Under the pieces are notes generated by a model, which saw only the letters and a program-made list of their open reading frames with translations, had not been told where the DNA came from and made no database searches. From an uncultured Dehalococcoidia bacterium (GTDB taxonomy: Bacteria > Chloroflexota > Dehalococcoidia > Lucifugimonadales > UBA1123), in assembly GCA_951812505.1 (NCBI GenBank), contig CATOSI010000003.1:620001-684000 (forward strand): DNA of 64,000 nt, in the 5' to 3' direction. The translations under genes were made by a program, and so were the position numbers. Shown piece by piece: positions 1 to 64,000 of the stretch. Position 1 is the stretch's first letter, and each line of letters opens with the position of its first letter.

Positions 1-1025
1 TTTTCGAGCGTGTTCCATGTATCCGCGCCCTCCGGCAGCTTGCCCCATAGCATCATGCCACCGTGCGGGTTGCTCCACTCGCAACTCGGCGGGAAGCGCT
101 CCCCGAGCGCCGCGAGCATGGCGTCGCGCTTTGCGCCCAGCGATCTGGCCACAGCATCTATGTACTCGTCGCCGTGCTGTCGCAGGTATTCGTATATGGC
201 CATCGAGGTAAGGTGGCTGGGAGAGGTTCCGAATCGAAGTCTGCCTACCACGTCTTTTACCGGCTCGGGCACGACGCCGAACCCGAGGCGCAGACCGCAT
301 CCAAGCAGCTTGGTGTACGCGGACACGTGCATTACGCCGTCCTCGTCGTCTAGCCCATACATCGCTTGGGGAAGGGGGTCGCCGTCAATTCGGAAGTCGG
401 CGTAGGACTCGTTTTCCAGAATCGGGATTCCAAATCTCTGGGATATTTCGACCATGTGCTTGCGACGGTCGGCACTCAGGGTAACGCCCATTGGATTCTG
501 ATAGACGCTGATGGTGTATATGAGCTTGGGCTTGACGCCCTTGGATTCAAGGTCTTTGATGGTCTGTTCGAGCGCGCTAGTGTCCATACCGTCTTCGTCG
601 GTCGGAAGATGGATCACGTTTGCGCGTTTGCCCAGGAGCATACCCAGCGTGCCGGAGTAGCAGAATTGTTCGACCAGGACGGTGTCACCCTCATCAATCA
701 ATGCGTCGAGTACAGTGCCGACAGCGCCCCCCGCACCCGAGCTCAGGAAAATGTTATCCACCGGAACGTCCATGCCTCTGTTGTCGTGAAGAGCGGAGGC
801 GATATACTCGCGCAGTCCAACATGCCCCTGCGGAGGAGGGTACTTGGCGAGTTCTACACCCTCGCGGGGCATTATGTCGGCGAGCGCGTCAACGAAGCCC
901 TGCACCGGCATGGTGTCGCGGTCGGTGTAGGTTACTGAGAACACGTACTTAGTGTCCTCGGCCTGTCCGGGGGGGCTTTCGACCTGTGCTGGGAGGTTCT
1001 TGGTGAACAGATCTGAATAGTCCAT
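1..1025 (-). CDS. PLP-dependent aminotransferase, fold type I (3' end outside window)
   Basis: The reverse strand reads as one open frame from ATG at 1025 to the window edge, about 341 codons. It carries fold-type-I aminotransferase landmarks: an N-terminal YPPPQGHVGLREYIA stretch, an SSGAGGAVGTVLD cofactor-binding turn, VYQNPMG near 490-510 (cf. the family QNPTG), and the Schiff-base lysine in SAYTKLLGCGLRLGF near 309-311. These resemble the 2-aminoadipate/aromatic aminotransferase (LysN/MocR catalytic domain) group, so it probably transaminates an amino acid with 2-oxoglutarate in the cytoplasm; the substrate is not readable. A GAGGAG ribosome site precedes the ATG and a strong promoter lies at 1076-1104. 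The C-terminus is missing only because the window ends. Confidence 0.88.
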   Translation of the reverse strand, partial: MDYSDLFTKNLPAQVESPPGQAEDTKYVFSVTYTDRDTMPVQGFVDALADIMPREGVELAKYPPPQGHVGLREYIASALHDNRGMDVPVDNIFLSSGAGGAVGTVLDALIDEGDTVLVEQFCYSGTLGMLLGKRANVIHLPTDEDGMDTSALEQTIKDLESKGVKPKLIYTISVYQNPMGVTLSADRRKHMVEISQRFGIPILENESYADFRIDGDPLPQAMYGLDDEDGVMHVSAYTKLLGCGLRLGFGVVPEPVKDVVGRLRFGTSPSHLTSMAIYEYLRQHGDEYIDAVARSLGAKRDAMLAALGERFPPSCEWSNPHGGMMLWGKLPEGADTWNTLE

Positions 1026-1075
1026 GCGGTCTCCTCTGCGGGGCTGGGGCGGACTGTCGAAATACGAACCAAGCG

Positions 1076-1104
1076 ATTGTAAGCCAAGCGCAAAGGGGTG
1101 TCAA
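1076..1104 (-). promoter_or_regulatory. Sigma-70-type promoter for the aminotransferase
   Basis: Read on the minus strand, TTGACA (1104-1099) and TACAAT (1081-1076) are separated by exactly 17 bases. The predicted start of transcription is near 1069, leaving a leader of about 44 bases before the aminotransferase ATG at 1025. The match to consensus is 6/6 and 5/6. Confidence 0.7.
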
Positions 1105-1226
1105 AGAAACGATTCGCCTTGACACCGTACCAGTTTGGTCGATGGAGAATATCACCCTCACCCGTCGAGGAAGAGGGGATTTTCACGCCGCAGACAACGC
1201 CGGCTTAGTTGATACAGGTTAGCTCG

Positions 1227-1625
1227 CTATTTCTGGGTATCGAGGACGTGGAGGTACATGAACGCTCCGGTGTAGGTTGTCGCTTCTTCGCAGTGTCCTC
1301 CGACCACCTCTCCTGATGGACGGGCGGCGGCGAGGTGGATATGCACTCGGATTCCGCCTTCGGGCAATGGTTGGATGTACCCCTCCGCGCTTACCAGTTC
1401 GAGGTTCTCGTCGAGGGTGGTTCGCTCGAACTCCGGCGCGCCCTCGGCGTCATGGCGGCAGAGGTTTCGCAGCCTGAGTTGGCGCAAGCTGCCGATGCAG
1501 GATGTTATGGCGGCTTCGGTGATGCCCTCGGATATGGCGAAGGCTTCGAGGTCGCCCACGAGCGGCTCGCCCGGGCCGAAGCGTCGGTAGATTATTTGCG
1601 TGTCCCGGGCTTCCCATCTGTTCAT
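1227..1625 (-). CDS. PPC/DUF296 domain protein
   Basis: A 132-residue protein that is almost entirely one PPC (plant and prokaryote conserved, DUF296) domain. The family signature near the C-terminus is clear: RVHIHLAAARPSGEVVGGH, followed by a YTGAFMYLHVL strand. An acidic IGSLRQLRLRN strand lies in the middle. Prokaryotic PPC proteins form compact trimers and are mostly of unknown function; there is no AT-hook. The start at 1625 is chosen over an upstream ATG at 1655 because AAGGAG sits 7 bases before it and the domain begins at once. It is monocistronic, about 200 bases downstream of the divergent-side aminotransferase leader. Confidence 0.8.
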   Translation of the reverse strand: MNRWEARDTQIIYRRFGPGEPLVGDLEAFAISEGITEAAITSCIGSLRQLRLRNLCRHDAEGAPEFERTTLDENLELVSAEGYIQPLPEGGIRVHIHLAAARPSGEVVGGHCEEATTYTGAFMYLHVLDTQK

Positions 1626-1655
1626 GTAATTTCTCCTTGCCGGAGGCGTAGCCAT

Positions 1656-1959
1656 ATATGTGGGTTTATAATGCCCTGGTAGAGAAACAGGGGAGTCACA
1701 GGGATGTCCAGGGGGCGAAATCGCCCTGAGTTTGCCCTGCGTCGCCCTGCGTTACGAGTATAGAAAACATTCTCATCCCCATCGAGGGAATATATAAATT
1801 CACATTTATGTATTCAGCGGAAATTTCGGCGTTCATCATGGGTGTATTGTAGCATATCACGGGCGCGCCTGCGTAGTAGAAAGGGAAACCTACGGCGGCT
1901 GTCGGTTGTAGCGGTTGGGGCTTAGGTGTAAACTCCATGAATCCACAATTCGCCACACA
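1656..1959. other. Intergenic stretch with short tandem repeats
   Basis: About 300 bases without a convincing gene. At 1721-1752 the sequence holds a small inverted pair (GGGCGA/TCGCCC) and three near-tandem copies of a 10-11-base unit based on GCCCTGCGT. An open frame of 98 codons on the minus strand across this area has no ribosome site and no recognisable domain. Confidence 0.4.
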
Positions 1960-1985
1960 TGGATGGGCCAACCAGGACTCGAACC
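1960..1985 (-). pseudogene. tRNA 3'-end fragment (T-loop to acceptor)
   Basis: Read on the minus strand, the 26 bases give GG, a T-loop TTCGAGT, a T-stem 3' strand CCTGG, an acceptor 3' strand TTGGCCC, a discriminator A, then TCCA. The upstream T-stem strand should be CCAGG, but the sequence reads CACGG, and no D-arm, anticodon arm or 5' acceptor follows. Similarity therefore stops at the T-loop boundary. Fragments of this kind are typical of attachment sites left by tRNA-targeting integrases. The amino acid cannot be assigned. No integrase is present nearby. Confidence 0.6.
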
Positions 1986-1991
1986 GTGTCA

Positions 1992-2873
1992 ATGCCCAGT
2001 TTCGCCTACGCCGCCAGATATGTGTACACGGATGTTGTTACCCAGAATGACAATCTGCTGAGGGTCTCGGCGTACAGCGATGCCTATCAAACGCCCCTGA
2101 TGTCGGCAGTGGCCACCGAGCCCCGGTCCGCGCCCAGGCAGTTCATAGACAGTTTCGGGAACTCGACCCACCACGCGCGCCTGGTTTCACCGCACGATGA
2201 GTTCATCATACTCTCGGTGGGAACGGTACTTTTGAGGAAGCCGCCTGTCCCGAATGACCTGCTCCTGGAGTCCACCGAGTACAGTAATGACGCCTCGCGC
2301 CGGTTCCTGGTGGCGTCTCCGCTGGTCAATCCGTCCAGGGTGTCGGATGCGGCCAGGGAGATAGTGGGAGACAGCCGCAGCCTGCTGGAAGCGGCGGGGG
2401 CGGTCGTGGAGTGGATATACGTCAATATCGAATATGAGCGGGGCTGGACGACGGTCGGCACACCCGCCGAGCGCATCCTTGAAACCCGAAGAGGCGTTTG
2501 CCAGGACATGACTCATCTGGCGATAGCGCTTCTGAGGTCGCTGGGGATTCCGGCGAGGTATGTATCCGGTCTGCTGGCGACCCAGCCGGGAGAGACGCAC
2601 GCCTGGGTGGAATACCTGCATCCATATCACGGCTGGATCGCGGCGGATCCGACGAGGGGGCAGCGTCTGTCGGTGGAGGGCGACCTGATCAAGTTCGCAA
2701 TCGGCCCGGACTACACACACGCTTCGCCCGTGGAAGGCACGTTCAGATCGCGCGGGACCGGATGGCTGGACGCAGCAATCGGCCAACTGCTGCCCGATGG
2801 TCGGCCCCCGTCCCTAGAGGACGCGAGGAACATGATCCAGGGGCCGGGGAGCGCGCAGACATTCTGGCCGTAA
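1992..2873 (+). CDS. Transglutaminase-like cysteine protease family protein
   Basis: A 293-residue protein with the bacterial transglutaminase-like architecture. It has an N-terminal beta domain beginning ARYVYTDVV and a C-terminal papain-fold core. The catalytic triad is visible as Cys170 (RRGVCQDMTHLA), His203 (ETHAWVEY) and Asp219 (GWIAADPTRG). There is no signal peptide, so it is probably a cytoplasmic protease or amide-bond enzyme; the substrate is unknown. The ATG at 1992 is used because the domain starts there. The frame is open to an ATG at 1959, but those residues would be translated from the tRNA fragment. Neither start has a clear ribosome site, so the 5' end may have been altered when the tRNA fragment arrived. 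Confidence 0.82.
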   Translation: MPSFAYAARYVYTDVVTQNDNLLRVSAYSDAYQTPLMSAVATEPRSAPRQFIDSFGNSTHHARLVSPHDEFIILSVGTVLLRKPPVPNDLLLESTEYSNDASRRFLVASPLVNPSRVSDAAREIVGDSRSLLEAAGAVVEWIYVNIEYERGWTTVGTPAERILETRRGVCQDMTHLAIALLRSLGIPARYVSGLLATQPGETHAWVEYLHPYHGWIAADPTRGQRLSVEGDLIKFAIGPDYTHASPVEGTFRSRGTGWLDAAIGQLLPDGRPPSLEDARNMIQGPGSAQTFWP

Positions 2874-2964
2874 GGCAACAGACGTCCGGCGTTCGGCGCG
2901 AAATTCGCCGGAGGACGGCATCCGAACTACTGTACTTCCCCTCTTGCCGCTCCTAGAATAGACT

Positions 2965-3549
2965 TTGAGTGAAGGAGGCTGCGAAATCAAGGTCCGCGTA
3001 ACAAGGGTAGTGGATGGCGACTCGCTGGTAGTCGCGCGTCGCAGGTGGTTCAATTTTCTTGTGAGGCCGAAGCCGTTCCCTGTGAGGCTCTATGCCATAG
3101 ACGCACCCGAATTGTCCCAGCCTTACGGAACCGAGGCCAGGGAGGGGATGTGCAAGATGGCGCGCGGGTCTCTGCGTCTGGATGCTGTGGGTAATGACCG
3201 CTATGGCCGTGTGGTCGGTGTCGTGTACCGCCGAAGCAGGAAGAAATCCCTCAACCACAAGATGGTGGCCGCGGGGCTGGCGTACTCGTACCAGAGGTAC
3301 GGAAAGCTGGACGGGATTGATGAAGCGGAGGCGCGGGCGAGAAAGCGGCGGCTGGGAATCTGGAAGTCGGGAGAGTCGCAGACACGGCCTTGGGACCACA
3401 GGCGCAACTCGAGGGGTGGCCGCAGGAAGGGAAGGCGATGGCGTCTTCGACTGGCGGTCGTGCTGGCAGTGCTCGCGGCAACGGCGATTGGTCTTCAGTG
3501 GCTGTGGCAGTCCTGGGGCGAAACGCTCAGAGCGATACTGGGGGTTTGA
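2965..3549 (+). CDS. Staphylococcal-nuclease-like (thermonuclease) domain protein with C-terminal membrane helix
   Basis: The protein opens with IKVRVTRVVDGDSLVV and continues with PVRLYAIDAPELSQPYG and NDRYGRVVG, the conserved SNase core with its Arg/Asp/Glu and second Arg active-site positions. A basic linker and one hydrophobic helix (LAVVLAVLAATAIGLQWLW) end the protein, so it is probably anchored in the membrane by its C-terminus. The start is uncertain. The first in-frame start codon is TTG at 2965, but a perfect AAGGAGG at 2972-2978 lies inside that reading and sits 7 bases before an ATC codon at 2986, exactly where SNase proteins begin. A TAGAAT-like -10 lies at 2954-2959. Confidence 0.82.
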   Translation: MSEGGCEIKVRVTRVVDGDSLVVARRRWFNFLVRPKPFPVRLYAIDAPELSQPYGTEAREGMCKMARGSLRLDAVGNDRYGRVVGVVYRRSRKKSLNHKMVAAGLAYSYQRYGKLDGIDEAEARARKRRLGIWKSGESQTRPWDHRRNSRGGRRKGRRWRLRLAVVLAVLAATAIGLQWLWQSWGETLRAILGV

Positions 3550-3553
3550 AGTC

Positions 3554-3953
3554 TCAGGACATCTCCTGAAGCGCTTCCATCCTGGTCAGCCATTTGTTGA
3601 ATCGGGGGCACTCTGCGCGAATCGTATCTAAGCCTGTCTCGAGGGCTATCAGCGTACCGGCAACACGTTTGTCGTATCCAGGCATTAGCGAACTGAGGCG
3701 TTTGCTGGGGGCGGTTTCGGTGTTGTCGTTGATGTCTTCCGGCGATGGGAACTGGGAGCGGATGTTTCGCAATTCGTACAGCGTCTCCTTTGTCGCGAAA
3801 CCCGTAGAAGTCAACAAGTGATGTTACGAAGTCATAGCTCCAATACAAGTCTGCCATGTCCAAGGCTAGATGCTCTACAGTCACATCGCCACATAGCAGA
3901 ACAGGCTGTAGGTGTATGTCTCTTTCTAGTAGATGTACAGCATTCGTCCGCAA
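3554..3953 (-). pseudogene. DUF4276 gene remnant (N-terminal end lost, internal deletion, frameshift)
   Basis: Two minus-strand pieces in different frames together resemble DUF4276. The upstream piece (about 3953-3780) reads HLLERDIHLQPVLLCGDV and YDFVTSLVDFYGFRDKGD. The downstream piece (about 3800-3554) reads FPSPEDINDNTETAPSKRL, MPGYDK and RAECPRFNKWLTRMEAL, the family's C-terminal signature. The roughly 100 residues that normally separate them are absent, and so is the true N-terminus. DUF4276 genes usually follow an AAA ATPase gene, as here, in cassettes thought to act in defence-like or DNA-metabolism roles. This copy cannot make a normal protein. Confidence 0.7.
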
Positions 3954-4656
3954 GTTCGAAGCGGTCGAAGCCCGGCAGAACGCGGCTGATTTGACGACAT
4001 ATCAGGTTGTAGCGTCGTACGTCCAGGCGCTCCAATCGGTACAGGATGGCGGCCAGATTCCCTCCATCGGCGCGTAATACCAGGTTATCGGAAAGATCAC
4101 ACAACTTCTTGAAGGACGAACTATTCGAAGTGTCGTGGAATTGATATATGGCGATGGCTCGGAGCATTCCCGCGACTACTGATGCGGTTACCCGTGCGAG
4201 ATCTGTAGCTGGAGTTGAATATGCCTCCGTGACTATGTTGGCCTCGGTATGAGCGCTGCCGAGATAAACCCAAGAGGGATCCGTAGGAATGTCGCCGACT
4301 GTGACACGATACTGTTCATCGGCAAATATGAAGCGGTCCGGTTGAGCATAAGTGAGAGCGAAGTTAAACTCGATCAGACCATAGTCGGTTCGTATCTTGA
4401 TATCCGCTCCCATATGTGGAGTACGAGCATTACCGCCGAATAGCTGGTCGTCGGCGCCTCCCTGTATTGCGACGAACTCGCCAAGTCGCGAGTAGATCAT
4501 CCATCGCAACATCTCAAAGAATCGTATGAAGTTAGATTTGCCCGAACCATTGGCGCCGATCAGGACTGTCGCATTGGACATGTTCGAGATATGGACATCG
4601 GCCAGAGACCTGAATCCTCGGATGTGTATGGATTCTATCTTTGGGTTCATCGGCAC
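3945..4656 (-). pseudogene. AAA ATPase (RecF/OLD-like, DUF4276 partner), C-terminal third lost
   Basis: About 237 residues match an AAA_21/RecF-type ATPase: an N-terminal IESIHIRGFRSLADV strand, a Walker A GANGSGKS at residues 34-41, and a central LPGFDRFELADE segment. Homology then stops and the frame runs through unrelated residues to a stop at 3832. The Walker B and signature region expected in the last third are missing. Immediately beyond the break, another frame carries DUF4276 sequence, so a deletion appears to have joined the two genes. The first start is GTG at 4656 behind GAGAGGG; ATG at 4650 is the alternative. A short cytoplasmic product is possible, but it would lack ATP-hydrolysis residues. 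Confidence 0.75.
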
Positions 4657-4691
4657 GGTTACCCTCTCACAGGCACAGCAATCCTATCACT

Positions 4692-5771
4692 TCACCCGTC
4701 TGCTGCTGCGTTGCTCACTTCGGCCGGCATGCCGATGTGCGGCATCACCTCTTTGGCGAATAGCTCCATAGAACGCAGGACCTTCTTGTGGTCGAGGCCG
4801 CCCATGGCGAAGTTTGCGCCGAGATACTCTACGCCTGCGCGCTTGAGTTCTTCGATTCGGGCGATGCAGTAGTCCGGGTCGCCGATGATGGCGCGGTTCT
4901 CAAGAACGTAGTCCAGCGCGACGGGGGTTTCGGTGCGTGTGCGACGCCATTCCTCGATGTCGTGGTAAATCTCGCTCCCGCCGTCTTTGAACCAGCCGCG
5001 CCAGAAGAGCATGTCGAGCACCCATTCGAGATGGGCTGCCGTGTCCCGTCTTGCCTGCTCGGTGGTCTCCGCCACGTATATATACCTGAAAAATGGCACT
5101 TCGGAAGCGGGTTTGTTAGTATCGGCTTCAGCGGACTTGCCGACGAAGCGGCGCAACAGGTCGAGCGCGGGCGCGGTGTCCATGACCACCGCGATACATA
5201 GATTGTGTCCCTTCGATATGCAGTAGTCCAGTGTCTCCGGCGTGCGGGTGGCGGCTATGTAGATGGGCGGATGGGGCTTTTGCAAGGGCGGAGGCGCGAG
5301 ACTCACCTTATTGAGGTTGTAGAACTGACCATTGTGGGAGAATTCAGGGTTCGTCCAGAGTCCCTCGATGACGTTGACGCTCTCCTGGAAGTGTTCCTGG
5401 CTCGTGGCAGGATCAACTCCGAATCCACTGTATTCGTATCCGTAAACACCCCTTCCGAAACCTACGTCCAGCCGACCTCCGCTTATCGCGTCCATGGTCG
5501 CGGCGTCCTCGGCGAGGCGAATCGGGTTGTGGAGCGTGGGTATCAGGACGCCGGTGCCGAGTCGAATCTTCTCGGTGCGCCCGGCGATGTAGGCGGCTAT
5601 GACCAGCGCGGAGGAGCCGACGCCGTAACGCGTGAAGTGGTGCTCGGCTATCCAGGCGCTGCTGAAACCCAGGTCTTCGGCCAGGCAGACCTCGTCCGCC
5701 GCGTCAGATAGAAGCCTGGCGGAATCAGTGTTCTGCGGCCATGGGACGTGAGTGAAAAGCGCGTATTTCAT
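4692..5771 (-). CDS. LLM-class flavin-dependent monooxygenase (bacterial luciferase-like)
   Basis: A 359-residue TIM-barrel protein of the bacterial luciferase family. Recognisable segments are SAWIAEHHFTRYG, KIRLGTGVLIPTLHNPIRLAEDAATMD, GGRLDVGFGRG and PPIYIAATRTPETL. Such enzymes use reduced FMN supplied by a separate reductase to oxygenate small organic substrates; no reductase is encoded next to it. The ATG overlaps the stop of the upstream methyltransferase by four bases (ATGA), indicating translational coupling. It is the last gene of a CoA-transferase / methyltransferase / monooxygenase operon. Expansion of this family is a known trait of SAR202-type Chloroflexota. Confidence 0.88.
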   Translation of the reverse strand: MKYALFTHVPWPQNTDSARLLSDAADEVCLAEDLGFSSAWIAEHHFTRYGVGSSALVIAAYIAGRTEKIRLGTGVLIPTLHNPIRLAEDAATMDAISGGRLDVGFGRGVYGYEYSGFGVDPATSQEHFQESVNVIEGLWTNPEFSHNGQFYNLNKVSLAPPPLQKPHPPIYIAATRTPETLDYCISKGHNLCIAVVMDTAPALDLLRRFVGKSAEADTNKPASEVPFFRYIYVAETTEQARRDTAAHLEWVLDMLFWRGWFKDGGSEIYHDIEEWRRTRTETPVALDYVLENRAIIGDPDYCIARIEELKRAGVEYLGANFAMGGLDHKKVLRSMELFAKEVMPHIGMPAEVSNAAADG

Positions 5772-6415
5772 TGGCTGGCCTTTCGCTTCTGGGCGAATAC
5801 AATCGGGTGCGTCTCAGGCTCCGCCACAACCGCTTCGTCAAAACCGCTCCCGACAAAGGACTCTTCGAGAAGATCGAACCCGGTGTGTTTCAGGAAATGT
5901 ATGTATTCTTCCAGAGCGTAACTGCTCCAGTACATGGTCGAGCCGAAGAATTCGTCCAAGTATGTTTCCTCATCGTAGTGGGGTAGAAGGCATAGCAGAT
6001 AACCGCCGGGTTTCAGCCATTCATAAATGCGGCGGAGCAGGGTAGGGTGTTCTTTCCTGGGTACATGGAATATCGAATAGAAGGCGGTTGCGGCGTCGAA
6101 TGTCGAAGGCGCGAATTCGACGGACATGATATCCGAACGCATGAAGGTGCCAGTCGGGACGTTCGTTTTTGCAAGCCGAATCATGCTGTCCGAAATGTCC
6201 ACTCCAGTCACCCTGAACCGCTCCGCCAGAGTCTTCGCCACCGGAACGCCGGCGCCGCAGCCGATATCGAGTACCGCCGCGCCGTCTTCCAGAACGCTTA
6301 GGAGAGCGCCAAGCTCGCGTCCTGCCTCCGACCTGCGGGATTCGTGGTATGCAGCGGCGCACTGATCATAGCCACTCTGAACGAGGGCCTTATAGTTCGC
6401 GGTCACAGTGTTCAA
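5768..6415 (-). CDS. Class I SAM-dependent methyltransferase
   Basis: A 215-residue methyltransferase. Motif I is VLDIGCGAGVPVAKTLAE, followed by the acidic strand GVDISDSMIRLAK and the post-motif FDAATAFYSIFHVPR, a pattern common to Methyltransf_25/11 small-molecule enzymes. The C-terminal half (TYLDEFFGSTMYWSSY) would form the substrate cap; the substrate is not identifiable. It sits one base downstream of the CoA-transferase stop and overlaps the monooxygenase start by four bases, so the three are probably one transcript. The role is most likely a step in breakdown or modification of an organic acid. Confidence 0.85.
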   Translation of the reverse strand: MNTVTANYKALVQSGYDQCAAAYHESRRSEAGRELGALLSVLEDGAAVLDIGCGAGVPVAKTLAERFRVTGVDISDSMIRLAKTNVPTGTFMRSDIMSVEFAPSTFDAATAFYSIFHVPRKEHPTLLRRIYEWLKPGGYLLCLLPHYDEETYLDEFFGSTMYWSSYALEEYIHFLKHTGFDLLEESFVGSGFDEAVVAEPETHPIVFAQKRKASQ

Positions 6416-6416
6416 G

Positions 6417-7616
6417 CTATATGACCTTCTGCTCTTTCAATCCACTCATCTCGCCTTCTCCATACTCGAAGAACTCGGCAAACACCTCGGCGTTGTGCTG
6501 TCCCAGGAGCGGGGCTGCCCTGAAGTCAACTGGCGAGTCGGACATCTTCACCGGGCAGCCCGGGAGCGTGAATGAACCCCTGTCCGGGTGGTCCACGGTT
6601 ACTATCATCTCGCGCTGCCTGAGATGTTCGTCGGCATAGATATCCACCGCATTGAAGCAGGCGCTGCACGGTATTCCTTTCTCGCCGAGAATCTTCATTA
6701 CCTCGAACTTGGTGCGCTGACTCGTCCAGGTGTCAATCAGTCCGTTGATCTCGGCAGTAACCTCGATAGCCTGGTCGGGGTCGTCGAGCCGCGGGTCGTC
6801 GTAAAGCTCCTCGTGGCCGATAGCTTCGACCAGTGCCTTCCACATCGGTTTGCGTGCGGGAGACGCTATCATGTAAACGTAGTCGTCCGGGCCGCCTGGG
6901 GCGCAGTGGAACGTTCCGACGCCCGGACTCGCCCTGAGGCTGTTGCCGGTGCGCTCGGGGGACACGCGACCCTCTTCAGAGCGAGCCATCCATGTGCGGC
7001 TCAGGTTGACAATCGCGTCCTGCATGGAGACTTCGATGACCTGCCCTCTGCCGGTGCGCTCGCGCTGCCACAGAGCGGCGAGAATTCCTATTGCGGTGTG
7101 CATTCCCGTGGCCGAGTCGCCGGAAGTCGTGCCAGGGCGCATGGGTGGGCCGTCCGGCTCGCCGGTGGCGCAAAAGCCGCCGCCTGCCGCCTGTGCGACA
7201 GGGTCGAAGCTCTTGTATTGGCTATAGGGGCCGTAAGTACCGAATCCCTTGACTCTGGCAAGGATGATTCGGGGATTGACTTCGGACAGAACGTCGTATC
7301 CGAGTCCCAGCCGCTCCAGGGTGCCGGGCGCCAGGTTTTCAGACACTATATCCCCCTGCCTCACCATCTCGAAGAACATTTCTGTGCCCTTCTCTGACTT
7401 GAGGTTGAGGGTCACGCTGCGCTTGTTGGAGTTGTAGTGAATGAAGTAGGGCGAGTCGCCTTCTCCGCCTGCGACGCCGCGTCCGGGGTCTCCGACATTG
7501 GGCTGCTCGACCTTTATGACGTCCGCGCCAAGCCATGCGAGCATCTGAGTGCAGGATGTGCCAGCCTCGAACTGAGTCAGGTCTATGATTCTCACGCCAT
7601 CCAGCGCCTTTTCCAT
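6417..7616 (-). CDS. Family III CoA-transferase (CaiB/BaiF type)
   Basis: A 399-residue member of the CaiB-BaiF/formyl-CoA transferase family. It moves CoA between acyl groups through an aspartyl-CoA intermediate. The family features are intact: LDGVRIIDLTQFEAG at the N-terminus, ADVIKVEQP, NSNKRSVTLNLKSEKG, and the nucleophile Asp167 in TTSGDSATGMH, the equivalent of Asp169 in Oxalobacter Frc. The first gene of the operon, it supplies an activated carboxylic acid that the following methyltransferase and flavin monooxygenase could modify. The acid itself is unknown. Start ATG at 7616; the gene is cytoplasmic and full length. Confidence 0.9.
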   Translation of the reverse strand: MEKALDGVRIIDLTQFEAGTSCTQMLAWLGADVIKVEQPNVGDPGRGVAGGEGDSPYFIHYNSNKRSVTLNLKSEKGTEMFFEMVRQGDIVSENLAPGTLERLGLGYDVLSEVNPRIILARVKGFGTYGPYSQYKSFDPVAQAAGGGFCATGEPDGPPMRPGTTSGDSATGMHTAIGILAALWQRERTGRGQVIEVSMQDAIVNLSRTWMARSEEGRVSPERTGNSLRASPGVGTFHCAPGGPDDYVYMIASPARKPMWKALVEAIGHEELYDDPRLDDPDQAIEVTAEINGLIDTWTSQRTKFEVMKILGEKGIPCSACFNAVDIYADEHLRQREMIVTVDHPDRGSFTLPGCPVKMSDSPVDFRAAPLLGQHNAEVFAEFFEYGEGEMSGLKEQKVI

Positions 7617-7666
7617 GTTCGACTCCTTAGGTCTGAGTATTCGGATCTGTGCTAAGAGGTTCTTGG

Positions 7667-7929
7667 CTAGGGTATGGCACCCGGGAGGGTCCAGCGAGAC
7701 AGAATTGGCTCCGCATCGTCGCAGGGAAGGAGCAACGGATCTCTTCTAAGATGGGATCTGCCTCCGCCTGCTGACCGCTTCCTGCCTGTACAGTCAAACA
7801 GAGGTCGGTCTCCTTGACTCGAACACGCCCGTCAGTTTCGAGCACGAACCGCTGGGTGGGCGAATCCGAGCACTTCCGAACGTAGATTACGCCATCCTCC
7901 GCCTCTACGCAAACATCAAAGGCTTCCAT
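7667..7929 (-). pseudogene. Ricin-type beta-trefoil lectin fragment with a one-base frameshift
   Basis: The frame from ATG 7929 reads a ricin-B-like repeat: VIYVRKCSDSPTQRFVLE and RVRVKETDLCLTVQAGS. After EEIRCS the open frame drifts to a meaningless tail ending at 7627. The neighbouring frame reads LPCDDAEPILSRWTLPGAIP and stops at 7667-7669, restoring the SRWTL form of the QxW motif. The simplest explanation is loss of one base in the pyrimidine run near 7730. It is either a recent pseudogene or a sequencing or assembly error. Carbohydrate or cofactor binding would be the ancestral role. It lies just upstream of the CoA-transferase operon on the same strand. Confidence 0.6.
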
Positions 7930-8077
7930 GATGGTTGGGTTGGGCCGGTTGCAAATAGTTACCCTCGAATCGCGGTCAACAGGGAGTTAAAACACACTGC
8001 CTTAATTCTGAATCGTATGGTAGATTGTATTGAGTTTAGCAACTGTTGGAGCCAATTTAAGCGGAGGAAAACCCGCC

Positions 8078-10261
8078 ATGACTGGATTTCTGGCTCGTAT
8101 ATGTGGGCAAAGGCCGTGGGTTACCGTCGGCGCCTGGATAGTCTTGGTGGTAATTGCCGGGCTTCTGATCCAGAGTCTTTTCGCAAGCGCCACGACCACG
8201 GAACTGGTCCTGTCCGGGAGCGCCGAGTCAGCGCGGGCGTCCCAGCTGCTGGAGGACAGACTTCGCGGACCCGAACCGCTGGTTGAGATAGTCATTGTTC
8301 AATCGGACTCACTTACGGTAGATGCCCCAGAGTTCCAGGCGAAAGTCGAGTCGGTGTTCCATGAGATCATGGCGCTTGGCGGAGAGACCGTAGTCTTCGG
8401 ACGGAACTACTACCAGGAGAATGATGTAACCCTGGTGTCTGCGGATCGCCAGACTACCATTATGGAAATCGTACTGGCGGGCACTTTCGATGAGGCTGCG
8501 GTAAATGTCGAACACGTCATAGATGTGGTCAAGGAAGCGGACGCGGCGAACGACTTCCGCGTTCTCGTCGGAGGGACCGCGAGCATATCATTCGAGACCA
8601 ACGAGCTCAGTCAGCATGACTTGGAGCAGGGCGAGCGTTTTGGTCTCCCGGTTGCACTGATTATCCTGTTGGTACTGTTCGGCACGGTGATTGCCGCGCT
8701 TCTGCCCATAGGACTGGCTGTCTTCGCCATCATTGTTGCGCTGGGTCTTACTGCCGTAATCGGCCAGGTGTTCGAGTTGGTGTTCTTCGTCACGATGATG
8801 ATCACGATGATAGGCCTCGCCGTGGGCATAGACTACTCGCTCCTGATCGTATCCCGATTCAGGGAGGAGATGAATAAAGGCCAGGACAAGCTGGAGGCGG
8901 TGGAGCGGGCCGGCGACGCGGCGGGTCGGACGGTGCTCTTCAGCGGCGTAACGGTCGTAATCGCGCTCTGTGGGATGCTGATAGTGCCTGCCTCGTTCTT
9001 CCAATCGCTGGCCGTTGGAGCGATTCTCGTCGTAATAGTCGCATTAGCCGCTACGCTGACGCTTCTGCCCGCAGTGCTCGCATTGCTTGGCACGGGCGTG
9101 AACCGGCTTAGGATCCCGTTCGTCGGCATGGGGAATCTTGAAAGCTCTGAAGCTAATAAGGAAGGCTTCTGGGAGGCGACGACCCGCGTGGTAACCAGAT
9201 TCCCGGTAATCAGCATCATCGTGATCGGCGTACCGATGCTGGTCGTCACGTTCTTCTACTTCCAGATAGAGACCGGCTTGAATGGCGTAGATACCTTCCC
9301 GGAGGGAGCTCAGACCAGGGAAGCCTTCTTCGTACTGGAAGAAAAGTTCTCTTTCGGACTGGTCAATCCCACAGAAATAGTAATTGACGGGAACGTAAAC
9401 GATCCACAGGTGCAGGGCGCGGTTGCTAAATTACAGGAAACACTGAGCAATGATCCAAGGTTCCCGATACCGCCGATACTGGTATCCAACCCATCCGGCG
9501 ACCTCGCTCTATTGACGCTTCCGATTCCAGGAGAGTCAAGTAGCAGGGCGAACGTTGATGCAGTTACCGATATCCGCGAACAATATATCCCTGCCGCGTT
9601 CGACGGAGTTCAGGCTGACGTTTACGTTGGCGGTGTGACTGCGGTGGCCGCAGACCTGTTCGGAGTGGTGGACAGTTATACTCCGATTGTCTTCGCCTTT
9701 GTCCTTGGCTTCAGCTTCATCGTGTTGTTGCTCGTGTTCCGCTCCATAGTCATTCCGGTCAAGGCGGTAATCATGAACCTCCTCTCCGTCGGGACCGCGT
9801 ATGGGCTCATGGTGCTGGTGTTCCAGAAGGGTGTTGGCACAGATCTGCTGGGCTTTCAGCACGCCGAAGTAATTGACGCATGGATACCGCTGTTCCTGTT
9901 TACGATACTCTTCGGCCTTTCGATGGACTACCACGTTTTCCTGCTGAGCCGAATACGCGAGCGATACGACCAGACCGGCAGCAACGCAGAGGCCGTCTCC
10001 TACGGGCTGCGGTCCACCGCCGGGATCATCACGGGCGCCGCTCTGATTATGGTGGCCGTGTTCGGGGCGTTCGCGTCGGGGGAGACGATCATCAACCAGC
10101 AGGTCGGGTTCGGGCTGGCGGTGGCTGTGCTCCTGGACGCGACGCTTGTGCGCTCGGTCCTGGTTCCGGCGAGCATGGAGGTTCTGGGCAGGGGGAACTG
10201 GTATCTACCTTCGTGGCTGGCCTGGATGCCCGACCTGAGAGTGGAACCTATCGAGGAGTAA
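8078..10261 (+). CDS. MMPL/RND-family membrane transporter
   Basis: A 727-residue integral membrane protein with the RND-type MMPL layout: one N-terminal helix (TVGAWIVLVVIAGLLI), an extracytoplasmic loop, a five-helix bundle, and a repeat of that plan in the C-terminal half. The proton-relay aspartates lie in matching motifs, GLAVGIDYSLLIVSRFREE and FGLSMDYHVFLLSRIRERY. Family members export lipids, hydrophobic compounds or drugs using the proton gradient. The start at 8078 has a GGAGG site 10 bases upstream; an ATG at 8030 in the same frame has none. Convergent with the MpaB-type gene and not obviously in an operon. Confidence 0.9.
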   Translation: MTGFLARICGQRPWVTVGAWIVLVVIAGLLIQSLFASATTTELVLSGSAESARASQLLEDRLRGPEPLVEIVIVQSDSLTVDAPEFQAKVESVFHEIMALGGETVVFGRNYYQENDVTLVSADRQTTIMEIVLAGTFDEAAVNVEHVIDVVKEADAANDFRVLVGGTASISFETNELSQHDLEQGERFGLPVALIILLVLFGTVIAALLPIGLAVFAIIVALGLTAVIGQVFELVFFVTMMITMIGLAVGIDYSLLIVSRFREEMNKGQDKLEAVERAGDAAGRTVLFSGVTVVIALCGMLIVPASFFQSLAVGAILVVIVALAATLTLLPAVLALLGTGVNRLRIPFVGMGNLESSEANKEGFWEATTRVVTRFPVISIIVIGVPMLVVTFFYFQIETGLNGVDTFPEGAQTREAFFVLEEKFSFGLVNPTEIVIDGNVNDPQVQGAVAKLQETLSNDPRFPIPPILVSNPSGDLALLTLPIPGESSSRANVDAVTDIREQYIPAAFDGVQADVYVGGVTAVAADLFGVVDSYTPIVFAFVLGFSFIVLLLVFRSIVIPVKAVIMNLLSVGTAYGLMVLVFQKGVGTDLLGFQHAEVIDAWIPLFLFTILFGLSMDYHVFLLSRIRERYDQTGSNAEAVSYGLRSTAGIITGAALIMVAVFGAFASGETIINQQVGFGLAVAVLLDATLVRSVLVPASMEVLGRGNWYLPSWLAWMPDLRVEPIEE

Positions 10262-10334
10262 TCCTCGTATCATGATGTGAAAGTCCTTGATTTTATCAAG
10301 TCTGGTGGGCCGGAGAATCAACCCAGCTGGATGC

Positions 10335-11501
10335 CTACCACCTGCCGGACCGTTCCGCGTGCGCGTGGTCGGGGAGCCGGTAGGAGAGGCCGGCGTCGTC
10401 GTAAGCCGACGCCTCCAAGAGCGTCGAGAAGTTCTTGGCGCCTTCCTTCTGCAATCGTGCTCGCAATCTCTGAATGCGCTGATCCAGCCGGTACCAGAAC
10501 AGTGGGAAAGGCAATTTGCTCGCAGGAAAGTTCAGCTGGTCGGCGAGGTCGTTCCCTACGAGGCCGCGGGAGACGGGGTAGATGACGCCCCTCACCAGCT
10601 TATTCCGTTCCTCAGCATCCGCGATGCCCGCGACCAAGGGGGCGGAGTTGATCAGCGCGTTCGTCATGATGATCGCGTCCTGCGTTGGAGGAGGCTCACA
10701 CATGGAGCCGATCTGGTATATGTGCAGGGCGTGGCTCTCGTTGGTGAAGAGGATCGTCTCAGGGATACCCATGAGATAGCCGGCATAGCGCCAGACGTCG
10801 TGGAAGCCGGCGCGCTCCTCCGGGCTGTAACGCGCTCCTAGCGCCTCCGAGTGTTTGACGGTGCGAGCGGCGAAACAGGCTACCGCATAGCCCAGGTGCG
10901 CGGCGCTGACCGGCACGCCCCAGGCGTCGTGGTCCCACTCCTCAGTCTGTGCCAGCAGCCTCCGAACCTGGGCGTGTACGAACCGGATACGGACGGACAG
11001 TTTCCACCCGTCGCCGTGCCTTTCCAACCCACCGGGCCAGAATATCTCCATCTGGTGCCGGTTGTTCTGCTTGAGCCGCCGGACGCCGTCGTCGAATATG
11101 CGCCCTGTCTGCACGAACGACTTGCTTATCAGCGTCGAGAAGCCGTCTATAAGCACGCCGGTGACGAAGGCTGATAGGACGGCGACTGAGTTTCTCTGGA
11201 AGGCGCGGACACCCGGGGCGAAGGCGTTGTAATCGAGCCACTCTGGGTCGGGCTGCGGCGCGTCGATGAAGAAGTCGCGTAATAGCCGCGGCGCGTTCCG
11301 CATACCCTCGCGGTCCTCATCCATCCCGGCGCTAAGGAACTGGTGGACTTGGCTCTGAGGCAGCGACGCCAGCTCTTCCACCACCGCGTCCATGACCGGA
11401 TCGCCGATGCGGGTGTGGGCGATGTAGCTGTCCGCCAACGCAGGATTTAACTCACGGGCCTTCTTGTAACCTTCAGCGTATGACGACGGTATCTGCATCA
11501 T
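10335..11501 (-). CDS. MpaB-type oxygenase (DUF2236, rubber-oxygenase/latex-clearing-protein fold)
   Basis: A 388-residue protein of the DUF2236/MpaB family, whose characterised members (rubber oxygenase Lcp, fungal MpaB) are b-type haem oxygenases that cleave isoprenoid double bonds. The family segments are present: AFQRNSVAVLSAFVTGVLIDGF, LSVRIRFVHAQVRRLL, and GVPVSAAHLGYAVACFAARTV, which supply helices around the haem. No signal peptide is seen. The start ATG at 11501 has GGAGG six bases upstream. A -10 box and two tandem 17-base repeats precede it (11603-11659). It lies tail-to-tail with the MMPL transporter, which may handle a related hydrophobic compound; that link is inference. Confidence 0.82.
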   Translation of the reverse strand: MMQIPSSYAEGYKKARELNPALADSYIAHTRIGDPVMDAVVEELASLPQSQVHQFLSAGMDEDREGMRNAPRLLRDFFIDAPQPDPEWLDYNAFAPGVRAFQRNSVAVLSAFVTGVLIDGFSTLISKSFVQTGRIFDDGVRRLKQNNRHQMEIFWPGGLERHGDGWKLSVRIRFVHAQVRRLLAQTEEWDHDAWGVPVSAAHLGYAVACFAARTVKHSEALGARYSPEERAGFHDVWRYAGYLMGIPETILFTNESHALHIYQIGSMCEPPPTQDAIIMTNALINSAPLVAGIADAEERNKLVRGVIYPVSRGLVGNDLADQLNFPASKLPFPLFWYRLDQRIQRLRARLQKEGAKNFSTLLEASAYDDAGLSYRLPDHAHAERSGRW

Positions 11502-11602
11502 GAAATACCTCCAGCATCTTCAACAGGCGCATGAACAAGGCTGCCACATATATTCAAGAAAGAGGCAGTGCAGGGCAGTCGCGTGGTCCAGCCTTTATGT
11601 TG

Positions 11603-11659
11603 ATTATACTGGAGTTGAGCTTGAATACCATGTGGTTCTTCCTACCATGTGGTACTTCC
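11603..11659 (-). promoter_or_regulatory. Promoter of the MpaB-type gene with tandem 17-base repeats
   Basis: On the minus strand a perfect TATAAT occupies 11608-11603. Directly upstream are two head-to-tail copies of a 17-base unit (plus-strand TACCATGTGGTTCTTCC at 11626-11642, TACCATGTGGTACTTCC at 11643-11659) differing at one base. Each carries a near-palindromic ACCACATGGT. The copies cover the -35 position and beyond, where an activator would bind. The leader to the ATG at 11501 would be about 95 bases. Confidence 0.55.
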
Positions 11660-11683
11660 TTGGAGGATATTCGGCATTAGAAC

Positions 11684-11719
11684 AAAAAGGACACCACACC
11701 CGCTAGGGGCGTGGTGTCC
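11684..11719 (-). terminator. Rho-independent terminator after the first DUF1501 gene
   Basis: On the minus strand a hairpin with arms GGACACCACGCCC and GGGTGTGGTGTCC, one mismatch, runs from 11719 to 11689 and is followed by TTTTT (11688-11684). It closes the DUF1800-NHL-DUF1501 transcript whose last gene stops at 11748. Confidence 0.88.
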
Positions 11720-11747
11720 GACTAATTAGTGTTTTTCGCTTGCTGAT

Positions 11748-12881
11748 CTACTTCGATACGAAGTCGAACTGCTCGAAGTTGCCGTTGGTGATGGACACGG
11801 GGTCCAGTCCCAGCCAGCGGTCAAGTATAGTCGAGTAGGTGAGGCGGAAGTCGTTGCTGAAGTGCATGTCGCCTTCCAGCTGGTCCTCGTCGCGCAGGGA
11901 CGGGAAGTCGCCGTAGAAGCCGCCATTCACGTCACCGCCGATTACGAAGGCCACTCCGCCCGAGCCGTGGTCTGTGCCCGCGCCGTTGTCCCTGATGCGC
12001 CGACCGAACTCGGAGAACATCAGCACCACGGTGTCCTTGTCCCTGTCGTGCTCCTTCAGGTCGTCCATGAAGTCCGCGACCGCCGAGGAAACGTCGTTCC
12101 ACAGCTTCGCGTGCGCCGCGAGTTCGTTCGCGTGGGTGTCGAAACTGCCGTGCTGAGTGTAGAAGATACGCGTCCCGACATCCGCGAACATCACCTGCGC
12201 TATGTTCTTCATGTTCTCGGCGATGGGATTGTCCGCGTACTCGATGCTGGACGAGTATGCAGCCGGGGCAGTCCTCAGAATGTCTGCGCCCTTCAGCGCG
12301 TCCATCCCAACCTGGCTGATGAACTGTGAGATGGTGTCCTTGCCTGACCCGCCGTATATCTGGGAGAAGGCTTCGAGGGCGATGGCGCGGGCTCGCTCGT
12401 CCTTGATGTCCGGCATCAGGCCGTAGGTGTCCAGGTTGCCGACCGAGGCGACCGGCACGTCCTTCGCGTACATTGCGCGGGGCAACCCACGTCCGAAGTT
12501 GACGCCTGTAACGACGTTCTCGCCCTTCGGATCGAGATCGCGCACCGCCTGTCCCAGCCAGCCTTCAGGGGCTATGTCGTTCGGCTCGGCGGTGTGCCAC
12601 ACGTCCATCGAACGGAAGTGTGACCTGTTCGGGCTCGGATAGCCGATGCCGTTGATGACGGCCACCTTGCCCTCGTCCCACAGCGACTTGATCGGCCCCA
12701 TGGCAGGATTCAGGCCCAGCTTGTCGTCCAGGTGAAGGACTTCGTTCTCGGGTATTCCGAGATACTGCCGGTTGTCGTAGTAGTTCTGGTCCGCGTAGGG
12801 AATCACAGTATTCAGCGCGTCGTTACCGCCGCTGAGCTGCAAGACCACCACATTCTTGTTGCCGTTGCCGTTCGCTGCCAT
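11748..12881 (-). CDS. DUF1501 protein (first cassette)
   Basis: A 377-residue protein that is all DUF1501, a family related to alkaline phosphatases and sulfatases. Conserved blocks include NVVVLQLSGGNDALNTVIP, SPNRSHFRSMDVWHTAEP, FYTQHGSFDTHANE, LMFSEFGRRIRDNG and GTDHGSGG. His/Asp residues in the last blocks would bind metal. Most DUF1501 proteins start with a Tat export signal; this one begins directly with the domain and has no signal, so it should be cytoplasmic. It is the third gene of a minus-strand DUF1800-NHL-DUF1501 operon, followed by a terminator. The reaction is unknown. A paralogue with the same blocks lies at 52320-53450. Confidence 0.9.
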   Translation of the reverse strand: MAANGNGNKNVVVLQLSGGNDALNTVIPYADQNYYDNRQYLGIPENEVLHLDDKLGLNPAMGPIKSLWDEGKVAVINGIGYPSPNRSHFRSMDVWHTAEPNDIAPEGWLGQAVRDLDPKGENVVTGVNFGRGLPRAMYAKDVPVASVGNLDTYGLMPDIKDERARAIALEAFSQIYGGSGKDTISQFISQVGMDALKGADILRTAPAAYSSSIEYADNPIAENMKNIAQVMFADVGTRIFYTQHGSFDTHANELAAHAKLWNDVSSAVADFMDDLKEHDRDKDTVVLMFSEFGRRIRDNGAGTDHGSGGVAFVIGGDVNGGFYGDFPSLRDEDQLEGDMHFSNDFRLTYSTILDRWLGLDPVSITNGNFEQFDFVSK

Positions 12882-12975
12882 GGCGCTCTCCTTGTCTGGC
12901 GTTCGGTCTTCATTTTTCAGTATTTGGAATTCAGGCTATTGTAGCACCGATTTGGAATATGCGTGGAAGCCTGTC

Positions 12976-14001
12976 TCACTCGCCATTCCTGCGATATATC
13001 TGTACGCGGTGCCGGTTGCTCTCGGTAACATACATGTGTCCATCAGAATCGAGTTTGACCGAGGTCGGCGCCCAGAAATACTTCTCGATATGAGACGACA
13101 CTTCGTGCGGGTCGTCGTTGAAGAACTCTATCTCCGGCTCCATATTGGCTCGTGACCGCGCCCCTGCCTCCTCCACGTTGATGGACAGAAATGCCTCCGC
13201 CCACTTGGAGTCGGTCGCCTCCCCGCGCAGCGTCTGGACGTGGCCGCCGTCCGTGTCGAAAATCACGATGCGCTCATTGCCCCAGTCCGCGACATAGACC
13301 ATGCCCGCTTCGTCAACCGCGACTGACGATGGCCTGTAAAGCTGTCCTTCACCCCGACCGGCGCCGCCGAACGAGCAGACGAACTCGCCGTCGCGCGTCA
13401 GCTTCTGCACTCGGTCGTTGCCCCAGTCCGCGACGTACAGGTACCCGTCCGGGCCGACGGTCAGGCCCCACGGGAGCTCGAATTCGCCATCGCCTTCCCC
13501 ATGTGAGCCGAACGCCGAAACGAACGCGCCGCCGCTGGTGAAAACCTGGATTCTGTGGTTGTGCTGGTCTGCGACGTAGAGCCTGTCTTCGCTGTCGAGG
13601 GCGAGGCCGGCGGGCCCGTCGAACTTGCCGGGTGCGCTGCCCGTCTCGCCCCAGTGCCTCAACAGGTTGCCCTCAGTGTCGAACACGTTGATCACGTTCA
13701 GGTCTTCGTCGCTTATGTAGATGTTCTCCCGGCTGTCCTGCGTGATGGCGACCGGCCAGATGAAATGACCCGGCTCCTCGCCGAACGAGGCGAAGGTGCC
13801 GTAGTACTCGCTGTCTATGTCGTAGATGGTCACCCGCACACCGCGAGTGTCTCCTTCCAGCGAGCGGCTTATCGTGTACAGCTTGCCGTCCTTGCCCACA
13901 AGCGTGTCCACAGGGTAATAGAACCCCCGCCCTTCCATGGTGGAGAGTCCGATGGTGTGGCTGTATTCTAGCCTTCCGGTTCCGATCTCGAGTGTGGTCA
14001 T
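12976..14001 (-). CDS. NHL-repeat beta-propeller protein (first cassette)
   Basis: A 341-residue protein made almost wholly of NHL repeats. At least five blades of the form GLALDSEDRLYVADQHNHRI and GLTVGPDGYLYVADWGNDRV are visible, each with the closing Q(V/K) turn, so it should fold as a single six-bladed propeller. No signal peptide or catalytic residues can be assigned; such proteins often scaffold a partner or bind a ligand. It is placed between DUF1800 (11 bases upstream) and DUF1501 (95 bases downstream), an arrangement repeated at 51207-52232 with a protein of the same length. A functional tie to those partners is therefore likely. Confidence 0.9.
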   Translation of the reverse strand: MTTLEIGTGRLEYSHTIGLSTMEGRGFYYPVDTLVGKDGKLYTISRSLEGDTRGVRVTIYDIDSEYYGTFASFGEEPGHFIWPVAITQDSRENIYISDEDLNVINVFDTEGNLLRHWGETGSAPGKFDGPAGLALDSEDRLYVADQHNHRIQVFTSGGAFVSAFGSHGEGDGEFELPWGLTVGPDGYLYVADWGNDRVQKLTRDGEFVCSFGGAGRGEGQLYRPSSVAVDEAGMVYVADWGNERIVIFDTDGGHVQTLRGEATDSKWAEAFLSINVEEAGARSRANMEPEIEFFNDDPHEVSSHIEKYFWAPTSVKLDSDGHMYVTESNRHRVQIYRRNGE

Positions 14002-14011
14002 TGGATCTCTC

Positions 14012-15454
14012 CTATGCCCTCTGGAATTCGTGCGTGGCCGCGATCATCTGCAAAAGCTGCGCCACTCTCTCCCGGTTCTCGTCGCTCAGTTCGGGATCGG
14101 CAGCCAATTCACCGCCGTCCGCCGCGTAGTCCACCAGCGACGCCCGCGTGTCGTCCGACACCGAGACCATGCCTATTTCGTCCAGGCAGCGGTCAACCAG
14201 CTCCGCCGGCCTGATGGACGAGCCACCGTTGGTGGCGACGCGCTCTATGATAGATCTGACCCCGGGATGGTCGGTGTTGCCGAGTTGACTGGAAGCAAAG
14301 TTCAGCCTCTCGACGAACGTGCCTGTGTCTATCCACTCCAGGCCCTCGTGCCAGCCCTCTACCGAGGGCGGATTGATGAGGTACTGGCCCATCCAGGTCA
14401 TCTGCTGCTGACGCTCGACGATCTGTCGCTTCGGCCTGTGGAACTCGCCGGTGAGCCGGAGCACGCCGGTGACGATCTCGGCGGGACTCTTCACGCGAGC
14501 GTACCAGGAGTCCTGCGACTTGAAGAATTCGGACGTGAACAGCACATCAAGCATGTGGCTGATGTCGTAGTCGCTGTCGAAGTACGCCTTCGAAAGTATC
14601 TCGATGGCCTCGGGGTCCTGCGGCTCAACGTAGGGCCACTGCGGCACGGGCGGTTCGTCCGCGACGAAGAAGTGGTACATATGCCGCGCGATGAACGCCG
14701 CCGTAGCGGGCTGGCGGCAGATTATGTCAACGATCTCCTCACCGTCGAAGTTGCCGCGCTGTCCCAGGAACTCCTTCTCGCCGTCGTCGTGGTCGTTCTC
14801 GTCGAACTCGAAGTGCCACGAGATGCGTCCATACGGCCAGATCGAATCGCGCTCTGCCCGGAGAGCCATATACTCCCGGTTCCCTATCGTCCACCCGGTG
14901 AACGCCCGCGACGCCTCCTTGATGTCGTCCTCCGAGTAGTTGCCCACACCCATCGAGAACAGCTCCAGCAGTTCTCTGCCGAAGTTCTCGTTGATCGCAC
15001 CCTTGTGGTTGTCGTGGTTGTCAAGCCACACGATCATAGACGGATCTCTTGCGAGTTCCAGCAGAAGAGTCCTGAAATTCCCCATGCCGTAGCGACGGAA
15101 CATCCTGATCTGGTCGCTCAACACCTTGCCGTTCGTTATCTTGGGGTATCCTGTGGCGAAAATCCCATGCCAGAACAGCGACATCTTCTCACGCAGCGCG
15201 TCACTGGATGTCGCCATCTTATACAGCCAGTAGGAGCCTGGGCTGATCTGCCCCATCATCCCCGACTGTTCGTGGTGATAGCGTCGGATCAGGTCGTCAC
15301 CCATCTCGCTGCGAGAGTCGGGATTCAGAAGCTCGCTCACCGTCTCTTCGTATCCCTTTTCGGCATACGTTTCGAGTTGACTCCGGTTCGCGCCGAACCC
15401 GGCGCGCCTCATCAGGTGTGCCATCAATTGCAGGTCTGCCGTTGCCGTCGTCAT
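14012..15454 (-). CDS. DUF1800 protein (first cassette)
   Basis: A 480-residue DUF1800 protein. Family blocks are AHLMRRAGFGANRSQLE at the N-terminus, LFWHGIFATGYPKI, WLDNHDNHKGAINENFGREL, ELFSMGVGNYSEDDIKEASRAFTGW and NPPSVEGWHEGLEWIDT. The function of DUF1800 is not known; it is found beside DUF1501 in many Planctomycetota, Cyanobacteria and Chloroflexota. It has no signal peptide, in keeping with its cytoplasmic-looking partners. ATG at 15454 follows GGGAGG by five bases. A 22-base palindrome lies about 110 bases upstream and may control the operon. Confidence 0.92.
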   Translation of the reverse strand: MTTATADLQLMAHLMRRAGFGANRSQLETYAEKGYEETVSELLNPDSRSEMGDDLIRRYHHEQSGMMGQISPGSYWLYKMATSSDALREKMSLFWHGIFATGYPKITNGKVLSDQIRMFRRYGMGNFRTLLLELARDPSMIVWLDNHDNHKGAINENFGRELLELFSMGVGNYSEDDIKEASRAFTGWTIGNREYMALRAERDSIWPYGRISWHFEFDENDHDDGEKEFLGQRGNFDGEEIVDIICRQPATAAFIARHMYHFFVADEPPVPQWPYVEPQDPEAIEILSKAYFDSDYDISHMLDVLFTSEFFKSQDSWYARVKSPAEIVTGVLRLTGEFHRPKRQIVERQQQMTWMGQYLINPPSVEGWHEGLEWIDTGTFVERLNFASSQLGNTDHPGVRSIIERVATNGGSSIRPAELVDRCLDEIGMVSVSDDTRASLVDYAADGGELAADPELSDENRERVAQLLQMIAATHEFQRA

Positions 15455-15563
15455 CTGCGCCTCCCTCTACACGCTTGGTAAATTGTGCTTTCTGTTACGT
15501 TTCCGCCGCCCCGTCGGGATTCTCGGATTCAAGTCCCCACCGACAGTCGGAATCGGTACGTAG

Positions 15564-15585
15564 TTTGCCTTATATGTAAGGCAAA
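15564..15585. promoter_or_regulatory. Perfect inverted repeat upstream of the first DUF1800 operon
   Basis: TTTGCCTTA and TAAGGCAAA, nine-base perfect arms around a TATG loop, lie 110-131 bases upstream of the DUF1800 ATG (15454). The symmetry, AT-rich setting and position suit a repressor operator. No terminator-like T-run follows on either strand. No regulator gene is adjacent. Confidence 0.4.
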
Positions 15586-15666
15586 TATACCATATATTGC
15601 GGAATGTGAAAGGGGCGAATTGGGAGCCTTAGAAAATTGCGAGCCACTAAGAGTCTTGGCTATCCG

Positions 15667-15693
15667 CCATGCCCGCGAAGGCGGGCACCCAGG
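15667..15693. repeat. Dispersed hairpin repeat, copy 1
   Basis: Core CCCGCGAAGGCGGG with flanking CCAT and CACCCAGG, a diverged member of the repeat whose intact form is ATTCCCGCTTTCGCGGGAAT (see 31979, 61517). It lies in a region of gene remnants. Confidence 0.6.
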
Positions 15694-15794
15694 GGTGGTG
15701 TGGGGGTATTGCAATTACCCGACAGTCCTGCAACCTGCCAACCTATCCGGCCCAACCCTTCGAACCGAAGTGGACCGAGATTTCTCGGAGCCGC

Positions 15795-16028
15795 ACGAGA
15801 ACGGACATACACGAAGTCCGCGCGGAGATGCAGCAGTTGCGCGGTGAGATGAAGTCCGACATGCGCTCCATGGAAACCCGCCTCGTCAATTAGGTCGTCG
15901 GCATCACGATAGGCACGATGCTCGGCTCCCTCACTGCGACCGCCGCTCTGCTGAGGCTGTTAGTGGAACTGAGGACTTTGCCGCGCCCGAATTCCCTTAC
16001 TTCCGATCAGATGCGCTGCAATCCTTAA
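15795..16028 (+). pseudogene. Small coiled-coil/membrane protein gene split by an amber codon
   Basis: The frame reads IHEVRAEMQQLRGEMKSD and MRSMETRLVN, a charged coiled coil, then meets TAG at 15891-15893. Reading through gives VVGITIGTMLGSLTATAALL, a plausible membrane helix, and ends at TAA 16026-16028. Coiled coil followed by one membrane helix is a common layout in short phage-like or DUF1640-like proteins. The stop and the absence of a clear start or ribosome site indicate a decayed gene. Confidence 0.45.
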
Positions 16029-16527
16029 TCTTCGTTTAGCGTTTTGCCTCGCCACACAAGAGGCAATCCGGTCTCGGCGTCAATTAAGTCTTCCAGAATG
16101 GGCGGGTTTCCTGAGTCGGCACGGGCCGCGTCCAATTGAGTTTGGGTAAGTCCTACCGAAGGCATACGATTCTTACTCAAGGGATCTGTACTTACGAATT
16201 CTGTTCCGGATAAATTAGCACCAAAGAGTATTGCACCAGTTAGATCTGCACCCCAAAGTTTTGCACTATCTAGATTTACCTTGAAGAGGGTGGCGGAAGA
16301 CAATCTCGTTTCCAAGAGATGTGCTTGGGATAGATCGGATCGCACCAGATATGAACCAGATAGGTCAGCCCTTTCAAGAAATGCCGCGTGGAGATTCGTG
16401 TCACGTATCATTGCGCGGGACAGATCTGCGCTTATTAAGTTTGCACGAGGCAGTTCTGATTGATGTAATTTCAGAATGAAATCGCCTTTCTCTTCTAAGG
16501 CAATGAGTTCTTCGGAGCGAGTTCTAA
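16025..16527 (-). pseudogene. Pentapeptide-repeat protein gene, 5' part removed by an insertion sequence
   Basis: About 165 codons on the minus strand encode pentapeptide repeats: ANLISADLSRAMIRD, ERADLSGSYLVRSDL, SATLFKVNLDSAKL and WGADLTGAILFGANLSG. Each has the A(D/N)LXX pattern that builds a right-handed beta-helix. A short non-repeat tail ends at 16025. Upstream, the frame runs straight into the left end of an insertion sequence at about 16528, where the codons become antisense transposase sequence. No N-terminal half was found on the far side of the mobile elements. The ancestral role is unknown. Confidence 0.7.
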
Positions 16528-17743
16528 CAGGCTGCTGAAAAAAGCCGCATAGGAGGTCTTCCCTGAGTCTGTGGAGTAAAATAGCTCCACAAGCGACAAC
16601 AGAGGAGACCGTCCCATGAGAGGCAAACGCAACCCACAGTCCACTATGCTTGCCTTCGTCAACCTCGACGAACGAGTTCCACCGGACCACCCTCTTAGGA
16701 CTATCAAACAGGTCGCCGAGGACGTTCTCTCCCGCATGTCGGACGACTTCGACAGGATGTACTCCAGTGTCGGTCGAGCCTCCGTCCCACCCGAACGACT
16801 GCTGAAGTCTCTTCTTCTGATCTCCCTGTACTCGATACGCAGTGAGAGAGCATTCTGCCAGGAACTGGACTACAACCTGCTGTATCGCTGGTTTCTGGAC
16901 ATGGACCTTATGGAGCCGAGTTTCGACGCGACCGTGTTCACCAAGAACAGAAGAAGACTGCTCAGACACAGGGTGGGGAGGACCCTGTTCGAGGAGGTGG
17001 CGTACGAGGCTGACCGCCGAGGTCTCATGTCAGACGAGCGCTTCAGCGTGGATGGTACGCTGATAGAGGCTGCCGCGAGCATAAAGAGCTTCAGAAGACG
17101 GGATGAGGATGCTGACGATAACCCGAAGGGTCCGGGGGAAGGTGGAAGCCGTACGGAGGACTTTCGGGGGGAGAAGCTGAGCAACGAGACACACGAGAGC
17201 ACGACCGACCCCGAGTCCAGGCTGATGAGGAAGGGCAAGGGTAAGGAGGCGAAGCTGGTGTTCATGGCCCATGCGCTTATGGACAACAGGCACGGTCTTG
17301 TGAGCGACTTCCGACTGACCGAGGCCAATGGCATGGCAGAGAGGGATGCGGCGCTGGACATGTTGATCCGGATACCCGGTAGCCGCCGTCTGACTGTTGG
17401 AGCGGACAGGGGCTACGACAGCAGGGACTTCGTTGCCGAGTGCAGGGACCTGAACATCACTCCGCACGTGGCCCAGAAGAAGAGATGGTCTGCGATAGAC
17501 GGGAGGACGACCCATCATGCCGGGTATGCGGCGAGTCAGAAGGTTCGCAACCGTGTGGAGTCGATCTTCGGGTGGATGAAGACAGTGGGAGGCTTTCGTC
17601 GGAGTCGGTATCGCGGAGTGGAGAGAACCGGACTGTATGGGGAGTTGGTGGCTACTGCGTACAACCTGGTGAGAATGTCGAGACTGATAGCTGAGGAAGA
17701 GGCCAGAGTCCCCGTCTTCGCATAGCTCTGCCCAGGGCGAGGT
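16528..17743 (+). mobile_element. Insertion sequence A (IS5/IS1182-type)
   Basis: The left end begins CAGGCTGCTGAAAAAAGCCG at about 16528, the usual GGCTGCTGAAAAA start of this type of element. It interrupts the pentapeptide-repeat gene. The right inverted repeat was not found before the next transposase, so the element may be truncated or overlapped by element B. The given right edge is the end of the space before that gene, not a measured boundary. Confidence 0.6.
16616..17725 (+). CDS. IS5/IS1182-type DDE transposase (element A)
   Basis: A 369-residue transposase. The N-terminal DUF772 domain is seen in FVNLDERVPPDHPLRTIK and RSERAFCQELDYNLLYRWFL. The DDE catalytic residues lie in FSVDGTLIEA, LTVGADRGYDSRDFV and ESIFGWMKTVGGFRRSRYRG. 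A low-complexity insert (about residues 160-205) follows the first Asp. It is full length and intact. It starts at ATG 16616 behind GAGGAG. It would cut and paste its own element; no accessory genes are carried. Confidence 0.92.
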   Translation: MRGKRNPQSTMLAFVNLDERVPPDHPLRTIKQVAEDVLSRMSDDFDRMYSSVGRASVPPERLLKSLLLISLYSIRSERAFCQELDYNLLYRWFLDMDLMEPSFDATVFTKNRRRLLRHRVGRTLFEEVAYEADRRGLMSDERFSVDGTLIEAAASIKSFRRRDEDADDNPKGPGEGGSRTEDFRGEKLSNETHESTTDPESRLMRKGKGKEAKLVFMAHALMDNRHGLVSDFRLTEANGMAERDAALDMLIRIPGSRRLTVGADRGYDSRDFVAECRDLNITPHVAQKKRWSAIDGRTTHHAGYAASQKVRNRVESIFGWMKTVGGFRRSRYRGVERTGLYGELVATAYNLVRMSRLIAEEEARVPVFA

Positions 17744-19012
17744 GTGTCTGCCGAACCTTCTGAAAGCCGATTACAGCGGTGCAGGAACCTCCTGAGAGCC
17801 AAAAAGCGCCGGAATGAGGCTCTTCAAGGCAGCGAGTCTTGCTCCTACGCCGCTCTGCAACCCATTCTTCCGCAGCCTGTCAAGGCATCTCGTCGGCGGT
17901 GTCGTCCTGGCTATGAGCCACGCGCGATGTTCAGGACGTTTTGCGCAAAATATCTACTGAACGAGCGGTTCACCGTGCAGTTCATAGAGCGTCTGAGGTC
18001 GTCCGCCCGGTTGCGCGAGATCTGCGGGTTCGGAGACACAGTTCCGTCCAAGTCCACGTTCAGCAGATTCTTCCAACTACTCTCTGGACAACGTGGCCTC
18101 CTTGAAGACGCCATCGCCCAATTGACAGGACAATTGAAGTTGAACCTGCCGGATGTTGGCGAATCGATCGCGGTGGATTCCACAGATATTGAGGCATACT
18201 CCAACCCGAACCGCGAGTCGCCCATTGACCAAGATGCTACCTGGGGACACAGGACGACTAAGGCCAAGTCGAGCAAGGACGCGAAGGACACTGAGCCATT
18301 CTCCGGCTACAAGATGCACGCGCTCAATGACGCGGTACACGGCGTGCCGCTCACCTGCATCATGCTACCTGCCAATGTACACGACTCCAAATTACTTCCC
18401 GAGTTGGTCAAGAAGGCACAGGAGTTGTATCCATGGCTCAGGCCCGATCACCTGCTTGGCGACAGAGGATACGACTCTCAGGCCAATCACAAGTTCCTAC
18501 TCGGCAGGGGAATCACCCCGATCATCCATATGAGGAAGTCCAGCGGTAAATCCAAATTGCTGGACGACCGATACGACGTGAGAGGACGCCCCGTATGTCT
18601 CGACCTCAAGACCCCGATGGAGTATGTCCTGACTGATCCCGAGACGGGCAAGCATCTATTCCGCTGTCCGCCAGACGGATGTGCGCTGAAATCCAGGTCA
18701 AGTGGATTGATCCGATACTGCGACCCGCGCGACCCGCATTGGGAGGACTATCGCGACAACCCCCGGGTCATCGGATTGGTCGCCCGTGCAAGTCCTGAAT
18801 GGAAGAAGCTCTACGCTGGGCGTCAGATCATCGAGCGGATGTTTGGTTCAATGAAGCGTAGTCGGATCCTTAACAAGCACCAGTACACGACGCGCGCCAA
18901 GATTGAGACCCACATGGCACTGTCCACTCTGACGTATCTGGCAACCATGCTCACGAGGGTCAGCACTGGGGACTTGAAGCGAATCCGACACATGCGGATC
19001 GGTGTCGCGTAA
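17744..19012 (+). CDS. DDE transposase of a second element (DUF772/DDE_Tnp_1 type)
   Basis: A 422-codon frame encoding a transposase distinct from its neighbour. DUF772-like segments are MFRTFCAKYLLNERFTVQF and SKSTFSRFFQLL. DDE residues fall in IAVDSTDIEAYSN, HLLGDRGYDSQANHKFL and IIERMFGSMKRSRILNKHQYT. The frame opens with GTG at 17744, only 18 bases after the first transposase, but family homology becomes clear near residue 40 (LQPILPQPVKASRRR). The true start may lie inside, and the first residues may be read from element A. Inverted ends were not identified. The nested palindrome at 19049-19156 is close to its 3' side. Confidence 0.88.
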   Translation: MSAEPSESRLQRCRNLLRAKKRRNEALQGSESCSYAALQPILPQPVKASRRRCRPGYEPRAMFRTFCAKYLLNERFTVQFIERLRSSARLREICGFGDTVPSKSTFSRFFQLLSGQRGLLEDAIAQLTGQLKLNLPDVGESIAVDSTDIEAYSNPNRESPIDQDATWGHRTTKAKSSKDAKDTEPFSGYKMHALNDAVHGVPLTCIMLPANVHDSKLLPELVKKAQELYPWLRPDHLLGDRGYDSQANHKFLLGRGITPIIHMRKSSGKSKLLDDRYDVRGRPVCLDLKTPMEYVLTDPETGKHLFRCPPDGCALKSRSSGLIRYCDPRDPHWEDYRDNPRVIGLVARASPEWKKLYAGRQIIERMFGSMKRSRILNKHQYTTRAKIETHMALSTLTYLATMLTRVSTGDLKRIRHMRIGVA

Positions 19013-19048
19013 GCGTTGACAGGCACATGCCATGGGGACATAATGCCA

Positions 19049-19156
19049 TTGCCAGAGCGATCAACCCCAACACCAGTCAGGGAGAGCAACAATTCGTGCA
19101 AGAGCCAGGGGCCATTGTGCCCCCTTGTTGCTCTCGGGATGTGATCGCTCTGGCAA
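19049..19156. repeat. Nested palindrome (possible MITE or RNA hairpin)
   Basis: Outer arms TTGCCAGAGCGATCA (19049-19063) and TGATCGCTCTGGCAA (19142-19156) are perfect inverted repeats of 15 bases. Inside, GAGAGCAACAA (19082-19092) and TTGTTGCTCTC (19125-19135) form a second perfect 11-base pair, around an inner AGGGG/CCCCT stem. The whole 108-base unit separates the second transposase from the lipoprotein gene, ending 33 bases before that gene's ATG. No T-run follows. Confidence 0.75.
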
Positions 19157-19189
19157 GCAGTCTCTATCTCTTGCCGCAAGGGGGTTCCC

Positions 19190-20296
19190 ATGATTGAGCG
19201 ATTCACAATTGCCGTATTGGTGATAGCCGCATGTATGGCCTCAGTGGTATGCGGCGGAGAACCTGAACCTACCCCGACACCAATCATCATCATCGTTGAG
19301 GTTACACCTGAACCGACGATCACGCCTATTCCTCAACCAACGGAGACTTCGACTCCTAATCCGACTAATACTGCAACGCCCAACCCACCGACCGGGACAC
19401 CTGTACCGACCGAAGTACCTGTTGTGATACTTCCACCGCCGACTCAGACGCCATATCCTACCTATACTCCCTATCCCACGGTTACACCTGTCCCTCAAAT
19501 TCCGGCACCGACCTACACGCCATATCCGACGTACACACCTTATCCCACGGCCGAGCCAATCGCACAGAACATCTTGGCCGGCCCGACCAATACACCTACC
19601 GCGACGCCTGAGCCACTGCTCGAACCCGGCTGTGTGCAGAACGGCGTTACATCCGAGTTCGTCATCCCTACACTGTCAAACGGTACTACCAAGCGCGTAG
19701 AGCCGCTGCCGGGGATCGTCTTTCAGGATATTCGAGAGAACAAAACTAACGATGAGAAGCTCGCATGGGTGTTTAGCAGCTTGTCTTACCAACATTGTGA
19801 GACAGGCGACCCTTGGAATCCTGAACATCTCGTGGTCGAAGGTCAGAATATAGACGTTCCACCTCGCGAGGAAGATGAGTTCGTCCAGATGGTCTTCGCT
19901 CTTGGTGTCCACGAGCGTGAGGACAGGAGTATTGTGGATGACACCTATTCTCGGTTCAATCGTCATCCTTGTGTCCACAGTGATGAACCATGTGAAATCC
20001 CCGAACGTAGTTCATTCAGAACATTCTACATAAAAGACAAAGATGCCATCCTGTACCTATGGACCGATTGGGAATGGGAATGCAGACGGGCTGACGGATG
20101 TCCTTATGATAACCATTGGGAATGGTCAATTGGTGAATGGCGATGGAGACCCGTTTCTTCTGCAAGGTCGGGAGATCCCTATCATAAGCAAGGTTACTTC
20201 TGGTATGAACCCTATCAGGTCGACTCATGGTTCTTGCCGATGAACGATAAAGATCATGTTCCCGCCGTGTTTGCAGTGATCAGCAAGGAATCCTGA
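19190..20296 (+). CDS. Thr/Pro-rich lipoprotein of unknown function
   Basis: A 368-residue protein starting with a signal peptide (IERFTIAVLVIAACMASVV) that contains a lipobox ending at Cys15 (IAAC), so it is predicted to be a surface lipoprotein. Residues 25-140 are a spacer rich in Thr-Pro, with repeats of TPYPTYTPYPT. The C-terminal 230 residues form a Trp- and Cys-containing domain (YLWTDWEWECRR, NHWEWSIGEWRWRPVSSA) that I do not recognise; paired cysteines suggest disulfides. The start ATG 19190 has AAGGGGG six bases upstream. It lies just after the mobile elements and may have come with them. Confidence 0.75.
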   Translation: MIERFTIAVLVIAACMASVVCGGEPEPTPTPIIIIVEVTPEPTITPIPQPTETSTPNPTNTATPNPPTGTPVPTEVPVVILPPPTQTPYPTYTPYPTVTPVPQIPAPTYTPYPTYTPYPTAEPIAQNILAGPTNTPTATPEPLLEPGCVQNGVTSEFVIPTLSNGTTKRVEPLPGIVFQDIRENKTNDEKLAWVFSSLSYQHCETGDPWNPEHLVVEGQNIDVPPREEDEFVQMVFALGVHEREDRSIVDDTYSRFNRHPCVHSDEPCEIPERSSFRTFYIKDKDAILYLWTDWEWECRRADGCPYDNHWEWSIGEWRWRPVSSARSGDPYHKQGYFWYEPYQVDSWFLPMNDKDHVPAVFAVISKES

Positions 20297-20420
20297 CTCC
20301 CCATCAGAAAGAGAATTCCAACGGCAGTACATGACCAACTTTCCTCCCTGGATTCGCCCGACTGTGTGGGTTTCACGCTCGCCGCGGACTTATGCAATTT
20401 TCTCAGTCGAGAAATTTGTC

Positions 20421-20448
20421 TTGACAGAAGCTAACACGGTGTTATACG
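20421..20448 (+). promoter_or_regulatory. rRNA promoter
   Basis: A perfect TTGACA (20421-20426) and TATACG (20443-20448) are 16 bases apart, about 65 bases upstream of the mature 16S 5' end. It is the only strong promoter match in the gap between the lipoprotein gene and the 16S gene. Confidence 0.7.
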
Positions 20449-20472
20449 ATTCGTATCTGCACCTAAGAAATG

Positions 20473-20502
20473 CACCTTAACAACTGGATAGTGGAAAGAA
20501 CC
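20473..20502 (+). other. 16S precursor processing stem, 5' strand
   Basis: Thirty bases beginning CACCTTAACAACTGGATAGT pair with 22217-22246 at 29 of 30 positions (one A-C mismatch). Such stems loop out the pre-16S RNA and are cut by RNase III. The loop would contain the whole 16S gene. Confidence 0.88.
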
Positions 20503-20514
20503 AAACCCAAAACA

Positions 20515-22017
<1,503 letters not shown>

Positions 22018-22216
22018 GGGAGACAGGGACCGCCAACGGATACATCCCCGAAGGCGTGACCAGGTCGGTCGGCGGGTGAGTGGAATTGAAGCAGAGGGTC
22101 GAGCAGGATTCGGCGTCAGGCATATGCCCGGCGCGCAGAAGGAGCTCCCCGAAACCGAAAGTCCGCTCCCTGAGAAAGCCCGCCGTAACTTACACATACA
22201 TAGAAACCTACGGTAA

Positions 22217-22246
22217 GGTTCTTTCCACTATCCAGTCGTTAAGGTG
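22217..22246 (+). other. 16S precursor processing stem, 3' strand
   Basis: Thirty bases beginning GGTTCTTTCCACTATCCAGT complementary to 20473-20502 with one mismatch. It marks the end of the pre-16S loop about 200 bases after the mature 3' end and 86 bases before tRNA-Ala. Confidence 0.88.
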
Positions 22247-22331
22247 TTTTCTTGTAATGGGAATACCGGGTTTCGCAGGTCACCCTGCCTCCCACGCCAA
22301 CGACGCTCAGACCTGAATCTCTCTTCAGCGT

Positions 22332-22408
<77 letters not shown>

Positions 22409-22550
22409 TCGTACTCCCCCCATAACGCTCCGTATCGTCCCATATTTCCTGACTTTGTAGCTAATTCACCTCTCCACCGTTGCCAATAGACATAGTCCCA
22501 GGGCTATAGAGGCACAGGTGGCTCAGATACAAAGTGCGATGGCGGTCTTG

Positions 22551-22751
22551 TTACCCCGGAACTCCGGGTAGATCGAGTTCCTCAGAGAAGTGGCAGCGAG
22601 TGAAGTGGTCAGGCGATACCTGCCGGAACTCGGGCTCGGTCGTGCGACAGATTTCCCGGGCGAATGGACAGCGCGGGTGGAAGTAACAGCCGCTGGGAGG
22701 ATTTGCCGGGTCGGCGACTTCACCTTCCAGCGATTGTCCCAACGAGGCCAC
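22551..22751 (-). pseudogene. C-terminal fragment of an oligopeptide ABC-transporter ATPase
   Basis: About 66 residues read [40 protein letters not shown] and [12 protein letters not shown], the oligopeptide/dipeptide transporter C-terminal region (oligo_HPY) of OppD/OppF proteins. It stops at 22551. Nothing upstream encodes Walker A, the signature or Walker B; instead the sequence joins the start of an oxidoreductase gene in another frame. It is a dead fragment. Confidence 0.72.
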
Positions 22752-22812
22752 CGTCGGATATCGTTCTATTGGCTATGCCACCGGCTCCAATGACTCCCCA
22801 GCCCACTGTCAT
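22720..22812 (-). pseudogene. 5' fragment of a Gfo/Idh/MocA-type oxidoreductase gene
   Basis: ATG at 22812 begins [18 protein letters not shown], the Rossmann GxGxxG start of a Gfo/Idh/MocA oxidoreductase. After about 20 codons homology ends and the frame stops at 22720. The following sequence, in another frame, is the ABC-ATPase tail. A deletion fused the two genes. Confidence 0.6.
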
Positions 22813-23008
22813 GACAAGATCCTCTGCCTTTAGTTCTGGTGTGTGGAGGGCCTGAGACATGAGTAAGCGCCGTAGAATCCAGACCCGTTGAAAGTCAGCG
22901 GTAGTGTATTCCCGCATTCTCGGGCTGTCAATTTGAAGGATGAGCGTCGTTGTCGTGCTGACGTGAGGGGACGAATCTCTTGGAGTTGGGTCTGATGTGG
23001 TGTCCCGA
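22813..23008. other. Intergenic DNA with no identified feature
   Basis: With the pseudogene fragments beside it, this completes a stretch of about 600 bases after tRNA-Ala with no intact gene. I see no RNA gene, repeat or promoter here beyond those listed, and specifically no start of a 23S rRNA. Confidence 0.5.
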
Positions 23009-23944
23009 CTATCGGTAATCGGACACTCGCCGGCCCTCTACATATGTACCGAAGCCAAACTCAGTCGGCTCGTATAGACTCACCGGCTCGACGCTGCGAC
23101 TTGGGTCAATGCTTTCTTCCATCCCCATCCCCCAATAGGCCGCATTGACTATCAGGCGCCGCAGATCGGCGCTCAGCAGGTCGGTGGCGGCGCCCATGGT
23201 TGTGCAGAAGACTCGTGACACATTGCCTTCGTCGCCGGTGTATTCCTTGATCCAGGCGACGGGCATCGTGGCCGTATCGGGTTTAGGGTCGTCGTCAGGA
23301 TTCATGCCCGAAAGTACCTGGCCGTCCAATAAGACTTGCGCGTTGCCCGTCAACTCTCCGACCGCATAGACATCCGTCGTGCCCCAGACATCGGTGACTC
23401 CCTTCAGAATCGGATGGTTTTGGGATGACGGGTTAATCAGGGCGCGGGTGCTCTCGAATCCGTGATGTCCATGATGGTCAACCCATGTCTCGCCCAGGAC
23501 CTGACGTCCGAAGCCACCTTCGAACTCCTCGTTCGTACAGTCGTACTTGGCGTAGGCGCTGCCGGTGTCGCGGCTGTACTGAAAGGCGTGTGTCGCAGTT
23601 CTCATGCCTATTATGGGACGTCCCGAATTGACGTAGTCCACGATGTGTTTCATCTGTTCGTCTAGCAGCTCGCGGAAGCGGACGAAGATGAGCATGAGAT
23701 CAGCCGAGTCGAGCGCATCGAGACCGGGGATATTGGTCTGGCAATCCGGATTGATCTCACCAGTTTCGGGGTCTATGGCGAAGAGGACCGTACAATCGAA
23801 GCCGTGGTGAGTCGAAAGAATCTTCGCCAGCATGGGAAGCGCCTCTTCCGATCGATACTCCTCATCTCCGCTGACGAGTACGATGCGCTTTCCCAGGCCG
23901 GGGCCTGCGACTCCCTTGAATTCGAGCCATAGCTGATCGTCCAT
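23009..23944 (-). CDS. ThuA-like domain protein (class I glutamine-amidotransferase fold)
   Basis: A 311-residue protein with the ThuA layout: GKRIVLVSGDEEYRSEEALP near the start, SADLMLIFVRFRELLDEQM, an IIGMRTATHAFQY strand in the place of the nucleophile elbow, and TTMGAATDLLSADLRRLIVNA near the end. The usual Cys of amidotransferases is replaced, as in other ThuA proteins, whose role in sugar metabolism is only loosely defined. The start at 23944 (AAGGAG upstream) is preferred to ATG 23992, since the extra residues look unrelated. It is downstream of the dehydrogenase in the same direction (82-base gap), so probably one operon. Confidence 0.83.
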   Translation of the reverse strand: MDDQLWLEFKGVAGPGLGKRIVLVSGDEEYRSEEALPMLAKILSTHHGFDCTVLFAIDPETGEINPDCQTNIPGLDALDSADLMLIFVRFRELLDEQMKHIVDYVNSGRPIIGMRTATHAFQYSRDTGSAYAKYDCTNEEFEGGFGRQVLGETWVDHHGHHGFESTRALINPSSQNHPILKGVTDVWGTTDVYAVGELTGNAQVLLDGQVLSGMNPDDDPKPDTATMPVAWIKEYTGDEGNVSRVFCTTMGAATDLLSADLRRLIVNAAYWGMGMEESIDPSRSVEPVSLYEPTEFGFGTYVEGRRVSDYR

Positions 23945-24025
23945 GGTGATGCAACATCTCCTTCTTGATTCCCGACCAGAAGGCAACCACAAGGGTTTGC
24001 TCCTACGGAACCCCAGGAAGGATCA

Positions 24026-25042
24026 TCAATCCTCCCACGGGTGGAGGACGATCTTACCACATTGGTTGCCCGCCCTCGTTTCCAGCGCCTGTTGAACTTC
24101 GGAAAAGGGGAAGGTGTGAGTGACCATCTTATCTATCAGAGACTTCGCCCCACGAATCGTACCCATCATTGCCTGAGTGTCCTGCTGGTGGTTCCAATGC
24201 CAGCATCCATACACCGTCAAGCCCTTTGCATTGATCTCTCTCGCGTTCATAGAGCCTCCCCAGCCCGGGGTTGCGATCATACCCCTTCTGGCAGCCACTT
24301 TCACAAGGAAATCCGGTGCCGTCTCGGCGCTGCTGCATTCGACGCTCTTGGGTACACCCTTACCGTCGGTCAGCTCCAAAATCTGCTCCACGGCATCGGC
24401 GGCGGTCGGGTCCACGACCGCCTCGATACCCATCTCCCTGGCGAGTACGGCGCGGTACGGATTCAATTCAAGTCCCAGCACGCGCGCGCCCCGATACAGA
24501 GCAATGGCCGCGGTACCGAGTCCTACCGGACCCAGACCTGAGACCAAGACGGTGTCGGTTGGCATGACCCGCATAGTGTGGTTGGCGTTGAAGGCGGGAC
24601 CCATGCCGCAGCAGGCCATGCTGCCATGGTCGTAGGAAATATCGTCCGGCAGAGGCACCAGCAGCCAGTCCTGCTGTACGCAATACTGCGCATAGGTGGT
24701 CGTGCCGGTCTCGATGCCGCAGATCGCGTTGGGGTCCTTCTTGTTCTGGCAGTAGATATGGTCTCCCGAGAGGCACAGGTCGCAGACACCGCAACTGCTT
24801 TGGGGCATCACCACGACACGGTCGCCGGGTTTGACTGTGTTCACTCGCGGCCCGATTTCGACTACTTCGCCCGCGGCTTCATGACCTCCAAGAGGGCCCG
24901 TATCGCCGCCCAGGAACCGATGGAACTCGGTACACATGGGAGCGGAGTGTATCTTTACCATGGCGTAATTCTCGGCCACTCGTGGATCGTCAACATCTTC
25001 CAGGGCGGACAGGCTCTTGCCCGTAACAACAATGCGTTTCAT
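24026..25042 (-). CDS. Zinc-binding alcohol dehydrogenase family protein (MDR)
   Basis: A 338-residue medium-chain dehydrogenase. Catalytic-zinc segments are APMCTEFHRF and GHEAAGEVVEIG. The structural zinc loop CGVCDLCLSGDHIYC has all four cysteines, and the NAD(P) fold shows VSGLGPVGLGTAAIALY. It would oxidise an alcohol or polyol in the cytoplasm. The start at 25042 (GGGAG upstream) is preferred to 25102, which would overlap the divergent gene's promoter. First gene of a likely two-gene operon with ThuA, and divergent from the 2-hydroxyacid dehydrogenase across 98 bases. Together these suggest a sugar or sugar-acid pathway. Confidence 0.88.
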   Translation of the reverse strand: MKRIVVTGKSLSALEDVDDPRVAENYAMVKIHSAPMCTEFHRFLGGDTGPLGGHEAAGEVVEIGPRVNTVKPGDRVVVMPQSSCGVCDLCLSGDHIYCQNKKDPNAICGIETGTTTYAQYCVQQDWLLVPLPDDISYDHGSMACCGMGPAFNANHTMRVMPTDTVLVSGLGPVGLGTAAIALYRGARVLGLELNPYRAVLAREMGIEAVVDPTAADAVEQILELTDGKGVPKSVECSSAETAPDFLVKVAARRGMIATPGWGGSMNAREINAKGLTVYGCWHWNHQQDTQAMMGTIRGAKSLIDKMVTHTFPFSEVQQALETRAGNQCGKIVLHPWED

Positions 25043-25140
25043 CGTAATCTCCCCAACTCTGTTCCAAGAAGCCGCGACTTTCACATGATATGCTACCAGC
25101 AAAGTCCGCTCATAATCCGACGCTCTTCCAGGACAATGCC

Positions 25141-26214
25141 ATGACTACTTCCCAACACAAGGTACTGATAGTGTGCAACCGGCGCGCGCGCGATATGAGC
25201 CTCTTAGATTCGGATTTGGACCGGCTTTCCGAGATGGCGGACTGGGAGTGGCTGCATCTGGAGGGAGGCGTCGAGTTCGGCCCGAATGAGGACCCCAAAG
25301 CTATACGACAGCTGATCGAACGTGTCGGCGACGCGGACTGCATAATAGTGTCCCACGGCTCGCCGCTGATAAGCGCCGACGTGATGGATGCCGCCCCGAA
25401 CCTCAAGCTCATAGGCGAGTTGGAGGGAGACAGGTTCGCCTACCGCATTGACGTGGAGTCCGCATGGGAGCGGGGAATCCGCACCATTGATACCACTCAG
25501 GGATCCTCATATCCGGTCTCCGAATGGGCCCTTGCGCTCATTCTGATTTCGCTGCGCAACGCGGGAGCGAGTTTCAGGAGTATCCTGGCTGGAGAGGCCC
25601 CCATAGCCACTGACAACGAATTTGGATATGTCCACGGCGAACTGACGGGCAAGAGAGTAGGGCTCATCGGATGCGGCCATATAGGTCGCAGGCTGGTCAA
25701 GTACCTGAAACCGTTCGACGTGGATATTCGGGTTTACGACCCCTATTTGGCCAGTGAGATACCGGACGCAATAGGAGTCGTGAAGACATCTCTGGAAAAC
25801 GTACTGTCGAAGTCCGACGTTATCGTCTGCCTTGCCCCCCTCACGCCCGCTACGGAGGGAATGATCGGACGGCGCGAACTGGACATGATCCCCTCGAACT
25901 CGGTGTTCGTTAACGTGTCGCGCGGCGCAATAGTGGATAGCGAAGCCCTCATAGCACGCCTGAAACGAGGAGACATCGTCGCCGGTCTGGACGTGTTCGA
26001 TCCGGAGCCGATTCCACCGGACAGTGAGATAATCGGCCTGCCCAACACCTTCCTCAGCCCGCACATTGCGGGAGTGACGCTGACAAGCTACCAGCGCTTC
26101 TTTACACTGATGGTTGATGAGCTCGAGCGTTACTTCCGAGGAGACGAGCCGCTCTTCGAGTTGAACCCAAGATCGCTCGCGAACCGCAGAGGATCGGAGA
26201 CGCCCGAAGGCTGA
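25141..26214 (+). CDS. D-isomer-specific 2-hydroxyacid dehydrogenase
   Basis: A 357-residue NAD-dependent dehydrogenase. The nucleotide-binding motif is GLIGCGHIGRRL. The catalytic Arg, Glu and His lie in NVSRGAIVDSEAL, DVFDPEPIP and FLSPHIAGVT. It would interconvert a 2-keto acid and a D-2-hydroxy acid; the N-terminal substrate domain (SHGSPLISADVMDAAPNLK) does not reveal which. The start at ATG 25141 is set by the domain; the ribosome site is weak. Divergent from the zinc dehydrogenase and followed after 45 bases by an ADP-ribosylglycohydrolase on the same strand. Confidence 0.9.
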   Translation: MTTSQHKVLIVCNRRARDMSLLDSDLDRLSEMADWEWLHLEGGVEFGPNEDPKAIRQLIERVGDADCIIVSHGSPLISADVMDAAPNLKLIGELEGDRFAYRIDVESAWERGIRTIDTTQGSSYPVSEWALALILISLRNAGASFRSILAGEAPIATDNEFGYVHGELTGKRVGLIGCGHIGRRLVKYLKPFDVDIRVYDPYLASEIPDAIGVVKTSLENVLSKSDVIVCLAPLTPATEGMIGRRELDMIPSNSVFVNVSRGAIVDSEALIARLKRGDIVAGLDVFDPEPIPPDSEIIGLPNTFLSPHIAGVTLTSYQRFFTLMVDELERYFRGDEPLFELNPRSLANRRGSETPEG

Positions 26215-26259
26215 ACAGAGAAGAGCGAGGCGTCACTAAGTGTTTTGGAGAGAAATAGA

Positions 26260-27261
26260 ATGGCTGCTGACAGACTAACAGACAAAATTTACGGATGCCT
26301 CCTGGGAGGTCTCATTGGCGACGCAATGGGCGCGCCCACCGAGGGAATGCACTACAGACAGATCATCGAAAGATTCGGACCCGAGGGCGTTACCGACTTC
26401 GAAGGAGTCGGCACCGACGACACCGCCATCAGGGGACAGTTGATTGACGCCATATACAAGAGCGACGGTCATCCGACGGTGGACCACTTCGCGCAGTCGT
26501 TCGCAGACTTCAGAGAGCAGAACAGGCATCTGTGGTTCATCCCAGTGCGGAACGCCTTCCACAAGTTCGACCAGGGAGTGGAGCTGCCTGCCTACGCCGG
26601 GTGGGGCAACATGCAGAGTTCCTCGACCGCCATGGCCATATCTCCAATGGGTATCATCAACGCCTGCAATCCCCGCCAGGCGGCGCTGGAGACCATGGAT
26701 GTGGCATCGTTCATCCACAACGGCCCGTCGGGCTACTGTCGCGACGCCGCCTGCGCGATGGCTGCATCGGTGGCCGCAGCATTCGACGCAGACGCAACGG
26801 TCGAGTCCGTAGTGGATGCAGCTACCAGGTATCTTCTGCCCGTAAGCGCCGGCGAGATCAGGCAGACCATCGCCGCCGCGCTGGACCTGGCCGCCGAGTC
26901 CGAATCATACGAGTTGTTCCGCGAGAGCTACTACGCGCGGTTCCAGCGGACCGTTCTGGCGGACTCGATGGAAACAATCCCCGCGACCCTGGCAATACTG
27001 ACCCTGGCCGGGGGCGACCCTGAGCGCGCGATAACGTGGGGAGCCAACTTCGGGAGAGACGCCGACACAATCGCCACGATGGTCGGAGGCGTGGTAGGTG
27101 CGCTGCACGGCGCGTCGGGTCTGCCGTCCGCGTGGGTAGCCAAGGTGGAGGCAAATGCCGACGTTACCTACAGAGAGGACTCGCAGAGACTGGCGGAGGT
27201 AGTCCGCAGGCGTGTCGAAGAGTCTAAGGCCAGACTGACGGCGCTAGAGTCGCTGGGATAG
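26260..27261 (+). CDS. ADP-ribosylglycohydrolase family protein
   Basis: A 333-residue all-helical protein of the ADP-ribosylglycohydrolase (ARH/DraG) family. The dinuclear metal motifs are GLIGDAMGAPTEGM and EGVGTDDTAIRG near the N-terminus and WGANFGRDADTIATMVGGVV near the C-terminus. Members remove ADP-ribose from arginine or cleave related N-glycosides, including in nucleoside catabolism; the substrate here is unknown. ATG at 26260 has GGAG eight bases upstream, better than an in-frame TTG at 26245. It likely shares a transcript with the preceding dehydrogenase and converges on a small gene whose stop abuts its own. Confidence 0.88.
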   Translation: MAADRLTDKIYGCLLGGLIGDAMGAPTEGMHYRQIIERFGPEGVTDFEGVGTDDTAIRGQLIDAIYKSDGHPTVDHFAQSFADFREQNRHLWFIPVRNAFHKFDQGVELPAYAGWGNMQSSSTAMAISPMGIINACNPRQAALETMDVASFIHNGPSGYCRDAACAMAASVAAAFDADATVESVVDAATRYLLPVSAGEIRQTIAAALDLAAESESYELFRESYYARFQRTVLADSMETIPATLAILTLAGGDPERAITWGANFGRDADTIATMVGGVVGALHGASGLPSAWVAKVEANADVTYREDSQRLAEVVRRRVEESKARLTALESLG

Positions 27262-27660
27262 TCACCTCCGACACATCCGCGGCGCAATGCGGACCAGTGT
27301 CCATGGGCGGTGAATTGAAGGCGTGGCGACGGGATCATCCACTTCGATTCCAGGAGTGACTACGGAACTCCACTCGTTTGCAGAGAGGTCAAACATATCC
27401 ATTCTTATGCCCGTTGCATCCGCTACCAGGCCTACAATACTGTTGCCGTAGGGCGACCAATCTATCGCGACGAGACGACCCTTTACCGGGTGGCGAACAG
27501 CGTCGTCCATAGACACAGCGTTTGATCCTTTGAGGATGATGAACAGATGAATCTCGCTGTTTCCATCCTCATCGCCGCCCCCGGAAACAGCAAGCATCAA
27601 GCCTGAAGGGGACAGGGACATTACACCGGGTATCGGCCCCCACTCAGCGGCAAGTCCCAT
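27262..27660 (-). CDS. Small WD40/TolB-like fragment of unknown function
   Basis: A 132-residue frame that reads like part of a beta-propeller: MSLSPSGLMLAVSGGG, then GRLVAIDWSPYGNSIVGLVA, two blade-like strands with the S-P-x-G turn. Only two or three blades fit, too few for a closed propeller, so it may be a gene remnant or assemble as an oligomer. The start at 27660 has a GAGG-containing site. No signal peptide. Its stop touches the stop of the convergent ADP-ribosylglycohydrolase. Confidence that it is expressed is limited. Confidence 0.45.
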   Translation of the reverse strand: MGLAAEWGPIPGVMSLSPSGLMLAVSGGGDEDGNSEIHLFIILKGSNAVSMDDAVRHPVKGRLVAIDWSPYGNSIVGLVADATGIRMDMFDLSANEWSSVVTPGIEVDDPVATPSIHRPWTLVRIAPRMCRR

Positions 27661-27780
27661 GTTTGACACCTCATCTAAATGGTTCGCAACTTGTTCCGAC
27701 TTGCACCTTGGTATAAACTAGACCGGCCTGCGAGGGCAGGCAGCAATTTCTCATGCTACCCGCATCCTGGAGGAAACTGA

Positions 27781-28944
27781 ATGGCAAACGCCCCCTTGTT
27801 CCCCGTAACGGTCGTTGGGAGTTGGCCCCGGTCCACAGAGCTGATAAGGGCCCTGCGCCGCAAGGAAGCCGGCGAGAGCACCCTGGACGAATTCAACGCT
27901 GTGGCCGACAACGAAGTGTTGGCCTGCATCCGGGCGCAGGAAGAAGCTGGAGTGGACATCATCAGCGACGGAGAGTTACGCCGGGACAACTTCTATTCTT
28001 TCGTCACAGACAAGCTGACCGGAATGCGCCTGATGAAGGTGTCGGAAGTGATGGACTACTCCCGGGACCGAGCCCGAATGGAAGAGATGCTGCGGGCCCT
28101 CGACGTGCCGGCCTTTGCTATCAAGAGCCCCATCGCGGTTGACCGCCTCGGGAAACGACAGGGCCTGGCCCGTGATGAGTTGGCGTTCCTGCGGGAACAC
28201 ACGGACCGGCAAATCAAGATTCCTCTGCCCGGCCCCTACATGCTCACTCGCTCCAGCTGGTTCGAAGGCATCTCCGACGGGGTGTACCCTACCCCCGAAG
28301 ATCTGGCCGCCGACGTGGTGGAGATCCTCAGGGAAGAAATAATCGCCCTGCGCGACCAGGGCTGCGACTTTGTGCAGTTGGACGAGCCCATCCTCAGCCA
28401 GGTGGTGTTCGGCGAGGAAAGCACCGAGACCTTCATGTGCGCCGCCCTGCCCAACCGCCGGGACCCCACAGACGAACTGGAATTTGCGTTGCGGCTGATG
28501 AACGAGACCACGGAAGGAATCACCGGGATCAGGACGGGGGTACACGTGTGCCGCGGCAACTGGAGCAAGCGGGAAGATGTGCTTCTCTCGGGCAACTATG
28601 GGCCGATGCTCCCCTACCTTACCCAGATGAACATAGACCAACTGGTGCTGGAGTGCGCTACACCCAGGGCAGGGGAGATGGAGGTCTTCAAGGAGTACGG
28701 AAACGAGAAGGAAATCGGCCTTGGAGTAGTGAACCCCCGGTCGGACGATATCGAATCGCCGGAGCAGATTGTCGCCAGGGTCAAGGAGCTCCTTCAATAC
28801 TTCGACCCGGACAAGATATACCTCAACCCCGACTGCGGATTCGGCACCTTCGCCGAAAGAAACGTCAACACCCGCGAAATGGCCTTCAAGAAGATGCAGG
28901 TAATCGCCGCCGCCGCCGAACAAGTGCGGGCGGACTATCGGTAG
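27781..28944 (+). CDS. MetE-like (cobalamin-independent methionine synthase C-terminal domain) protein
   Basis: A 387-residue single-domain relative of the MetE catalytic barrel. Landmarks are VTVVGSWPRSTEL, ISDGELRRDNFYSF, FVQLDEPILSQ, the zinc ligands in GVHVCRGN (His, Cys), a Glu in LVLECATPRAGE, and Cys in NPDCGFGTF. It lacks the N-terminal MetE half that binds polyglutamyl folate, so it probably transfers a methyl group from another donor or to another thiol. GGAGG lies before the ATG. First gene of a plausible operon with OsmC and rhodanese proteins, suggesting sulfur chemistry. Confidence 0.87.
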   Translation: MANAPLFPVTVVGSWPRSTELIRALRRKEAGESTLDEFNAVADNEVLACIRAQEEAGVDIISDGELRRDNFYSFVTDKLTGMRLMKVSEVMDYSRDRARMEEMLRALDVPAFAIKSPIAVDRLGKRQGLARDELAFLREHTDRQIKIPLPGPYMLTRSSWFEGISDGVYPTPEDLAADVVEILREEIIALRDQGCDFVQLDEPILSQVVFGEESTETFMCAALPNRRDPTDELEFALRLMNETTEGITGIRTGVHVCRGNWSKREDVLLSGNYGPMLPYLTQMNIDQLVLECATPRAGEMEVFKEYGNEKEIGLGVVNPRSDDIESPEQIVARVKELLQYFDPDKIYLNPDCGFGTFAERNVNTREMAFKKMQVIAAAAEQVRADYR

Positions 28945-29004
28945 CGCTGGGGTTCGGAGTTCTCGACGAATTGCGATCAATCGGCGTTCACAAAGGAGTT
29001 GGAA

Positions 29005-29538
29005 ATGGCTGAAGAGAGAGACCTCAACGGACTGCCCCGTGAAAAGCTGGCCGAAGTCCTGGATTCCTTTCGCGACCCGGACGTATTCAATGCGGTAACC
29101 GGGCCATGGAAGTCGCGGGTGGTTTGGCAGGACGGGATGCGCGCGCGCGCCTACATGCGGAATCACCAGGTTGACATGGACGAGCCCGGCGACCTGACCG
29201 CCACCGACGTCGCCGCCAGCGCCCACGAGCAGCTGCTGTCGGCTATCGGCAGTTGCATGACCGTCGGATTCGTGGTCAACGCCACTAAGCAAGGCGTCCG
29301 CATCCACGACTTGGAAGTGGCCGTGGAAGGGTACTTCGACAACATACGCAAGTGGGCCGGTGTGGAGGACGAGGGCAACCCCGGCTATGGCAGGATTTCG
29401 GCCAAGTGCTTCGTGCGCGCCGACGCCGACCAGGACACCCTGCGGGAAATCTGGCGATTGGCGGTGGAGGGCTCTCCGGTCACCCAGTCGGTAGCCAACT
29501 CAACCTCCGTCGAGACCGACTTTGAAGCGGTCGGTTGA
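29005..29538 (+). CDS. OsmC-family protein lacking the second active-site cysteine
   Basis: A 177-residue OsmC/Ohr-like protein. The N-terminal catalytic Cys is present in LLSAIGSCMTVGFV. The second Cys, normally in a CPVSNTL-type motif at the start of the last helix, is Ser here (EGSPVTQSVANST). Without the pair it may not work as a thiol peroxidase and could instead bind or transfer a group through one thiol. ATG 29005 follows AAGGAG. Its stop codon shares one base with the start of the rhodanese gene, so translation is coupled. Confidence 0.83.
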   Translation: MAEERDLNGLPREKLAEVLDSFRDPDVFNAVTGPWKSRVVWQDGMRARAYMRNHQVDMDEPGDLTATDVAASAHEQLLSAIGSCMTVGFVVNATKQGVRIHDLEVAVEGYFDNIRKWAGVEDEGNPGYGRISAKCFVRADADQDTLREIWRLAVEGSPVTQSVANSTSVETDFEAVG

Positions 29539-30311
29539 TGGTAACGTTTGTTTCCGCGGATTGGGTTTCTGAACATATCAACCGGCCTGGATACCTGATA
29601 ATTGACCCCCGCTCAGCCATGCGCTACTTGATGGGCCATTTGAGAGGGGCGGTCAACGTCCCTTTCAAGAAATTGCAGGGGATGGACGGACGTATTGGCC
29701 AGCCGGAGCAGCTTGCTGCTGCCTTTGGGGAAGCAGGGCTGGGCGACGGCGTTACCCCTGTGCTCTACGACCATCAGGATGGACGCAACGCCGCCATGGC
29801 GGCTTGGGTCCTGGAATACCTGGGCCGAAACGACGTTTACGTGATGGACATGCTGTTCGAAGCCTGGAAGGAAGAGGGCCGGGAGGTCCTCTACCGACCT
29901 GTTCCAACGGAGCCTAGAACTTTTACACCTCGCCTCAATCCGTCAGTGCGGGTTACGATGAACGACTTGGCCACTCAAGGCGGATCGAAGCTCTTGGATA
30001 CACGTACCCCGGAAGAGTATCTTGGACAGACAGAGATGGACCATCGCCCCGGGCGCATTCCCGGTGCCGTCAACGTGCCCCACTCCGAGATGACCGGCGC
30101 CGGAGGAAGACTGCTCATCGAGCCGGACCTGTTGCATCGGCGGCTGGCGGCGGCCGGCATTACGTCCGGCGATGAGGTCGTGGCATATTGCCGCAGCGGG
30201 GTCCGGGCTTCACTAGCTTACCTCTCCATGCAGCAGGCCGGGTACGATATCCGACTCTACGACGGCTCCTACGCGGAGTGGATGGACAGCGGTCACTCAG
30301 TGGAAATCTAA
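29538..30311 (+). CDS. Two-domain rhodanese (thiosulfate/mercaptopyruvate sulfurtransferase type)
   Basis: A 257-residue tandem rhodanese. The N-terminal domain (LIIDPRSAMRYLMGHLRGAV) has YDHQDGRNAA in place of the active loop and is inactive. The C-terminal domain carries the catalytic Cys in VVAYCRSGVRASLAYL. It would move sulfane sulfur from thiosulfate or mercaptopyruvate to a thiol acceptor. ATG 29538 overlaps the OsmC stop (TGATG). Placement after MetE-like and OsmC genes supports a shared role in organic-sulfur metabolism, but the substrate is not known. Confidence 0.9.
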   Translation: MVTFVSADWVSEHINRPGYLIIDPRSAMRYLMGHLRGAVNVPFKKLQGMDGRIGQPEQLAAAFGEAGLGDGVTPVLYDHQDGRNAAMAAWVLEYLGRNDVYVMDMLFEAWKEEGREVLYRPVPTEPRTFTPRLNPSVRVTMNDLATQGGSKLLDTRTPEEYLGQTEMDHRPGRIPGAVNVPHSEMTGAGGRLLIEPDLLHRRLAAAGITSGDEVVAYCRSGVRASLAYLSMQQAGYDIRLYDGSYAEWMDSGHSVEI

Positions 30312-30631
30312 CTTTCCTGGCCTGAAACCTCTCCTGCGGCACAATCAGAGCGACTCACGGATCCGGTTTTCGCTGATCCACGTCAACTATTTTGGCCGGC
30401 GCGTTGCCTCAAGAGTATCCAGTACCACACCCATATGAAGGTGCCATATTCCAATACGCATTCGTCATTCCTGCGAAGGCGGGAATCCAGTGCAGCTACT
30501 ACTGACTGAATCGTTTCCACCCACCATTTTTGTGATGCTTCCCCACCATACAATTATGCAGTTCACCGACTTTTGTGGTATGGTTCGGGCTGAACTATCT
30601 AGCATCCCAGAATTCTTTAAGGAAAAGAACC
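30312..30631. other. Intergenic region with one dispersed repeat
   Basis: About 320 bases between the rhodanese and GPP34 genes. Apart from the hairpin repeat at 30463-30490, I see no gene, terminator or RNA in it. Confidence 0.5.
30463..30490. repeat. Dispersed hairpin repeat, copy 2
   Basis: GTCATTCCTGCGAAGGCGGG followed by AATCCAG, a variant of the intergenic hairpin repeat, about 140 bases upstream of the GPP34 gene. Confidence 0.65.
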
Positions 30632-31285
30632 ATGTTGCGATTTGTTGAGGAAATTCTTCTACTTCTCCTGCACGACGAAGATGGCAGATTCATTAGCGTC
30701 CCGAGTTGGTCCTTAGACTACGCTATCGCCGGTGGCGTGCTGATGGAACTGGCTATGGAAAATCGCATAGACACCGACCTCGAAAACCTTGTCCTGATAG
30801 ACTCCACTCCAACCGGAGACAGCCTCCTGGACCCGACCCTCGCAGAAATCGCCGCGGCAGACGAAAGCCGCGACACCCGCTTCTGGGTCGAACACACAGC
30901 CAGGCGCTCCCACGAAATCCAGGAAGAAGCCCTGTCGCGACTAGTAAAAGTAGGTATCCTCGAACGCGAGGACGACCGCTTCCTATGGGTCTTTAGGTCC
31001 AGACGCTACCCCATAATAGACGGCGCCGCCGAGCGTGAGGTCAAGCTGCGCATAATGGGCGTACTCTTCAGCGACGAGATACCGTCCCCACGCGACGTTA
31101 TGATCATCTGCCTCGCCGACGCCTGCGACATCTTCAGCAGATTGCTGTCCCGCCAGGAACTCAACAGGGCATCCCCCAGAATCTCCCAGGTCGCCCGACT
31201 AGACCTCATTGGACAGGCTATGTCCCAGGCCATCTACGATATCCAGGTCTCCGTCGCCGCCTCCGCCCACGGCCACATGGTATAA
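30632..31285 (+). CDS. GPP34 (GOLPH3/VPS74-like) family protein
   Basis: A 217-residue helical protein of the GPP34 family. The N-terminal FVEEILLLLLHDEDGRF and YAIAGGVLMELAMENRID are the family signature; the middle contains LSRLVKVGILEREDDRFLW. In eukaryotes GOLPH3 binds phosphatidylinositol-4-phosphate at the Golgi; bacterial members are common in Actinomycetota but their job is unknown. ATG 30632 follows AAGGA by eight bases, which decides it over an ATG at 30575. It stands alone between two gaps. Confidence 0.82.
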   Translation: MLRFVEEILLLLLHDEDGRFISVPSWSLDYAIAGGVLMELAMENRIDTDLENLVLIDSTPTGDSLLDPTLAEIAAADESRDTRFWVEHTARRSHEIQEEALSRLVKVGILEREDDRFLWVFRSRRYPIIDGAAEREVKLRIMGVLFSDEIPSPRDVMIICLADACDIFSRLLSRQELNRASPRISQVARLDLIGQAMSQAIYDIQVSVAASAHGHMV

Positions 31286-31509
31286 ACCGAAGAGCAAATC
31301 CGTCCCACAACTTGCCCGCAGTTGCGCCGTTGCCTATATAAGTGCGCCGAATCAGATTGCAGGACTCAGACGAATCCTCCTGACTAAGACTGGACGCACC
31401 TTACGATCAAGCGCGGACTTGGAATCCTAGACTCTCTGTATTATCATCTCCCCGAATCCACACGTGACAGCATGAACCGATGCGTCCCGTCCACCATAGG
31501 AGATGAAAC

Positions 31510-31920
31510 ATGGTAAAGCAGGGAGTGATACCCGACGACCTCACAAGACCCTTCTGGGAAGCCGCCAGCGAGGGCCGACTCGTTATCCAGAAATGCGCCG
31601 ACTGTGATCGGCTTCAGAATCCGCCTCTGCCCGCCTGCTCCCAGTGCGGATCCGGAGATAGCCTCGAATGGAAGCAGATGAGCGGACGCGGCAAGATATA
31701 CAACTACTGCGTGGTGTACGACACCCCGGTCGCCTCTCTCCATGAGGATCAACCCTTCAACCTTGCTGTCGTCACTCTGGACGACGACCCGGGCATCCAG
31801 ATGTACTCTCACCTGCCCGGCACCCCGGTTGACGATGTTCCAGTAGGCGCGGCGGTCGAGGTCATATTCGAGCCGACCGCCAACGGACAGGTCGTGCCCG
31901 AGTGGCAGGTGGTAACCTGA
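31510..31920 (+). CDS. DUF35 zinc-ribbon/OB-fold protein (thiolase partner)
   Basis: A 136-residue protein with a rubredoxin-like zinc ribbon (KCADCDRLQNPPLPACSQCG, four Cys) followed by an OB-fold (GRGKIYNYCVVYDTP, YSHLPGTPVDDVPVGAAVEV). Such DUF35 proteins form complexes with thiolases or HMG-CoA synthase and are thought to channel acyl-CoA. The next gene is a thiolase-like protein in the same direction, 200 bases on, which fits. The ATG at 31510 follows a weak GGAG. Confidence 0.88.
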   Translation: MVKQGVIPDDLTRPFWEAASEGRLVIQKCADCDRLQNPPLPACSQCGSGDSLEWKQMSGRGKIYNYCVVYDTPVASLHEDQPFNLAVVTLDDDPGIQMYSHLPGTPVDDVPVGAAVEVIFEPTANGQVVPEWQVVT

Positions 31921-31978
31921 CCGCGCGATCCGAATCCCGCCTACGAACCTGTATCAACCTGGTCGGTCTGCCCCCGGA

Positions 31979-32006
31979 TCGTCATTCCCGCTTTCGCGGG
32001 AATCCA
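31979..32006. repeat. Dispersed hairpin repeat, copy 3
   Basis: TCGTCATTCCCGCTTTCGCG followed by GGAATCCA, a nearly perfect inverted repeat in the gap between the DUF35 and thiolase genes. It could form a hairpin in a shared transcript. Confidence 0.75.
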
Positions 32007-32120
32007 TAGCGTTCACGGAGGCTCTAATTGCACCCACTGACCAAACTGGTACAGATTCCCTACCCATCCTGAAGAATCCTATAATCCCGCAAATCCTGAT
32101 TCAGACAATAGGAGCGAGCC

Positions 32121-33452
32121 ATGACAACGATAGACGCGCCGGAGTCCATGTACAGATCCGTCGAGGGACTCGGAGTTTGGGAACACAGAGGAAAAGTAGC
32201 CGCCGTGGGTGTCGGACACTCCCCCACATCGCGCCGCTGGGACGGCAGACCCGAGACCACCGTCGGCGCCGACAGCATCCTGTCCATGAGGAATGCTATG
32301 GAAGACGCCGGTGTCTCCCCCGACCAGGTTGATGGGCTTGTCATAGTCCCCGTCACCACCACCGGAGCCCACTGGCCGGAGGACGTTCCACTGCCCATGG
32401 ACGTTATCAACTCCTTCAACCGGACAGACGATCCGCTCGACGGTGTAGGCCAGCTCAGCGCCGACTGGCTGGAACTGAACATGCCCGAACTCACCAACGT
32501 CAAATTCAAGATGCACGCGCCCGGCTGCATGTCTGCCGCCATAGTCACAGCCGCCCAGGCCATAGGCGACGGACTCGCCGAAACCTGCCTCGTCGTCAAG
32601 GGATGGCACAACCTCGAAGGCCGCTACAACCACGGTGGTCTCAGCGCCGCTGATCCAGTACCGGGAACGGTTGCTATCGGCCCGGGACGCACCCTCTGGG
32701 GACCGCCCGGATGCTACGGCACAGCCCTCCAGTTCGCACAGTACTGCCACAAATACGGCAAGAACCACGACATGATGGCCCCCTTCATGCAGAATTCGAG
32801 GCGAAACGGCCTCATGTTCCCCGAAGGTTACTGGTACCAGCATCGGCCCGAGGAGCTTCCCCCCGAGGACTACCTCTCCTCCCGCTGGATAGCCAAGCCC
32901 GCAAACCTGTTCGACAACGACATTCCGATAATGTGCTCTGCCGCATACCTCTTCACAACCGCAGAACGCGCGCAGGACATGAAACACAAGCCCGTCTATA
33001 TCCTCGGACACGCCTCTAGCAGGGGAACGCCCCGTAGCATCACCCCCACCCTGGAGGAGGTCGAGGACGAGACCGCCAGCACCGGCAGAAAGATATACGA
33101 GTCCGCCGGCATCACCGCCGACGATCTCTCGTTCGAGAACATGTACGACGGCTTCGCCCAGTTCCACCAGTTCCACATCGAGGGACTCGGCTACCGCGGC
33201 ATGGGCTTCGGCGACGCGCTCGACTTCTACCAGACCGACATCAGCATCGAGGGGCCGAACCCCATCTCTCCAAGCGGAGGCAACATCGGCAGCGGACGCA
33301 GCCGATTCTGGATGCACACCGACTCCATCCAGCAGCTTCAGGGCCGCGCCGGAGCCCGACAGGTAACCGGAGTCAAGCTCGAGGTAGCCGTCTCAGGCGG
33401 CCCCATGCCACTCGGAGGCAACTTCACCGTCTGGAGCGCCACTCCGGACTAG
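32121..33452 (+). CDS. Thiolase-like protein (SCP2-thiolase group), atypical active site
   Basis: A 443-residue thiolase-fold protein. Recognisable segments are AAVGVGHSPTSRRWDG, the nucleophile region HAPGCMSAAIVTAAQAIGDG, and the glycine-rich ISPSGGNIGSGRSRFW near the C-terminus. The His motif of thiolases is replaced by ENMYDGFAQFHQF, and the final Cys of the CxG motif is absent (SGGPMPLGGN). It may condense or cleave an unusual acyl-CoA, or act only as a scaffold for its DUF35 partner. ATG 32121 follows a GAGCGAG site. The next gene begins two bases after its stop. Confidence 0.82.
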   Translation: MTTIDAPESMYRSVEGLGVWEHRGKVAAVGVGHSPTSRRWDGRPETTVGADSILSMRNAMEDAGVSPDQVDGLVIVPVTTTGAHWPEDVPLPMDVINSFNRTDDPLDGVGQLSADWLELNMPELTNVKFKMHAPGCMSAAIVTAAQAIGDGLAETCLVVKGWHNLEGRYNHGGLSAADPVPGTVAIGPGRTLWGPPGCYGTALQFAQYCHKYGKNHDMMAPFMQNSRRNGLMFPEGYWYQHRPEELPPEDYLSSRWIAKPANLFDNDIPIMCSAAYLFTTAERAQDMKHKPVYILGHASSRGTPRSITPTLEEVEDETASTGRKIYESAGITADDLSFENMYDGFAQFHQFHIEGLGYRGMGFGDALDFYQTDISIEGPNPISPSGGNIGSGRSRFWMHTDSIQQLQGRAGARQVTGVKLEVAVSGGPMPLGGNFTVWSATPD

Positions 33453-33453
33453 A

Positions 33454-33882
33454 ATGGCAAGGACAGAGGAAAGAACCCGCTCCGCTCGCGAGTCGTTCCT
33501 GAGCGCGGATGCCGAATGGTGGTCCATAACCTTCTGGCTATTCATCGCACAGTTGGCGCTGGAAGCCGTTGTGGTAGGATTAGATGAGCGCTCTCGCCTG
33601 TCGGCCATGGGACTGGTCGAACAGGCGAGATTCATCCGCACTGAGATAGCCGACGACATTCTAATCTCGGTAGTCATAGCCATAGCGCTAGTTGATTTAT
33701 GGAGGTACACATTGATTACCGCGGGATGGTTGCAAAGACGCATAGAGAGACGTGAAGCGAAAAGGCTGGATGAAGCCCGTGCCGAGGGCCGTGAAGAAGT
33801 GCTTGCCGTGCTTGATGAGGAAGCGCGTAAAGACGCCGAACGCAAACTCAACCTCAACGGCAATTCAGATCCTAAGGACTAA
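33454..33882 (+). CDS. Small membrane/coiled-coil protein of unknown function
   Basis: A 142-residue protein. Two hydrophobic helices (WSITFWLFIAQLALEAVVVG and DDILISVVIAIALVDLW) are followed by a long charged helix (RRIERREAKRLDEARAEGRE) likely to form a coiled coil in the cytoplasm. I do not recognise a family. It begins two bases after the thiolase stop, so it is probably in the same transcript, and is followed by a HAD-like gene. Confidence 0.6.
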   Translation: MARTEERTRSARESFLSADAEWWSITFWLFIAQLALEAVVVGLDERSRLSAMGLVEQARFIRTEIADDILISVVIAIALVDLWRYTLITAGWLQRRIERREAKRLDEARAEGREEVLAVLDEEARKDAERKLNLNGNSDPKD

Positions 33883-33900
33883 CGGAGAGGAAAAACCAAC

Positions 33901-34272
33901 TTGCCAATACTCATCAGCTTCGACATAGACGGCACACTCGAAGTCGGCGACCCGCCCGGCGAACTCACCATGGACATGGTGCGTATCGCCAAATCCAAGG
34001 GCATCATCATCGGCAGCTGCTCCGACCGGATCGCCAGCTCACAGCGCAGAATATGGGACGAACACGACATACAGGCGGACTTCATCTGCGTCAAGGGAAG
34101 CCCCATGGAAGAACTTCGCCTGGAGTATATGAAAACCAAGTTCGACGCCGAAGAATACTGGCACATCGGCGACCGCGAAGACCTCGACCGCCAGATGGCC
34201 CTCCGCTGCGGCTTCCAATTCCTCTGGCCCCACGAAGCCGCCGCAAAGAACTGGTTCGAGCCGTCAGACTAA
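33901..34272 (+). CDS. Small HAD-like hydrolase
   Basis: A 123-residue protein with the HAD motifs in reduced form: motif I ISFDIDGTLEVGD (nucleophile Asp and acid-base Asp), motif II IIIGSCSDR, and motif IV HIGDREDLDRQMALRCG. There is no cap domain. It would dephosphorylate a small molecule, though the short length suggests a polynucleotide-kinase-3'-phosphatase-like or minimal phosphatase role. The start is TTG 33901 with GGAGAGG upstream; no ATG gives motif I. It follows the small membrane protein by 18 bases. Confidence 0.75.
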   Translation: MPILISFDIDGTLEVGDPPGELTMDMVRIAKSKGIIIGSCSDRIASSQRRIWDEHDIQADFICVKGSPMEELRLEYMKTKFDAEEYWHIGDREDLDRQMALRCGFQFLWPHEAAAKNWFEPSD

Positions 34273-34294
34273 CACATATCCAAAGGAGTCCCCA

Positions 34295-34582
34295 ATGCCA
34301 GCCTACGTAATAGCCGACGTCGAAGTGACCGACCCCGAACTCTTCGCCGAGTACCGCGAACTGGTTGAGCCGACCGTCAACGCCTTCGGCGGCAGATACA
34401 TCGCGCGAGGCGGTCAGACCCGGCTTCTCGAAGGCGACCGCGCCCCCAACCGCACCGTCATCATAGAATTTCCCAGCATGGAACAGGCCGAGGCCTGGCA
34501 CAACTCCGACGAGTACGCCCACCCGAAAGATATGCGCATTCGCTCCACCAACAGCCACGTCATCATCGTCGAGGGCCTTTAG
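34295..34582 (+). CDS. DUF1330 protein
   Basis: A 95-residue single-domain DUF1330 protein (ferredoxin-like dimeric alpha-beta barrel group). The family blocks are YVIADVEVTDPELFAEYREL, GGRYIARGGQTRLLEGD and RTVIIEFPSMEQAEAWHNS. Function is unknown; related folds act as small monooxygenases or isomerases. AAAGGAG precedes ATG 34295. It is the last gene of a same-strand run from the thiolase and converges with the ThDP enzyme. Confidence 0.88.
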   Translation: MPAYVIADVEVTDPELFAEYRELVEPTVNAFGGRYIARGGQTRLLEGDRAPNRTVIIEFPSMEQAEAWHNSDEYAHPKDMRIRSTNSHVIIVEGL

Positions 34583-34608
34583 CGTTTCCGAGACTAGAGA
34601 GGATCGTC

Positions 34609-36297
34609 TCAGGACTGTATCAGCCCCTCCTGGGGCTGCGTCCAGGGCAGACTGTAAACGAAGGCATACTGGTGCGCGCGCGGCAGGGGCATCTCCCCGA
34701 ACTGCACGTCTATAATTACCGGTGCCTCCAGTTCCAGCGCGCGCGGAATCAGCGTATCCAACTCCAAGGGGTCTTCCGTCCTCATGCCCACCGCGCCGAA
34801 CGACTCCGCGAACTTGACGAAATCCGGGTTATGCAGGTCGGTCTCATAGGTTCCGCCAAACACGTCATCGAGGTCGGACGCGACATTGCCGTAGGAATCG
34901 TTTCTGAGAACGACCGTCACCACATTTATCCCGTACTGAACCGCCGTTGACAGTTCGGACGAGTTGAACATGAACCCGCCGTCTCCGGCCACGCACACCA
35001 CAGAGCGCTCGGGCTGCGCCACCTTCACGCCCAGCGCCGTAGGAAAAGAGTAACCCAGGTTGAACGAATACCCCGGGTCTATGTACGTCTTGGGATGATT
35101 CGTCTGGTGGTGGGTTCGGGCATAGAATCCCAACTGCGAGACATCCCATACGACGAAGGCATCCCCCGGAACGCCTCTCTGGATTGCCTCCAGTATCGGA
35201 TACTGCGGCTCCTCTTCCCGGATGCCGAAATAGGCTATCAGCCGCCGAGCGGCGGCAACTGCCCTCGCGGGCGACCCGCGTTCTCCCGCGCCCGCCTCGA
35301 TTAGCATGGGAAGCAGCGCCTCTATCGTCGCCCTTGCGTCGCCGTGCAAGGGGATAGTGTTCGCTTGAATCCTCGTGAGCTCGGTGTCGTCAATATTTAT
35401 ATTTACCAGTGTGGACGACTCTCCCGCCGGATTGCCCAGGGAAAAACGTGTGCCGATTCCGATAATCACGTCCGCCGACTGCATCACGTCGAATAGCTCG
35501 TTCATCTCCTGTCTTTCGCCTCTGGGACTGAAACAGGAGCCATAAGACAGCGGATGACTGTCCGATATGGTCCCCTTCCCGCCGCTGGACGTAATCACGG
35601 GTATGTTCGTCGCCTCGGCCAGCTTGACCAGCGCTTCCTCTGCGTCGGACCTCGCCACACCGCCGCCCGCGAATATCAGCGGCATACGCGCGTTGGCGAT
35701 GACTCCGGCGGCTTCCTGGAGAATGCCTCCGCTCGGCACGATTCTCACAGTTCGGGCGGGACTCCGTAACTGCACTTCCTCCCGCTCCACTCCAGCCTCC
35801 GGCGGCATCTCGATGAGAACCGGACGCGGACGTCCGGTACGCATCTGGCGGAACGCTTCGAACACAGCGTCCGGCACCTCTCTGGGTCTGGACGCATGTC
35901 GCCGCCACTTGGTCACCGGACGCACAACGTCCGCCTGGTTTTCCACCTCGTGGACCGCGCCGAGGTTCTTGCCAATCGCGCCGCGCGGTATCTGACCGGC
36001 AATCAGAAGGACAGGCACAGAACGCGAATAAGCGTTTGCCAGACCGGCGGCGGCGTTGTAAAGACCCACTCCCGGAACCACCGTAGCCACTCCCGGCTTT
36101 CCCGAAGCGCGGGCGTAGCCGTCCGCCATGTATGTCGTCGCCTGCTCGTGCCTGGTCGTAATCATGCGGAGCCCGGGTTCGTCCCGTATGCCCGCGACAA
36201 TCCCATAAGTCTGAACTCCCGGTATTCCGAACACGACTTCCACGCCCTCATTCACGAGCGACTTCGCGAGGGCCTCGCCACCACTCATCTTGGTCAT
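34609..36297 (-). CDS. Thiamine-diphosphate enzyme (acetolactate synthase/benzoylformate decarboxylase type)
   Basis: A 562-residue ThDP enzyme with the three-domain POX/AHAS plan: N-terminal Pyr domain with the catalytic Glu in TTRHEQATTYMADGYARAS, central domain (PLIFAGGGVARSDAEEALV), and C-terminal PP domain with the Mg-ThDP motif CVAGDGGFMFNSSELST ending VVLRNDS. It would decarboxylate or carboligate a 2-oxo acid; residues that fix the substrate are not decisive. It carries no regulatory subunit next door, so biosynthetic acetolactate synthase is less likely. GGAG precedes ATG 36297. Confidence 0.88.
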   Translation of the reverse strand: MTKMSGGEALAKSLVNEGVEVVFGIPGVQTYGIVAGIRDEPGLRMITTRHEQATTYMADGYARASGKPGVATVVPGVGLYNAAAGLANAYSRSVPVLLIAGQIPRGAIGKNLGAVHEVENQADVVRPVTKWRRHASRPREVPDAVFEAFRQMRTGRPRPVLIEMPPEAGVEREEVQLRSPARTVRIVPSGGILQEAAGVIANARMPLIFAGGGVARSDAEEALVKLAEATNIPVITSSGGKGTISDSHPLSYGSCFSPRGERQEMNELFDVMQSADVIIGIGTRFSLGNPAGESSTLVNINIDDTELTRIQANTIPLHGDARATIEALLPMLIEAGAGERGSPARAVAAARRLIAYFGIREEEPQYPILEAIQRGVPGDAFVVWDVSQLGFYARTHHQTNHPKTYIDPGYSFNLGYSFPTALGVKVAQPERSVVCVAGDGGFMFNSSELSTAVQYGINVVTVVLRNDSYGNVASDLDDVFGGTYETDLHNPDFVKFAESFGAVGMRTEDPLELDTLIPRALELEAPVIIDVQFGEMPLPRAHQYAFVYSLPWTQPQEGLIQS

Positions 36298-36520
36298 TAT
36301 TCACGTACTCCGTCTATCCGGTGGGTGAGCGCTCGCCGGATCGCGCACGATCACAGCCCCGACACAGTGAGTTTTTTCCTTAGATAGGTTCACCGAGTGG
36401 CAACCCCAACAGAACCTATGAACTATATTATGCTACAATGACCACAAGTCGCCGCAACCGTCGGCGCGCTCCAACCATGGATGCGATACTGATATAAACC
36501 AATGGTAATGATTCTTCGCC
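36298..36520. other. Intergenic region, nothing identified
   Basis: Part of a 480-base gap between divergent genes. AT content rises toward the Gfo/Idh/MocA gene. No gene or RNA seen here; the inverted repeat that follows is listed separately. Confidence 0.45.
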
Positions 36521-36612
36521 AATCGGAACGAATCAGGTCGGAAAAGGGTCACTTTTAGGGCAGACTAGTGTCAGATAATATACCAGAAGTGACCCTGAAA
36601 TTTCGTCCGATT
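36521..36612. repeat. Imperfect long inverted repeat in a divergent intergenic region
   Basis: Outer arms AATCGGAACGAA (36521-36532) and TTTCGTCCGATT (36601-36612) pair with one offset. Inner arms GGGTCACTT (36546-36554) and AAGTGACCC (36587-36595) are perfect. The unit lies 170 bases upstream of the Gfo/Idh/MocA gene and 220 bases upstream of the ThDP gene start. It may be an operator pair, a small mobile unit, or an RNA hairpin. Confidence 0.5.
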
Positions 36613-36781
36613 CATAGCTGAATCCGTTTGATAGGGTCAGAAAGGGCAGAAAAGTCAGCTTTTTTCAAAACTTTTTTCTCAGACAGGGGATTCATTATGA
36701 ATATCCGCAAACCTGATACAATTCATGTCAATTTGGAAACCAAGCTCTGACAACTGAAAACCAACAGTCAGGAACCTCACA

Positions 36782-37894
36782 ATGGACACAGTAGGACTCG
36801 CGATCATAGGCTCCACCGGCGTCATAGGCCGCGTGCATATAGACGCCATCGAGCAACTCGACTCATGCCGGCTTGTCGGTGTCAACGCCCGGACTCAGCC
36901 CCCGCTCCAACAGCAGGCAGCCGAACTAGGTGTCGCCGCGTATCCCACGCTTGACGATGTCCTCTCCGACACCAATGTTGACGCCATCGTCATAGCGACG
37001 CCCCACCGCTCCCACGCTGACATTACGGAGAGCGCAGCGAGAGCCGGCAAGCACGTACTGGTCGAAAAGCCAATGTCCGTCACACTCTCCGAGGCCGACC
37101 GCATGATACAAGCGTGCCGCGACGCGGGCGTCAGGCTCGGCGTCCTGTTCAACAACCGCTTCCGACCCGAGGCCCTGAAGATGCGGGAACTCGTCGAACA
37201 GGGGGCAATCGGCGAGATATACCGCGTCTCGATGGCCTCCGCCATGATTCGCAGCCAGGACTACTACGACAGACTCGACTGGCGCGGCAAGTGGCTGGCC
37301 GAGGGCGGCGGAGCGCTTCTCAACCAGGGCATCCACGCCATTGACCTCATGCAGTGGGTGGGCGGGCTGCCCACCTCGGTCATGGGCATCGTATCCACAC
37401 GAAGGCACGACATAGAGGTCGAGGACTTCGCCACTGCCGCCATGACCTACGAAGGCGGAGGGCACGGAACTCTTCATTGCAGCACATCGCAAGCCCCCAA
37501 CCACCAGCGTCTCGAACTGTGGGGAAACGAGGGCGCAATAATCATGGACGACTGGAACGTCAGCCTTCACCGCCTTCAGACCAGTGTGGACGACTTCATC
37601 CAGCACGACAAGTCCCCCACCTACGACAGCCCGGTATCCACAGCCGAGACCTTCACCTTCGAGCCGGTCGGCGGCACCCATGCTCCCGCTATTGACGACT
37701 TCGCAAGAGCGATCATCGAGGACCGCGGTCCCGCCATAACCGGCGAGGACGGATTGCGCTCCCAGGAAATCGTTGCCGCCGTGACCTTATCGGGTTGCAG
37801 GAACAAGCGAGTGGACATTCCGGTTGACCGCATCGAATACGACGCTCTCCTCTCCGAACTGGTATCCACGCGCCGCCTGATCACTGAAAACTGA
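36782..37894 (+). CDS. Gfo/Idh/MocA-family oxidoreductase
   Basis: A 370-residue NAD(P)-dependent oxidoreductase. The Rossmann start is GLAIIGSTGVIGRVHIDAI (GxxGxxG with Ser/Thr between the glycines), followed by DAIVIATPHRSHADI and the EKP motif in HVLVEKPMSVTLSEA. The substrate domain shows GALLNQGIHAIDLMQWVGG. It would oxidise or reduce a sugar, sugar acid or cyclitol in the cytoplasm. An MFS carrier begins 14 bases after its stop and may import the substrate, a common pairing. Confidence 0.9.
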   Translation: MDTVGLAIIGSTGVIGRVHIDAIEQLDSCRLVGVNARTQPPLQQQAAELGVAAYPTLDDVLSDTNVDAIVIATPHRSHADITESAARAGKHVLVEKPMSVTLSEADRMIQACRDAGVRLGVLFNNRFRPEALKMRELVEQGAIGEIYRVSMASAMIRSQDYYDRLDWRGKWLAEGGGALLNQGIHAIDLMQWVGGLPTSVMGIVSTRRHDIEVEDFATAAMTYEGGGHGTLHCSTSQAPNHQRLELWGNEGAIIMDDWNVSLHRLQTSVDDFIQHDKSPTYDSPVSTAETFTFEPVGGTHAPAIDDFARAIIEDRGPAITGEDGLRSQEIVAAVTLSGCRNKRVDIPVDRIEYDALLSELVSTRRLITEN

Positions 37895-37908
37895 CTACTG
37901 ATGACCAA

Positions 37909-39174
37909 ATGCGCGTCCGAGACAGGCTGCGAACCACATACTCGGGCTGGTGGGTACTGCTGGGCGTCACCTTGCTGGCGCTCATGTCCGGCGGTATTCT
38001 CTATCACGGCGCGGCGGTCTTCTTCAATCCCATCAGGCGCGACCTGAACCTGTCCAGCGCCAACACGTCGCTCATCTTCACAATATCCCGCGCGCAGTCC
38101 AGTCTCGCCGCACCTCTGTATGGCTGGCTCGTGGATCGCTTCGGGCCCAGGCCCCTGATAGTAATTGGCACGATAGTCGCCTCCGCAGGCCTCGTCGCCG
38201 TAACCTTCATCAACAACTACGTCTTCTTTCTCATAGCCTACGTGCTCCTCGTTTCGGTCCCGTCCCATTTCGGTTTCGGCCCAACCCTCATGGCCGCCGC
38301 CAACGGCTGGTTCGTCCGAAGAAAGGCTATAGCCCTCACCATACTGCTCACCGGCATTGCAGCCGGGGGAGCGATATTCCTGTATCCGCTGGGGCTCGGC
38401 GTGGCGACAATCGGCTGGCGTCAGACTCTGATCTACTCCGCGATATTCGTTCTCGCATCCGGCCTGTTGCTGTCTCGCCTCGTCCGCACACCACCCGACC
38501 AGGTAGATGCGGTGGAGCAAGTATCCGACTCGTCCTCTGAATCCGGTGGCCCCTCCCCATCTTACGAATTCTCACTGTCCGAAGCTCTCAAGACCGGCGT
38601 ATTCTGGATCCTTCTCGCCGCTTCCACGCTTCGGATCTCCGCCGAGACCGGCCTGTCCATACACATCATCCCGATAATGGTCTGGCAGGGCGCGGAAGAA
38701 GAGTTCGCCGCCGGACTCGTGGCGCTCTTCTTCTTGCTGTCCATTCCATTCCGATTCTCGCTCGGAATGGCTGGACACCGCCTCAGCTTCCAGCCATTGA
38801 TAGCTATGGGTATGTTCGCGGCGGTAACGGGGTGTGTGATCCTCATATTTTCGGACAGTGTCGGCAGTCTATACCCCTTCGTGGTACTCCTCGCGGTTTA
38901 CGAAGGCGCTGTCGTACTGCAGTGGATAGCGATAGGCAACTATTTCGGAAGGCGCAACTACGGCGCGATTACTGGTATCATGCGTGCATTCGATGCGGTA
39001 GGCTCGTTCTTCGCTCCTTGGTACGCGGGCTGGGTGTTTGACAGGACCGAATCCTACGCCCCCGCCCTCGCGACCTTCGCCGCGGCCTATACCGTAGCCG
39101 CGCTGCTTTACATGATTTCTCGCAGGCCGCGTCGGACAGGGGCTGCACTCGGCAGTGGAGGTGTTCGAACTTGA
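37909..39174 (+). CDS. MFS transporter (monocarboxylate/oxalate-formate antiporter-like)
   Basis: A 421-residue membrane protein with twelve predicted helices. The N-terminal half contains the MFS loop motif in the form GWLVDRFGPRPLIVIG. The region around YAGWVFDRTESYAPALA is the matching C-terminal loop. The overall pattern resembles oxalate/formate and monocarboxylate MFS carriers. Downstream of the oxidoreductase with a 14-base gap and overlapping the next small membrane gene by four bases, so the three are likely one operon. Confidence 0.87.
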   Translation: MRVRDRLRTTYSGWWVLLGVTLLALMSGGILYHGAAVFFNPIRRDLNLSSANTSLIFTISRAQSSLAAPLYGWLVDRFGPRPLIVIGTIVASAGLVAVTFINNYVFFLIAYVLLVSVPSHFGFGPTLMAAANGWFVRRKAIALTILLTGIAAGGAIFLYPLGLGVATIGWRQTLIYSAIFVLASGLLLSRLVRTPPDQVDAVEQVSDSSSESGGPSPSYEFSLSEALKTGVFWILLAASTLRISAETGLSIHIIPIMVWQGAEEEFAAGLVALFFLLSIPFRFSLGMAGHRLSFQPLIAMGMFAAVTGCVILIFSDSVGSLYPFVVLLAVYEGAVVLQWIAIGNYFGRRNYGAITGIMRAFDAVGSFFAPWYAGWVFDRTESYAPALATFAAAYTVAALLYMISRRPRRTGAALGSGGVRT

Positions 39175-39464
39175 CTATGAAGATACTATACTTCGCCGCC
39201 GCCATCCTCGGCGGACTGGCGACCTTTATCTACTTCTATATAGATCGTCTTGACCACCTCAGGTATGTCTCGGAAATTAGGGACGGCCCGCCGGTTCCAA
39301 TGTTCGATCCCACGGTGTTCCAGTACGTGCTCGGACTGAGCGTGCTGTTCGTTCCTATCGGGGCCTGCGCCGGGCTGCTAGTGCTGCTGATCATCAACTC
39401 GCTCTGGAAAACGCTGAAATCATACCAAAGACGCAGGTCTCGTCGAGACATCCGGTGGCGGTAG
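39171..39464 (+). CDS. Small two-helix membrane protein of unknown function
   Basis: A 97-residue protein with an N-terminal helix (ILYFAAAILGGLATFIYFYI), a short acidic loop, a second helix (YVLGLSVLFVPIGACAGLLV) and a basic tail. No family is recognised. The frame opens with TTG at 39171 overlapping the transporter's stop (TTGA); ATG at 39177 is an equally good start. Its coupling to the transporter gene suggests a membrane accessory, but this is inference. Confidence 0.55.
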   Translation: MTMKILYFAAAILGGLATFIYFYIDRLDHLRYVSEIRDGPPVPMFDPTVFQYVLGLSVLFVPIGACAGLLVLLIINSLWKTLKSYQRRRSRRDIRWR

Positions 39465-39521
39465 GCGTCTGCCCGATCCTGTTCGATGCTGATTGGCAAA
39501 AATAGCCGTTGAGAATCGTCC

Positions 39522-41159
39522 ATGAAACCGTTGAGCGCACGCGGAAAGAGCATCGTCTTCACCCTGGCCATCCTCGCCGGAGCGATGCTTGCGGCCTGCC
39601 ATAACGCGACCGCCGAACTCCCCTCAGCGCCTCGAATTGGCGATGTCGCAACCCTGGACGGCCACACCAGCCAGGACGACATAGAGAACGGCAGCCTGAC
39701 CCTCGACCAGATAGTCGAGCGTGGCGAGTTCCTGTTCACCACCTCTTTCAATAGACTGGATGGCGCCGGACGGCCCGAAACGACCGATGTCAGCCCCGAC
39801 AACTTCCGTCCACCCCGGACCTTCCCCGACAACTTCAACCGGATCTCCGGTCCCGACGCCAACGCCTGCTCCAGTTGCCACAGCATCCCGCATCTCGGCG
39901 GAGGCGGCGACAACGCTACCAACGTCTTCGTGCTTGCGGACGGCTTCCACTTCGTGAACTTTGACCGGGGTGAAGGAGACGGTTTCGAGGCACAGACTCT
40001 CAAGACTGTCGGTAATGAGAGGACCTCCCTCGGCCTGTTCGGCTCAGGCTATATCGAGCTTCTGGCCCGGGAGATGACCGAGGACCTCCACGCAGTCCGC
40101 GACGACGCCCGGAAGCGGGCACGGGACACTGGCGCGCCCGTATCGCTTCCCCTTACTACCAAGAGTGTTGACTTCGGCACGATCACGGCCTCCCCTGACG
40201 GCGTCCTTGACACCACCTATGTCGAGGGCGTCGATCCCGACTTGGTTATTCGGCCTTTCATGCAGAAAGGCACGATAGTGTCCCTGCGCGAGTTCGCGGT
40301 CAAGGCGATGAATCAGCACTTCGGTATGCAGGCGTCCGAACGGTTCGGCGACGCAGTTGACCACGATGGCGACGGCATGGCAGACGAGCTCAGCCGTGGA
40401 GACCTAAGCGCGCTCGTAATATTCCAGGCAATGCTGCCTCCACCTGGTCGCGTTTTGCCCGACCACCCCGAAGCCCGTGCTGCCGCAGAACGGGGCGAGG
40501 CGCTGTTTACCACTCTGGAATGTTCGACTTGTCACATACCCGAACTGCCCCTGAACAATCCCGTGTTCACAGAGCCCAACCCTTTCAACCCCACAGGTAA
40601 GCTCCAGGTTTTCGAGGTCGCCAACGCATACTCCGCTCCTCTCCCCGACGGCGGCGAGGCCGCCGCACTGCGAAGCGGACCCGACGATGTCATCATGGTG
40701 CCGGTGTTCACCGACCTCAAGCGCCACGACATGGGCGACATCCTGAACAACGAGACGCGTGAAGAAGAAGCTGTGCCCACCGACCAGTGGCTCACCCGCA
40801 AGCTCTGGGGATTCGCTAACGAGCCTCCCTACCTCCACCACGGACGCGCCACGCTCATCTCCGAGGCAATACTCGCGCACGGCGGCGAGGCGCAAAAAAG
40901 CCGCGACTCCTTCGCTTCCCTGCCCCCCGGCGATCAGGCAGCCGTCGTTGAATTCCTCAAGACACTCCAGATCATGCCGGAATCCACGGACACGTCTCCT
41001 CCGTCCACACAACTGACAGCCCCAGGAAGCACGACCATCATCATCTCCACCATCGGCGGCATTACAGTCGGCATTCTGGCTACCATACTAGCGTTGTACT
41101 TGCTCGGATTCCGACCCCGCATCAAGTCCGATCATCCTGAGAATCATGAAATCCAGTAA
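39522..41159 (+). CDS. Dihaem cytochrome c oxidoreductase (DUF1111/cytochrome c peroxidase-like) lipoprotein
   Basis: A 545-residue exported protein. The signal peptide ends in a lipobox MLAAC. Two c-type haem sites are present: NACSSCHSIPHLGGGG in the N-terminal third and LECSTCHIPELPL in the middle. The KLWGFANEPPYLHHGRATLI and AILAHGGEA blocks are typical of DUF1111. A final hydrophobic helix (IGGITVGILATILALYLLG) with a charged tail suggests a second membrane anchor, unusual for the family. It would transfer electrons or reduce peroxide outside the membrane. Its neighbour, convergent, is an FG-GAP/UnbV lipoprotein. Confidence 0.87.
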   Translation: MKPLSARGKSIVFTLAILAGAMLAACHNATAELPSAPRIGDVATLDGHTSQDDIENGSLTLDQIVERGEFLFTTSFNRLDGAGRPETTDVSPDNFRPPRTFPDNFNRISGPDANACSSCHSIPHLGGGGDNATNVFVLADGFHFVNFDRGEGDGFEAQTLKTVGNERTSLGLFGSGYIELLAREMTEDLHAVRDDARKRARDTGAPVSLPLTTKSVDFGTITASPDGVLDTTYVEGVDPDLVIRPFMQKGTIVSLREFAVKAMNQHFGMQASERFGDAVDHDGDGMADELSRGDLSALVIFQAMLPPPGRVLPDHPEARAAAERGEALFTTLECSTCHIPELPLNNPVFTEPNPFNPTGKLQVFEVANAYSAPLPDGGEAAALRSGPDDVIMVPVFTDLKRHDMGDILNNETREEEAVPTDQWLTRKLWGFANEPPYLHHGRATLISEAILAHGGEAQKSRDSFASLPPGDQAAVVEFLKTLQIMPESTDTSPPSTQLTAPGSTTIIISTIGGITVGILATILALYLLGFRPRIKSDHPENHEIQ

Positions 41160-41187
41160 ATCCTGATTCAGACAAACGCGAGCATCC

Positions 41188-43287
41188 TCACTTCTCAGGC
41201 TCTTCGATAACAACCACACGATTGCCTTCGACGTCTTCCAACGTCTGCGTCACTCCACTCGGCCAGCGAATCACGATCTCCTCAGCCCTGTCCGCCTCTC
41301 CCAGCCCGAATGTCAGATCCAAACTATTCATGGAAAGGAAAGTAGAACTTCCCAGGACTTCTTGGACCTGCGTAGATACTCCACCCGAATTCGCCTTCGA
41401 GCTAAGGTGTACTCTCGCCCCGATTCCGTCCGCATTGCTGCCCGTCCCGCGTATCGCCATCCCACCTTTCAGTCGGATAGTCAGCCAATTGCCGCCCTTG
41501 CCCCCGTTGAGCCACACGAATAATGGCCCCTTGGTAAAGCGTACTCCTCCGTCCACCCTGAGGTCGCCGCTGCTGTTCGTGGCAATCAGATCCACGAAAC
41601 CGTCCCCGTTCAGGTCTCCCTTTGCAAGCCCCTTCCCATTTTCGTGGAACTCGGGACCGATCCTCTGCGCTCTTGCGTCGAATTCCGCCGACTCCGTATC
41701 CAGTACCGAGTAGTCCACATCCTGGATGTCCAGCAGGTGCGCCTCCACGGTGATGTCCTCGAACCCTCCCATGCCGTCCCCGCGCAACATACGTCCCGCT
41801 CCGGGGTATAGCAGACCACCAGGCCCTTCTCCACGCGACACCAGCGCACCCAGCCAGTACAGGTCCTGGTCGCCGTCGTTCTCATAGTCGAAGAACGCCG
41901 TCCCGAACCCGAAGTCGTATGCCGCCAGCCCGCTCGGAGGCTCCCACGCCGGATGCAAATTGACGACATCGATCGATTGGGGTGGCATGATCCCGCTTGG
42001 CTCGACCTGCGTTTCGGAGGTCACCTCCGCGAAATTCGGTATCGCGCCCTCACCCAACGAACTTCCCACTCCGTCGTTCCGCAGAAGGAAATGGAGGCAC
42101 GTCCCCCAGTCGAACTGGTGAGTGTACGCGCAGTCCGCCCCAGGGAATGGAACGGGACGCCTGGTAAGTGGATGGTAGCCGATGTTCGTGACGAACACGT
42201 CAAGGTCCTCATCCGAGTCGTAGTCTCCCAGCGCGAACCCCATCCACTGCCCTATCACGTCAATTCCCATCTCGGCCTCGATAGACGTGAACTTGACGTT
42301 GCTCCCATCCGTATCATTTCGATAGACCTCGAGCCGGTCCCCGTCATGGGCCACCCATAAATCTGGGTCACCGTCATCGTCGTGGTCGAAAAACAGCGAC
42401 GCCCAGGACTGCCCTGTCGGATCTCCGACCCTGTTCCTGAAGCGGTCCGTGAGCCTGGGATCGTATCCTTCGTAGAACTCCCCGGTTTCCCGGTCATAGA
42501 ACTCGATTGCGAACCCGTCGGGCGCGCGCATAGTGATCTGTTCGCCCCGTACTCCCGCCTCCTCACTGATGTTGCTGAATGTGAGGTCGCCATTGTTGCG
42601 GTACAGAACATTGTAGTGACCGTGGTGCTGAGGCACGGTAAACCGCACGAAGTCGAAGTCCGCCCTGTTGGCTACATATATGTCCAGCCATCCATCGCCG
42701 TCAACGTCGGCGCACGCGATACTCATAGCCGACCTCAGGTTCACCGCATCCCCGAACGCCCCCGGCGTTATATCCTCGAACGTGCCGTCGCCCTTGTTGA
42801 GGAAAAGCCTGTCCGAGATAGCCTCCCTCAGACCGTCGCTTTCGTCAGCCGACCGATAGTCCAGCCCGTCTCCCTTGCGTCCATGTGCCCCGACATAAAG
42901 GTCCTGGTACCCGTCGTTGTTGAAATCGCACGCCGCCACGCCCGTGCTGTTACTAATCACCGGCGCCGCTCCTGAACCCTCTGAGACCTCGCTGAACCCG
43001 GCGTCGCCGTCATTCCTGAAAAGAAAATTCGGCCCCCCCTCTTCTTGAGTAACATAGAAGTCCAGGTCCCCGTCGCGGTCATAGTCGAAGATAGCCACAC
43101 CGGGATATCGGTTGATGGTAAACGCTTTCTTGCCGAGAGCCTCTGGGGCAATATTCGCAAATGGTGCAATGCCGCCGTTTGAAGCCTGGGTCTGCGATTC
43201 ATCAGTACACCCGGCAGACAAAATAACCAGAGCGCACAGAATTGGGAAAACTAAGAGGTGCGCCAAGTTACGATCATCGAGAGGCAT
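41188..43287 (-). CDS. FG-GAP/VCBS-repeat lipoprotein with ASPIC/UnbV domain (CRTAC1-like)
   Basis: A 699-residue exported protein. The signal peptide FPILCALVILSAGC has a lipobox. Calcium-binding FG-GAP repeats with DxDxDG loops follow (FDYDRDGDLDFYVTQ, CADVDGDGWLDIYVAN, GDLNGDGFVDLIATN), building a seven-bladed propeller. The C-terminus is an ASPIC/UnbV domain (GLGEADRAEEIVIRWPSGVT). Such proteins are surface or adhesion-like; the bacterial role is unknown. It starts 28 bases after the stop of the ABC ATPase gene on the same strand, so it could be read from that operon. Confidence 0.9.
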   Translation of the reverse strand: MPLDDRNLAHLLVFPILCALVILSAGCTDESQTQASNGGIAPFANIAPEALGKKAFTINRYPGVAIFDYDRDGDLDFYVTQEEGGPNFLFRNDGDAGFSEVSEGSGAAPVISNSTGVAACDFNNDGYQDLYVGAHGRKGDGLDYRSADESDGLREAISDRLFLNKGDGTFEDITPGAFGDAVNLRSAMSIACADVDGDGWLDIYVANRADFDFVRFTVPQHHGHYNVLYRNNGDLTFSNISEEAGVRGEQITMRAPDGFAIEFYDRETGEFYEGYDPRLTDRFRNRVGDPTGQSWASLFFDHDDDGDPDLWVAHDGDRLEVYRNDTDGSNVKFTSIEAEMGIDVIGQWMGFALGDYDSDEDLDVFVTNIGYHPLTRRPVPFPGADCAYTHQFDWGTCLHFLLRNDGVGSSLGEGAIPNFAEVTSETQVEPSGIMPPQSIDVVNLHPAWEPPSGLAAYDFGFGTAFFDYENDGDQDLYWLGALVSRGEGPGGLLYPGAGRMLRGDGMGGFEDITVEAHLLDIQDVDYSVLDTESAEFDARAQRIGPEFHENGKGLAKGDLNGDGFVDLIATNSSGDLRVDGGVRFTKGPLFVWLNGGKGGNWLTIRLKGGMAIRGTGSNADGIGARVHLSSKANSGGVSTQVQEVLGSSTFLSMNSLDLTFGLGEADRAEEIVIRWPSGVTQTLEDVEGNRVVVIEEPEK

Positions 43288-43314
43288 CGGGCATAGCTTC
43301 GGTGTATGCCGTCT

Positions 43315-44316
43315 TTAGTACAGGTGGCAAGACACCAGGTGCCCGGGTGCCACTTCCTGCATCTCGGGAATATTATCTGCACATGGCTCGAATACCGCCG
43401 GACATCGTGGGTGGAACGTGCATCCTGGAGGAGGGTTGATCGGTGAGGGCACTTCGCCGCTCAACACTATCTCTTCCCTATCCACTCCCGGGCGTGAGGA
43501 CAGAGACGCTGAGATAAGCGCCCGTGTGTACGGATGGTGCGGATTGTTGAACAACTCCGCTGAGTCGGCCTCCTCCACCATCTTGCCCAGGTACATCACG
43601 CCCACCTTGTGACTCATGTACCGGACTGTAGCAAGCTGGTGCGCTATCAGAAGGTAGCTCAGATTGTGGTCGCTCTGAAGCTGCTTGAGCAGATTCATTA
43701 TCTGAGCGCGTATGGACACGTCGAGAGCGGACACCGGCTCGTCCAGCACAATGAGCCTCGGACGCAGCGCCAGCGCCCTCGCGATGGCGATACGCTGTCT
43801 CTGACCGCCACTGAACTCGTGCGGATAGCGATGGGCATGGCTGGGGTGCAGCCCGACCTCTTCGAGTAGTGAGAGTATCTGATCTCTCAGTTCCCCTTTC
43901 GTGAGACTTCGGTGCGCCGTGATGGGCTCAGCGATGATGGACTCGATTCTCATGCGCGGATTCAGCGAACTCCACGGGTCCTGGAACACAGCCTGAACCG
44001 ACTCCCGGTACTCGTTCAACTGCTCGGGCGTGAATTCGGTAATGTCCTGGCCCTGGAATGTAAGCTGACCTGCCGTGAGCGCCTCGACGAGAAGCACCAG
44101 CTTGGCCGTCGTGGTCTTGCCGCAGCCGGACTCCCCAACCAGGCTGTATGTCTGCCCCTCGGGTATGCTGAACGATATGCCGTCAACCGCCCTGACCTGT
44201 CCGATGGTCTTGCGAAACACAAAGCCGCTTGTAACCCGGAAGTGCTTCTTCACATCCCGGGCCGCAATCAGTGGTTCGGCGCCGTTTACCGTATTACGAT
44301 GTGCGGTGGTCGTCAT
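43315..44316 (-). CDS. Oligopeptide-type ABC transporter ATPase (OppF/DppF-like)
   Basis: A 333-residue ATPase. Walker A is VGESGCGKTTTAKLV, the ABC signature HEFSGGQRQRIAIARALAL, and Walker B RLIVLDEPVSALD. The C-terminal INPPPGCTFHPRCP stretch is the Opp/Dpp family extension. It hydrolyses ATP to drive peptide, nickel or related import with OppD and the two permeases. It overlaps the end of the upstream ATPase gene by 23 bases. Last transporter gene of the five-gene operon running from 49102. Confidence 0.93.
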   Translation of the reverse strand: MTTTAHRNTVNGAEPLIAARDVKKHFRVTSGFVFRKTIGQVRAVDGISFSIPEGQTYSLVGESGCGKTTTAKLVLLVEALTAGQLTFQGQDITEFTPEQLNEYRESVQAVFQDPWSSLNPRMRIESIIAEPITAHRSLTKGELRDQILSLLEEVGLHPSHAHRYPHEFSGGQRQRIAIARALALRPRLIVLDEPVSALDVSIRAQIMNLLKQLQSDHNLSYLLIAHQLATVRYMSHKVGVMYLGKMVEEADSAELFNNPHHPYTRALISASLSSRPGVDREEIVLSGEVPSPINPPPGCTFHPRCPAVFEPCADNIPEMQEVAPGHLVSCHLY

Positions 44317-45289
44317 CGAGTCTCCAGCATCGCGCTATGTGCTTGTTACCAACCAAGTACTCCGGTGGATACTCTTCCTCACACTTCTCGAATGCGTATT
44401 CGCAGCGAGGCTGGAAACTGCATCCGATTGGCATTTGGTCAAGTTGCGGCGGCTGTCCGTGTATGGACGTAAGCCACTCCACGTCTTCTTCCAGGTCGGG
44501 AACCGACCCCAGAAGGGCTTGTGTGTATGGATGCTGCGGCCTGAAAAACAGGTCTTCGACATCCGCTATTTCGACAATCTTGCCCGCGTACATCACCGCC
44601 ACACGGTCGCACATCCTCGCCACGATACCGAAGTCGTGCGTGATGAAAATAATAGCCGCGCCTGTCTCTGCCTGGATGTCCTTAAGCAGACGCAGGTATT
44701 GGAGCTGAATCGTGGCGTCGAGCGATGTCGTAGGCTCGTCCGCTATCAGCACCTTTGGAGAACGCGATATGGCAATCGCCCCTACTACCCTTTGTCTCAT
44801 GCCGCCGCTCATCTGGTGCGGAAAGGCGCGCATCCTTATCTCGGGCGCCGGTATCCTGACCATCTGCAGAAGTTCCACCGCGCGTTGCCAGACGGCGCGT
44901 GCCGGGCCACTCGCGTCCGTTCGGTAGGTCTCCGTAAGCTGATCGCCAATGGACAGCACCGGATTCAGGGAAGTCATCGGGTCCTGGAGAATCATGCAGA
45001 TATCCCGACCGCGTATGTCCGACATATCACTCCCGTTCATCTCGACCAGATCCTGACCGTCGAACATGATGCGTCCGCCGACGATACGGCCCCCAGGCTC
45101 CGGCACAAGCCGCATTATGGAAAGGGCCGTCATGCTCTTGCCTGAACCCGACTCCCCAACAATGCCGAGAGTTTCGCCGGCTTTCAATTCGAAAGATACT
45201 CCGTCCACAGCCTTCACCACGCCTGTGCGAGTGAAGAAGTGGGTGCGAAGGTCTTCTACTTGCAGAACGGTGTCGTTGCCGTTGTTCAA
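44294..45289 (-). CDS. Oligopeptide-type ABC transporter ATPase (OppD/DppD-like)
   Basis: A 331-residue ATPase with Walker A GIVGESGSGKSMTALSI, signature MSGGMRQRVVGAIAI and Walker B KVLIADEPTTSLD; the C-terminal CSFQPRCEYAFEKCEEEY corresponds to the Opp extension. The frame is open further upstream, but a TTG at 45289, ten bases after GGAGGG and just beyond the permease stop, is the likely start. This ATPase pairs with the OppF-like neighbour as a heterodimer. Confidence 0.9.
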   Translation of the reverse strand: MNNGNDTVLQVEDLRTHFFTRTGVVKAVDGVSFELKAGETLGIVGESGSGKSMTALSIMRLVPEPGGRIVGGRIMFDGQDLVEMNGSDMSDIRGRDICMILQDPMTSLNPVLSIGDQLTETYRTDASGPARAVWQRAVELLQMVRIPAPEIRMRAFPHQMSGGMRQRVVGAIAISRSPKVLIADEPTTSLDATIQLQYLRLLKDIQAETGAAIIFITHDFGIVARMCDRVAVMYAGKIVEIADVEDLFFRPQHPYTQALLGSVPDLEEDVEWLTSIHGQPPQLDQMPIGCSFQPRCEYAFEKCEEEYPPEYLVGNKHIARCWRLDDDHRTS

Positions 45290-45293
45290 TGCG

Positions 45294-46172
45294 TTAAACC
45301 CTCCGCAGCTTGGGATCCAGCGTGTCCCGCAACCAGTCGCCAAAGAAGTTGAACGCCATCACCACGATCGTGATCACAAGTCCCGGGAACAGCGATATCC
45401 ACCACATTCTGATCAGGCTCTGTCTGCCCTCAGCTACCATGATGCCCCATGCGGGATCGCCAGGCGGCAGACCCAGACCCAGGAAGCTCAGCGACGCCTC
45501 GGTCAGGATCACCCCCGCCACCGACAGGCTGGTTATCACCATCAGCGTATTCAGCACGTTAGGGAACACGTGCCGCCAGACTATGACGGTCGGCGAGACG
45601 CCCGCGATCTTGGCGAGTGTAACGAAGTCGGAGTCTTTCACCGAGAAGACCTCTCCCCTTATCATTCGCGCTATGCGCGGCCATGTAGAAACCGCCACCG
45701 CCACCACGATGGGCATTAGTCCGGTTCCCAAAATGGCGACGATTATCATGGCCAGCAGGATGGACGGGAAGCCCATAGTCGCGTCCGCGATGCGCATGAT
45801 GATGGTGTCAAGCCATTTGCCCGCGTACCCCGAGATCAGACCCAGCACCGTTCCCACCACGACGCCCGCGCCCAGCGCGAACATACTGATGAAGGCAGAC
45901 GTGCGGGCGCCGTATATCAGACGGCTGAGTATGTCCTTGCCGACGAAGTCAGTGCCAAGCGGATACTCCCATGTCTCGAATGGGGCTGTTCTGGCGTCGC
46001 GCAGGTTCTGCGCCGTCGGATCGTGCGGCGACAGCAAGGGCGCGAACACCGCAAGAATCACCAGTACGGTTATGACGATGACCGGTATCCAGGGAAGCCT
46101 GAGTTCCCTGATTCGGGCTAAGAGTCCGACCGATTCTTCCGCCAGAGCGTTTTCTTGTGTGAACGTTGCCAT
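45294..46172 (-). CDS. ABC transporter permease (DppC/OppC-like)
   Basis: A 292-residue membrane protein with an N-terminal helix (PWIPVIVITVLVILAVFAPLL), the DppC-type linker LSPHDPTAQNL and PLGTDFVGKDILSRLIYGAR, and the coupling-loop motif around DFVTLAKIAGVSPTVIVWRHV. The EASLSFLGLGLPPGDPAWG region is a family hallmark. Forms the membrane channel with the DppB-like permease, whose stop is 21 bases upstream. Confidence 0.92.
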   Translation of the reverse strand: MATFTQENALAEESVGLLARIRELRLPWIPVIVITVLVILAVFAPLLSPHDPTAQNLRDARTAPFETWEYPLGTDFVGKDILSRLIYGARTSAFISMFALGAGVVVGTVLGLISGYAGKWLDTIIMRIADATMGFPSILLAMIIVAILGTGLMPIVVAVAVSTWPRIARMIRGEVFSVKDSDFVTLAKIAGVSPTVIVWRHVFPNVLNTLMVITSLSVAGVILTEASLSFLGLGLPPGDPAWGIMVAEGRQSLIRMWWISLFPGLVITIVVMAFNFFGDWLRDTLDPKLRRV

Positions 46173-46193
46173 GATGAGTCTGCCCCAAACGCT

Positions 46194-47123
46194 CTAGTTC
46201 GTGTCCCTGATTCTTGGGTCGGCAAAGCCGTACATAATATCCACTATCAGCGCGGTAGCCACGTAGAAGAAACCGGACACCAGCACGGTCGCCTGCACCA
46301 GCGGCATATCTCGCTGGATGACTCCCTCGATCATCATCCTGCCCAGGCCGGGCCAGGCAAACACCTGCTCCACGACGATCGAGCCGTTCAGGAGCGCGGC
46401 GAGCGTCAGCCCTCCGAATGTCATAAGCGGAATGACCGCGTTTCTGGCGGCGTGTTTCCATATTACGATTCTCTCACGCATCCCCTTTACGCGCGCGAAC
46501 TTCACGAACTCGCTGTCCAGTATGTCCAGCATACTGGAGCGTCCCAGCCGCATCATGGCCGCGAGCGGCCCCAGCGCCAGCACACATGCCGGAAGGATGT
46601 AGTGGTCCGGCCCGCCTGACCCGTACACCGGCAGCCATTGCAAATACGCGCCGAACAGGATGACGACCATAATCGCCACCCAGAACTGGGGCGCGGCCAA
46701 CCCGAATATGGCGACAGCCTTGCCTATCTTGTCCGCCAGGGTGTCCCGTTTTACGGCGGATAAAATCCCCGCAGGCACCCCGATGATGAACGAAAGGAGC
46801 AGGCCCGCGGTGGCAAGCTGAAGCGTGGCGGGGATTCGCTCCATCAGCAGGTGCCGGGCCTCTTTCTGGCTGCGGACAGATTTGCCGAAGTCGCCCTTCG
46901 TGATCAGGTTCTTCATAAAGTCCAGGTACTGCACCAGGAACGGCCTGTCAAGACCTAGCCCCCTCTTGAGCTCCTCATAAACCTCGGGAGGGGCGTCAAT
47001 CCTCGCGGGTAGCAGCATCCTGACCGGGTCGCCCGTCAGGTGGACCGCTGAAAACACGACGAGGCTCAAACCGATTAGCGTTACCAGCGCCTCGAGAACT
47101 TTTCTTGTTATGTATCGTGTCAT
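46194..47123 (-). CDS. ABC transporter permease (DppB/OppB-like)
   Basis: A 309-residue, six-helix permease. The N-terminus ITRKVLEALVTLIGLSLVVF, the periplasmic stretch GDPVRMLLPARIDAPPEVYE, and the coupling helix EFVKFARVKGMRERIVIWKHAARNA define DppB. WPGLGRMMIEGVIQRDMPLVQ near the end is conserved. Second gene of the transporter operon, separated from the binding-protein gene by 137 bases that contain a stable hairpin. Confidence 0.92.
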   Translation of the reverse strand: MTRYITRKVLEALVTLIGLSLVVFSAVHLTGDPVRMLLPARIDAPPEVYEELKRGLGLDRPFLVQYLDFMKNLITKGDFGKSVRSQKEARHLLMERIPATLQLATAGLLLSFIIGVPAGILSAVKRDTLADKIGKAVAIFGLAAPQFWVAIMVVILFGAYLQWLPVYGSGGPDHYILPACVLALGPLAAMMRLGRSSMLDILDSEFVKFARVKGMRERIVIWKHAARNAVIPLMTFGGLTLAALLNGSIVVEQVFAWPGLGRMMIEGVIQRDMPLVQATVLVSGFFYVATALIVDIMYGFADPRIRDTN

Positions 47124-47210
47124 TTTAGCAGTCCGTATCGTCAGCTATTGACTTCCAGAGTCATCTAATAGAAACGCCGCCGATCACACGAATCACGGTT
47201 CATACAGTTC

Positions 47211-47238
47211 GCCCCGCTCCCTCGACAGGAAGCGGGGC
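47211..47238 (-). promoter_or_regulatory. Intercistronic hairpin after the binding-protein gene
   Basis: Arms GCCCCGCT (47211-47218) and AGCGGGGC (47231-47238) form a perfect eight-base GC-rich stem with a twelve-base loop. No T-run follows on the minus strand, so it is more likely an mRNA-stabilising or partial-termination hairpin that raises binding-protein levels over the permeases. Confidence 0.6.
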
Positions 47239-47260
47239 GCTTCTCTGTTAGCGAATGGTT

Positions 47261-49102
47261 CTAGTTGAACTCGATTGTCCACATGGCCGTGTTATATGTT
47301 ACGACTGGCCAGGGCTTCCAGCTTCCTGGCTTGATTCGCGGACCGAGACCCCAGGGCAGGTTCACGAAGAACGGGCTGAAAGCGTGGTTCTCCTCGCGCA
47401 ACTCGCCGTAAACCACCGGGAAGTTAGTCTCCCAAGCGTCAACTGTAACCTCGTTCACCAGCTTTTCGGTCACCAGTTCACTGAGGCGCTGGCATGTCGG
47501 GTCGCCATTCGGGTGCGCGTCCGATGTCCACTCAGCGTCGCAAATGCGCCATGCCTGTGCGCCGGCGGCGTAAGTGTACATCCCTCGCGTTATGCTAAGG
47601 CCGTTCCAGCGGGTTTCGTTCGTGCGAACCAGAACGCTGCCGGGCAGCTTGCGCTCGTTCCACTGCTGTCTAACCGATGTCGCGTCGCCCGTCCTCACCG
47701 TCGTATCGAGCCCAAGCTCGTTGTTCCAGGTTGTGCTGAACACTTCGGCGAGCTGCGGCTGGAGCGGAAGGTCGCCCGCCTCCCATGTCCAGATGTCGAA
47801 CGGCGGAATATCTACTCCCGCCTCTTCCAGAAGCTGCTTCGCCTTTTCCAGGTCGTGAGGACGAGGATCCGCTACGCCGTCCCTGTATCCGATGGTGCTC
47901 GGCGTCACATGCTGCCAGCCCTTGGGTATTGCCATGTCGCGGTTGTACAGGCTGTCAATGATCGCCTCTTTGTCTATGGCGTACTCCAACGCCTGTCGGA
48001 CGCGCTTGTCATAACACCACAACTCGGGATCCCAGCAGTCCACGAATACTATCCAGGAATAGGCCGCTTCAGGCTGATAGACGACCTGACCGCCCGCCGC
48101 CTCGATGTCCTCGAGCAGGAACACGTTCGCCTCGATCATGTCCGCCTGTCCGGCCTGCAGACCCGCGATTCGCGTGGCGGCTTCCGGCACTACCTCGGTT
48201 ATGTACTTCGCGAACTTGGGCCGGCGGTCTTCGTCATACCCATTCGCGGGCTGGTAGAAGTAGTCGTCGAACCGCTCCAGTTCGAACTTCTGACCAGGTA
48301 TCTGGTCGGAGAACATCATCGAGCCGCAACTATTAGGGTTGTTCTGGTACGCCTGGTCGTCGGTCTGGGAAATATCGCCGCCCGCGGCATTGTATCCGGT
48401 TACCTCTTGCCAGTGGTCGGCGTTGAATATCTGTCCGTCCTCGCCCTGAGAGTTCTCCGACATCAGGAAGGGCGTATCGGGTCGCGGGTTCTTGAACGAC
48501 AGCCGGAGTGTCTTGTCATCCACCTTCGTGATGGCCTCGCTAACCTGGGCGAGCGCAATCGAGGTTGGGTCAACACCCGGACGATTCAGTGCTGCCTCCC
48601 CAAATGCGAACTCAAAGCGCCACCAGGCGTCATCTACGGTAATATCGCTCCCGTCGTGCGCCTTGATGCCGTCCGCGATGGTGAAGTCAATCGTCCTGCC
48701 GTCTGAACTAACAGACCAACTGTCGGCCACGCCGCGCGTCAGAGTTCCACCGCCAGCGCCGCCAACGAGATTGCAGTTGAAATAGCGGGACACCTTCATG
48801 AACTCGGCTCCGCCCGAGCGAGTTGGGTCCCAGCCGCCGGTCGCGCCAACGTTGGCTACGAGCAGCGTAAGCGTTTCATCAGTAAGTCCGCTGTCCATTT
48901 CGGACTTAGTAGTCTCCTGCATCGTGGTCGCGGGCTGAGCCGCAGCCGGAACCGCCGTCGCGGGCGCCGGCGCTGCGGGCGCCGGCTGGGCCGGAGCCGC
49001 GGGCTCATCCTCGCTCGTGCACGCCAACACGAGCATCATCGCTATGGCCAGGCCTCCGATGATCAGAAAGAGCCTTGCGCCGTCACTGGTGAAAGATTTC
49101 AT
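47261..49102 (-). CDS. Extracellular solute-binding lipoprotein, family 5
   Basis: A 613-residue exported protein. The signal peptide ends at a lipobox (MMLVLACTSED), followed by an Ala-Pro-rich linker of about 40 residues. The SBP_bac_5 domain includes GRTIDFTIADGIKAHDGSDI and VRQALEYAIDKEAIIDSLYN. It captures peptides or similar ligands outside the membrane and feeds the permeases downstream. The start is ATG 49102, six bases after AAGGGG; an upstream ATG at 49108 directly abuts that site. First gene of the operon. An inverted repeat lies about 100 bases before it. Confidence 0.92.
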   Translation of the reverse strand: MKSFTSDGARLFLIIGGLAIAMMLVLACTSEDEPAAPAQPAPAAPAPATAVPAAAQPATTMQETTKSEMDSGLTDETLTLLVANVGATGGWDPTRSGGAEFMKVSRYFNCNLVGGAGGGTLTRGVADSWSVSSDGRTIDFTIADGIKAHDGSDITVDDAWWRFEFAFGEAALNRPGVDPTSIALAQVSEAITKVDDKTLRLSFKNPRPDTPFLMSENSQGEDGQIFNADHWQEVTGYNAAGGDISQTDDQAYQNNPNSCGSMMFSDQIPGQKFELERFDDYFYQPANGYDEDRRPKFAKYITEVVPEAATRIAGLQAGQADMIEANVFLLEDIEAAGGQVVYQPEAAYSWIVFVDCWDPELWCYDKRVRQALEYAIDKEAIIDSLYNRDMAIPKGWQHVTPSTIGYRDGVADPRPHDLEKAKQLLEEAGVDIPPFDIWTWEAGDLPLQPQLAEVFSTTWNNELGLDTTVRTGDATSVRQQWNERKLPGSVLVRTNETRWNGLSITRGMYTYAAGAQAWRICDAEWTSDAHPNGDPTCQRLSELVTEKLVNEVTVDAWETNFPVVYGELREENHAFSPFFVNLPWGLGPRIKPGSWKPWPVVTYNTAMWTIEFN

Positions 49103-49204
49103 GTTCATCCCCTTGAATACAAGCGTCCGAATCGGACTCACTTCTTATACAGGTCGTCCGTACACTGCAATTACGATCCCTTTTTGGGAAGCCAAACCAA
49201 GAAT

Positions 49205-49226
49205 CTGTCAACCCAAAGGGTGACAG
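49205..49226. promoter_or_regulatory. Inverted repeat upstream of the ABC transporter operon
   Basis: CTGTCA-ACCC and GGG-TGACAG are near-perfect inverted arms around AAA, 103-124 bases before the binding-protein start. A weak minus-strand promoter (TTGCAG, 15 bases, TATAAG at 49149-49144) lies between. The position suits an operator. Confidence 0.35.
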
Positions 49227-49504
49227 TCCAATATGTATTACCTCGCCAAATACCTCTATTGGTAGGGCGGATAATAAAGCCAATGTCCAAAGCTGTCAAT
49301 ACGCGAACTCCAAAAGCAGGGCCTTTCCAAAGTTTCCCCTAGTTTCTCATAAGACTACCTTTCGTGCACTGCATACGCTATAATACGAACATGCAAACTA
49401 ACTATGGAGCGTGTCCGACGATGATTTTGAACCTCGACATACATAAATATCCAGTTATGCTAGCCCAAAATCGGAGAGGCGAAAAATTTTTCCCAAAGCT
49501 AACG
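49227..49504. other. Intergenic region with a plus-strand -10 box
   Basis: Part of a 620-base gap. A perfect TATAAT lies at 49379-49384 on the plus strand with no good -35. If used, it would start a leader of over 330 bases to the DUF1800 gene, running through the CAGGTG cluster. No gene is convincing here. Confidence 0.35.
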
Positions 49505-49589
49505 CAGGTGATTAACAGGTGGATCTCTGGTGTTCTAATCACCTGTTGCCCTCCTGTTTCCCACCAGTTAAGCCACCTGTTGCCACCTG
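49505..49589. promoter_or_regulatory. Cluster of CAGGTG/CACCTG sites with a ten-base inverted repeat
   Basis: Five copies of CAGGTG or its complement CACCTG occur within 85 bases (49505, 49516, 49540, 49574, 49584). The first and third form perfect ten-base arms, CAGGTGATTA and TAATCACCTG, around a 21-base loop; the last two are a direct repeat of GCCACCTGT. The cluster is 135-220 bases upstream of the second DUF1800 gene. Confidence 0.5.
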
Positions 49590-49723
49590 TCGCTTTATAA
49601 ACGAAAGTATATGACCAGCCGATTTTCGACCCCGATTTCACCCGGTACCCGACATCTCTAATCAAGATAACTGAAAACTGATATACTCCCCAACGACACC
49701 AGATTGAGCCAAGGAGACTGCGA

Positions 49724-51181
49724 ATGACGACCGTTCGAGAGAAGCAAGACGTTGCGCTTATGGCACACCTGCTCAGGCGCGCCGGATTTGGGGCCACCGC
49801 CAGAGAGCTCGATCACTATATGGGCATGAGCTACGAAGAAGCCGTCGAGGAACTCCTGAGCGCCCGGCCCGCACCCAACGAACTGCCCGTTGACCTGATC
49901 CGCCGCTACCACGTGGACCAGTCCGACCTTAGAAACGGTCAGGCCGCCGCGGCTCAATGGGTTTACAGAATGGTCAACACCGACGCCGTCCTGCCTGAGA
50001 AGATGTGCCTGTTCTGGCACCGTGTATTCGCCACCGCCGCGACCAAGCTGATTCAGGCTCGCATGGTCACAAATCAGGTTGATATGTTCCGCGAATACGG
50101 CATGGGCAACTTCCGAGACCTCCTGGTTCAGTTGTCCAGAGACCCCGCAATGCTCATGTGGCTCGACAATCAGGACAACCACAAAGAGTCCATCAACGAG
50201 AACTACGGACGAGAGATACTCGAACTCTTCTCTATGGGAGTGGGCAACTACACCGAGGACGACATCAAAGAGTGCTCCCGCGCCTTCACCGGCTGGCGCG
50301 TCGTCAACCCCGACTATATGTCCATCAAGATGCGCAACAACACCGCGCGGCCCTACGGCTATATTGCCTGGCAGTTCGAGTACGACGACGAAGACCACGA
50401 CCACGACGACAAGAATTTCCTGGGCGAGGTCGGCGACTTCAACGGCGAGGACGTCGTTAACATCATTTGCAGGCAGCCTGCCACCGCGCGATTCATAGCG
50501 CGCCACCTGTACCACTTCTTCGTCGCCGACGAACTTCCGGTTCCACAGTGGCCGCACTTTGAGCCCAAGGACCCCGAGGCTATAGAGATAATGGCTCAGG
50601 CGTACTTGGACTCAGGTTACGACATGACCGCAATGTTGAGGGCTATGTTCAACTCCGACTTCTTCAAGGCCGAAGCCTCCCGATTCGCCCGAATCAAGAG
50701 CCCGGCGGAGATGGTTGTCGGAACCTTGAGAATCGCGGGACCGATCTCTCTGCCTTCGACCGACACTTACGCCGCTGCGGGAGCCTGCGCCGCAATGGGC
50801 CAGGGCCTGCTGAATCCCCCAAGCGTGGAGGGCTGGCAGGGCGGCAGTGAATGGATAAATACCGGTTCCTACGTACAGCGAGTCAACTTCGCCAGCCGCG
50901 TACTCAACAGCCCCGACAAGAGCGGAATCCGATCCATAATCGAGCGCATCGAAGATATGTCGGGCGGACAACCGATGTCCTCCGAGCATGTCGTTGACGC
51001 GGTCCTGGACATTCTCGGCCCGCTGCCCGTCTTGGACAGCACCCGGCAGGGTCTTGTCGAATACGCCTCCAAGTGGGGCGACTTCGACTTCGCCGACGAT
51101 GAATCTGCCGCCCGCGCAGCCATGAACATAGTAACCCTGATCCAGCTTGTCGTTACCACACAGGAATACCAGCTGGCTTAG
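49724..51181 (+). CDS. DUF1800 protein (second cassette)
   Basis: A 485-residue DUF1800 protein, clearly paralogous to 14012-15454. Matching blocks are AHLLRRAGFGATARELDHY, LFWHRVFATAATKL, WLDNQDNHKESINENYGREI, ELFSMGVGNYTEDDIKE and NPPSVEGWQGGSEWINT. It has no signal peptide. AAGGAG lies nine bases before ATG 49724. It opens a plus-strand cassette with an NHL protein 25 bases downstream and a DUF1501 protein after that. The reaction is unknown. Confidence 0.92.
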   Translation: MTTVREKQDVALMAHLLRRAGFGATARELDHYMGMSYEEAVEELLSARPAPNELPVDLIRRYHVDQSDLRNGQAAAAQWVYRMVNTDAVLPEKMCLFWHRVFATAATKLIQARMVTNQVDMFREYGMGNFRDLLVQLSRDPAMLMWLDNQDNHKESINENYGREILELFSMGVGNYTEDDIKECSRAFTGWRVVNPDYMSIKMRNNTARPYGYIAWQFEYDDEDHDHDDKNFLGEVGDFNGEDVVNIICRQPATARFIARHLYHFFVADELPVPQWPHFEPKDPEAIEIMAQAYLDSGYDMTAMLRAMFNSDFFKAEASRFARIKSPAEMVVGTLRIAGPISLPSTDTYAAAGACAAMGQGLLNPPSVEGWQGGSEWINTGSYVQRVNFASRVLNSPDKSGIRSIIERIEDMSGGQPMSSEHVVDAVLDILGPLPVLDSTRQGLVEYASKWGDFDFADDESAARAAMNIVTLIQLVVTTQEYQLA

Positions 51182-51206
51182 CGCGTCAAAGACCGAGGAT
51201 TGCACT

Positions 51207-52232
51207 ATGGTTACACAAACAAGGACAAAGAACTTCACCCTCAAACCCGTGACCACCGTCGGCTTCGTCGCCGACCAAGGCGGTCGCGGCTTCCATCTGC
51301 CTACCGACTTCGTGATTCGCTCTGACGGGAGAATCTTCGTCGCCAGTCGCAGTAACACCACCGCCTTGGACATCGTGGGAATTCAGATGGCGACGATAGA
51401 GGACGAATTCTTCGGACAACTGGGCGCGTATGGCAGTCAGGCAGGAAACATGATCTGGCCCTCTGCGCTCGCGCTCGACAGCGAAGACAACCTCTACCTC
51501 GCCGATGACTTTCTCCAGCGGGTCACCGTCTACGACCGCGACGGCAACGTGACCGGTACATGGGGAACGCAGGGTACGGCGGATGGCGAATTCGATGGCA
51601 TATCCGGCCTGCTCTTCGACGCAGACGACAACCTGCTACTGGTTGACCACCGCAACAACAGAATCCAGAAGTTCACTAAGGACGGGCAGTTCCTCGACAA
51701 ATGGGGCGGTCCCGGCAGCGGTGACGGAGAATTCGATCTCCCCTGGGGCATCAGCCAGGACAGCGAGGGATTTCTGTACATAGCCGACTGGCGCAACGAC
51801 CGCATCCAGAAGTTTACGCAGGATGGTGAGTTCGTCGCCAAGTTCGGCGAGTCCGGCGACGGAGAAGGTCAGTTCAACCGGCCCTCTGGTCTGGCGGTGG
51901 ATTCCGACGGCAACATGTATGTCGCCGACTGGGGAAATCAGCGTGTCCAGGCTCTGGACTCGGAAGGCAACGTCATCCAGTCGCTTCGTGGCGACGCGAT
52001 ACTAGGTTCCTGGGCAGTTGAATACCTCAACGCCAACGCCGACGAACTCGAAGCGCGCTCCAAGTTCGTCCCCGTTTTCGAAGTGGACACCGACGACCAG
52101 AATGAGGTTTCGGCAAGAATCGAACCATACTTCTGGGATCCCGTAAGGGTCGCGCTCGACGACCAGGAACGAATCTATGTCCTGGAGACCAGCCGCCACC
52201 GTTTCCAAGTTTACGAAAAGGTGGCCGAATGA
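51207..52232 (+). CDS. NHL-repeat beta-propeller protein (second cassette)
   Basis: A 341-residue NHL propeller, the same length as its paralogue at 12976-14001. Blades include ALALDSEDNLYLADDFLQRV, LLFDADDNLLLVDHRNNRIQ, GISQDSEGFLYIADWRNDRI and GLAVDSDGNMYVADWGNQRV. The last part (VALDDQERIYVLETSRHRFQ) closes the propeller. The frame is open upstream into the DUF1800 gene, but ATG 51207 with GAGG eight bases before it matches the paralogue's start. No signal peptide. Confidence 0.92.
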   Translation: MVTQTRTKNFTLKPVTTVGFVADQGGRGFHLPTDFVIRSDGRIFVASRSNTTALDIVGIQMATIEDEFFGQLGAYGSQAGNMIWPSALALDSEDNLYLADDFLQRVTVYDRDGNVTGTWGTQGTADGEFDGISGLLFDADDNLLLVDHRNNRIQKFTKDGQFLDKWGGPGSGDGEFDLPWGISQDSEGFLYIADWRNDRIQKFTQDGEFVAKFGESGDGEGQFNRPSGLAVDSDGNMYVADWGNQRVQALDSEGNVIQSLRGDAILGSWAVEYLNANADELEARSKFVPVFEVDTDDQNEVSARIEPYFWDPVRVALDDQERIYVLETSRHRFQVYEKVAE

Positions 52233-52319
52233 CGCTCCGGAAACAACAGCGCAGACCGTCCAGTCTCTTATCACTGAAAATCAATAACTGATAACTACCA
52301 ACCAGGAGGCAAGTCCGAC

Positions 52320-53450
52320 ATGGGTGAAGCGAAGAACAGAAAACTGGTCGTGGTACAGCTCTCCGGGGGCAACGACTACCTGAACTGCGTCGTGCCTTAC
52401 ACCAACGCCGAGTACATAGACAATAGACCCAACGTCCGAATCGAGCAGGAAGACGTGATCCCATTAGACGATCAGTATGGGTTCAATCCTGCGATGGGTC
52501 CAATTAAAGACCTTTACGATGATGGCAAGGTCGCGATAATCCACGGCGTAGGCTACCCGGTGCCCAACAGGTCACACTTCCGCTCCATGGACATCTGGCA
52601 CACCGCCGAGCCCACCAAGGTCGGCGACGAGGGCTGGCTCGGCCAGGCGGTGCGCGAAATGCACCCCGATGGCGACAACGTTGTCGCTGCCGTCAACTTC
52701 AGCGCTGCCCTGCCCAGGGCTCTCGTAGCCAAGAATGCCCCCGTTGCGTCGGTTTCCGATCTCAGCAGCTACGGCCTTCTCAGCCACATGGACGGTGGAG
52801 ACCAGCGAAGCGAAGCGCTTGAAGCCTTTCGCAGCATGTACACGCACGCCATAGGTAGTGGCCCCGTGATGGACTTCCTCAGCCAGACAGGTCTGGACGC
52901 ATTGAAAGGCTCCGATATCCTTAGCGGCGTGCCCGATAAGTACTCCTCGAATGTCGAATATGCGTCTAACCCCTTCGCCCAGCGAGCCAGGGACACAGCA
53001 CAGGTGTTGACCGCCGACATCGGCACCCGAATCTGCTACACTCAGCACGGCAGCTTCGATACGCATACCAACGAAGTCGCGCTCCACAAGACGCTTTGGG
53101 GACACGTGGCAGGCGGAATCTACGACCTATACACCGACCTGAAAGAGCAAGACGCCAGCGAGGACGTGCTGATCTTTGTCTTCTCGGAATTCGGAAGGCG
53201 TGTCAAAGACAACGGCAACGGCACCGACCATGGTTCCGGCGGTGTCGCCTTTATGATTGGCGACAGCGTGAATGGCGGCAACTTCAGCGAATACCCGTCG
53301 CTCGACCCCGACAAACTCGTTGAAGGCGACCTCGCCTTCAACCTTGACTTCCGCAGCGTCTATACCGAAATACTGGAAGACTGGCTCGAGGTCGATCCGA
53401 GGCCCATCGTCAAGGGAGACTACGAGAAGATCGGAGCTTTGGCGGTTTAA
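52320..53450 (+). CDS. DUF1501 protein (second cassette)
   Basis: A 376-residue DUF1501 protein with the same blocks as 11748-12881: LVVVQLSGGNDYLNCVVPY, VPNRSHFRSMDIWHTAEP, CYTQHGSFDTHTNE, FVFSEFGRRVKDNG and GTDHGSGG. The likely metal ligands are kept. Like its paralogue it starts at the domain with no Tat or Sec signal, unlike most of the family. AGGAGG precedes ATG 52320 and a strong terminator follows at 53517. The cassette is thus a closed three-gene unit. Confidence 0.92.
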   Translation: MGEAKNRKLVVVQLSGGNDYLNCVVPYTNAEYIDNRPNVRIEQEDVIPLDDQYGFNPAMGPIKDLYDDGKVAIIHGVGYPVPNRSHFRSMDIWHTAEPTKVGDEGWLGQAVREMHPDGDNVVAAVNFSAALPRALVAKNAPVASVSDLSSYGLLSHMDGGDQRSEALEAFRSMYTHAIGSGPVMDFLSQTGLDALKGSDILSGVPDKYSSNVEYASNPFAQRARDTAQVLTADIGTRICYTQHGSFDTHTNEVALHKTLWGHVAGGIYDLYTDLKEQDASEDVLIFVFSEFGRRVKDNGNGTDHGSGGVAFMIGDSVNGGNFSEYPSLDPDKLVEGDLAFNLDFRSVYTEILEDWLEVDPRPIVKGDYEKIGALAV

Positions 53451-53516
53451 CCTGAGTCCCTGGTTTCTTTCTCGATCTGAATGAAACCTGCGGGCCTGAT
53501 AACTGAAAAGAGTTAG

Positions 53517-53550
53517 AACACCCCCGGACCTTCATTCCCGGGGGTGTTTT
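53517..53550 (+). terminator. Rho-independent terminator of the second cassette
   Basis: Arms AACACCCCCGG (53517-53527) and CCGGGGGTGTT (53538-53548) are perfect over eleven bases, with a ten-base loop and a TTTT run ending at 53550. Confidence 0.92.
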
Positions 53551-53640
53551 GCTTCTTAGAATTAGCTCAAAATAGGCTTGCAATCTACTGAAAAACGGTT
53601 CATTATATCCCGCAGACAATTTCAGGAGGTTACGTCTGCG

Positions 53641-54741
53641 ATGAACCCGGTATCACTATTCGACCTTGAAGCTATGGCAGAGCAAGTCATGCCCCACCAC
53701 AAGTGGACTTTCGTGGATGCCGGAGCCGCAGATGAAATAACCGTTCGCAGAAATCGGGAAGCCTTTGACGAAATCACGGTCAACCCTCGATTCCTGGTGG
53801 ATGTTGGAAACAGAGATTCCTCGATAGAAGTGCTCGGAGAAAAGATAGACTTTCCCGTAATGGTCGCCCCCGCCGGAAGCCAACGAGACGTGCATCCCGA
53901 CGGTGAACGCGCGACCGCGGCGGCAGCCGGTGCAATGGGCACCTTATATACGCTACCCACCGGTTCGGGTTACAGTATAGAGGAGGTCGCTCAGGTGGCG
54001 ACCGGACCGCTATGGTTCCAGCTCTACCACTTCGATGACGATGTCACTGAACTTCTTGTCACCAGGGCTAAGGCCGCGGGATACAAGGCCATCTGTCTCA
54101 CGATAGATACCCCTGCTCCCAGCCCTAAGGAGCGCGACGTCAGGAACGCGCACATGCCCACACCCGGCCTCTACTGGGGCAGCCTGCTCCGCCCCGTGGA
54201 CCGCAGCGATTTGATAATGCGAAGAAGCGTAGGCATCCCGGACATGATGGACTGGGAGCCACCCGAATACAGCGGCCTTACGTGGGAGCGACTGGACTGG
54301 CTCAGGAACCTGACCGGCCTTCCGCTTGTCATCAAGGGCATCAGGACTCTCGAGGACGCCGTCATGTGTGCCGAGTATGGCGCCGACGCTATTGTCGTAT
54401 CGAATCACGGCGGAAGGCAGCTTGATTGCACCCGCTCCAGCATTGAGACCCTGCCCGAAATCGCCGACGCCGTTGGCGACAATCTCGAAGTCTATCTCGA
54501 TTCAGGCGTGCGTCGCGGTATGGATGTCCTCAAGGCAATTTCCCTCGGAGCCCGGGGCGTATTCGTTGGCCGACCGCTTTTCTGGGGTCTGGCAAACGGC
54601 GGCGAAGCGGGTGTACGCAAGATGCTCGACATTATGCGTACCGAGTTCGACCGCGCAATGGCCTACTGCGGATGCCGCACGGTGGATGACATTCACCGCG
54701 GACTCGTGTCGCTCAACTCGGACTTCAGGACAAGAGTCTAA
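53641..54741 (+). CDS. FMN-dependent alpha-hydroxyacid oxidase/dehydrogenase
   Basis: A 366-residue TIM-barrel flavoprotein of the glycolate oxidase / L-lactate dehydrogenase family. It shows FPVMVAPAGSQRDVHPDGE, LWFQLYHFDDDVTELLV, LPLVIKGIRTLEDAVMCAEY (the FMN-contacting Lys), and IVVSNHGGRQLDCTRSSIET with the catalytic His and substrate Arg. It oxidises an L-2-hydroxy acid to the 2-oxo acid. ATG 53641 follows AGGAGG by ten bases. Flanked by terminators on both sides, so monocistronic. Confidence 0.92.
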   Translation: MNPVSLFDLEAMAEQVMPHHKWTFVDAGAADEITVRRNREAFDEITVNPRFLVDVGNRDSSIEVLGEKIDFPVMVAPAGSQRDVHPDGERATAAAAGAMGTLYTLPTGSGYSIEEVAQVATGPLWFQLYHFDDDVTELLVTRAKAAGYKAICLTIDTPAPSPKERDVRNAHMPTPGLYWGSLLRPVDRSDLIMRRSVGIPDMMDWEPPEYSGLTWERLDWLRNLTGLPLVIKGIRTLEDAVMCAEYGADAIVVSNHGGRQLDCTRSSIETLPEIADAVGDNLEVYLDSGVRRGMDVLKAISLGARGVFVGRPLFWGLANGGEAGVRKMLDIMRTEFDRAMAYCGCRTVDDIHRGLVSLNSDFRTRV

Positions 54742-54772
54742 GACAACGCCTAACCTACGTTAGCTTTTTCAA

Positions 54773-54804
54773 ATGCCCCTCCCGGTAAACGGAGGGGCAT
54801 CTTT
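54773..54804. terminator. Terminator-like hairpin between convergent genes
   Basis: Perfect ten-base arms ATGCCCCTCC (54773-54782) and GGAGGGGCAT (54791-54800), loop CGGTAAAC, followed by CTTT on the plus strand. It ends the hydroxyacid oxidase transcript and may serve the facing AIM24 operon, whose stop codon overlaps it. Confidence 0.75.
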
Positions 54805-55486
54805 AGTTGCCACTACTGCTGGCTTGCGGCCTGAACGGAAATACCCAACTAGCCAGCGACCGTGGGTTTCTCGATTGCAACCACAACTTGCCGTGTCCGG
54901 TGAAACGCAGAATTAGCTGATCCGAGAACAGAAACGAGCGGATACTGCGTCCGCCTCGTATTATCTGGTAGTCCAGAGTTGGCTCCCAGGCAACCGCGTG
55001 GCCATTGTCAACACGATACGCGCCGTCCACCTCCACCTCTTCGATATCACCATAGGCGTTGAAGAAGAGCATTCCGCTGCCGGAAGCGCGAAGGATGAAT
55101 AGACCCTCATTGAACAGACCGCTCAAGCCCTGAAAGTCGGTGTTTATATTAACGCTCTCTTCCGAAGCGAGATAGGCGCTCTTTTCGAGATACAACTCTG
55201 TACCACGACTCATCTCATGAGCGACTATGTCTCCGGGCTGGCCCGGCGCGAGCCCGACCATGCCGCCAGCCTCTTCAGCCCGAAAGGTGTTCTGAAAGAA
55301 GCTCTCACCGCCCAGGACCGACCTTCCTAGCCCGCTTATTACTCCGCCTCGCGTGGAGGTTGTCATACGAATGTCGCCGCTCATCCAGGTCATAGCTCCC
55401 GACTCGGCTACGATAGTCTCGCCGTTGCCAAGTGTGGCTTCCAGAAGACTGTAGCTCGGACGCGACTCAATTGTGTACTCCATCAT
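54803..55486 (-). CDS. AIM24-family protein, copy A
   Basis: A 227-residue AIM24 (TIGR00266) protein. It reads ETIVAESGAMTWMSGDIRMT, LGGESFFQNTFRAEEAGGMV, DFQGLSGLFNEGLFILRASG, and GHAVAWEPTLDYQIIRGG, the repeating beta-strand blocks of this family. AIM24 proteins form a tubby-like/beta-prism fold; the yeast member is mitochondrial, and bacterial members are of unknown function. Last of three tandem copies. Its ATG directly follows the TAG of copy B, so translation is coupled. Confidence 0.9.
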   Translation of the reverse strand: MMEYTIESRPSYSLLEATLGNGETIVAESGAMTWMSGDIRMTTSTRGGVISGLGRSVLGGESFFQNTFRAEEAGGMVGLAPGQPGDIVAHEMSRGTELYLEKSAYLASEESVNINTDFQGLSGLFNEGLFILRASGSGMLFFNAYGDIEEVEVDGAYRVDNGHAVAWEPTLDYQIIRGGRSIRSFLFSDQLILRFTGHGKLWLQSRNPRSLASWVFPFRPQASSSGN

Positions 55487-56176
55487 CTAACTCCTGGGCG
55501 GCATTAGTCCGCCCAAAGTTTGGCCGAACTGGTCCGGATTGTGACTCTGGAGATATACCTTGCCATGACCGGAAAAGTGCATGACAATCCCCTCGCTCGA
55601 CAGGAACGACTGGAGCCAACTGCCGCCAGCCTTGCCAACCGTGTACTCCAAGGTGTCCTCGAAAGCTACGATGTGGCCTGTGTCAACCGTGAGGGCACCA
55701 TCCACTTCTACCTCTTTCACGCTCCCAAACGCGCTAACCAATAGCTGGCCTCTACCCTCGACATCAAGGAAGAACAACGACTCTCCAGATAGCATTCCCC
55801 TGAATCCCTGGAACTGGGTATCTATACTGAGTCCGTCCGATGAACCTAGATAACTTCCGCCGGCGCACAACCAGCCTCCAATTCCCGTACACTCGATGAC
55901 GACCACGTCCCCTGCCAAAGTTGGCGAAAGACCAACTTCACCCGGACCGCCATCCCTGGTCCTGTAAGTTGACAGGAAGAAACTCTCGCCCGACATCATC
56001 CGCCTGACACCACTCATGAAACCTCCGGCACCTCGGCTTCTGGTCGTAACGTCAATTTCAATGTTGTCAGAAGCACGGAACATCGCTCCGGCCTCTGATG
56101 TGAACTGCTCCCCTCGGTCAAGCTCGACCATCACGGACCTGTATGACCCTTCTTCAGATACTGTGTAATTGGGCAT
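55487..56176 (-). CDS. AIM24-family protein, copy B
   Basis: A 229-residue AIM24 protein, middle of three tandem copies. Blocks: GEQFTSEAGAMFRASDNIEI, MMSGESFFLSTYRTRDGGPG, DTQFQGFRGMLSGESLFFLD and GHIVAFEDTLEYTVGKAGG. It differs strongly from copies A and C, so the triplication is not recent. The start is placed at ATG 56176 behind GGTGGGG; an upstream start at 56206 adds an unrelated leader. Stop and copy A start are adjacent. Confidence 0.88.
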   Translation of the reverse strand: MPNYTVSEEGSYRSVMVELDRGEQFTSEAGAMFRASDNIEIDVTTRSRGAGGFMSGVRRMMSGESFFLSTYRTRDGGPGEVGLSPTLAGDVVVIECTGIGGWLCAGGSYLGSSDGLSIDTQFQGFRGMLSGESLFFLDVEGRGQLLVSAFGSVKEVEVDGALTVDTGHIVAFEDTLEYTVGKAGGSWLQSFLSSEGIVMHFSGHGKVYLQSHNPDQFGQTLGGLMPPRS

Positions 56177-56224
56177 TGGTCCCCACCCCCACTTAGACGG
56201 ATACATCGGGCAATCAGCACGTAT

Positions 56225-56878
56225 TCAGCCAAATGGTGCCAGCCAGACCGCGAGCGAGGGCATCGTTCGCGACTGGAGGTATATCTTGCCTACACCACTG
56301 AAATTCATCGCCAGCCCCTCACCAGAGAGAAGCGTGCTCTTCAGACCACCCATTCCTCGGATCGTGTAACTGAGTGTCGGTTCCCAGGCTACTACGTGCC
56401 CCGTATCCACGGTCAGATCGCCGACAACATCTTTCTCTATCAGAGCGCCGTAGGAATTGAAGAACAGATCGCCCATTCCGCTGCACTCTATGAAGAACAG
56501 ACCTTCGCCCGAAAACATGGACCTGAGCCCGCCGAACTGAGTGCCCAGTTTTACGCCCGGAGTGCATGCCATGAACGAACCACCGGTCAAAATCAGCGTA
56601 TCGTTGTTCACCCGGCGATGATGGACCGTACCCGGGACGGCAGGCGAAAACGACACCTGACCACCCTGAGGATGACTGTACTCCCCGACAAAGAGCGACT
56701 CTCCACCGACTATCTTTCTCACAAACGCCCGCGTGAACCCTCCTAGCAGCCTTGCGCTGATCTGGGTGCCGTCGGACATCCACGCCATCGAACCACCCTC
56801 GGCGACGAATGTATCTCCTGGGTCCATGTTGACAACCAGATGTCCATAGTCAGGGTTACCTTCTATGGTATAGTCCAA
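56225..56878 (-). CDS. AIM24-family protein, copy C
   Basis: A 217-residue AIM24 protein, first of the tandem set. Blocks: GDTFVAEGGSMAWMSDGTQI, IVGGESLFVGEYSHPQGGQV, TQFGGLRSMFSGEGLFFIEC and GHVVAWEPTLSYTIRGMGGL. The start is TTG 56878 six bases after AGAGGG; it aligns with the N-termini of the other copies. An AT-rich divergent promoter region separates it from the ThDP subunit gene at 57037. Confidence 0.88.
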   Translation of the reverse strand: MDYTIEGNPDYGHLVVNMDPGDTFVAEGGSMAWMSDGTQISARLLGGFTRAFVRKIVGGESLFVGEYSHPQGGQVSFSPAVPGTVHHRRVNNDTLILTGGSFMACTPGVKLGTQFGGLRSMFSGEGLFFIECSGMGDLFFNSYGALIEKDVVGDLTVDTGHVVAWEPTLSYTIRGMGGLKSTLLSGEGLAMNFSGVGKIYLQSRTMPSLAVWLAPFG

Positions 56879-57036
56879 AGTGCCCTCTCTTTTGGCTCTC
56901 GATTGTCCACGTATCGCCAGTATAAAATACGACGATATTGGTTAAAAGACAAAAAAAGTCCTTGTTAATATGATAACATCCGACTAAGTATCATCAAGTT
57001 TACACACAATCCATCAAAATTCATGGAGGAACGCGA

Positions 57037-57555
57037 ATGGTAAGTCAGCAAGCCGCAATTCTCAGACCAGAGACCATGGTCGAGGAGTTCAAGAAGAACG
57101 GCGTAACTCACGTCGTAACTATACCGGACAGCGAAACGAACTACCTCTACGAACTCATGGAGGTCCAGGAATGGCTGGATGTCGTTCCCGTCTCGCGCGA
57201 GGGCGAGGCTTGGGGTACCGCGCTCGGCCTGAACATCGCCGGTAAAGTGCCGGTGGTGTTGGTGCAGAACACCGGAATGTTGGAGTCCGGCGACTCAATT
57301 CGCGGAATGGCAATAGACGCCGGTTTCCCGCTCGTTATGATTATCGGCTACAGGGGATGGAACCGAAGGGGCATCATCACTGACTCGGTAGCCAAATACA
57401 CCGAGCCCTTCCTGACCGCGTTCGGCATCAACTACTATCTGGTGGAGCAGAATGAGGATGGCGACCGCATCTCTGTCGCCTTCGAAGAAGCCAGAGCCAC
57501 CAGCAAGCCCGTCGCCATCCTGGTCGGCGACGAGTACCACGGCTTCAACAGGTAG
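57037..57555 (+). CDS. ThDP-dependent decarboxylase, Pyr-domain subunit (sulfopyruvate/phosphonopyruvate decarboxylase alpha-like)
   Basis: A 172-residue protein equal to the N-terminal Pyr domain of ThDP decarboxylases. It has TMVEEFKKNGVTHVVTIPDS, the catalytic Glu in VVPVSREGEAWGTALGLNIA, and PLVMIIGYRGWNRRG. It matches the ComD subunit type of sulfopyruvate decarboxylase, split from its PP domain, which is the next gene 62 bases on. GGAGG precedes ATG 57037. Together they would decarboxylate a 2-oxo acid with a charged side group; the exact substrate is not shown. Confidence 0.85.
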   Translation: MVSQQAAILRPETMVEEFKKNGVTHVVTIPDSETNYLYELMEVQEWLDVVPVSREGEAWGTALGLNIAGKVPVVLVQNTGMLESGDSIRGMAIDAGFPLVMIIGYRGWNRRGIITDSVAKYTEPFLTAFGINYYLVEQNEDGDRISVAFEEARATSKPVAILVGDEYHGFNR

Positions 57556-57617
57556 AGCCGCAAACAAGAGTCGGTAGAACACTACACACAGACCAACTTC
57601 AACGGAGGTTAATTCGA

Positions 57618-58202
57618 TTGCTTGATCCAGTAGATGTATTCAAGGCATTTCAGGAACATCGCGGTGACGCGATAGTCAGCGCGTCCGGGACCGCCGGACG
57701 GCACTGGATGGACGTAAGCACCAACGAGAAGCGCGACATATCCCTGGGCGGCGCGATGGGACAGACCACGTCAGCCGCGTTCGGCCTCGCACTCGGGCTG
57801 CCAGACGAGAAAGTCGTGCTGTTCGATGCCGAAGGTTCGCTGCTTATGAACCTGGGCGCCATCGCCTCGATTGCCGGAAAGAAACCCGCCAACTTCTACC
57901 ACTTCCTGCTAGACAACGAGTGCTACGCCACAACCGGCGGACAACCCGTGCCAAACTCCCAGGAAATTGATTATGCCATGATGGCCAAGGGCGCGGGATA
58001 CGTCGCCGCCTACAATTTCGACGATCTGGAAGAGTTCAGCACCAGCGTCGGAGAGATTATGCAGCAGGAAGGACCCGTGTTCGTCGCCATTAAGATCGAG
58101 CCTGAAGTTCAGAACCTTCCCATCGGACTGCGAGAGCGAAGACCTACTCGCGGCCGTGCGCAGACAATCAACGAACTGCGCGAGGAACTCGGAATAGAGT
58201 AA
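57618..58202 (+). CDS. ThDP-dependent decarboxylase, PP-domain subunit (ComE-like)
   Basis: A 194-residue protein equal to the C-terminal PP domain of sulfopyruvate/phosphonopyruvate decarboxylases. It reads ISLGGAMGQTTSAAFGLALG and VVLFDAEGSLLMNLGAIASI, then FYHFLLDNECYATTGGQPVP. The Mg-ThDP motif begins DAEGS rather than the usual GDGS, though the trailing Asn (LDNE) is kept. The start is TTG 57618 with GGAGG nine bases upstream. It should pair with the preceding Pyr subunit. Confidence 0.85.
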   Translation: MLDPVDVFKAFQEHRGDAIVSASGTAGRHWMDVSTNEKRDISLGGAMGQTTSAAFGLALGLPDEKVVLFDAEGSLLMNLGAIASIAGKKPANFYHFLLDNECYATTGGQPVPNSQEIDYAMMAKGAGYVAAYNFDDLEEFSTSVGEIMQQEGPVFVAIKIEPEVQNLPIGLRERRPTRGRAQTINELREELGIE

Positions 58203-58233
58203 TCACCCAAGCCAGAAAGGACGAGTCTCCCAC

Positions 58234-59067
58234 ATGACTGAGGACGCCCTCGGACGCCCTGAGATAAATGGCAGGTCGTTTTACGGTTACGACTCCTCCG
58301 ACGTGCAGGACAGCTACACCGGCCGCGACATCGAAGTCGAGGCCGGCTTCATCCTGCCTCACCTGAAGTCCGGCATGAGCCTACTTGACTGCGGCTGCGG
58401 TCCGGGCGCGATAACCTTCGGCCTCGCCGATGTCGTCGCCCCGGGACGTGTCGTAGGCGCAGACATCGAGCCTGCGATGATCGAGCAGGCCACGCGCCTG
58501 GCCGCCGAAAGCGGAGTCCAAAACGTCGAGTTCAGCGTGGGGGACATCTACGACCTGCCCTTTGAGGACGGCGAGTTCGACATCGTTTTCTCGCACTCCG
58601 TGACGGAGCATCTTTCAGACCCTGTGCGGGCGTTGAGAGAACTCCACCGGGTAGCCAAGCCGGGCGGGCTGGCCGGCATAGTCAAAACCGACTGGACCTT
58701 CCCGTTCATCGTCCCTGAGAGCGAGGGGTTCAGCAAGTTCTTCGAGTTGTTCGAAGGCGGCTTCAATCGCATCGGCGGCTCCCTGAATCGGGGCCGCTAT
58801 CTGGGAGCGTATATGCGGGAGGCGGGCTTCGAGGTCATCGAAGTCCGCAACCAGGTGTCCAACGCATTCGGCGAGACGACCGTCATCACCGCCGAGAGAT
58901 TCATCTCCTGGCTCGACAACATCCCTCTGTTCCAAGAATCCGTAGAACTGGGAATAACCAGCGAGTCCGAACTTGACGCCGTACGCGCCGGAATGCGCGA
59001 ATGGGCCGCCCACCCGGACGCCTACTTCTCCCTACCCGGCGTCCGAGCGCTCGGAGTCAAGCGTTAG
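58234..59067 (+). CDS. SAM-dependent methyltransferase (UbiE/Methyltransf_11-like)
   Basis: A 277-residue methyltransferase. Motif I is LLDCGCGPGAITFGLADVVA; motif II GRVVGADIEPAMIEQA; the post-motifs DLPFEDGEFDIVFSHSVTEH and VAKPGGLAGIVKTDW fit the UbiE/small-molecule group. The C-terminal region would cap the substrate, which is unknown. AGGA precedes ATG 58234. It follows the split decarboxylase by 31 bases and could share its transcript. Confidence 0.85.
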   Translation: MTEDALGRPEINGRSFYGYDSSDVQDSYTGRDIEVEAGFILPHLKSGMSLLDCGCGPGAITFGLADVVAPGRVVGADIEPAMIEQATRLAAESGVQNVEFSVGDIYDLPFEDGEFDIVFSHSVTEHLSDPVRALRELHRVAKPGGLAGIVKTDWTFPFIVPESEGFSKFFELFEGGFNRIGGSLNRGRYLGAYMREAGFEVIEVRNQVSNAFGETTVITAERFISWLDNIPLFQESVELGITSESELDAVRAGMREWAAHPDAYFSLPGVRALGVKR

Positions 59068-59128
59068 ACACTTTCAGTGCCTGAATAATTCAGCGAGAAG
59101 GCCTTTTTGTATGTAAAGGATATGTATC

Positions 59129-59479
59129 GTGAAGATTGAAGTTGCTGAGTTCGACGGCCCGGCGCTTGTGCTGAAGGCCGAAGGGCGCATTAACGTGTTG
59201 ACAGCCGAGGGGTTCCAGGACGACACCATGGACGCCATCTCAAGCAGTCCCCACGACGTAATAATTGACGCCACCGACGTTACCTATCTCAGTACGGCAG
59301 GGCTACGGGCCTTCCTCCTGGTGTCGAGGACACTCGCTGCCAACAACCGCAGTCTTCATATCTGTAACCTCAAGCCGTACATATTCGATGTATTCAAGAT
59401 AATCGGGTTCCACAACGTCATACCGATCCATCCGGACCTTGATTCGGTCCTGACCGCTATCGAAAGCAAGGCTTCTTAG
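59129..59479 (+). CDS. STAS-domain protein (anti-sigma-factor antagonist type)
   Basis: A 116-residue single STAS domain. The strand-turn-helix DVTYLSTAGLRAFLLVSRTL carries the Ser (DxxYLSTAG) that a partner kinase phosphorylates in SpoIIAA/RsbV-like proteins; the N-terminal strand is ALVLKAEGRINVLTAEGF. It would bind an anti-sigma factor or another partner depending on its phosphorylation. No kinase or sigma factor is nearby. The start is GTG 59129 behind AAAGGA. Confidence 0.85.
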   Translation: MKIEVAEFDGPALVLKAEGRINVLTAEGFQDDTMDAISSSPHDVIIDATDVTYLSTAGLRAFLLVSRTLAANNRSLHICNLKPYIFDVFKIIGFHNVIPIHPDLDSVLTAIESKAS

Positions 59480-59624
59480 GCAGCCCCCCCGAATGCCGTC
59501 GAATGGAGAGATGCAGCATCCCGGCGGCAGGGCCTGCAGACCGAGAGAGTCTCAGTTTCAAAGGCGTACCGCCATTCAATTGACCTGCACCCCAGTTGGT
59601 AAGGGTGTTATGCAGAGTCACAAC

Positions 59625-60416
59625 TCAGACCAGCCCTTCGGCAACTGCCGCATCTTCGATAATTTCCCAACCCTCCTCGACGCCCGGGACGAAGTTGTCA
59701 CAGGCTTCACCTTTCAACACCGCTCGCTCCACTTCGTCAGATCCGGTAATGGAGAGGAAAGCCGCTTCGATCTGGCCCGCTAACTGCGGTTCTATGTCTC
59801 GCTGAGCGGTGAAGCAACAGTGGCTATAGGCCGGGCTGTTCCAGAACACACGCACAGGATAAACGGACAGACTACCGTCTTCCTCCATGAGTTCCAGCGT
59901 TTTGCGGCTGACTGCTCCGGCATCGAACTCACCTGAGCCCACGCGCTCGACTACATCCCGTTCGTCCGACGGGTTCGTAGATTGACGTTCTTCATAGAAG
60001 CTGACGGCCGACAGGTCTTTGACAGGATCTATTCCAGCCCGTTTCAGGACGTAGTACGGCACCAGGCCTGCCTGTTCCGAACCGCGGCGTCCGAAGGCGA
60101 ATCGCTTCCCTGGCAGATCTTCGACGGTAATGATGTCCGAGTCCGATTTGGCGATGAACTGGGTAACGAAGTCAATGTCAACGTCTCGCATAGCGATAAC
60201 CCGGCACGGCTCGTCGATCAGGCGCTTGATCTTGACATAACCGAGCGGGCCGTTCCACGCCAGATCAATGTCGCCATTCACAAAGGCGTCCACCATCGCG
60301 TCATAGTCCGAGTACAGAACCCAGTCCAGATCAATGCCGCGCCTGCGAAATATCTCCTCCAGACCCTGAAATACTTTGAAATGAGACTCAGTGGCAGAGC
60401 CGCCCAATCTAACCAT
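59625..60416 (-). CDS. PhnD/SsuA-type substrate-binding protein without a signal peptide
   Basis: A 263-residue periplasmic-binding-protein fold of the phosphonate/phosphite PhnD group. It shows DWVLYSDYDAMVDAFVNGDI, LAWNGPLGYVKIKRL, DLPGKRFAFGRRGSEQAG, and FDAGAVSRKTLELM. Unlike transporter components it starts directly with VRLGGSATESHFKVFQGLEE and has no signal peptide or lipobox, so it should stay in the cytoplasm. No permease or ATPase for it is nearby. Related cytosolic PhnD-like proteins are used as sensors or enzymes. GGAGG precedes ATG 60416. Confidence 0.82.
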   Translation of the reverse strand: MVRLGGSATESHFKVFQGLEEIFRRRGIDLDWVLYSDYDAMVDAFVNGDIDLAWNGPLGYVKIKRLIDEPCRVIAMRDVDIDFVTQFIAKSDSDIITVEDLPGKRFAFGRRGSEQAGLVPYYVLKRAGIDPVKDLSAVSFYEERQSTNPSDERDVVERVGSGEFDAGAVSRKTLELMEEDGSLSVYPVRVFWNSPAYSHCCFTAQRDIEPQLAGQIEAAFLSITGSDEVERAVLKGEACDNFVPGVEEGWEIIEDAAVAEGLV

Positions 60417-60530
60417 GTCGTCCTCCTACTTTTCTGAGTCACAGCCTACTTACGTTACGGGATCGCGCTTACAGAAAACTGGCGCCGCTTCCATATATTT
60501 CCGATGTATAGCAACCAGCCCTCCACTCCT

Positions 60531-60556
60531 GGATTCCCGCTTTCGCAAGAATGACG
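60531..60556. repeat. Dispersed hairpin repeat, copy 4
   Basis: GGATTCCCGCTTTCGCAAGA followed by ATGACG, one arm degraded, between the PhnD-like and SDR genes. Confidence 0.65.
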
Positions 60557-60617
60557 AAAGCGGACGGCGATTTTCCAATTTGCTCGACATGGTACTGCAT
60601 TTCACATAGGCGGACCC

Positions 60618-61406
60618 TTAGAGTTTGCCGGGCATTCCGCCGTCCACGTTGACTATCTCGCCGGTTATGAATCTGGACTCGTCGGAAACCAGGAATAGCA
60701 CGAGGTTTCCCACATCTTCGGGATAGCCGACTCCGTCCAGTATCTGGATGGAATCGAACATCGCTTCAAGACTGTGATGTCCGCCACCGACGTCGGTCAG
60801 CGGCGTTATTATCTGACCCGGACGAACGCAGTTCACGCGGATGTTGTGCTGTCCGCCCATGCTGGCGGCGTAGCGTGTGAAGGCGTCCACGCCCGCCTTT
60901 GCCGCATAGTAGGAAGCCGACGGGTATCTGCCGACGACATCGTACATTTTCTTGCTGAACCCTCTGACCGCAGCCACGGACGACATATTCACGATCTTGC
61001 CTCCGCCACCGGCGATCATATGAGGCCACACCGCCCTGCACATGTAGAAGGTGCCGGTGAGATTCACGGAGATCACCCTATCCCAGCCATCATCTTCCTC
61101 ATTGGGGAAGTTGCCCCTGTCTCCGCCGCCGGCGTTGTTGAAAAGCACGTCTATCCGACCATACTCGTCAACTACCCTCTGGACAGCAGCGTCCACCTGC
61201 TGGCGGTCGGAAACGTCGCAACTTACGAACAGCGCGTCTCCACCCTTGTCTCTAATCGCCTGCTCGACAGCGTGTCCCTCCTTCTCGCGGCGGGCGAGCA
61301 GAGCGACCTTTGCGCCTTCCTGGGCGAACAGGTGGGCAGTACCTTCGCCGATTCCGCTGTTTCCTCCGGTTACTATCGCTACCTGGCCGGCAAGTCTGTT
61401 AGGCAT
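60618..61406 (-). CDS. Short-chain dehydrogenase/reductase (SDR)
   Basis: A 262-residue classical SDR. The cofactor motif is AIVTGGNSGIGEGTAHLFAQ; NNAGGG follows; the catalytic Ser lies in VNMSSVAAVRG and Tyr/Lys in SASYYAAKAGVDAF; the C-terminal motif is NVDGGMPG. It would oxidise or reduce an alcohol or ketone with NAD(P). ATG 61406 with GGAGG twelve bases before it is preferred; ATG 61454 would add 16 residues without a ribosome site. Third of a minus-strand set (SDR, amidohydrolase, SDR) with a palindrome before it. Confidence 0.88.
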   Translation of the reverse strand: MPNRLAGQVAIVTGGNSGIGEGTAHLFAQEGAKVALLARREKEGHAVEQAIRDKGGDALFVSCDVSDRQQVDAAVQRVVDEYGRIDVLFNNAGGGDRGNFPNEEDDGWDRVISVNLTGTFYMCRAVWPHMIAGGGGKIVNMSSVAAVRGFSKKMYDVVGRYPSASYYAAKAGVDAFTRYAASMGGQHNIRVNCVRPGQIITPLTDVGGGHHSLEAMFDSIQILDGVGYPEDVGNLVLFLVSDESRFITGEIVNVDGGMPGKL

Positions 61407-61503
61407 TTGGATCTTCTTTCCTCCGAATTGATTGTCTTTAGGTTCTGTTGACATTTGAATATTGAACGTTCCAAACAGGCTAAGTCGCAGCTAACCAGGC
61501 CAC

Positions 61504-61521
61504 AATCCACACGTGTGGATT
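61504..61521. promoter_or_regulatory. Perfect 18-base palindrome
   Basis: AATCCACAC and GTGTGGATT meet without a spacer. It lies 98-115 bases upstream of the SDR start and overlaps the dispersed hairpin repeat on its right. A half copy (AATCCACACGTG) occurs at about 31455, upstream of the DUF35 gene. It could be a regulator's binding site. Confidence 0.45.
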
Positions 61522-61542
61522 CCCGCTTTCGCGGGAATGACG
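61517..61542. repeat. Dispersed hairpin repeat, copy 5
   Basis: GGATTCCCGCTTTCGCGGGA followed by ATGACG, the best-preserved copy, between the amidohydrolase and SDR genes. Confidence 0.8.
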
Positions 61543-61570
61543 ATAAATGTCAACACGGCCTAGTGCGTCT

Positions 61571-62533
61571 TTATATCCCCAGAAGGCCTTCGAGGTTCTT
61601 CCACAGGATCATTTCCTTCTCTTCCTGCGTGATGCTTTCGAGACCCAGAATCCAGGAGACGGGCCAGTCTTCGCACATGTCGTAGGGCCAGTCGGTGCCG
61701 AACACCACGCGGTCTGCACCCACTGAGTTTATGACATAACGCAACGCCTGTTCGTTGTGGGTGATGGTGTCGTAGTAGAAGCGATTGAGATAGGCGCTCG
61801 GAGGCTGGGCGATATTCACCCTCGCCTCGGGGCGGACGCGCCACCCGCGATCCATCCTGCCGATGCCGAAGCAAGTGTAACCTCCGCCGTGGGACAGACA
61901 TATCCTGAGGTCGGGGCAGGCGTCCATCACTCCGCCGTACACGAACGACGCGAAGGTGACGGCGCGGTCCGCCAGGTTGCCGATGGTGTTGGGCAGGTGG
62001 TACTTGCCGGAGCGCGGGCTAACGATGGTAGGGCCGCCCTGGTGAATCAGGATGAACGCGCCGAGCTGTTCGGCGGCTTTCCAGAAGGGCAGGAACTCCG
62101 GCTCGTCGAAGGTGCGCCCGTTGACGTGGTCACCGATCATCGCGCCCTTCAGACCAAGCTGGGTGATGCTGCGCTCCAATTCATCTATCGCAGCCGAGAC
62201 GTCTTGCAGGGGCAGCGTGGCGAGCCCGGAGAAGCGGCTTGGATGATCCCTGGTGAGCTGCGAGACGTAGTCGTTGCAGTCTCGCGCCATTGCCGTCGCG
62301 GCTTCGGCGTCCTTGTCGTAGTTGTAGAGCACGGCGTTCGTGGAAAGGACCTGTACATCAACGCCAAGAGAGTCCATGTCGGCGAGACGCTCGTCGGGGG
62401 TCCACATAGTGCGTGGATTGTGCCGGTGGGCCGGGACCGCCTCGGCGGTTATGCCGTGCCAGTTCTCGCCGGACTCCACGGAAACGACGAATGCTTCGGG
62501 CGAGATGTGTGCGTGTATGTCTATCGTGCGCAT
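61571..62533 (-). CDS. ACMSD-like amidohydrolase (decarboxylase/hydrolase TIM barrel)
   Basis: A 320-residue metal-dependent TIM barrel of the amidohydrolase_2 family (ACMSD, 5-carboxyvanillate decarboxylase). Metal ligands are the HxH in DIHAHISPEAF, His in ILIHQGGPTI and Asp in VFGTDWPYDM; LSHGGGYTCFGIGRMDRG is the second conserved His block. Members decarboxylate aromatic or muconate acids without oxygen. It fits a small aromatic-acid pathway with its two SDR neighbours; the substrate is not proven. ATG 62533 follows the upstream SDR by 61 bases. Confidence 0.88.
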   Translation of the reverse strand: MRTIDIHAHISPEAFVVSVESGENWHGITAEAVPAHRHNPRTMWTPDERLADMDSLGVDVQVLSTNAVLYNYDKDAEAATAMARDCNDYVSQLTRDHPSRFSGLATLPLQDVSAAIDELERSITQLGLKGAMIGDHVNGRTFDEPEFLPFWKAAEQLGAFILIHQGGPTIVSPRSGKYHLPNTIGNLADRAVTFASFVYGGVMDACPDLRICLSHGGGYTCFGIGRMDRGWRVRPEARVNIAQPPSAYLNRFYYDTITHNEQALRYVINSVGADRVVFGTDWPYDMCEDWPVSWILGLESITQEEKEMILWKNLEGLLGI

Positions 62534-62594
62534 GTGAATACCGTCCGTGTAGTAGTTTGTCAGATTCGGTAGAATGTCGTTTCCCGCAGAGTGT

Positions 62595-63392
62595 TCAGCG
62601 GGGCGGGCTGACCAGGGTTACTCCGCCATCAACAGGGAAGGCAACGCCGGTCACCCACTTCGATTCGTCGCTGGCGAGGTAAACGGCGGCCCACGCTATG
62701 TCCCAGGGCGTGCCCTCTACGCCGAGGGGAGACGAACCGCGGCGGGTGTCCCTCCGATCCTCGGACATTCCCGGGGCGACCATGGACGAATAGACCGGGC
62801 CGGGCAGGATGCAGTTCACCCTTATGCCCTGGGCGGCATGGTCAATCGCCATGCCGTGTGTGAGCGCTATGACTCCACCCTTGGATACGGTGTAGGCGGT
62901 CAGTCCACGTGGACGTATGGCGGATATAGAGGATATGTTGATGATGGAGCCTCCGCCGGTTTCGGCCATCGCGGGGATGGCGTATTTTCCGGTGAGCATC
63001 ATGGATTTTACGTTGACCTCCATCACACTGTCCCAAACGTCTTCGGATACCTCGACGACTGTACCCGCACCGCCGATTCCGACGTTGTTATGCAGAATGT
63101 CCAGCCTGCCGTAGCGGTCCAGAGCGGCCTGCACCATGTCGCGGCAGCTTTCGGCAGAGGTCACGTCGCCAGTGTACACGGACGCCGTCCCTCCGTGGGA
63201 CTTGATGGCGTCCAGGGTGCCCCTGACGCGCTCCTCGTTGTTGTCCACGAGCAGAACCTTCGCGCCCTCGTATGCGAACAGAATGGCGGTCGCCTGACCG
63301 TTGCCGACAACGTCGGCGCTCGCGCCGGCGCCGGTCACGATAGCGACCTTGCCGTCTAGTCTCGGCTTTCGTTCGTGCGGCAGGTTTGTCAT
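62595..63392 (-). CDS. Short-chain dehydrogenase/reductase (SDR)
   Basis: A 265-residue SDR. The cofactor loop is extended, VTGAGASADVVGNGQATAIL, a form found in one SDR subgroup in place of TGxxxGIG. NNVGIGG, the Ser in INISSISAIRP and Tyr/Lys in LTAYTVSKGGVIAL are intact. C-terminal FPVDGGVTLV. It would act on an alcohol or ketone with NAD(P). A strong promoter lies at 63440-63468, so it begins the SDR / amidohydrolase / SDR set. Confidence 0.88.
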   Translation of the reverse strand: MTNLPHERKPRLDGKVAIVTGAGASADVVGNGQATAILFAYEGAKVLLVDNNEERVRGTLDAIKSHGGTASVYTGDVTSAESCRDMVQAALDRYGRLDILHNNVGIGGAGTVVEVSEDVWDSVMEVNVKSMMLTGKYAIPAMAETGGGSIINISSISAIRPRGLTAYTVSKGGVIALTHGMAIDHAAQGIRVNCILPGPVYSSMVAPGMSEDRRDTRRGSSPLGVEGTPWDIAWAAVYLASDESKWVTGVAFPVDGGVTLVSPPR

Positions 63393-63439
63393 ATGAGCCT
63401 TACCTCAGCCTGAGCTTGGTTCTTGACGAGTCGGGGCCA

Positions 63440-63468
63440 TGCTATCTTTGGCTTGGATGGGTGTCAAC
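63440..63468 (-). promoter_or_regulatory. Sigma-70-type promoter for the SDR/amidohydrolase set
   Basis: On the minus strand TTGACA (63468-63463) and TAGCAT (63445-63440) are 17 bases apart. The predicted leader to ATG 63392 is about 40 bases. Confidence 0.65.
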
Positions 63469-63943
63469 CGGACGCACGTCTGCGCGTGGGAGAGCCCTCA
63501 CCCCGCCCTATCTCATCGAGTGTGGCATATTCATAGCTGGAACGGTCACTTGGACTCACTAGGACATGACGAGGGATCCACCAGGGCTAATATAAGTCAG
63601 GACATATGAAAGTCCGTCTTGTCAGCCGATTCTCCACAGAGCCGCCGACTTCGAAAAGGCCTGTGTTGGGAGTGGGATTGGGGGATGAAGACTGGGTGAT
63701 GGCTTTTCTGTCAGAATCAGAATTTTAGGGATGAGGTAGGCAAATTCCCATATTGGCTGTGTTTTCGATTATGATCGCTGGGAGTTTGGAATCGGAGAAG
63801 GTTTCTGAGTAAGCGAAACGCTGTATTTGCTTAAGGATAATCAAGTATATTTGAGGAAGGGATCGAACGGTCTTGTTGGTGGTCGCAGACTCACAGCCCT
63901 CTTCTGAGACGATACGCACTGAGACATTAGAGACGTAAAGTGA
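63469..63943. other. Intergenic region, nothing identified
   Basis: About 475 bases without a recognisable gene, RNA, repeat or terminator. A 75-codon frame on the minus strand (63725-63952) has no ribosome site or known domain. Confidence 0.45.
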
Positions 63944-64000
63944 ATGGAACACCTAAGAAGAATCGCCGAGTGGTTTGAGTCCACATTCCGACCAGGCGGC
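63944..64000 (+). CDS. Possible 5' end of a gene running off the window
   Basis: ATG at 63944 opens 19 codons (EHLRRIAEWFESTFRPGG) to the edge without a stop. There is no clear ribosome site upstream. Too short to classify. Confidence 0.25.
   Translation, partial: MEHLRRIAEWFESTFRPGG

Follow-up and report, generated by a model that had tools for sequence, protein, structure and literature searches.

Two loci in the genome (3.8 Mb, 6 contigs) of an uncultured, SAR202-related bacterium of the Chloroflexota raise the question of why a β-propeller gene lies between genes for DUF1800 and DUF1501, two families to which no function was assigned in the literature found, and where in the cell the products act. 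The window, meaning the whole stretch of 64,000 nucleotides that was analyzed, carries this three-gene order twice, as units A and B. The original prediction, made from the letters of the window, was of a conserved cytoplasmic module present in two copies.

Window units and their export signals

The features of the two units are as follows.

Unit B
49724..51181, plus strand: DUF1800 protein, 485 aa (PF08811, E 2.5e-106; no export signal)
51207..52232, plus strand: NHL-repeat beta-propeller, 341 aa (NHL E 4.4e-31, 4 stretches; possible TTG start at 51147)
52320..53450, plus strand: DUF1501 protein, 376 aa (PF07394, E 6.1e-24; no Tat signal; predicted alkaline-phosphatase-superfamily hydrolase)
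53514..53551, plus strand: terminator-like hairpin (14-bp stem, 10-nt loop, T-run at the 3' end, partly inside the stem; −24.4 kcal/mol, z −5.0)

Unit A
14012..15454, minus strand: DUF1800 protein, 480 aa (PF08811, E 1.2e-99; no export signal)
12976..14001, minus strand: NHL-repeat beta-propeller, 341 aa (NHL E 2.2e-35, 4 stretches)
11748..12881, minus strand: DUF1501 protein, 377 aa (PF07394, E 4.8e-31; no Tat signal)
11689..11719, minus strand: terminator-like hairpin (13-bp stem, 5-nt loop, then T5; −27.1 kcal/mol, z −6.1)

All six open reading frames were recovered at the positions and with the lengths originally predicted (485, 341, and 376 residues on the plus strand and 480, 341, and 377 on the minus strand). 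The DUF1800 proteins of units B and A scored 356.8 and 334.7 bits (cut-off, 26.1) across the full profile (positions 1 to 419 of 419), the DUF1501 proteins scored 85.3 and 108.7 bits (cut-off, 27), and the propellers scored 105.8 and 119.3 bits against the NHL repeat (PF01436; cut-off, 20). An AF2 model of the unit B DUF1800 protein had a pLDDT of 93.5. A strong terminator had been proposed after each unit, and stable T-run hairpins do follow both last genes, with a stability that 0 of 200 shuffles matched for unit A and 0 of 200 for unit B. A simple terminator scan recovered the unit A hairpin in full and that of unit B only as a 6-pair core, because the 10-nt loop is above the limit of the scan, which gave no excess of sites over its shuffles in either unit's region. 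Near unit B, a short motif between genes matched 6 times, no more than expected by chance, since 15 of 100 shuffles reached that number.

Five of the six frames begin at the first ATG, GTG, or TTG after a stop, so these five cannot be extended upstream with any of these codons. The unit B propeller gene has an alternative TTG start 20 codons upstream, at 51147, and the extension contains no signal-like segment. The six proteins had been described as lacking signal peptides, and this was borne out: with these starts no N-terminal export signal can be accommodated, and no upstream start that would add one was found for any of the six genes.

Seventeen modules in one genome

The count of two copies was a large underestimate. 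The genome holds 17 DUF1800 genes, 17 NHL genes of the module type, and 10 DUF1501 genes, making 17 DUF1800-NHL modules, 10 of them with DUF1501. When genes were called in the 14 stretches around DUF1800 matches outside the window and searched with the window proteins, the arrangement of these modules emerged. An NHL gene (323 to 349 codons, one called at 267) lies within a few genes of every DUF1800 gene (17/17), and all 10 DUF1501 genes sit in these loci. The proposal of a fixed three-gene order holds only in part: DUF1800-NHL-DUF1501 recurs in three modules (units A and B and locus L040), while six modules have the order DUF1800-DUF1501-NHL, one has DUF1501-DUF1800-NHL, and seven have no DUF1501 nearby. 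Nor are the window units simply two substrate variants, as had been suggested; they are two of 17 paralogues. Their DUF1800 proteins are 51% identical, and the tree comparison proposed for dating the duplication placed the two copies as old paralogues in separate subclades, each with orthologues elsewhere.

Four of the 17 modules depart from a clean operon arrangement of the pair. DUF1800 and NHL are separated by opposite-strand genes in L028 and L039, both without a nearby DUF1501, by a DUF502 gene in one of the two L038 modules, and by a 0.3-kb gap in L029. A constant fourth component was sought by clustering 591 neighbor genes within 4 kb of 124 NHL-type loci (near-duplicates included), and none was constant; the commonest clusters, named by sequence, were short-chain dehydrogenase-like (15/124 loci) and luciferase-like monooxygenase-like (13/124). 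A Pfam scan of 40 flanking proteins returned mixed genes, with luciferase-like monooxygenase commonest, beside 3 modules. Judged by gene content, the DUF1800-NHL pair is the constant core of the module.

Comparison with NHL-less pairs of the phylum

Outside the bacterium's own family, 39 useful stretches comprised 10 that were NHL linked, in which DUF1800 scored above 500 against the model built here, and 29 without NHL, with scores below 400; DUF1501 was present in 28 of these 29, which were picked by hand, nonrandomly, from search rows. For the DUF1800 tree, removal of fragments and of rows with an unreadable start or stop left 148 of 169 matches, and these were thinned to 89. This tree separated 66 NHL-linked from 23 other rows at an SH-aLRT of 100, with one label change, and a DUF1501 tree separated 39 from 25 rows at the same support, both being quick trees with SH-aLRT support only. 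The second label change in the DUF1501 tree arose because L233, counted as NHL-less, is actually an NHL locus with a split DUF1800. The window DUF1800 proteins fall outside the NHL-less (Tat-exported-type) pairs, within the NHL-linked DUF1800 group, which forms a single clade separate from those pairs in the phylum.

Export signals divide the same two groups. Under a home-made twin-arginine-plus-hydrophobic rule, other than SignalP, Tat-like N termini were found in 23 of 28 DUF1501 and 13 of 25 DUF1800 proteins of NHL-less pairs, versus 1 of 74 DUF1501, 0 of 131 DUF1800, and 0 of 109 NHL proteins of NHL-linked modules, the single positive being an overlong frame in L220. The expectation that DUF1501 proteins usually carry a Tat signal is therefore correct for the NHL-less Chloroflexota pairs and not for the NHL-linked ones. 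None of the predicted N termini of the genome's 17 modules was signal-like, and since this genome has TatC, the absence of Tat signals is meaningful. Because 12 of the 25 NHL-less DUF1800 proteins are also Tat negative, the lack of a signal counts for less in DUF1800 than in DUF1501. In the NHL-linked DUF1501 of L160, the motif NRRDFL is kept and the hydrophobic stretch is absent, possibly as the relic of a decayed signal. Since they carry no export signals, the module proteins are likely cytoplasmic.

Distribution of the module

A profile search of contigs with a 17-member DUF1800 alignment gave 575 confirmed stretches, and the 80 loci listed from these belong by title to Chloroflexi/Chloroflexota, Dehalococcoidia, Dehalococcoidales, or SAR202, apart from one Rhizobium. 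NHL lay nearby (about 4 kb) in 79 of the 80 listed loci; the remaining one, L161, begins at a contig edge. Among 137 NHL-type DUF1800 genes, a count that includes near-duplicates and some loci of the same genome entered twice, NHL lay between DUF1800 and DUF1501 in 31, all three orders seen in the window's genome (1800-NHL-1501, 1800-1501-NHL, and 1501-1800-NHL) occurred, and DUF1501 was absent from the surrounding 4.5 kb in 46, a number that includes genes at contig ends. Four were counted as lacking NHL; three of these lie in loci with an incomplete NHL at the edge of the contig, and the fourth is L161. No DUF1800-NHL fusion was found among 120 homologues listed of 8,000 scored, in which DUF1800 was the only precomputed domain.

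The window's order was sampled with 117 genomes drawn from a larger group. At the preset E value of 1e-50, NHL was found in 74 and DUF1800 in 79. Three genomes with weak NHL matches (best E values 4.8e-54 to 5.4e-72; next, 6.6e-91) and eight with DUF1800 of another type (1e-97 to 1e-110; next, 1e-187) were set aside, and with these score gaps, drawn post hoc, NHL-type DUF1800 and strong NHL occur in the same 71 of the 117 genomes. Copy numbers of the two were closely correlated (rho, 0.96), with DUF1800 scored up to about 13 copies per genome; in the 58 genomes with fewer than about 13 scored, rho was 0.95. Module-type DUF1501 was present in 69 of the 71 core genomes, with 342 copies versus 545 of NHL, and was not found in the other two, G351 and G380. 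Within the bacterium's own family, DUF1800 matches per genome numbered 17, 17, 17, 13, 18, 10, 1, and 2, the counts for G301, G302, and G306 including split or partial frames.

Relatives of the unit B DUF1800 included proteins named Candidatus Entotheonella palauensis (76% identical; P0033) and Ca. Entotheonella factor (75%; P0034). P0034 and the near-identical P0032 and P0043 (8.0-Mb contigs) fell inside a starred 20-row set, read as the unit B clade, and were drawn next to the unit B copy and its close orthologues, at a position where the exact neighbor is not firmly supported. In Ca. E. factor the tags of DUF1800 (ETSY1_15035) and DUF1501 (ETSY1_15045) leave room for one gene between them, which we infer to be NHL, helped by a 74% identical NHL protein named Candidatus Tectomicrobia. 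The module has likely been transferred between bacteria. With NHL lying between DUF1800 and DUF1501 in other genomes, and by implication in Ca. Entotheonella, and with no upstream starts adding export signals, the predicted conserved cytoplasmic module stands on both counts, as far as sequence tells.

Joint inheritance of the partners

Protein distances of DUF1800 and NHL across the 17 modules of the genome were correlated (r = 0.66), as were those of DUF1800 and DUF1501 (r = 0.88) and of NHL and DUF1501 (r = 0.80) across the 10 modules with all three, each value lying above all 10,000 label permutations. Within two subgroups the DUF1800-NHL correlations were 0.65 (10 of 10,000 permutations as high) and 0.85 (32 of 10,000). 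An 8-residue insert in DUF1800 and a 16- to 17-residue insert in NHL were both present in 9 of the 17 modules and both absent in the other 8. From all loci, 88 of 137 pairs could be scored once fragments and rows whose start or stop could not be read had been removed, and insert states agreed in 84 of the 88, the four exceptions being similar loci with a different NHL insert. These comparisons show that DUF1800 and the propeller occur together, multiply together, and carry matching inserts, at least at the level of gene content and alignment. Linked duplication without partner swapping suffices to explain the matched distances and inserts, and joint inheritance would fit a physical complex without proving one.

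Predicted chemistry

DUF1501 is predicted to have the NPP/alkaline-phosphatase fold, and on the shared-fold criterion its predicted fold places it in the alkaline phosphatase superfamily. Residues D19, S85, H86, E290, D303, and H304 are invariant in 62 of 62 rows, and D247 and H249 in each of the 61 rows that have a residue there. The ligand spacing departs from the classical alkaline-phosphatase pattern, with a D-x-H, a separate D-H, and F291 after E290, and for this reason the catalysis stays a prediction only. DUF1501 also differs from enzymes of the superfamily such as the Xac NPP (7mw8) in being 14% identical and likely cytoplasmic, and the NPP profile (Phosphodiest, PF01663) had no match up to an E value of 0.1 in either window DUF1501. 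In DUF1800, the pattern N-E-N-x2-R-E-x2-E (N158, E159, N160, R163, E164, and E167) and D180 are invariant, and an H-D (H225-D226) is nearly so. Among the propellers, most short-type NHL proteins have conserved tails at their end.

Planctomycete DUF1501 clusters have PSD1/DUF1553-type partners. As a bridge from the module to these clusters the PSD1/DUF1553 profile was rejected, since at an E value of 0.001 it matched in 2 of 301 genomes of the phylum, none above the cut-off, and one of the two matches was to the bacterium's own DUF1800. With a cut-off of 28.5 bits, the match in a window DUF1800 scored 13.3 bits (E 0.056), and that of the paralogue in L040 scored 24.6 bits (E 1.7e-5).

Possible roles of the module

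The reading that we favor, at slightly under an even chance, is that the products of the 17 signal-less DUF1800-NHL modules, 10 with DUF1501, form a cytoplasmic assembly. DUF1501 would be a metal-dependent hydrolase of phospho- or sulfo-esters, and the propeller would hold DUF1800 and the substrate. An ancestral exported DUF1800-DUF1501 pair may have lost its signals and then gained the propeller partner, after which the module could have multiplied in SAR202-type genomes as parallel copies for different imported substrates. Pairs without their own DUF1501 might rely on another in trans, as at least one is kept in 69 of the 71 core genomes. A bolder version, which we regard as doubtful, has DUF1800 as an enzyme with an unrecognized helical fold and DUF1800-NHL as the catalytic core of an undescribed cytoplasmic system, with DUF1501 as hydrolase partner in cis or in trans; SAR202-type bacteria would carry up to 17 copies of it per genome, and Entotheonella would have acquired it by transfer.

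A serious alternative, though on balance an unlikely one, is that the linkage reflects co-duplication and co-regulation only, the three being separate proteins that act one after another in a single pathway. The distance correlations and matched inserts would be expected if whole modules were duplicated as linked units, and the existence of three main gene orders and the opposite-strand genes that split the pairs of L028 and L039 are easily accommodated. Less expected are the restriction of NHL-type DUF1800 and strong NHL to the same 71 genomes, their close tracking in copy number, the agreement of inserts in 84 of 88 pairs, and the lack of any other constant neighbor. Propellers of the NHL kind, moreover, commonly act as binding scaffolds, which counts against this alternative.

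Export by an unrecognized route, to do outside the cell what the Tat-exported DUF1800-DUF1501 pairs do there, would suit the homology to those pairs and the conserved tails of the short-type propellers, and we consider it improbable: a hydrophobic N-terminal segment is lacking in all 74 DUF1501 (bar the one overlong frame), 131 DUF1800, and 109 NHL proteins despite TatC, RRDFL in the L160 DUF1501 resembles a decayed signal, and none of the neighbors able to carry a signal is constant. Equally improbable is an ordinary paralogue expansion of an existing hydrolase with no new function and an incidental propeller, for although SAR202 genomes have many paralogue expansions (PMC6946804, as excerpted), the propeller is a more constant partner than DUF1501 (17 versus 10 of the 17 modules, 71 versus 69 genomes, and 545 versus 342 copies) and its inserts match those of DUF1800.

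Relation to known gene clusters

DUF1800-DUF1501 pairs (PF08811-PF07394) lie, for example, next to bacterial chitin synthases, and the DUF1501 there is predicted to be Tat exported, according to the portion of that report considered (PMC5122149). The module shares with these pairs the same two families side by side and differs in having no Tat signal, a nearly constant NHL, a separate clade, many copies per genome, and a DUF1501 that is not always adjacent. Excerpts on planctomycete DUF1501 gene clusters (PMC4452313) likewise show DUF1501 in a cluster, and the module's DUF1800 has the weak, sub-cut-off PSD1 matches; several of the planctomycete proteins are reported to have signal peptides, whereas module proteins have none. 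WD40 propeller genes lie near DUF1501 genes in Planctomycetes, again a propeller beside DUF1501, although of the WD40 rather than the NHL kind, and DUF1800 is unmentioned in the excerpted text (PMC5587647). A full-text search of 5.39 million non-paywalled papers found DUF1800 and DUF1501 mentioned together in only two and nothing on DUF1800 together with NHL, and a full-text search for SAR202 together with "NHL repeat" also returned nothing. The module is real, conserved, and present in many copies, and it is best understood as a branch of the DUF1800-DUF1501 type that is linked to a propeller and lacks signals.

Joint expansion in SAR202 had already been glimpsed by Saw et al. (2020), whose COG correlation matrix names COG5267, COG4102, and COG3391 (PMC6946804); the parts of that text considered here describe no gene linkage, constant pair, missing signal, clade, or mechanism. 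Cultures of SAR202 bacteria have been reported (PMC10444878). The module offers a concrete gene candidate behind these three unexplained COGs, in a group of bacteria for which a role in processing resistant marine organic matter has been proposed. As a soluble, signal-less, propeller-linked branch whose partner is constant and which exists in as many as 17 natural copies per genome, it would also be a tractable system for learning the function of DUF1800 and DUF1501.

DUF1800 relatives and predicted fold

DUF1800 proteins that share 75 to 76% identity with that of unit B (window 49724-51181) occur in Candidatus Entotheonella and are placed among the relatives of unit B in the tree (P0032, P0033, P0034 and P0043). 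Horizontal transfer between phyla is the likely explanation.

A metagenome-assembled genome titled Rhizobium sp. Q54 (L175) has a module that branches among Chloroflexota, which would reflect either a mislabelled or mixed bin or a transfer.

DUF1800 is a widespread family, and the unit-B protein was confidently predicted to be helical (model m04421701e26c). A whole-chain search yielded no PDB fold match. An annotated DUF1800-family protein of an uncultured Caudovirales phage (BFVD A0A6J5M749) aligned to the model with a TM score of 0.71.

Genes flanking the two units

A transporter lies directly upstream of unit B, and a transposase gene lies upstream of unit A:

46194-49108, strand opposite unit B, dipeptide/oligopeptide-type transporter
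47261-49108, strand opposite unit B, SBP_bac_5 component of this transporter
46194-47123, strand opposite unit B, permease component of this transporter
16616-17725, strand opposite unit A, DDE_Tnp_1 transposase, roughly 1.2 kb upstream of that unit

An SBP_bac_5 gene also adjoins L028, a module elsewhere in the same genome, and the paragraph of Saw et al. (2020; PMC6946804) that names the COGs of this kind of module names dipeptide-transport COGs as well.

Variation among module proteins

Many short-type NHL proteins (e.g., those of loci L030, L031, L032, L034 and L041) carry conserved C-terminal tails of two kinds, one EPQFN[IL]-like and the other with an R-x-P-[TI]-L-like end, and these tails may serve in docking. 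The DUF1501 protein of L160 (5849-6976) retains an N-terminal NRRDFL motif without a hydrophobic stretch, possibly a decayed Tat signal. In two genomes of the window organism's own family (G301, locus L233; G306, locus L234), DUF1800 is split between two frames beside an NHL gene, through either decay or assembly error.
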